Shown here: positions 1 through 22,515 of the stretch, one piece after another
Numbering within the stretch: the stretch's first letter is position 1
Layout of the letters: each line of letters opens with the position of its first letter
Virus record (IMG/VR): IMGVR_UViG_3300037170_000371
Location: 1-22,515 of that record
DNA: 22,515 nucleotides
Source: a virus
Strand: one strand, 5' to 3'
Made by a program: the position numbers and the translations under genes
Notes under the pieces: model-generated
Database searches by the model: none
The model's input: only the letters and a program-made list of their open reading frames with translations
What the model was told of the DNA's origin: nothing

Positions 1-3000
1 TTACAGAAACGTCGCGCGGCCAACATGCTTCGGTAGCGGCAACGGCCAACTGAACAGGCAGAGGTGGTCGAAGGCCCAGAAGCAAACGAGGGGAACGGAC
101 TGGTTCAGCACCTGAAGGAATTCGCTCGTCCACGGGCAGCCGCCATTGAACCACGGGATCAGGTACGCGGTCGCGGAGACCGGCCAACTGCCGGGCGTGG
201 TGACGGGGAATGCAATCGCGGCCTGTGCGTTCGTGAAGTTCCGATACGTCGCTCCCCACGACAGCGCCTCGATCTTCAGACGGTCAAGGCCCGAGCCTGT
301 CTGCGCCAGATACTGCGACGGCAGGTTGACGGCGCGGTTGAGCCGCCCGCCCTGCGGGTAGGGTACATCCGGCGTGTAGTAGCAGGTGGCGAAGTTCACG
401 TCGAAGGGCCAGAGCAGTTCGAACTTCGCGCCGGAATAAGTGGCCAGGACCGCCGTTCGGATCGCGTCGATGTGGCTCTTGATCAGACTGGCGAGGAAGT
501 TCGTATCCGCCGATCCGTTGACGGTGGGATCGTCATCCTGCGTGTAGAACGCGGCGAGCGATCGGCCCAGCGCGGTTAGGGCGGCTTGCGCGGTGTATGC
601 GTCGTAGTAGGCCATCCCGCCGCCGCTGCACGTCCCGGTTCCGCCAACGTAGTTGCCGTTCCCGCTTGAACCGTTGAGAGTGAAGTGGGTCGTGTCGGTG
701 ACGGTGATCGTCTGGTCCCCGTTCGCTGCCGTGTTGCCCTGAACGCCAGCGAGGATCGCGCTCTGGCCGGTGGAGAAGCCGTGCGGGGCCACCGTACCGA
801 TTGAAATCGGCGACGTCCAACTCGCGTATCCCACCGCGAGATTCTGCACCGCGCTGAAGTACCACCACAGCACCTCGCCGAACTGAAGCCACGGCGTGAG
901 GCCGGCGGCGCTTATGATTCCAGCCGCCTGCTTGTAGCATGCCGCCAAGTAGGGCGTCACGGTGGACGGATTGAACGTGCATTGCGTGGTCTGAAGATCT
1001 ATGAACGTCGCGTCGCCCACGCTGGGCGTGTAGCCGCCCGAGATCAGCGTCGTGAGCTGATAGTGATTCGCGTCGGTGACGGTGATCGCCCAAACGCCGG
1101 ATTGCGTTGAGCCAGCAACGTGAACGGTGTTCCCGGTGATGTACCCGTGCCCGGTTTGCTGGATCGTGATGGGGCTGGACCCGCTGACTGCCTCGACGAA
1201 GCCGCCGCCCCAACTACCGAAGCCAGTATCGGTCAGGGCCTGGTTGCCGTTGGCGAAGCGTTGTGCCCATGCGCCAGCCGCAGTGTTGGCGTCAGGCGGC
1301 GCGAGCAGTTCCTGCGAGAACGAAACGGTCATCGTCTGGCCAGCGGCATGCACCTGCGCGCAGAAGTCCGTCAGATAGTCCGTGAACGCTCGATTGAGCG
1401 GCTGGGTTTGCGACGCGTCCACCTGCCAGACGCCCTCGTTGCCCGCCTCGACGTCGCCGCTGGTGGTGATCGAGCCAGTGGACGGATTCGCGCCCGCCGC
1501 GCCCGTGCCCGCCGCGTAGCTGGAAGAGAATGTGAAGCCGCTGACCGGACTCAGGCAGGTAACCGTGAACTGGCCAGCAGTGCCGGTCGGTGCTGCACAA
1601 ACACCGATGAACAGCGCGTTGATCGCGTTAACGAAGCGTTGCGCCAGCGTGGATACGGTGTCGTTCGGATACACGGCCGCCCCGAAGGACGTGCCGCCCA
1701 CCGTCAAAAAGATCGCGTCGCCGTCGCCGAACAGAGATCCGAGATTGAAGCCGCTCGACCCCGCCGAGATCGTGACGGTGGCCTGATGTAAATTGCCGCC
1801 CGACCGGACGCGCTTCAACGCGAAGAAGACGCCGGAGTAGAAGTCGATGTCACCGGCGAATCCGGCCTTGCTCAGAATCCAGAATGCACGCGCGGGCGCG
1901 ACGGCGTAGGTCTGGGCGGTATCGAAGTCGCAGGCGCAGTTGACGTTCGGATAGGTCGTCGCGGGTGACTGCACATCGGACAGAACCGCAGCCTGCAAAT
2001 AGTCGAAGATGCAAGTTGTGCCAGTGGAGAGCGAGTTGTGTGTGCTCGATACCGTGAGTACCACTACGTGCGTGCCCGGCGCGACGCTCGATGCGATGAG
2101 GCGGCGGGTTTGAATCGGCGAACCAGTGTCCGCGTAGGTATCCACCGTCGGCTGCGCTGTGCCGTCAAGCGTGGTGGTCAGTTCGCCGCCCGCTGAAGTA
2201 AGCGATGTGCCGACGTAGAGGTTGTGCGTGTACTGGCATGAGTACGTGACCGTCACGTGGTCGGTCGGGTTCGCGGAGATCTGCGCGAAGCCACCGAGGT
2301 AGAAGCCTGCCTGCTGGCTCCAGCCCGTGCCCGTGAAGCTCGCCCAGAAGTCGCGGCTGCCGACCGTCACACTTCCCGGCCCCGCAATCTTCAACGGCAG
2401 GACGCTGCTGGGATCGGACAAGGTCCAGTTGGTGAACACCGCGCTCCAGGTGCCCGGCTGATAGGCGACCAGCGTGGGATTGACGGACCCGGAATCGTAA
2501 TTCAGCGCGGGAGCGAAGGTGAGCCACGCCTGGCGCAGCGAGTAGATTCCGTTTGCCGTGAAGTCGATGTGGAAATGGACGGAGGACGGGTCCGCGCCGC
2601 CAGTCAGTTTGGACGCACCCGCTGGCGTCAGATACGTGCTTGATGTCTTGTGCATCTCCAGCAACTCGATTGAGTTGCCGTCTCGGCCGCCGCCGGGCGC
2701 GAGGTAATTGACGCCGGTTTGCGTGCCTGCCGATGTCGTGAGGGTGACCGATGTCGGCGACACCACCGAGGCGATAGCGTATGTGGCCCCGTTGATGATG
2801 ATGGGGTCACCGGTTTGCGATCCGAGGAAGTTCTGGCCCGACGAGAACGATACTGACGTGCCCGAGGTGTTGACCGTCCCGTACCGCGCCGCGTACACGG
2901 TGAAGGTGGCACCGCTCACTGTCGCCATGAGCGCGGTCGTCGGCCCTATTGAGTTCCAGTTGGTCCCGTTGATGTACGAGGCCATCACCGCTGCGATGTA

Positions 3001-3786
3001 TTGCGGAGGATTGGTTGCCAGCCACATCTGCGTGGAGCCGTTGCCATCGGACGCGCCGACCGTGATGAGCGCACCCGTGTTCGCCTTTACGCTAAGCGTC
3101 ACGCTGTTGCTCGACGCTGAAGCGTAACAATTGGGATCGGCGGACGCGGCGGCAGCCAGTCCCGAAGCGATGGCTGCGCCGGACGAACCGCCCGACGTGG
3201 CTTCCGTGAAGGTGTAAGTGCTCGATCCGATGGTGAGCGTGTGGGTTCCCGCCGGATGCCCACCGTAAAACGAAAAGGTCACCGGGTTCGGATTGCCCGG
3301 CACGATGAAGTCGTAAACGACGTTGCTCAGATAGACGAGTTCGATCCGGTCGTATCCTACCGGCGAACCATTCACGGTGAACGTCGCGGAGGCCGCTGCC
3401 ATACCGGCAGCCGAAGTCGCCATGGGCTGCAACGAGACGGTGCCCGGCGATTCGGATTTCGTGATGTAGCTGATCGCGCCCCACGGAACCGACTGGTATT
3501 TGCGGCTGACCGGGTTCTGCGCGTTGGTGATCGCAAGATCGAAATCGAGCGTGACTCCGTTGAGCGAGAAGTCGGGAAGATACCTCGTGGTGAACAGGTG
3601 CCCGAACTGATCGTCGGCATCGAACAGCACGAGCACGGCGAAGTCCGCCTGATCGCTGAAGACGCCGCTGACCGTGAAGCCCGAGGCCGAGGCGTTGTTG
3701 AGCGATGCGGCGCATCCGCGGCGGTCGAAGCCACGCAGGTACAGCGTCCGGTGAGGCTCCAGTTTGTGGATGGCTTCCGTGGGCAC
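1..3786 (-). CDS. Large terminal tail protein, possible non-contractile tail sheath / TIM-barrel type
   Basis: This 1261-residue protein is the last gene of the tail module in the window. The GTG start at 3786 lies 5 bases past the hub gene's TAG and is chosen because the open frame upstream encodes only Arg/His-rich shadow sequence. A weak AGGA precedes it. The N-terminus (LEPHRTLYLRGFDRRG, then DFAVLVLFDADDQFGH) is a conserved-looking virion domain. The middle is Gly/Ser/Thr-rich beta sequence, including two related beta modules. The last ~200 residues contain spaced strands (KFELLWPFDVN, RLKIEALSWGA, VCFWAFDH) that look like a TIM-barrel or glycosidase-like fold. From memory, proteins with these N- and C-terminal motifs in Acidobacteria are annotated as non-contractile tail sheath proteins. 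That name is a recollection and not shown here. A receptor-binding or glycan-degrading tail protein is the alternative. Tail protein is near certain; the exact role is not. Confidence 0.75.
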   Translation of the reverse strand: MPTEAIHKLEPHRTLYLRGFDRRGCAASLNNASASGFTVSGVFSDQADFAVLVLFDADDQFGHLFTTRYLPDFSLNGVTLDFDLAITNAQNPVSRKYQSVPWGAISYITKSESPGTVSLQPMATSAAGMAAASATFTVNGSPVGYDRIELVYLSNVVYDFIVPGNPNPVTFSFYGGHPAGTHTLTIGSSTYTFTEATSGGSSGAAIASGLAAAASADPNCYASASSNSVTLSVKANTGALITVGASDGNGSTQMWLATNPPQYIAAVMASYINGTNWNSIGPTTALMATVSGATFTVYAARYGTVNTSGTSVSFSSGQNFLGSQTGDPIIINGATYAIASVVSPTSVTLTTSAGTQTGVNYLAPGGGRDGNSIELLEMHKTSSTYLTPAGASKLTGGADPSSVHFHIDFTANGIYSLRQAWLTFAPALNYDSGSVNPTLVAYQPGTWSAVFTNWTLSDPSSVLPLKIAGPGSVTVGSRDFWASFTGTGWSQQAGFYLGGFAQISANPTDHVTVTYSCQYTHNLYVGTSLTSAGGELTTTLDGTAQPTVDTYADTGSPIQTRRLIASSVAPGTHVVVLTVSSTHNSLSTGTTCIFDYLQAAVLSDVQSPATTYPNVNCACDFDTAQTYAVAPARAFWILSKAGFAGDIDFYSGVFFALKRVRSGGNLHQATVTISAGSSGFNLGSLFGDGDAIFLTVGGTSFGAAVYPNDTVSTLAQRFVNAINALFIGVCAAPTGTAGQFTVTCLSPVSGFTFSSSYAAGTGAAGANPSTGSITTSGDVEAGNEGVWQVDASQTQPLNRAFTDYLTDFCAQVHAAGQTMTVSFSQELLAPPDANTAAGAWAQRFANGNQALTDTGFGSWGGGFVEAVSGSSPITIQQTGHGYITGNTVHVAGSTQSGVWAITVTDANHYQLTTLISGGYTPSVGDATFIDLQTTQCTFNPSTVTPYLAACYKQAAGIISAAGLTPWLQFGEVLWWYFSAVQNLAVGYASWTSPISIGTVAPHGFSTGQSAILAGVQGNTAANGDQTITVTDTTHFTLNGSSGNGNYVGGTGTCSGGGMAYYDAYTAQAALTALGRSLAAFYTQDDDPTVNGSADTNFLASLIKSHIDAIRTAVLATYSGAKFELLWPFDVNFATCYYTPDVPYPQGGRLNRAVNLPSQYLAQTGSGLDRLKIEALSWGATYRNFTNAQAAIAFPVTTPGSWPVSATAYLIPWFNGGCPWTSEFLQVLNQSVPLVCFWAFDHLCLFSWPLPLPKHVGRATFL
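630..1176 (-). repeat. Two diverged beta-module repeats inside the terminal tail protein
   Basis: Two protein-level repeats are encoded at about 1029-1176 and 630-812. The first reads GHGYITGNTVHVAG, then WAITVTDANHYQL. The second reads PHGFSTGQSAILAGVQGNTA, then QTITVTDTTHFTLNGS. The shared pattern is HG[YF]xTG, VAG, ITVTD and a Gly-rich end. This is a common module in phage tail proteins. It probably forms a small beta-sandwich used for structural spacing or carbohydrate contact. The copies are too diverged to be a DNA repeat. Boundaries are approximate. Confidence 0.6.
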
Positions 3787-3791
3787 GGGTC

Positions 3792-6700
3792 CTATGACAG
3801 CGCGAGGGTGAGGTCGGACCCGGGGAAGGTTGTGCCGACAGCGGTGATGTTGATGATGACCGGTGTCTCGGCACCAATCCCTGGCGTGCCTGTGGCGGAC
3901 CCGGTCGTGGAGCCTGCCGTGATCGTCACCGTAAACAGCAGCGTGCTTCCCGCATAGATCTGGATGACGAGATCTGCGCCGACGGGCGCCTGCTTGACCA
4001 TGCACGTGACGCCGTTCTGCAACGAGACGGCGGAAGTGTAGAACGCCGCCGGTCCGAGATTGCTTCCGATGGCGAGGGTGCCCGGAATTGAGATTTTCAT
4101 CGCGCCCGACGGCGAGCCGACCACGCCATAGATCCAGTCTTCGCGGAAAGGCTGGTCGCCGTCCGGGGATTCGTTGCCGTTCACGTCCACGGTGAACCCG
4201 GCAATCAGCATGGCCTGCTCGATGAAGTTGGCGGTCGGCACCGAGAGGCTCACCGGTGTCAGCGGGTTCGCGTTGTCGATGCTGGTCGAATCCGCCGTGA
4301 AGGCCCACGCAGGCGCTTCGACGATCCAGATCGATGTGTCATCCATCAGTAGTGGCGGCTGGAAGGTCAACTGGGTCGATGTGTTCGCCGTGATCGTGCT
4401 GGGCGTCTGGCCGCGACCGGTACCGGCGATCACGCGAATGAGATTCCCCACCTCCACGCCGGGCGTCATGCCGCTGTAGCTGTAGGTGACGTTCTGATAG
4501 CCGGGGTCGGTGATCTGGGTGACGGAGGCCGGTGTGCTCGAAAGGCCCGACGCTTTGTTGCGAACGACCACTGCGTCGCCCACGTTCACGATCCCGGTCG
4601 GGTCCCGATCCAGCGTGAGCGTTCCGGTTGACGGCACGTGCGCGGTGATGTTGAAGCTGGCAAACGGCGTGCTCCCGTCGGGCCTGCCGATCAGGGAGAG
4701 CTTTCTTCCGGTGAAGTTGTATGGAGTGGACGAAGTATCGATCAGTTCGTCAGAGACGAGCGTGCTGGTCGAGACGCTGGTGACCGCGATGCCCGCCACG
4801 CCAGCGTGTATCAGCAGCTTGGCCTTGATGCGAACCTTCCCGACATAGGGCGATGGCAACGCCCACGTCGAGCGCAGCACCGGGCCGCCGAACGTGATCG
4901 ACCCGGGCGTGTAGATATCGCCCGTACCAGCGGTCAATGTGCCGGTTGCCTGCGCACAGATCAGGTCGGGCTGCGTTCCGACGAACAACACGTAAGAAGC
5001 GAGGCCCGCGACTGCTGGCCATGTGATGTTGTCGAGCGTGAACGTGCCGCCCGACGCCGTCCCGGTTCCGATGAAGGCGATGTTGGATGGAACCGAAGGA
5101 ATGCCGTTCGAATCGATGGCGCAGACTGCAACCCACAGGGTGATGTCGGCCGGCAGCGAACCTCCCGTTGTGCCCTGCGAGATCGATCCAATGCCGGGCG
5201 CTCCGGCTCCGGTGGCGCTGAACTCGTTCACTGGAAGCTTGCCGGTGAGTATTAGGCTCGCCAGCGCGCTGCCGTCGGCGAGCGTGGTGTATTCCTGATC
5301 GGAATCGAACGTCCACTCGCCGGGGAACAGCGCATCGCTCGAAGATGCCTGCACCTGGTACGGTGCCCACACCGGCCCGAGAGGTATTTGGTAGAATAGC
5401 GCAGGCATGGGCGCAGGAACCACGTCCATCGGCTTCGGCCCGACATCGAGGTCGTACATAGAAGCCGTGACGGTCTGGGCCTCGATCTGCACCGACCAGT
5501 CCTTCTTCAGGCTCCAGCGCTGGATGCGGAAGCACATCGTGATCACCTGGAAAGGCAGGCCGCTTCCGCTCGGCGGCGCTGGCGACGTGGTGATCGTCGA
5601 GCCATCGCTGGCGACAGCGGTGATCGTCACTTGGGAGCCGCCGATCAGGATCACCTTGTTGACCAGTTCCGAATCGCCCGTTGAGGTTCCCGCATAGGTC
5701 CACGTATCGCCGCTCACCCATGTGGCCGTGCTGCCGGAGACGTTGCAGGTGCCGTGGACGCCGGGAATCTCCGGGTGCGTCATCGACACCACCTGCCCGA
5801 CCTCATTGCCAAGGCCCAGCAAGGTGGTCTGCCATGCCGCCGTTCGCGCGTCGCGCCACTCCGCAGGAGTCACGCCGCCGACCTCTTCGCGCGTGCGTGT
5901 GGCCGCGATCCGAAGGGCCTGGCTCAGCGTCGAGCATCCCACCGAATGCATCTGGGTCGTGAGCGGAGACCCGGCGCGTCCGTAGTAGGCTGCGTGGCTC
6001 TTGTCGCAATACTCAGCCGTGTTCGCCTGGTATTGATAGGCAACGTCTGCGAACGAAATCACGAGGTGCTCGAAGCCAGACTGAATCGGCGTGAGGCGCA
6101 GGGTTTGAAACAGCGAGTTGGCGAGCGTATAAGCATCCGCCGCACTGGCGTTGATCCGGCACCCAAGTTTCAGTTGTCCGAACTCCCAGGTGTAGAAGCC
6201 CAGACAGCAATTGAGCACTTCGGTCATCCAGTCGCGAAACGGTTTCTGGCTGCTGAGGATTCCCTGAAACTGGAACTGCGTCTCGGTCCCGCCGCCGAGG
6301 ATTGCCGCTACGTTGTCGGCTGCGATCTCGGCCGCGCCGCTACCGTCGCCCACAATCAGCGACGGCAGCACGAACGTGGCGAGTTGGGCGGAAGACGCCG
6401 GGCCGGAGCCGCCAGCGGGGTTCGAGCCGGTGGACGGGTCGCCATACAAACCCATCGCGCGCAGCAGCATGTTCACTGCAATCCAAAACGGATTGATCAG
6501 TCCTCTCAGCGCCGTCCGGTTGCCGCTCTGGTCCCATGTCCAGCCCCACATTCCGTAATCAATCGGAACGGTCATCTGGTGCTGGTCGGGCGTGCTCGGC
6601 TGAATCGTGGTGGACTTGACGATGCGGATCTCGCACGCAGCCGTGCCCGCCGCGTAGACGTTCGGCTCCCAGACTTGCGGCGACCCTTGCCCTAGCGAGA

Positions 6701-8201
6701 AGTAATCGTTGGTGGAAACCGCTGGGTCGCTGCCGTAGACGTACCGCAGCCCGTATCCCGGCTGGTATTTCGTGATGTTCAGGTTGCCATTCACCTGAAG
6801 ACCCTGCCAGAGATAGCCATCGACCATCGGAGCCACCACGTACCGGTAGCCGTCGGCATTCGTGACGACCATCGACGCCGTGAATCCGCCCAGAGGCCCG
6901 GCTCCGAGAATGCCGAGCGAATCTGCATAGCCCGATTCATCGCGGTAGTCCACCATCATCGCGGTAGCGAGGAAAGCGAAGAGCGGATTGCCGCCGCTGT
7001 TGCACCAGATCTCCGGGAGCGCCAGCCCCCAGACCGTATCCGAAATGATCGAGGTTGCCGTGACAGTGTTGCGGCCGAAGCCGAGGAAGCCGGTGGAATC
7101 GTCTTTGATGACGACGCCCTGCGGGTCGGCCTGGTGCCCGCCGAAGTATGGCGACATGCCGTGCACCTGGCAGCCGTTCGCCGATTCGAGGTAATAGTCG
7201 CAACTGGTGGGATCGCCGCCCGCCGCCGTCACCGCCGCGCTGCTGTGGCCTCGTGTGGCCCACGGGCAGTTGACGCCGTCGTTGTAGGTCTTCCAGCACT
7301 GGCGGCTCACCTGCCGCTCCGGGTACTGATTCATGATCTGGAAGAAGCCATCGGAGCATGTCACCGGGAAAACGGGCGTGCCGTCGCTGGTGAAGTTCTG
7401 GATGACGCCCGCCCAGAGTTGGAGCAGAATCCCGGAGTTGACGTGGAACAGGCAGAGGTCGATTTCGGCGTACTTCAGGTCGGTGTCGTTGGCGAGTTGC
7501 GTCATCACGCGGTCGCCGTTGCCGAACGTGAAGCGGACGTTGTCCGAGGTGCCTTTGATGTCCTGGGAAATCAGGACGTCAGAGCCGGGCTCGCCGATTG
7601 AGATCAGGCGCGGCAGGTAGAGTTGCCCGCCTATCGTGACACGCCGGTCCGAGAGATAAATGTCCGGCACCGCGGATTCGCGCACGCGGATATGGAGCAG
7701 CGGTATGATCTGCTGGACTTCCGAAAGCAGCGCCGTCGAGAGCGTGCTCGACGGGAACCGCGTGCAGGTGGAACTGATCGTGTAGGAAGGTGCTGCTGTT
7801 GGATCGACGACCTCGATCAAGTTCAATCCGACCTGCACCGCGTTGCGCAGGTATTCGAACGAGACCGGCACCTGCTCGAACGTCACGAGCACGCTGCTGG
7901 TCGTTCCATCGGGGCTGGGGACGGTGTAGGTGAACGCCTTCCACGGCCCCTGCATCGACTCCCAGAAAGCTTTAAGCTGGTTGGCTTCGGTCCAGCCGAG
8001 GTTCGGACGTTTGAACTGGAACTTGCGCGGGCCGATGCCGACGTAATACCGCTGCTCCTGCTTCGCGTCGAGGCTGCCGAAGCGGTGGACGATCACCGGG
8101 CGCTCGACGGAGAATCCGAATGGGTATTGTGTCGTGAGCGGAAATGTCTGGCCGGAGTTGATCACCGTGGGGACGGTGATGCGACCGATGGTATCGGACA
8201 T
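3792..8201 (-). CDS. Fused tail hub protein (distal-tail domain, gpL-like Fe-S domain, hub and C-terminal beta domains)
   Basis: This 1469-residue protein combines roles that lambda splits among gpM/gpL/gpJ-like proteins. Residues ~35-135 resemble a distal-tail domain (FWESMQGPWKAFTYTVP, then NLIEVVDP). Residues ~170-360 resemble lambda gpL or a DUF2163-type baseplate protein. Their cysteines at 302, 312, 334 and 344 have spacing close to the four [4Fe-4S] ligands of gpL, and are followed by YFGGH where gpL has an FGGF-type motif. Residues ~640-900 look hub-like (FRDWMTEVLNCCLGFYTWEFG). The rest, ~960-1469, is FN3-like and other beta sequence, probably exposed at the tip. ATG at 8201 follows a distal-tail gene remnant by 18 bases, with only a weak AGGG as ribosome site. 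It should sit at the tail tip, binding tube and tape measure and organising adsorption. The fusion and Fe-S assignment are inferred from motifs. Confidence 0.82.
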   Translation of the reverse strand: MSDTIGRITVPTVINSGQTFPLTTQYPFGFSVERPVIVHRFGSLDAKQEQRYYVGIGPRKFQFKRPNLGWTEANQLKAFWESMQGPWKAFTYTVPSPDGTTSSVLVTFEQVPVSFEYLRNAVQVGLNLIEVVDPTAAPSYTISSTCTRFPSSTLSTALLSEVQQIIPLLHIRVRESAVPDIYLSDRRVTIGGQLYLPRLISIGEPGSDVLISQDIKGTSDNVRFTFGNGDRVMTQLANDTDLKYAEIDLCLFHVNSGILLQLWAGVIQNFTSDGTPVFPVTCSDGFFQIMNQYPERQVSRQCWKTYNDGVNCPWATRGHSSAAVTAAGGDPTSCDYYLESANGCQVHGMSPYFGGHQADPQGVVIKDDSTGFLGFGRNTVTATSIISDTVWGLALPEIWCNSGGNPLFAFLATAMMVDYRDESGYADSLGILGAGPLGGFTASMVVTNADGYRYVVAPMVDGYLWQGLQVNGNLNITKYQPGYGLRYVYGSDPAVSTNDYFSLGQGSPQVWEPNVYAAGTAACEIRIVKSTTIQPSTPDQHQMTVPIDYGMWGWTWDQSGNRTALRGLINPFWIAVNMLLRAMGLYGDPSTGSNPAGGSGPASSAQLATFVLPSLIVGDGSGAAEIAADNVAAILGGGTETQFQFQGILSSQKPFRDWMTEVLNCCLGFYTWEFGQLKLGCRINASAADAYTLANSLFQTLRLTPIQSGFEHLVISFADVAYQYQANTAEYCDKSHAAYYGRAGSPLTTQMHSVGCSTLSQALRIAATRTREEVGGVTPAEWRDARTAAWQTTLLGLGNEVGQVVSMTHPEIPGVHGTCNVSGSTATWVSGDTWTYAGTSTGDSELVNKVILIGGSQVTITAVASDGSTITTSPAPPSGSGLPFQVITMCFRIQRWSLKKDWSVQIEAQTVTASMYDLDVGPKPMDVVPAPMPALFYQIPLGPVWAPYQVQASSSDALFPGEWTFDSDQEYTTLADGSALASLILTGKLPVNEFSATGAGAPGIGSISQGTTGGSLPADITLWVAVCAIDSNGIPSVPSNIAFIGTGTASGGTFTLDNITWPAVAGLASYVLFVGTQPDLICAQATGTLTAGTGDIYTPGSITFGGPVLRSTWALPSPYVGKVRIKAKLLIHAGVAGIAVTSVSTSTLVSDELIDTSSTPYNFTGRKLSLIGRPDGSTPFASFNITAHVPSTGTLTLDRDPTGIVNVGDAVVVRNKASGLSSTPASVTQITDPGYQNVTYSYSGMTPGVEVGNLIRVIAGTGRGQTPSTITANTSTQLTFQPPLLMDDTSIWIVEAPAWAFTADSTSIDNANPLTPVSLSVPTANFIEQAMLIAGFTVDVNGNESPDGDQPFREDWIYGVVGSPSGAMKISIPGTLAIGSNLGPAAFYTSAVSLQNGVTCMVKQAPVGADLVIQIYAGSTLLFTVTITAGSTTGSATGTPGIGAETPVIINITAVGTTFPGSDLTLALS

Positions 8202-8219
8202 AGTGTTGGGTGCCCTGTT

Positions 8220-8285
8220 TCAGGCGACTTCGACGAGTTCGATCTGCGGAATGACGGGCCGGGCGAGGCTTCGAGCCAGTTCAGT
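8220..8285 (-). pseudogene. 3'-end remnant of a distal tail gene at the left cargo junction
   Basis: Minus-strand codons immediately after the cargo gene's TAG (8286-8288) read TELARSLARPVIPQIELVEVA and then TGA at 8220-8222. The ending IELVEVA-stop matches the end of the intact distal tail protein encoded at 11468-11890 (LARTNVQGLELVEVA-stop). At the DNA level the shared ELVEVA codons differ in every third position, so this is the tail of a diverged homologue and not a recent duplication. It is in the same frame as the upstream cargo gene, separated only by that stop. It has no start of its own. It is best read as a recombination scar left when the cargo operon entered or was exchanged here. 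Confidence 0.75.
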
Positions 8286-8780
8286 CTAGAGTTTGGTACG
8301 GTGCCGCCCTGTGCGGCCGTTGTAAACGTACTCAATCAACAGACGGCCCCGCACTCCTTGGGGAAACGCGTCTTGTTGCGGAAGCGACGACAGAGGGACG
8401 TAGCTGGCGATTTCTCTCTTGGGTGGGATGAGAACCGCCATATCCTTCCACTGGTCTCCGAATTTCACTTCGTACGCTCTACGATACTTTTGCGAACGGA
8501 GGGCGTTGGCGTAAACAGGAAGCCTGCCGGTATTCTCGAATACGCACCGAACAATAAAAAGCGCATCTGACCCATGGTTGTGAAATCGCAACCACAGGCA
8601 CGCCTTGTAGTGGTCGCCCGGGCCCTCGGCGTGAAAGGGTTCGAAGGACGATCCAATTCCGATGTCAGTCAGGTTGCGGGGCAGGAACTCGCCGACTCCA
8701 TTTACAATTCCTATGGCTCCCGCGGCCACGAGGCTTCCGAGCGCTCCGATACCGATTTCGACCAACGTATCTGAGCTCAA
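8286..8780 (-). CDS. Cargo protein A: small membrane-anchored hypothetical protein
   Basis: This 164-residue protein is not recognised. Residues ~5-30 are hydrophobic and glycine-rich (VEIGIGALGSLVAAGAIGIV), consistent with one N-terminal transmembrane helix. The remainder is a soluble, probably beta-rich domain (ACLWLRFHNHGSDALFIVRC, then GRLLIEYVYNG at the end). The start appears to be TTG at 8778-8780, which overlaps the TGA of the upstream gene by one codon's length (TTGA). A GGAG lies about 8 bases upstream. It is the last gene of the five-gene cargo operon. A membrane-tethered accessory or effector component is plausible, but no function can be assigned. Confidence 0.7.
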   Translation of the reverse strand: MSSDTLVEIGIGALGSLVAAGAIGIVNGVGEFLPRNLTDIGIGSSFEPFHAEGPGDHYKACLWLRFHNHGSDALFIVRCVFENTGRLPVYANALRSQKYRRAYEVKFGDQWKDMAVLIPPKREIASYVPLSSLPQQDAFPQGVRGRLLIEYVYNGRTGRHRTKL

Positions 8781-9436
8781 CGTTCGGCGCTCCGGATGAG
8801 ATTGAGCAGGGCGAAGGACCGTTCTGGACCTGATCTCTCAGCCGTTCTTCGTACCTTCTCTTCCAGGACTTGGCGAATCTCCCGAAACTCCAAGGTGTCG
8901 GTCCATAAATCCCGCACGGCGCGGTCAGAGTAGCGCGGGTGCGCCGTTAGATGGCCCACGTCGAGCAAGATGTCCGTCAATTCGCCGATCATGGTCGGTT
9001 TGCTCCATCCCTCGAAGTTGTGAAAATCGAGGATGAAGGTCCAGATTGACTGGACGTGCGTACTGCCGGTCTGCAAGCGTTCGTCTACCGTCAACAGCGC
9101 GCTCAGACAGAGATACCGGTACAATCCAGAACCTTCGAGAAAATATGTGCGCGAAATTCTGGGTCCCAAATCGGAGACTTCCGGCAATTGCGGAGCGCTG
9201 CAAATCTGTTCCAGGAACCATTCGTGAACGTGCACGGGCAGGCTGTCGAGGTCCGCGACTGTCAGGCTCAGGTAGGCTTTCAACAGATCTGCTCGGCTGA
9301 CCGTCCCTTGAGGGGCAGTCTCCTGTTGTTCCATGGCCGCATCAAGGGAATGGCGCGCCCACTCCGGATCTGTATCCGCACGCGGGGCGTCTAACTGCTC
9401 GATGTACTTAGAGGTAACGAAAGTTAAGAGATCCAT
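8777..9436 (-). CDS. Cargo protein B: helical hypothetical protein
   Basis: This 219-residue protein is not recognised. It starts at ATG 9434-9436, one base after the stop of the upstream gene, with GGAG about 5 bases before the ATG. A longer frame starting at 9523 was rejected because its extra residues are an Arg-rich shadow of the upstream gene. The sequence is mostly amphipathic helix with a charged C-terminus (LEFREIRQVLEEKVRRTAER). No signal peptide, membrane segment or catalytic motif is evident. Its tight coupling to both neighbours implies they are made together and may form a complex. Confidence 0.7.
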   Translation of the reverse strand: MDLLTFVTSKYIEQLDAPRADTDPEWARHSLDAAMEQQETAPQGTVSRADLLKAYLSLTVADLDSLPVHVHEWFLEQICSAPQLPEVSDLGPRISRTYFLEGSGLYRYLCLSALLTVDERLQTGSTHVQSIWTFILDFHNFEGWSKPTMIGELTDILLDVGHLTAHPRYSDRAVRDLWTDTLEFREIRQVLEEKVRRTAERSGPERSFALLNLIRSAER

Positions 9437-9437
9437 G

Positions 9438-10223
9438 CTACTCCAGAATGTGCGCAATCTTCCGGCCGCCACCCGCCGACGTCGTGGCATGGCATGTTCG
9501 GAGTAAGCTGGCCAGCGCCGCATTCGTCAAGCGGCGGGTACCGGACGCGTGCAGATGAGGCCCAATTAGGTCCAGAAAATGAGTCTTCCATTGCGACTCC
9601 TGGAACTGTTCGCCAACCACGGCTACCCATTCACAGCCCCGAATCCGCGAAGAGAACGTGGGCCGCTGGCTCGGTCCCTGCGACTGCATTCCCGCCCAGT
9701 CCGAAACTACGAACCAGTGATCCTGAGACAGACTGACATAATTCTTGTTGTACTGGTCGGGACGAAAGTATGTGACGTCTATCTGGAAGCTGCGACGAAA
9801 GGCGTTCCGCAGGAGACGATTCGCTCTGTCCGCGTGAATCGTCGTCGTCAGCAATCGATATAGATAAGTGCTGTAGGTAATCCAGTCCTGATAGAGATCG
9901 ATGCCCCTGGGGTCTATAGCGTCAAAAGCCCTCAACAAGGGCGCATCGTCGATCCAGCCGAGTACGCCGATGCGCCCGTACATCATTGTGGAATATGGGT
10001 TCGCCAGCGGCGTCACATATACGCCATCGCCCCAGGTGAAGCCCGGCGAACTGGATATCACAAGTTGCTTACTATTCAGGAAACCGGACAAAAACGCTGG
10101 GTTGAAATACTTAACGACCCAGATTCGCTTGGCTTCGCTGAACTGCGCATCGAAGCGAACCGTGGACTGATCGATCCACGAACGGATCTCCTTCTCCAGC
10201 TTGTCGAGAGTTCGCCCGTTCAT
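9438..10223 (-). CDS. Cargo protein C: putative ADP-ribosyltransferase (PARP-like) fold protein
   Basis: This is a 261-residue protein with ATG at 10223 and no clear Shine-Dalgarno. Residues ~35-85 resemble the core of PARP-type ADP-ribosyltransferases. A strand (IWVVKYFN) sits where the HGT motif normally is. It is followed by GFTWGDGVYVTPLANPYS and then MYGR, close to the family pattern G-x-G-[IV]-Y-x(n)-S-x(n)-Y. A later strand DHWFVVSDW (168-176) could match the final (E)YVVYD strand. If so, the usual His is replaced by K38/Y39 and the catalytic Glu by Q/D, so it may be a divergent or inactive enzyme, or a NAD/ADP-ribose binder. A basic, Cys-containing C-terminal region follows. The assignment rests on motif reading alone. 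It is the middle gene of the cargo operon. Confidence 0.72.
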   Translation of the reverse strand: MNGRTLDKLEKEIRSWIDQSTVRFDAQFSEAKRIWVVKYFNPAFLSGFLNSKQLVISSSPGFTWGDGVYVTPLANPYSTMMYGRIGVLGWIDDAPLLRAFDAIDPRGIDLYQDWITYSTYLYRLLTTTIHADRANRLLRNAFRRSFQIDVTYFRPDQYNKNYVSLSQDHWFVVSDWAGMQSQGPSQRPTFSSRIRGCEWVAVVGEQFQESQWKTHFLDLIGPHLHASGTRRLTNAALASLLRTCHATTSAGGGRKIAHILE

Positions 10224-10230
10224 CTGTCGA

Positions 10231-10536
10231 CTAGCGCCTTTGACCTAGGTCGCCCCAAACGTCTGACTGACTCGAATAGGGTTTGGTTGGGCGAAAAGGA
10301 GTCGGCTGCATGGGCGTGTGGCTCGGAGGGGAAAACGACCTGTTCAAGCACCAACTGTCTATTTCGACCACTTCAACCTGACCCGGCGGCAAGTATACGG
10401 AAACAGAATTTGCCGTCATCAAATTCTGAACCCGCGAAAAGGGATCAGCCACCTCGAACACCGATCCAGCTGGTATCGTCACGGAGATCGGCCCGGCGGT
10501 CGGGTTCGACAACTTCATCCGTACGTGGTATGCCAT
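10231..10536 (-). CDS. Cargo protein D: small beta-sandwich domain protein
   Basis: This 101-residue protein starts at ATG 10534-10536 inside the TGA of the preceding gene (TGATG, one-base overlap), with GGAGG 6 bases upstream, which is strong evidence of translational coupling. Alternating strands (ISVTIPAGSVFEV, then QNLM, SVSVYLPPGQVEVVEIDSW, CLN) suggest a compact immunoglobulin-like or other beta-sandwich. A proline-rich tail follows with TPF and SDVW. From memory, a similar pattern (QNL, then PPG, then a conserved CLN and TPF) occurs as a C-terminal domain in multidomain bacterial signalling or conflict proteins. This could not be verified here. A recognition or adaptor role is a guess. 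Confidence 0.75.
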   Translation of the reverse strand: MAYHVRMKLSNPTAGPISVTIPAGSVFEVADPFSRVQNLMTANSVSVYLPPGQVEVVEIDSWCLNRSFSPPSHTPMQPTPFRPTKPYSSQSDVWGDLGQRR

Positions 10537-11246
10537 CAGAATCCCTCCAAGGATTCGATGCGGACCTCTCCCGCCCTCAATCGTGAGAGAAGATCATTGG
10601 GATCGGCGGCATGCTGGATCTCAAAGCCAAGGTACTCTGGCTTTAGCAGCGTGATCTCCCCGGACTCAGCAGAGTGCTCTGCGCTGCGCTCCAAAGAGCT
10701 CGATAACAGGAAGTTGGCTCCCCCGATTCCGATATACTCTTCCCCAAGGTAAGGCGCATAGTGCTGCCTTGCCAGGGATCGGAGTTCGTCGCGGCTGGAA
10801 TACCGTACGGATGTTCCCCTGCCGCTTTCCTCGATCTGCTGGGGTGGCTCCTCCTTCGGATCTTCAATCGCGGCGATGCGTTCATGAAGCTGGTGAATAC
10901 GACGCGCGGCCTCAAAGAGGTGCGTCGGCGGGTGGAACTGCAGACCCTCTGCAAATCGCCCCCAGAAAGACGCGGGGATTTCTTCGCGATAGAAGCCTTC
11001 AAAAATCCCAGAAAGCTGAGTTCTGGCGACCTCCGCCTGTGCCTCCAGCGTTCTCAGATCGGAGTCGATGAATCTCGAAACCGCGCTGCGGTACTGATCC
11101 AAGGTCTCCTGCTGTATCTTGCCATCCCAGGTAAGCCTCCCTGGTGCCATGTTGAGGCCGAGTTCTCGATGCCACGCAACGATCACCCTCGCAAAGGCCT
11201 CTGCCTCTCGAAGGAAGTATGCTCTTTCACGGTCTGGAATTGGCAT
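10536..11246 (-). CDS. Cargo protein E: hypothetical protein, first gene of the cargo operon
   Basis: This 236-residue protein is not recognised. ATG at 11246 has a good AGGAG about 7 bases upstream. Residues 1-130 are predicted helical and amphipathic (EAEAFARVIVAWHRELG, then LFEAARRIHQLHERIAAIED). A low-complexity acidic/proline linker (~130-145) leads to a second domain with GEEYIGIGGANFLLSS and EITLLKPEYLGFEI. No membrane segment is seen. As the first gene of the five-gene cassette it should be expressed from the tail operon or from an unseen promoter in 11247-11467. No function can be assigned. Confidence 0.72.
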   Translation of the reverse strand: MPIPDRERAYFLREAEAFARVIVAWHRELGLNMAPGRLTWDGKIQQETLDQYRSAVSRFIDSDLRTLEAQAEVARTQLSGIFEGFYREEIPASFWGRFAEGLQFHPPTHLFEAARRIHQLHERIAAIEDPKEEPPQQIEESGRGTSVRYSSRDELRSLARQHYAPYLGEEYIGIGGANFLLSSSLERSAEHSAESGEITLLKPEYLGFEIQHAADPNDLLSRLRAGEVRIESLEGF

Positions 11247-11324
11247 TCTCGTGCTCCTGATCCTGTTGCGACTGCCAATTTATTTTAATCGATCTCATCG
11301 GGCACTCGGATGGAGGTGCGCCGC

Positions 11325-11465
11325 CTACCCCACCACCAGCCCCGGCTGCTGCACCATGGCGCTGTTCGAGAGCCCTCCGTTGCTCGCGCTCGGCGCGCTC
11401 GATCCGCGTTTCGGAAGTCGGCCATTAAGGTAAACGCTTAGGCCGCGCGGTACTGAATCGTCTGC
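11325..11465 (-). pseudogene. Orphan reading frame between distal tail gene and cargo operon
   Basis: The gap 11247-11467 holds a minus-strand open frame without a usable start. It encodes GLSVYLNGRLPKRGSSAPSA, continues to QQPGLVVG, and ends with TAG at 11325-11327. Its second half has strongly GC-rich third positions like the neighbouring phage genes, and the sequence looks protein-like. It is in the -1 frame relative to the distal tail gene. It is probably the 3' end of a decayed phage gene displaced by the cargo. The rest of the gap (11247-11324) is partly AT-rich around 11278-11290 and contains only the ribosome binding site of the first cargo gene. Confidence 0.4.
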
Positions 11466-11467
11466 TT

Positions 11468-11890
11468 CTACGCCACCTCTACCAACTCCAGCCCCTGCAC
11501 GTTCGTCCGCGCGAGATCCGTGGCCTGCGCCCAGTTGCCCCGGAACGCTACCGTGACGCGCCCCTGCGTGTTGCTGCCCGTGGGATCGTAGTTACTGCCA
11601 ATCTGCTGCCCGGACGCCACGTCGAAGGGATTGTAAAAGACGAAGGGCGTCAGCCCGCCGTTTTGAGAGACCCAGAAGGTGTACAGCGCCGAGAGCAGCG
11701 ATGAACTCAGTCGTTTGCTGAGATGGAATGTCCGCCGCGAAGTCTGCGCAAGTTGCGACCGCTGAATCGTGCCGTCGTGAAACTGGTTCTGGAGTTGAGC
11801 GTATTCCCGCAGTTCTGTGAACGCGGTGCAGAGCGATGCTGGCATCACCCCGTTTGGCGTGGACCCGATGAGATTGCCCGGCATGATCAC
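11468..11890 (-). CDS. Distal tail / minor tail protein (gpM- or DUF2460-like)
   Basis: This 140-residue protein follows the tape measure gene, the usual position of the distal tail protein that joins the tube to the tip hub. Its pattern is that of small beta-rich minor tail proteins: RTFHLSKRLSSSLLSALYTF, then GGLTPFVFYNPFD, GRVTVAFRGNW and LELVEVA at the end. The start is GTG at 11888-11890, overlapping the tape-measure TGA (GTGA). An ATG two codons later (11884) is an alternative. The same fold appears to recur at the N-terminus of the hub protein, and a homologous 3' end persists at 8220-8285. Family assignment is by pattern and position. Confidence 0.72.
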   Translation of the reverse strand: MIMPGNLIGSTPNGVMPASLCTAFTELREYAQLQNQFHDGTIQRSQLAQTSRRTFHLSKRLSSSLLSALYTFWVSQNGGLTPFVFYNPFDVASGQQIGSNYDPTGSNTQGRVTVAFRGNWAQATDLARTNVQGLELVEVA

Positions 11891-14800
11891 GACACCGTCA
11901 ATCCGGGCACCTGCATGTTGGCCGACTGCTGCGTGCGCCCGTAACTCGAATACTGCGCGGCCATCGCCTGGTCGGTCACGAACTGCGGCGTCACGAACTG
12001 GCCGGTCATGAAGTTCGCGGCGTCACTACCGCTGACGTTCATCGAAAGGTACGTCGCGCCGGTGCCGCCCGACGTGTTCGGGCCTCCGGGCGTCGGGTAG
12101 GTTCCCGATGCGATCCCGCCGAGCGTCGGGATGTTCGAGGCGTAGGTGTGAGCCTGTCCGTCCTGGTAGCTGGCCTGCTGATAGAGGTTGCCTCCCTGCT
12201 CCACCAGACTCCCGGCGTAGGGCGTCGTGGCCGACAGCGGCATCTTCTGGCCCGTGGCTTCTGAGTACAGCATCACCAGTTGGCGAACACTCGGCGACCG
12301 CACGGCCACCGCGATATCGCCGCCGAATTGCGACTGCGCAATCTGCACCACCTGCTTGATCGTGCCGCTGTTCTGTGGAATGTCCACGCCGTAAATGCTC
12401 TTGATATCGTCGTGGGCCTTCCTCGGCGGCGACTCTATGCCCAGAAGTTTTTCAGTCATCCCGGCGGTGAACCCCGCAGCCGCTCCAATCGCGGCACCCC
12501 ACGGCCCGCCGATCTGCTCGCCGATCAAGGCGCCTCCGGCTGTATCTTCAAGCGAGCCGGTCCACGTGCCGCGTTGCGATCCGAAAAGGCCGCTGGTCGC
12601 GAGCATCATCCCGGCGGCACCGGCTGCGGGAGACTTCGCAACGCCCTGCACGCCGCCCCAGAAGTTGCTGTCGGAAGCGTTCCACGCGTCCTGGTTCCAG
12701 ACCGTGCCCTTCAGGTTAGAGAGCGCCTTCGTGACGCCACCCTTGCCGAAGAGGCTGTAAAGACCTGACGTGCCGCCCTTGGAGTTCGAACCCAGAATCG
12801 TTGCGAGCGGGTTCATGCCGCCACTGGCATGCGTGCCCATCGGAAGGCTCATCATGTCGCCAACACTCGGGGTTGAAGCCGGAGCCGACCCGCCTGTGAC
12901 GATTGACGGAAGCGAGACTTCGCTATGACCGGACAGGACCGGGACGCTCACTCCAGTGGACCCGGATACGGACGCCGGTGCCGAGATCGACGGAACGGAG
13001 ACTCCGGGTAGTCCGGCGGTTCCACCGGCTACTGACGGAGCCGCGATCCCCATACCTGCGGCGAGGATCGCTGTCAAACTGGCCATCACCGCGCTGTTCT
13101 GCATGGTCGCCGCCGTGTTCATGTCCGTGGAAACGCGCACCGGGTCCTTAGAGTCCTTCGATGCCCCGCGCAGCAAGCCGTTGATGCCACTCTTTCCGTC
13201 CGCCCCGTAGATGATCGGATGCAGCACATTCGCCGCCGCGCCGCTCAGCGTCTCAGTTATGGGCTTCAGCACCGCGGAGTGGATCGTGTTCAGCAGATCT
13301 TTGCCGAATTGCGCAGGCTTCGTGAACAGAACGTCGATCAGCCTTTCAGCCTGTTTCTGCAAGCCGTCGAATTGGGCCTGTAGCTCCTGCTCGCGCTTCT
13401 GCTGCATCTGCGCCTGCTTTTCTTCGAACTGATCCTGTGCCTGAGCCAGCGCAGTGTACAGATCCTTCTGCGCCTGCGCCGCCATTACTGTCCGCTTCGC
13501 CGCGTTCTCTTCTTTGGAAATCCGCGCCGCCTCGATCTCGGCTAACTGGACCGCCAGATCGATTTTGGTCTCATACGCCTGCCGTGCTGCCGCCTCTTCC
13601 TTTCGAGCCAATTCCTGTTGTCGTTGCGCCTGAGACATCGCTGCCGGAGTATCCGTGCCGGAAGTCAGTTCGGCCATGCGCGTCGCTCCGGCGGCGCGGC
13701 GCTTCAGTTCTTCGCGTTGCGCATCAACGCCGATGTCTTCGATCCGTTCCTGCGCCGCGAAGCCCTCTTCCCACTCCTTCATCTGCTCTTTCGAAGGCAT
13801 CATGAGCGCGATCATCTTTTGCCGCTGTTCGGCATCGTGCTTCGCGGCGTACTTCTCAAACTCCTCATCGTTCTTCTTGTACAGGACATCCGCCTGCTGG
13901 TCCGCCGACTTCCGAATCGCGGCCACTTGAGACTCCGAGGCCTTCACCTTCTCGGCCTGCTTCAAAAGCTGGTCGCGCTGATAGTAGATTTTCTCGATGG
14001 CGGTCAGCTCTGCTTCATCGCCCTTCTTCTCGAATTCGGTCGCCTGCCGCTGCCACTCGTTGAGCTCCTTCGCGGCTTCCGTGCGGGCCTTAATATTCGC
14101 GATGGTCTGGCGTTCCTCGCCAATCTGTTTCAGAACCGGTGCGTTTACCGATGGCATGACGCCGGTCTTCAGTTGGGACTCAAGGTCGGCCAGTTTCTTC
14201 TCCGCTGTCTCCAACTGCTTACCGTTCTCGGTTGCCGCCTTCGCCGCCGCCACCATTTGATCGTTGCGCGCAATGGCTGCTTGTTCGTCGGAGTGCGCCT
14301 TGCGGGACATCGACGCGCCATATCCCCAGCCTTCCGTTTCCCCCATCTCGATGTCGGTAGCCGTTGGTTTCCCGCCGAACAGCTTCTGCCCGAGGATCTT
14401 CCCAGGCAGCGTCATCATGTCCGAGGCAATGCCGAGCCATTTGAACGTGACCGAGACCGTAGCAGCGAGTGGCTCCTTGATGCTGCGGGTGAACCGTTCC
14501 CAAGCCATCTCCACTTCGGTCACTTCGCGCTGGTATTCCGTGAAGCGCTTTACGTCGCCCTCGCTCGGGCCGTATCCCTTTTGGCGGGCGATATCGAGAT
14601 TTTCGGTAAGTTCCGCGATGACCGGGACCGCCTCCACGCCCGCGCGTTTGAAAAGCGCAAGTGCGGCCGCGTCGCGCTCAAAACCAGCGGGCAGCCGATT
14701 CAGGCCCTCCGCGATCTCTTCCAGTACCTGCGCCGTCGGCTTGAGCGCGCCCGTGTGCGCGTCCACCATGGTGACGCCGATCCGCTGCAAGGTAGTGCGG

Positions 14801-15495
14801 GCTTTCTCGCCTTCCTTCGACGTATCGTCGGCTGCCTCTGACAGCCCGCGCATCATCCGCTCGAAGATCGTGGTGTCCTGGCCCGCTGCGCGCGCCGCAA
14901 AGCCAAACTGCCCGACCTCCTTCGCGGTCAGGCCCGTCCGCAGTTCCACATCCCTGATTCGCACTCCGTATTCGCCGAGGCTCTTGGCTGCCTCGAACCC
15001 GGCAAGAGCGATGCCTGTGAGGACGGTGACGCCGGCCGCAATCGCTCCGCCGAATGGTCCCATGGCGGTCAACAGGCTGGTAACCGCGCTTTTCGCGCTC
15101 GCGAGCGGGCTTTCGATGAACTGCTTGATCTTCTCGCCGAACCCCTCGAACTTCGCCTCGGAGTCGATCTTCTTCTGCTCGGTGACCATCCTTTCGTAGG
15201 ATTTGGTGATCGCGTCGATGGCCTGGGGCTCGCGGCTGTACCGCTGGAGAAGCTGGTCACGCTGACTGATCAGCTTGTCCACACCGCTCTTGCCGTAGGT
15301 CTCGGCCTGCTTTTCGAGAGAGGCGACAAGGCGCTGGACGCTGGTCCGCGTCTGATCCGAAATGCGGATCACCTTGCCGTGGGACGACTCGGATTTTTTC
15401 TCGAAACTGTCGAGCGCGGTGTTGGCGCGTCCGACTGATTCGAGTACCGGCGTGTCTTCGGCTTCGAGGATTACGCGCTCTGCCTGGTCTGCCAT
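11887..15495 (-). CDS. Tail tape measure protein
   Basis: At 1202 residues this is the tail length ruler and the scaffold around which the tail tube polymerises. Residues ~1-130 are charged helix. Residues ~130-400 form a tape-measure core with a glycine-rich hydrophobic stretch (~140-170) and LRTGLTAKEVGQFGFAARAA. A long Lys/Glu/Gln/Ala coiled coil spans ~410-720 (repeated EEKQAQMQQKREQELQ-like sequence). Further hydrophobic Gly/Ala segments occur near ~825-860 and ~985-1060, as expected for the part ejected into the host membrane. ATG at 15495 is one base after the upstream stop, with AAGG about 9 bases before it. At roughly 0.15 nm per residue the tail would be about 180 nm, matching a long flexible tail. 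Confidence 0.92.
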   Translation of the reverse strand: MADQAERVILEAEDTPVLESVGRANTALDSFEKKSESSHGKVIRISDQTRTSVQRLVASLEKQAETYGKSGVDKLISQRDQLLQRYSREPQAIDAITKSYERMVTEQKKIDSEAKFEGFGEKIKQFIESPLASAKSAVTSLLTAMGPFGGAIAAGVTVLTGIALAGFEAAKSLGEYGVRIRDVELRTGLTAKEVGQFGFAARAAGQDTTIFERMMRGLSEAADDTSKEGEKARTTLQRIGVTMVDAHTGALKPTAQVLEEIAEGLNRLPAGFERDAAALALFKRAGVEAVPVIAELTENLDIARQKGYGPSEGDVKRFTEYQREVTEVEMAWERFTRSIKEPLAATVSVTFKWLGIASDMMTLPGKILGQKLFGGKPTATDIEMGETEGWGYGASMSRKAHSDEQAAIARNDQMVAAAKAATENGKQLETAEKKLADLESQLKTGVMPSVNAPVLKQIGEERQTIANIKARTEAAKELNEWQRQATEFEKKGDEAELTAIEKIYYQRDQLLKQAEKVKASESQVAAIRKSADQQADVLYKKNDEEFEKYAAKHDAEQRQKMIALMMPSKEQMKEWEEGFAAQERIEDIGVDAQREELKRRAAGATRMAELTSGTDTPAAMSQAQRQQELARKEEAAARQAYETKIDLAVQLAEIEAARISKEENAAKRTVMAAQAQKDLYTALAQAQDQFEEKQAQMQQKREQELQAQFDGLQKQAERLIDVLFTKPAQFGKDLLNTIHSAVLKPITETLSGAAANVLHPIIYGADGKSGINGLLRGASKDSKDPVRVSTDMNTAATMQNSAVMASLTAILAAGMGIAAPSVAGGTAGLPGVSVPSISAPASVSGSTGVSVPVLSGHSEVSLPSIVTGGSAPASTPSVGDMMSLPMGTHASGGMNPLATILGSNSKGGTSGLYSLFGKGGVTKALSNLKGTVWNQDAWNASDSNFWGGVQGVAKSPAAGAAGMMLATSGLFGSQRGTWTGSLEDTAGGALIGEQIGGPWGAAIGAAAGFTAGMTEKLLGIESPPRKAHDDIKSIYGVDIPQNSGTIKQVVQIAQSQFGGDIAVAVRSPSVRQLVMLYSEATGQKMPLSATTPYAGSLVEQGGNLYQQASYQDGQAHTYASNIPTLGGIASGTYPTPGGPNTSGGTGATYLSMNVSGSDAANFMTGQFVTPQFVTDQAMAAQYSSYGRTQQSANMQVPGLTVS

Positions 15496-15496
15496 T

Positions 15497-15955
15497 TCAC
15501 GCTGCCTTGAGCATCACGATGGGACGAGCCTGGAACGCCGCGAGGACGGCCTCGCGGTCACGCGGCGATACGCCCCACTGGCGCTCGCGGCGATTGTTGT
15601 AGAAGGCAATTTGCGAAGCCGTCTGGCTCCGGCCCGGAAGGGCCTCGTCGAGGAACCCGATTGCCGCGCGGTTCTCGTTCGCGGTCAGGACCTTGAGGCA
15701 CCGCAGGGTGTGACCGCTCCAGGTCCAGTCGCGGACGGGTCGGAGACCACGCGTCGCCTTATAGTCCGGGTAGCCGCGACGACCGGCAAGCCCGGGCTTC
15801 AGCGGTGCGGCCGCCTGATCGTAGATGTTCTGCCCGCTCTGGATGCGCGCCCGGATCGAATCCGCCAGCACCTGAGCGAAGCCCTGCATCTCGGTCGCAG
15901 TGTACGGCGAATACACGAAGCGAGCGTGCTTGATGGTAGTTTGGAATCTGGCCAT
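15497..15955 (-). CDS. Putative tail completion / virion morphogenesis protein (gpG-like)
   Basis: This is a 152-residue protein (MARFQTTIKHARFVYSPY start). ATG at 15955 is preferred over a start 11 codons upstream because the extra residues are unlike a phage N-terminus. Features are a helix FAQVLADSIRARIQSG, a basic Arg/Gly segment, a strand ENRAAIGFLDEA, and a C-terminal RQWGVSPRDREAVLAAF. The last pattern (aromatic/WG followed by S-x-x-D and a helix) recalls Mu gpG-type virion morphogenesis proteins. The match is weak. It abuts the tape measure gene and is separated from the rest of the tail operon by the plus-strand AIPR gene, so it may need its own promoter or read-through across that gene. 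Confidence 0.65.
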   Translation of the reverse strand: MARFQTTIKHARFVYSPYTATEMQGFAQVLADSIRARIQSGQNIYDQAAAPLKPGLAGRRGYPDYKATRGLRPVRDWTWSGHTLRCLKVLTANENRAAIGFLDEALPGRSQTASQIAFYNNRRERQWGVSPRDREAVLAAFQARPIVMLKAA

Positions 15956-16068
15956 GGTTACGCTCTGCGACCGGCAGATCTGGAACACAACGTGGCGGTA
16001 TACTCATCTGCCATGTTTAAGGCAGCCAAAGGAAATCTGGGCTAACGAAAGCCTGGTCACGTTCACCT
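15956..16068. promoter_or_regulatory. Divergent intergenic region with a possible plus-strand -10 box
   Basis: This is the only sizeable head-to-head gap in the window, lying between the start of the minus-strand gpG-like gene and the plus-strand AIPR gene. TATACT at 15999-16004 is a good -10 match for plus-strand transcription, 65 bases before the AIPR ATG, but no convincing -35 lies 16-18 bases upstream. A ten-codon ORF (MFKAAKGNLG, 16013-16045) sits in the presumed leader. No strong Shine-Dalgarno precedes the AIPR start. A minus-strand promoter was looked for and not found. Confidence 0.3.
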
Positions 16069-17814
16069 ATGTCAGAACTGCTAACACGCATCCGGGCCGA
16101 CATCGAGAAGGACCCCTATTACAAGGACAACTTTGCGAATGATGGCGAGCGCTTCCTCGCCTGGTATCTGCGCAACATCTACCAGCGCACAGCTGTCGAG
16201 GCCCGGCAGGACATAACTGACGGTCAAAACGACAAGGAGATCGACGCCGTCATCGTCGACGATGAAAAGCGTAAGGTATTCATTTTCCAGGGCAAGTTCT
16301 TCACCGAGACATCAGTTGACGGCGGTCCGATTCAGGAAATCCTCACTGCCTGGCTGCGGATACAAGATGTACCGTCTCTTCAGGAGGCGGCGAATGCAAA
16401 ATTGCGTCCTAAGCTCGAAGCCGTAGCCGAAGCGCTCAAGGACGACTATGAGGTCGTGTTCGAATTGGTGACGACCGGCTCGCTTACGAGCGCTGCCCGG
16501 AGTGACTGGGATTCGTTCCAGAACCAGATTGCCGAGTTTGAACATCCAGAATCGAGCATTACCTTAGTCGATTCTGCCGCGATCAAGGCTCGATGGGATG
16601 AGGCACTAACTCAGGAGCTACCCAAGCTGGCCCATACCTTCGCTCTCCAAGACGGGCGATACTTGTCGATGGAAATCGGCGGGGTCAAGACAGTCCTCGC
16701 CGCCGTCCCCCTCTCAGAGTGCGTGAAGATTCCGGGCATCAGCGACGGACGACTCTTCCGAAAGAACGTGCGCCAGTCCCTTGGCTTGAGCAACAAAGTT
16801 AACAAAGGCCTCAAGCAAACGATTCAGAGCGACACGCCACAGTACTTCTTTCTTTTTCACAACGGCATCACGGCGCTATGCGAGAAACTGACGATTGATG
16901 AAACAAAACACAGCCTTATTCTCAACGGTATTTCGGTCGTGAATGGCTGTCAGTCATTGACTACCATTCTCGCCTGCTCCGAAAAGGCCAAGAATGCCCC
17001 AAACGCCCAAGTCCTTTTCCGCTTCTATGAGATTCCACAGAAGGACCTCGCGGACAAAATCAGCATTTACACAAACTCTCAGAGCGCGGTGAAAGCCCGT
17101 GATCTAAGGAGCAACGACAAGCGCGTGATCGCGATCAAGCGCGCCTATGAAGCACGCTATCCGCAGGGCTTTTTTATCGCCAAACGTGGCGAGGAGCGCC
17201 CAGCCGACAAGGCTCAGGAGCAAACGGTGGACATTGTTGATCTCGCTCGCTCTCTAGCCGCGTGGCATCTCCGCCTGCCGATCATAGCGGGTAACGAAAA
17301 CCGGCTTTTCGACAAGCACTTCGAGCAACTATTTCGGCCCGATTACCCAGCCGACGACATTGACGCTTTGAACCGCTGGTCGCGGCGGATCGACGCGTTG
17401 TGGAATTCAGGAACGCTGAATCTTAACGACCAACTGCTTGCCACCCGGGCCCAAGCCAAGCACCAGTTACTCTATGCGGTGCAATTGTCGTTTTGTGCAG
17501 CGAGCAAGCAGCTCGACAAAATTCCAGCGCCTTCCGCAACATTGCCAGCCTTCACGGCAGCTGCTGACGCGATCATAACCAACGCCGCTGTCGGTTTTGA
17601 AAATGCATTTCAGAGCGCTGTCCAAGAGTATTCAGCTAGCGGCAAGGTCTTTAGCCCGCAGAACTGGCTCAAATCGAAAGACAGTCTCACGAAAACGCAG
17701 GCGTCGATCTCGATGCTGATCAACATGCTTCAGAACATGCCTGGTGGGGCGGCACTCAAGGCAACCTTGACGCTTAAACCCGAGCTTTTCGGATTACGGT
17801 GGTCCAGCGATTAA
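16069..17814 (+). CDS. AIPR-family abortive infection phage resistance protein
   Basis: This 581-residue protein is the only plus-strand gene. The N-terminal ~120 residues look like a PD-(D/E)xK nuclease: E28, then EID (57-59), a strand of about 14 residues, and FQGKF with Q74/K76 as a Q-x-K active site. The central region carries the conserved AIPR motifs: FFLFHNGITALC (260-271), NGISVVNGCQSLTTI (286-300) and YTNSQSAVKARDLRSND (334-350). The family is named for abortive infection phage resistance and is often found beside restriction and defence genes. Nucleic-acid cleavage on infection is the likely role. The gene is visibly more AT-rich than the virion genes around it (for example 27 of 60 bases GC at 16861-16920), indicating separate acquisition. 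It is probably a moron with its own expression, protecting the lysogen. Family assignment is confident; mechanism is inferred. Confidence 0.9.
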   Translation: MSELLTRIRADIEKDPYYKDNFANDGERFLAWYLRNIYQRTAVEARQDITDGQNDKEIDAVIVDDEKRKVFIFQGKFFTETSVDGGPIQEILTAWLRIQDVPSLQEAANAKLRPKLEAVAEALKDDYEVVFELVTTGSLTSAARSDWDSFQNQIAEFEHPESSITLVDSAAIKARWDEALTQELPKLAHTFALQDGRYLSMEIGGVKTVLAAVPLSECVKIPGISDGRLFRKNVRQSLGLSNKVNKGLKQTIQSDTPQYFFLFHNGITALCEKLTIDETKHSLILNGISVVNGCQSLTTILACSEKAKNAPNAQVLFRFYEIPQKDLADKISIYTNSQSAVKARDLRSNDKRVIAIKRAYEARYPQGFFIAKRGEERPADKAQEQTVDIVDLARSLAAWHLRLPIIAGNENRLFDKHFEQLFRPDYPADDIDALNRWSRRIDALWNSGTLNLNDQLLATRAQAKHQLLYAVQLSFCAASKQLDKIPAPSATLPAFTAAADAIITNAAVGFENAFQSAVQEYSASGKVFSPQNWLKSKDSLTKTQASISMLINMLQNMPGGAALKATLTLKPELFGLRWSSD

Positions 17815-17867
17815 TCGCCCTCGGCTAATCTCAAATCCCAGCGGAGTCGGCAAACGGAACTCATCCG

Positions 17868-18236
17868 CTACCGTGAAGCGGTTCTGTTCCCGCCATTCCC
17901 GCTATTGATTCGTTCCTGCCGCTCGACTTCGATCAGTTCCAGCACCCGGAATTCCTCCTCCGTGATATCCGCCAGCGTGATCGTGAGGCCGATGTTCTTC
18001 GCGCTCAGAATGCGGAAGCACCGTCGCACGAGTCCACCGTTCAGCGTATCCATCGCCTCTTCGAGCAGGTTTCTCGGGCACCCCGGCCCGTGGCCGACAT
18101 CGATGCCCTTCCAGTCCGCACCGCAGGCGGGGCAGCCGTCCAACTCCGTCTGCGCCGAGTAGCTGCACTTGCGGCAGCGGAAGACGCGGTCGGGACACTC
18201 TTCGTCAGGCCCGCACAGCGCACCCTGATGCAACAC
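17868..18236 (-). CDS. Zinc-ribbon protein in the second tail-assembly-chaperone position
   Basis: From GTG at 18236 this encodes 122 residues. Cysteines C21-x2-C24-x10-C35-x2-C38 form a clear zinc ribbon, with further Cys at 8, 14 and 53, and the C-terminus is helical and acidic then basic. The frame stays open upstream to 18302, crossing the stop of the preceding gene. This adds GDWPEDPGVRFLIRSV, which looks like real protein but has no ATG, GTG or TTG start. That arrangement recalls the lambda G/GT pair, where a -1 frameshift fuses the second chaperone domain to the first. The needed shift here would be -1 within about 12 bases, but no classical X-XXY-YYZ slippery site is visible. Either a non-canonical frameshift or initiation at the GTG is possible. 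It lies convergent with the AIPR gene. Confidence 0.7.
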   Translation of the reverse strand: MLHQGALCGPDEECPDRVFRCRKCSYSAQTELDGCPACGADWKGIDVGHGPGCPRNLLEEAMDTLNGGLVRRCFRILSAKNIGLTITLADITEEEFRVLELIEVERQERINSGNGGNRTASR

Positions 18237-18289
18237 TGACCGGATCAGGAAGCGAACGCCCGGGTCTTCCGGCCAGTCGCCGGGCGCGC

Positions 18290-18898
18290 CTATTCCGAGT
18301 CTTCATCTGCCTCGATGGCCAGTTGCGCGATCACCTCGGACACCGCAGCCGACTTGTGGACAATCGGCACCGCACCGGTGTAGCCGTCGTGCGAGATGTG
18401 CAGCTTGTCGTAGAGCGCGCCGCTCGGCTCCAGAAACGCCCGCGTCTCAATCGACCGCCGCGCCGCCACGACGCTGGTCGAAGCCCGCTCGTGGTCCTGC
18501 ATCTCTTTTGCGGTCGGCATTCGCAGCACGTGAACCACGCGCGCGCCAGGGACCTTCATCTCGATCCGGTAATTGATCCCTTCGCGCTCGACATTAGCCA
18601 CGGCGCACCGCTCAACGCGGCCGATCACCATTCCCGCCTCGGCATCATCGAACTCCGGGCCGTCTTTGTCGGTGCGAATCTTCGCGAACAGTTCAGCGTT
18701 GATCTTCGGCAGGCCAAGGTCCTCGCTCTGCGACTTTCCGCGCCCGAGAAAATGCCGAACGGTGCGCTGCGCGCGCGCCCAATCACACCATTCCTGGTCA
18801 GATGGGAACCTCACCTCGCAGCGTTTCTCGCCGCCCGAGAGTATCGGCACCACCACCGTTTTCGTTCCGTCAAAAACAGGCTTCGTCGTCTCTTCCAT
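18290..18898 (-). CDS. Putative tail assembly chaperone
   Basis: This 202-residue protein sits directly downstream of the tail tube gene, where the tape-measure chaperone (lambda gpG-like) is expected. ATG at 18898 (MEETTKPVFDGTKTVVVPIL) follows a GAGAGG ribosome site by about 5 bases and lies 11 bases after the tube stop. An in-frame start at 19057 was rejected as a shadow of the tube gene. The sequence is a mixed alpha/beta soluble protein with EVRFPSDQEWCDWARAQRTV and VHVLRMPTAKEMQDHERAS, ending in an acidic tail EADEDSE. The assignment is from position, size and acidic character, with no diagnostic motif. Confidence 0.7.
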   Translation of the reverse strand: MEETTKPVFDGTKTVVVPILSGGEKRCEVRFPSDQEWCDWARAQRTVRHFLGRGKSQSEDLGLPKINAELFAKIRTDKDGPEFDDAEAGMVIGRVERCAVANVEREGINYRIEMKVPGARVVHVLRMPTAKEMQDHERASTSVVAARRSIETRAFLEPSGALYDKLHISHDGYTGAVPIVHKSAAVSEVIAQLAIEADEDSE

Positions 18899-18909
18899 CG
18901 CGTCCTCTC

Positions 18910-19929
18910 TTACTGGCAGATATGGCCAGTGGTGCTCAGAATCACGGCACTGAAGATGCCGTTCGTGCTGTTGTACATCGGCTCGCCGGTCACCGATACC
19001 GTCACGATGCCGTCCACATCCCCGATTTCCACTACCTTGAAGGCCATCTGCTGCCACGTGCCCGTGAAGGTGTCGTTAGAACCGTACGTCAGGCCCACAA
19101 CAGCAGTGCCCGTGGTCAGTGCGAGCAACGTTGCGAGTTCTGTCGAACCGTGCTGGTACCGCGCCACGTAGGTAAACGTCGCCATGCGGTCGCCGATCTC
19201 GAAGCGGCCCTGCGTCGCGTAGCCGTCCTGAAGCGTGACACCGGGGAAGAAGCCAGGCCGGAAGTTGTTATCCCATCCCATGTCGAGCGAAACGAAGTTC
19301 TTGCTGGCCACGTAATCGACACCGTTGATCGTCAGCGTGAGGCTGGGCGACTGCATTTCGTGCCAGGTCATCGGCGCGGGCATGGTGACGGCGCTCGGCG
19401 TCGTGTAAAGCCCGCTGTGTACCAGATCCTCGGTAACGACCGCGCTCAGGCGTCCCGGCCCCTGCTTGATGGCGAGCTTCCATCCCTTCACTGCGCAGCC
19501 GGTGAAGAGTTGATCGAGGACCGCCGAGCCGCCCGGACGAATCTGCTGCACGAACTGGAAGTAGGGAAGCTCCAGCCCTGTGGAGTTCGTCGCCGGATTG
19601 ATGGGCGTGATGGTGTACGTGTACGGCGCGGCCGAGCCGGTCACCACGACGCTGCCGAGACCGAAACCCAGCGCATGCGCGAGGATCTCGCTCGAAGCGG
19701 GGCGCTCGACGGTGTACGTGCCGTTGTCGTAATGCGACTTCCACTGCTGGGTCGGAAACTCGTGACCCTTGCCGATTTCCGTCCGGTCATCGTCGTTGAC
19801 GACCTTCTGCGACCACGGCTTCTTGTTGAGGTTCGGCAGCCGCCAGTATCCGGGTGTGGTCGGAGCGGTCGAAATGCTCGCCTGGACGGCATAGCCGAGA
19901 CCAATCAGTAGTTCGTTCAGATTTGCCAT
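18910..19929 (-). CDS. Major tail tube protein
   Basis: This 339-residue protein (MANLNELLIGLGYAVQASIS) has ATG at 19929, one base after the upstream TGA and preceded by GAGGAAAA. Its beta-rich sequence, Thr/Gly/Asn content and place before the chaperone gene fit a tail tube subunit that forms stacked rings for DNA passage. Internal pieces (LELPYFQFVQQIRPGGSAV, KGWKLAIKQGPGRLSAVVTE and the end TVSVTGEPMYNSTNGIFSAV) resemble long tube proteins of phages that separate a core tube domain from outer decorations. No contractile sheath gene accompanies it. Confidence 0.8.
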   Translation of the reverse strand: MANLNELLIGLGYAVQASISTAPTTPGYWRLPNLNKKPWSQKVVNDDDRTEIGKGHEFPTQQWKSHYDNGTYTVERPASSEILAHALGFGLGSVVVTGSAAPYTYTITPINPATNSTGLELPYFQFVQQIRPGGSAVLDQLFTGCAVKGWKLAIKQGPGRLSAVVTEDLVHSGLYTTPSAVTMPAPMTWHEMQSPSLTLTINGVDYVASKNFVSLDMGWDNNFRPGFFPGVTLQDGYATQGRFEIGDRMATFTYVARYQHGSTELATLLALTTGTAVVGLTYGSNDTFTGTWQQMAFKVVEIGDVDGIVTVSVTGEPMYNSTNGIFSAVILSTTGHICQ

Positions 19930-19930
19930 T

Positions 19931-20119
19931 TCACTTTTCCTCTTCCGCCTGCTCGTGCTGGTGTGGTTCCTGTGCAACCGACGGCTGCGTGACCGGTTCC
20001 TGAATCTGGACCTGATGCCAACCTTCGACCATCAACGGCACGAGGTCCTTGTTCGGATCGTTCACCACAACTTCTTTCACGTCGCCCGCGGGCGACTCCA
20101 TGAAGATCTTGATCTGCAT
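19931..20119 (-). CDS. Small hypothetical protein of the tail operon
   Basis: This 62-residue protein starts at ATG 20119 with GAGG 5 bases upstream. It lies 8 bases after the preceding stop and 1 base before the tail tube ATG. The N-terminal half is a small beta unit (MQIKIFMESPAGDVKEVVV, then GWHQVQIQEP), and the C-terminal 20 residues are Gln/Glu/His-rich and probably disordered. The good ribosome site and tight spacing make it a real gene. Its function is unknown. Confidence 0.7.
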   Translation of the reverse strand: MQIKIFMESPAGDVKEVVVNDPNKDLVPLMVEGWHQVQIQEPVTQPSVAQEPHQHEQAEEEK

Positions 20120-20127
20120 TGCTGCCT

Positions 20128-20622
20128 CTACGGGTTTTGAGATTCGATGAGGTTCGCCCGAACCTCGAAGTATTCGAACGTGGCTCCATCCGCGCTGATG
20201 ACGACCGTGTTGCGCTGCGCCGAGGGCAGGTAGAAATCCATCGGTTCGCAGTTGGCGTCAACCGGCGTGTGCAGCATGCTGAGACTTCCGCTCGATGGAA
20301 CGTCGTTGACGAGCCAGTTGAAGATGTCCTCGTAGCCGACGCTCGCACTTTCGGGCGCACGCAGGTACAACGAGAACTCGTGAACGAACACGAGAGCGCT
20401 GCCGAGCCTGCCGGGCCGCGTACCCTGCCACGCGATCAGGATCGAACCGGGCGGCATCGACAGGATTGCCAGCCGAATGTTGTTCTCCGTCTGCTGCCCG
20501 AAGACGGTGGCGTTCTCGGTGTAGTACTGGATGCGGCTGCCGTCACCGATCGCCGCGACCAGATTCGGCAGAGTTCGCAGCGCGGTCACCCACTCGCCGA
20601 GGATTGTTTTCGGATTGATCAC
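20128..20622 (-). CDS. Putative tail terminator / tail completion protein
   Basis: This is a 164-residue protein with GTG start at 20620-20622, 7 bases after the preceding stop. The order is head-tail joiner, this gene, a small gene, then the tail tube, so it sits in the usual place of the tail terminator, which caps the tube and docks to the head. Sequence blocks include ILGEWVTALRTLPNLVAAIG, a strand SILIAWQGTRPGR, a hydrophobic strand ALVFVHEFSLYLRAP and YEDIFNWLVND. These suggest an alpha/beta fold like lambda gpU-type proteins. No diagnostic residues are visible, so the role rests on position and size. Confidence 0.65.
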   Translation of the reverse strand: MINPKTILGEWVTALRTLPNLVAAIGDGSRIQYYTENATVFGQQTENNIRLAILSMPPGSILIAWQGTRPGRLGSALVFVHEFSLYLRAPESASVGYEDIFNWLVNDVPSSGSLSMLHTPVDANCEPMDFYLPSAQRNTVVISADGATFEYFEVRANLIESQNP

Positions 20623-20629
20623 AGAAGTC

Positions 20630-20956
20630 TCAGGTTGCTCGCTGCAACAGCGCGAGGGCGATCATCCCGTAGGCGTCGGGCTGGCGCACAGTCGTCACTG
20701 TGTACTGCGCGCCCCACGCGGTTACCCAATCGCCCTTTACCGGCGGATTCGGGAGATCCGGCGGATTCACCGAGATCTCTTCGAAGTTCGCCAGCGCGCC
20801 CGACTCCTCCCGCACGCGGGCGTGCCGGACTACAGTGATGGTCAGTGGATCGCCCACCGCAGTTCCGGCCTGCACGGGTTGGTACACGACCGGCTCGCCG
20901 AACGTTTGCTGCATGACGACATTCGCCGCCGCGTCGATTGCCGACCAACTGGACAT
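20630..20956 (-). CDS. Putative head-tail joining protein
   Basis: This is a 108-residue protein from ATG at 20956, 5 bases after the stop of the decoration gene. The same frame is open far upstream (to 21619), but that part is an Arg-rich shadow and is excluded. The C-terminal half (PPVKGDWVTAWGAQYTVTTV, then GMIALALLQRAT) matches the style of small head-completion proteins that contain one SH3-like or OB-like beta barrel (lambda gpFII-type). It follows the capsid genes and precedes the tail genes. The name is by analogy. Confidence 0.65.
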   Translation of the reverse strand: MSSWSAIDAAANVVMQQTFGEPVVYQPVQAGTAVGDPLTITVVRHARVREESGALANFEEISVNPPDLPNPPVKGDWVTAWGAQYTVTTVRQPDAYGMIALALLQRAT

Positions 20957-20961
20957 CAGGG

Positions 20962-21762
20962 TTACCCGAGCGTGATGACGCTGTAGTACGCGGTCACGAC
21001 CAGCGTGCCGTTGCCGGTGGCGAACGCAGCCGTGCCGTTGGTGATATCGATGCCGGTCGCCGCCGGGGGCTGATAAGCCGCCGAAGGAGGAGCCAGAACG
21101 TTGACGCTCGCGGTGCCGCTGTTCACGGTCGCCGCCGCGAGGTTGCCCGCATGCGGATTGATGCTCGTCCCGTGATACTGGAACGTCACCGCACCGCCGC
21201 CGGTGAAATTCGTTCCACCCGGTTTCGTCTGAATCACGAACTGATCGGGCACCACGACCTGGCCCGCAAGCGGCGCGGGAATGATATTCACCGGCGTGCC
21301 GTTCATGGCCTCGATCTGCGCGGCGGTCAATACGACCGTGATCTTCTGCAACAGGCCGGGGTCCATGTCCGACGAAGTCACCAGACCGATGGAGCAGAGA
21401 TTCAATCGCACGCGAACAGTCGCGTCGCCGGTCAGTCCGCCCGGTGCGTTGACGCCACTGGCCTGGCAAAGGTCGGCAACGCCGATCTCGCGGTTGCCGG
21501 GAGTCGTGGAAGGCGATGCGGGTGGAGCGGACGTAGCCACGAGGTTGACGTTGTCCCAGTAAACCTTGTCGCCGGGATTGAACGCGCTGCCATCCTTCGC
21601 GAGGTCGTAAACTCCCCACGTGACGATCTCCAGCGACGCGCCCGAAGCCGCGCTGAAGACCGCGACGCCGAAGATGTTTCCGGCAAGAACGCCCTGCCCG
21701 GTAACGACCGTGTAGGGCGCAGTGACGGTGAGGGTTTCCCCTCGGTGTACGTAATTCTGCAT
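20962..21762 (-). CDS. DUF2190-like capsid decoration protein with C-terminal extension
   Basis: This is a 266-residue protein. ATG at 21762 has the strongest ribosome site in the window (AAAGGAG, 8 bases upstream), as expected for an abundant virion protein. Residues 1-110 resemble DUF2190, a capsid-binding domain (MQNYVHRGETLTVTAPYTVV, then GVAVFSAASGA, DKVYWD, NREIG). Residues ~141-266 form a second beta domain (ITVVLTAAQIEAMNG, GGGAVTFQYHGTS, ending GTLVVTAYYSVITLG) that resembles separate phage decoration proteins. It probably sits on the outside of the head, stabilising capsomers. Confidence 0.8.
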   Translation of the reverse strand: MQNYVHRGETLTVTAPYTVVTGQGVLAGNIFGVAVFSAASGASLEIVTWGVYDLAKDGSAFNPGDKVYWDNVNLVATSAPPASPSTTPGNREIGVADLCQASGVNAPGGLTGDATVRVRLNLCSIGLVTSSDMDPGLLQKITVVLTAAQIEAMNGTPVNIIPAPLAGQVVVPDQFVIQTKPGGTNFTGGGAVTFQYHGTSINPHAGNLAAATVNSGTASVNVLAPPSAAYQPPAATGIDITNGTAAFATGNGTLVVTAYYSVITLG

Positions 21763-21792
21763 GATCTGTTCTCCTTTTTCCTGTTGAGCTTT

Positions 21793-22515
21793 CTATGCGC
21801 CCGCGCTCTTTTGCAGGCCGCGATAATCGATTGCCGCCGCGCCGAAGTCCATGCGCGCCTTGATCTCGACGCCGTCCACTTCGAAGCCCTGCCGGGTCTC
21901 GATGTACACGCCCTGCTGGCCTTCGAGGTAGCAGTATTCCAGCGTGTCGATCAGCGCGGGATCGGTGAACAGGAACCAGTTGGTCGCGGTGCCGGTCGAG
22001 TTATCGAGACGCGGCTCAACAACCGGAACCAGCGAACGGACCCACTCCGGCACCACCTTCGTCTGGTCCGACGAGGCGATGTTGATCGGGTAGATCAACT
22101 GGAGGGCGTAGGTTTCGAGCGACGGAGGCACCGCCATGAAGCGCGGCACCAGGTCGAGCGGTGTTCCCTGTGGAGCCTTCTGGAGCCGCATCTGCACGCG
22201 GGCTTTGGCCAGCGCGGTCAGCGGAGCGGAACTGGTCACGGTGGGATCGATGCTGCTGGCCACGCCGCTGAGCAGGTTGCTGTGAGCCGTGTGGAAGATC
22301 GCCTTGCCGTCGAGCGTCATCACCGGGTTGCTGGTGATGAGTCCCCAGACCGTGTTCGATTCAAGCTGCGCGGCCGCCACGCCCAGAATCGCGGGGATGC
22401 GCGTCATGGCCTGAAGATCGTCGTTGATGATGACCTTGCGCGTGATGGCCACGACCTCGCCGAACGTCTGGAGCGAGTAGTTCGTGTTCATGTCGGTGAG
22501 GTTCGCCCGGTGGTA
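21793..22515 (-). CDS. Major capsid protein, Mu gpT-like (3' part; 5' end beyond the window)
   Basis: The frame is open to the right edge (8 codons precede the internal Met at 22491), so 240 C-terminal residues are present. The motif run RKVIINDDLQAMTRIPAILG, then VWGLITSNPVMTLDGKAIFH and HSNLLSG is typical of the Mu-like major head subunit gpT family, which has the HK97 capsid fold. In many phages of this kind the capsid domain is fused to an upstream prohead protease. Whether that is so here cannot be seen. It stops with TAG at 21793-21795, 30 bases before the decoration gene's start. Confidence 0.88.
   Translation of the reverse strand, partial: YHRANLTDMNTNYSLQTFGEVVAITRKVIINDDLQAMTRIPAILGVAAAQLESNTVWGLITSNPVMTLDGKAIFHTAHSNLLSGVASSIDPTVTSSAPLTALAKARVQMRLQKAPQGTPLDLVPRFMAVPPSLETYALQLIYPINIASSDQTKVVPEWVRSLVPVVEPRLDNSTGTATNWFLFTDPALIDTLEYCYLEGQQGVYIETRQGFEVDGVEIKARMDFGAAAIDYRGLQKSAGA

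Follow-up and report, generated by a model that had tools for sequence, protein, structure and literature searches.

The sequence examined, referred to below as the window, is the 22,515-bp IMG/VR virus record IMGVR_UViG_3300037170_000371, a fragment, and carries a single AIPR gene on the plus strand (ATG at 16069, end at 17814) within a structural operon that lies on the minus strand. An earlier note on this DNA had described a complete AIPR protein of lower G+C content, encoded opposite to its neighbours, and each of these points was borne out: the ORF of 581 aa is intact, its G+C content is 0.542 as compared to 0.630 in the flanks, and the surrounding genes are all on the minus strand. The same note had placed the gene between chaperone and tape-measure genes. 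The second half of this description was retained by a match of the 1202-aa downstream protein to a tail length tape measure family, whereas 'chaperone' rests on position only, as neither of the two genes upstream of the insertion (17868–18236 and 18290–19057) had a PHROG or Pfam family above cut-off. Features of the window are collected in Table 1.

Table 1. Features of the window, with coordinates of the 22,515-bp record; loci of other phages and genomes are numbered with the prefix L
Feature	Position	Strand	Basis or remark
Third variable site, ~3.3 kb, four operon-strand ORFs, 55–57% GC	8202..11464	-	14 bp in L061, L066
Tape-measure-like gene, 1202 aa	11887..15495	-	phrog_12506 tail length tape measure, E 1.7e-6
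Conserved gene downstream of slot	15497..15955	-	start at 15955 conserved in relatives; conserved ATGGCCAGATTCCAAAC start
Divergent gap, 113 bp	15956..16068		any AIPR-gene promoter must lie here
Right boundary of hotspot, ATG of next tail gene	15956..16068 (gap)		homology to L002/L003/L005/L006 back from 15955–15977
AIPR gene, cargo of hotspot site 1	16069..17814	+	intact ORF, 581 aa; PF10592, AbiU and phrog_1841 matches
Putative PD-(D/E)xK-like N-terminal region, residues 1–180, with D59 and Q74-x-K76	16069..16608	+	conserved residues; Mrr_cat below cut-off; low-confidence model
AIPR core, residues 230–411	16756..17301	+	Pfam match; alignment of 15 AIPRs
Convergent gap, 53 bp, AIPR stop to stop of 17868 gene; left boundary of hotspot	17815..17867		closest-relative homology stops at 17846–17912
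Conserved gene upstream of slot, 122 aa	17868..18236	-	in nearly all related loci; chaperone-like by position only
Conserved anchor gene for finding relatives, 255 aa	18290..19057	-	no family match
Second hotspot site, empty in window	20625..20633		0.8–2.4 kb inserts in L002, L003, L005, L006
Decoration gene, further upstream	20962..21762	-	PHROG search
Head/protease gene, further upstream	21793..22491	-	PHROG search

With this protein, the known AIPR family gains a new member. Residues 230–411 matched Pfam AIPR (PF10592) with an E-value of 4.9e-36 and 125.4 bits (gathering score 25), and further matches were obtained to the PADLOC profiles AbiU (5e-34, near full-length) and MzaE (7e-8) and to the PHROG 'Abi alpha-like' family phrog_1841 (E 6e-55). 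Positions N233, R235, N245, F260, N265-G266, N292-G293-x-Q295, and N336-x-Q338 are invariant in an alignment of 15 diverse AIPRs that includes the window protein, which thereby has the conserved polar core of the family (NxR, N, NG, NGxQ, NxQ). Its nearest full-length relatives are 43–50% identical and derive from an Acidobacteriota genome (L090) and from viral contigs (L169–L171); more distant aligned AIPRs share ~15–24% identity with it. A search of viral contigs with the protein alone recovered no AIPR relatives. The three viral-contig relatives were found with an alignment of two AIPRs and belong to phages that are unrelated to the window phage outside the AIPR gene; a broad AIPR alignment was too diverse for scanning sequence collections. 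The one with 48% identity (L169:6001–7734) is again inverted and lies in a gene run that includes a minor tail protein.

The nuclease-like N-terminus proposed in the earlier note held up in its residues and fell short in its profile score. D59 and Q74-x-K76 match the catalytic D ... (E/Q)xK pattern of PD-(D/E)xK nucleases, and none of the three residues varies among four close relatives, with most of the 15 diverse AIPRs having them too, but the Pfam match to Mrr_cat reached only 15.4 bits, under the 21-bit cut-off of that family. An AlphaFold model from four sequences was poor (mean pLDDT 46; 48–76 per ten-residue block in residues 1–180), although helices and strands follow one another in it as expected for a PD-(D/E)xK-like N-terminus; a single-sequence model (pLDDT 37) was of no use. 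Foldseek matches of the low-confidence model included Shedu, Avs4, and Card1, none of them significant, and no solved structure was found by sequence search. A HEPN domain, the N-terminal toxin domain described for AIPR proteins (PMC3506569), had no Pfam match in the window protein. The pattern of conserved residues thus fits a putative PD-(D/E)xK-like region joined to the AIPR core.

Related phages were gathered with the protein encoded at 18290–19057, which yielded 117 loci in viral contigs, of which 80 were kept and 75 show both genes that flank the AIPR gene in the window. Across these 75 loci of related Bryobacterales (Acidobacteriota) phages, the interval between the flanking genes ranges from 6 bp (L052) to 6,698 bp (L022), and none of the other related loci carries AIPR in it. 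The slot is empty in L052, where 7 bp separate the stop of the first flanking gene from the start of the second. Distant prophages from the same host family, some of them in single contigs of 4.4–9.5 Mb, were fetched as an outgroup (anchor genes ~33–36% identical). Both genes are present in 19 of these distant Bryobacteraceae prophages. In 12 of the 19, the homologue of the 17868 gene directly adjoins the tape-measure gene or overlaps with it, so that an unbroken gene order is common beyond the group; in the other seven, 0.6–1.4 kb lie between the two genes. The empty slot of L052 and these 12 contiguous prophages together indicate that the operon is truly interrupted at the AIPR gene, as the earlier note had supposed.

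The boundaries of the slot are sharp and its content is replaced at a very high rate. The four closest relatives (L002, L003, L005, L006) have 86–95% DNA identity to the window on both sides of the slot, but their homology breaks at 15955–15977 and 17846–17912 and the cargo in between is unrelated; the place of AIPR is taken by a TIR-domain protein in L005 and by an HD-CE/GHKL protein in L003. Clustering of 95 cargo ORFs (at least 110 aa) gave 82 clusters, and any cargo was shared in only five of 2,080 compared locus pairs. Even among 100 pairs with 90–95% identical upstream flanks (about 640 bp), cargo was shared in one. Cargo is lower in G+C content than its flanks in 65 of 65 non-redundant loci (means 0.559 and 0.627), in line with a foreign origin. 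Two conserved phage genes of the tail operon here enclose variable cargo, as is typical of prophage defence hotspots of the P2/P4 type.

Close relatives of the window phage were present in MAG contigs of Solibacteraceae, Bryobacterales, and Acidobacteriia of up to 183 kb, and integrase genes were detected in five of 18 related virus records, these records being fragments. Integrated copies and integrases of the relatives make the lineage a temperate one; as the window record is a 22.5-kb fragment, the prophage state refers to the relatives only. The claim of a foreign, defence-family gene inverted within a tail operon was supported, in a phage lineage of Acidobacteriota contigs. Two tail-module copies with different cargo (L023 and L056) occur on one 85.6-kb contig, IMGVR_UViG_3300048503_000180, and perhaps represent two prophages in one host.

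Pfam families were matched by 20 of 50 scanned cargo proteins. The matches comprised TIR, HD-CE with GHKL ATPase, DpnII/MboI-like, Peptidase_U49 (Lit), DUF4365, Mrr_cat, and BrxC/D-like proteins, together with an N6 methylase accompanied by a kinase/ORC-like protein and ORC-CDC6-like ATPases accompanied by a C5 methylase and ThyX; methyltransferase proteins were also among the matched cargo. PADLOC matched 178 models across 77 cargo proteins plus the AIPR protein of the window; Lit (1.8e-53) was among them, as were mad2 with three members and RmrA with two. Ten cargo proteins run singly gave matches to DzbA (1.3e-42, L071), a type II restriction enzyme (1e-32, L037), PDC-S20/PifA/QatA-like (L043), and CARF6_STK_AAA (L028), and four of the ten had no match. 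One multi-gene insert, encoding an ORC-CDC6-like ATPase together with a C5 methylase, is common to L022:8817–15220 and L053:4971–10409; its gene order differs between the two phages, and L022 has a ThyX-like protein in addition. L043:5935–9861 encodes one 1,308-aa protein in which BNR/sortilin-type beta-propeller repeats are fused to a KAP NTPase, and one protein of L037:4946–6856 joins a GHKL ATPase to a weak Shedu SduA C-terminal match.

As judged from these matches, the slot appears to hold many defence-family genes, which is a count of matches and not a measured enrichment. The remaining 30 of the 50 scanned proteins lacked any Pfam family, and we therefore do not extend the defence label to most of the cargo. 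These 30 proteins, along with radical SAM, pentapeptide, HEAT, and beta-propeller cargo that is not obviously defensive, are what would be expected of a general moron site that tolerates foreign genes without a defence role and in which AIPR is a random arrival. We regard such a site as unlikely, since many unrelated inserts fall into defence families (TIR, Lit, Shedu-C, restriction-type, KAP, DzbA, methylase/ORC). The reading of the AIPR gene itself as a putative defence moron is supported in kind.

Sharp boundaries could also reflect a mobile element with ends of its own, such as a transposon, cassette, or intron, that targets the gene junction; a partial 3' repeat of the flanking gene in L087, and ends that match each other in inverted orientation in L035, point in the same direction. 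This alternative is largely refuted and in our estimate very improbable, because repeats at the cargo ends exceeded shuffled sequences in only about 2% (inverted) and 6% (direct) of loci, no Rfam match to a structured RNA or intron was found in the window or six loci, and no transposase or recombinase was present among the 50 cargo proteins scanned. An apparent terminal inverted repeat that inspection by eye had suggested for a few flanks was not borne out. In L087 (4554–4618 and 5796–5860), the cargo interval contains a repeat of the 17868-type gene's 3' end that is ~78% identical to the copy in the window. It may be left over from cargo exchange, although such a repeat is not general among the loci. 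The simplest reading is that cargo is swapped by recombination across the conserved flanking genes.

Two further sites in the window vary among relatives. The second hotspot site has inserts in the closest relatives (L002:5517–6395, L003:4217–6193, and L005:5416–6327 among them) that differ from each other (GHKL ATPase, DUF4062 protein, and proteins of unknown type), and most other relatives have no insert there. In L005, an additional insert (4403–5032) separates the head decoration gene from this second site and encodes a TIR protein with a ThsB-like match, which differs from the TIR protein at the first site. The third variable site measures ~1 kb in L002 and several other relatives, and its four ORFs in the window (8202–11464) had no Pfam match.

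Single-gene and multi-gene cargo differ in orientation. ORF frames were checked by codon usage, and 84 of 95 cargo ORFs had their highest score in the frame assigned to them. Where cargo consists of one gene, it runs against the tail operon in 34 of 43 loci, or 35 of 44 with the window included (35:9, binomial p 1e-4). Ten multi-gene inserts have a uniform orientation, and nine of these run in the direction of the operon (Fisher p 7e-5). Since cargo is unrelated from phage to phage, the single-gene orientations are largely independent acquisitions. A scan of both gaps at the AIPR gene found promoter and terminator signals at chance level only; upstream of the 35 inverted single cargo genes, sigma-70-like sites were in small excess (p 0.005). 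That the AIPR gene would be expressed in the lysogen is suggested by precedent, namely Tab (PMC10884400) and Tha/Ith (PMC11087260).

The bias is compatible with both a lysogeny/lysis switch and avoidance of polarity. According to the latter, the slot is a defence hotspot without a regulatory switch, and single genes would be retained mostly when inverted because a co-oriented insert with its terminator would cut off the tape-measure gene. The contrast between co-oriented multi-gene inserts and inverted single genes is not what a general silencing rule would predict, and because of this departure from the inverted rule we give polarity avoidance slightly more weight than the switch; with no terminator signal at the AIPR gene and antisense switches published (PMC11087260), it nevertheless falls somewhat short of an even chance. 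The switch reading holds that the slot silences itself, in that an inverted single gene would be active in the lysogen and silenced upon induction by late transcription running antisense to it, which we consider conceivable but rather doubtful.

Taken as a whole, we think it likely that the AIPR gene is the present cargo of a prophage defence hotspot, in which it would act as an anti-phage effector under control of lysogeny and induction. The slot itself is fixed between the genes at 17868–18236 and 15497–15955, within the tail operon of a Bryobacterales (Acidobacteriota) lineage of temperate phages, and its accessory genes are replaced at a very high rate. The AIPR protein would be a stand-alone and probably abortive effector, in which the AIPR core may sense infection and the N-terminal PD-(D/E)xK-like domain (D59, Q74-x-K76) may cut nucleic acid. 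Transcription in the lysogen would start from the gene's own promoter, and antisense late transcription through the gene upon prophage induction would lower its product. We counted in favour of the hotspot explanation the family matches, the turnover, the defence families (with Shedu-C/GHKL, Mrr, and DUF4365 among them), the low cargo G+C content, the 35:9 bias, the host contigs and integrases, and the occurrence of AIPR in the P2-like phage RE-2010 and, inverted, in L169. Against the overall explanation we counted the chance-level AIPR promoter, the sub-threshold Mrr_cat match, the lack of significance in the fold search, and the share of cargo proteins (30 of 50) that lack a Pfam family.

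Starting from one slot, a catalogue of 82 cargo clusters, most of them unidentified, was obtained that is readable from metagenomes via two anchor genes and usable in screens for new anti-phage systems. The inverted bias bears on whether prophages silence their own defences by late antisense transcription, which has so far been described in few phages. If the slot is indeed self-silencing, this would account for the inverted bias together with the fast cargo exchange, would free a phage with toxic or self-targeting defences from the need for a dedicated inhibitor, and would turn many unidentified single-gene inserts into candidate new defence systems.

Comparison with known systems starts with the protein family. 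The window protein agrees with the AIPR/AbiU family (PF10592; PADLOC AbiU, MzaE) in a core well over the Pfam cut-off and a near full-length AbiU match, but its N-terminus appears PD-(D/E)xK-like in place of the HEPN domain of PMC3506569. Tha/Ith, a noncontiguous operon of Staphylococcus aureus prophages with opposing transcription that is on in lysogeny and off upon induction (PMC11087260), resembles the window AIPR gene in gene layout, which would likewise set a putative defence gene against opposing transcription. In Tha/Ith, the defence gene lies in the cI operon and encodes a HEPN RNase, Tha, which has an antisense inhibitor gene dedicated to it (PMC11087260). Tab, a defence moron of Pseudomonas phage JBD26, is inserted on the minus strand in the late operon and has its own promoter (PMC10884400); the window AIPR gene, a putative defence moron, is likewise placed within an operon and on its opposite strand. 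However, the 83-aa Tab protein is encoded between terminase genes, prevents the assembly of tails, and is paired with an inhibitor (PMC10884400), whereas the window AIPR belongs to a different protein family and no paired inhibitor was found for it. The hotspots of P2-like prophages are small loci of about 1–5 kb with high turnover that are filled with defence systems (2022, PMC9122126), and share with the slot, whose cargo has many defence-family matches, a high turnover between two conserved phage genes. AIPR itself adjoins the portal gene, a hotspot position of the P2 type, in the P2-like phages RE-2010 and ST437-OXA245phi4.2, and the record note on the RE-2010 gene reads 'prevents superinfection'. 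Unlike these hotspots, the slot described here lies in the tail operon near the tape-measure region, occurs in Acidobacteriota phages, and has single genes biased against the operon. Our literature search, of incomplete coverage, found no earlier description of a tail-operon defence hotspot in Acidobacteriota phages. Defence slots as such are known in other phages; new here are the place in the tail operon, the unusual turnover, and the orientation bias of single-gene cargo.
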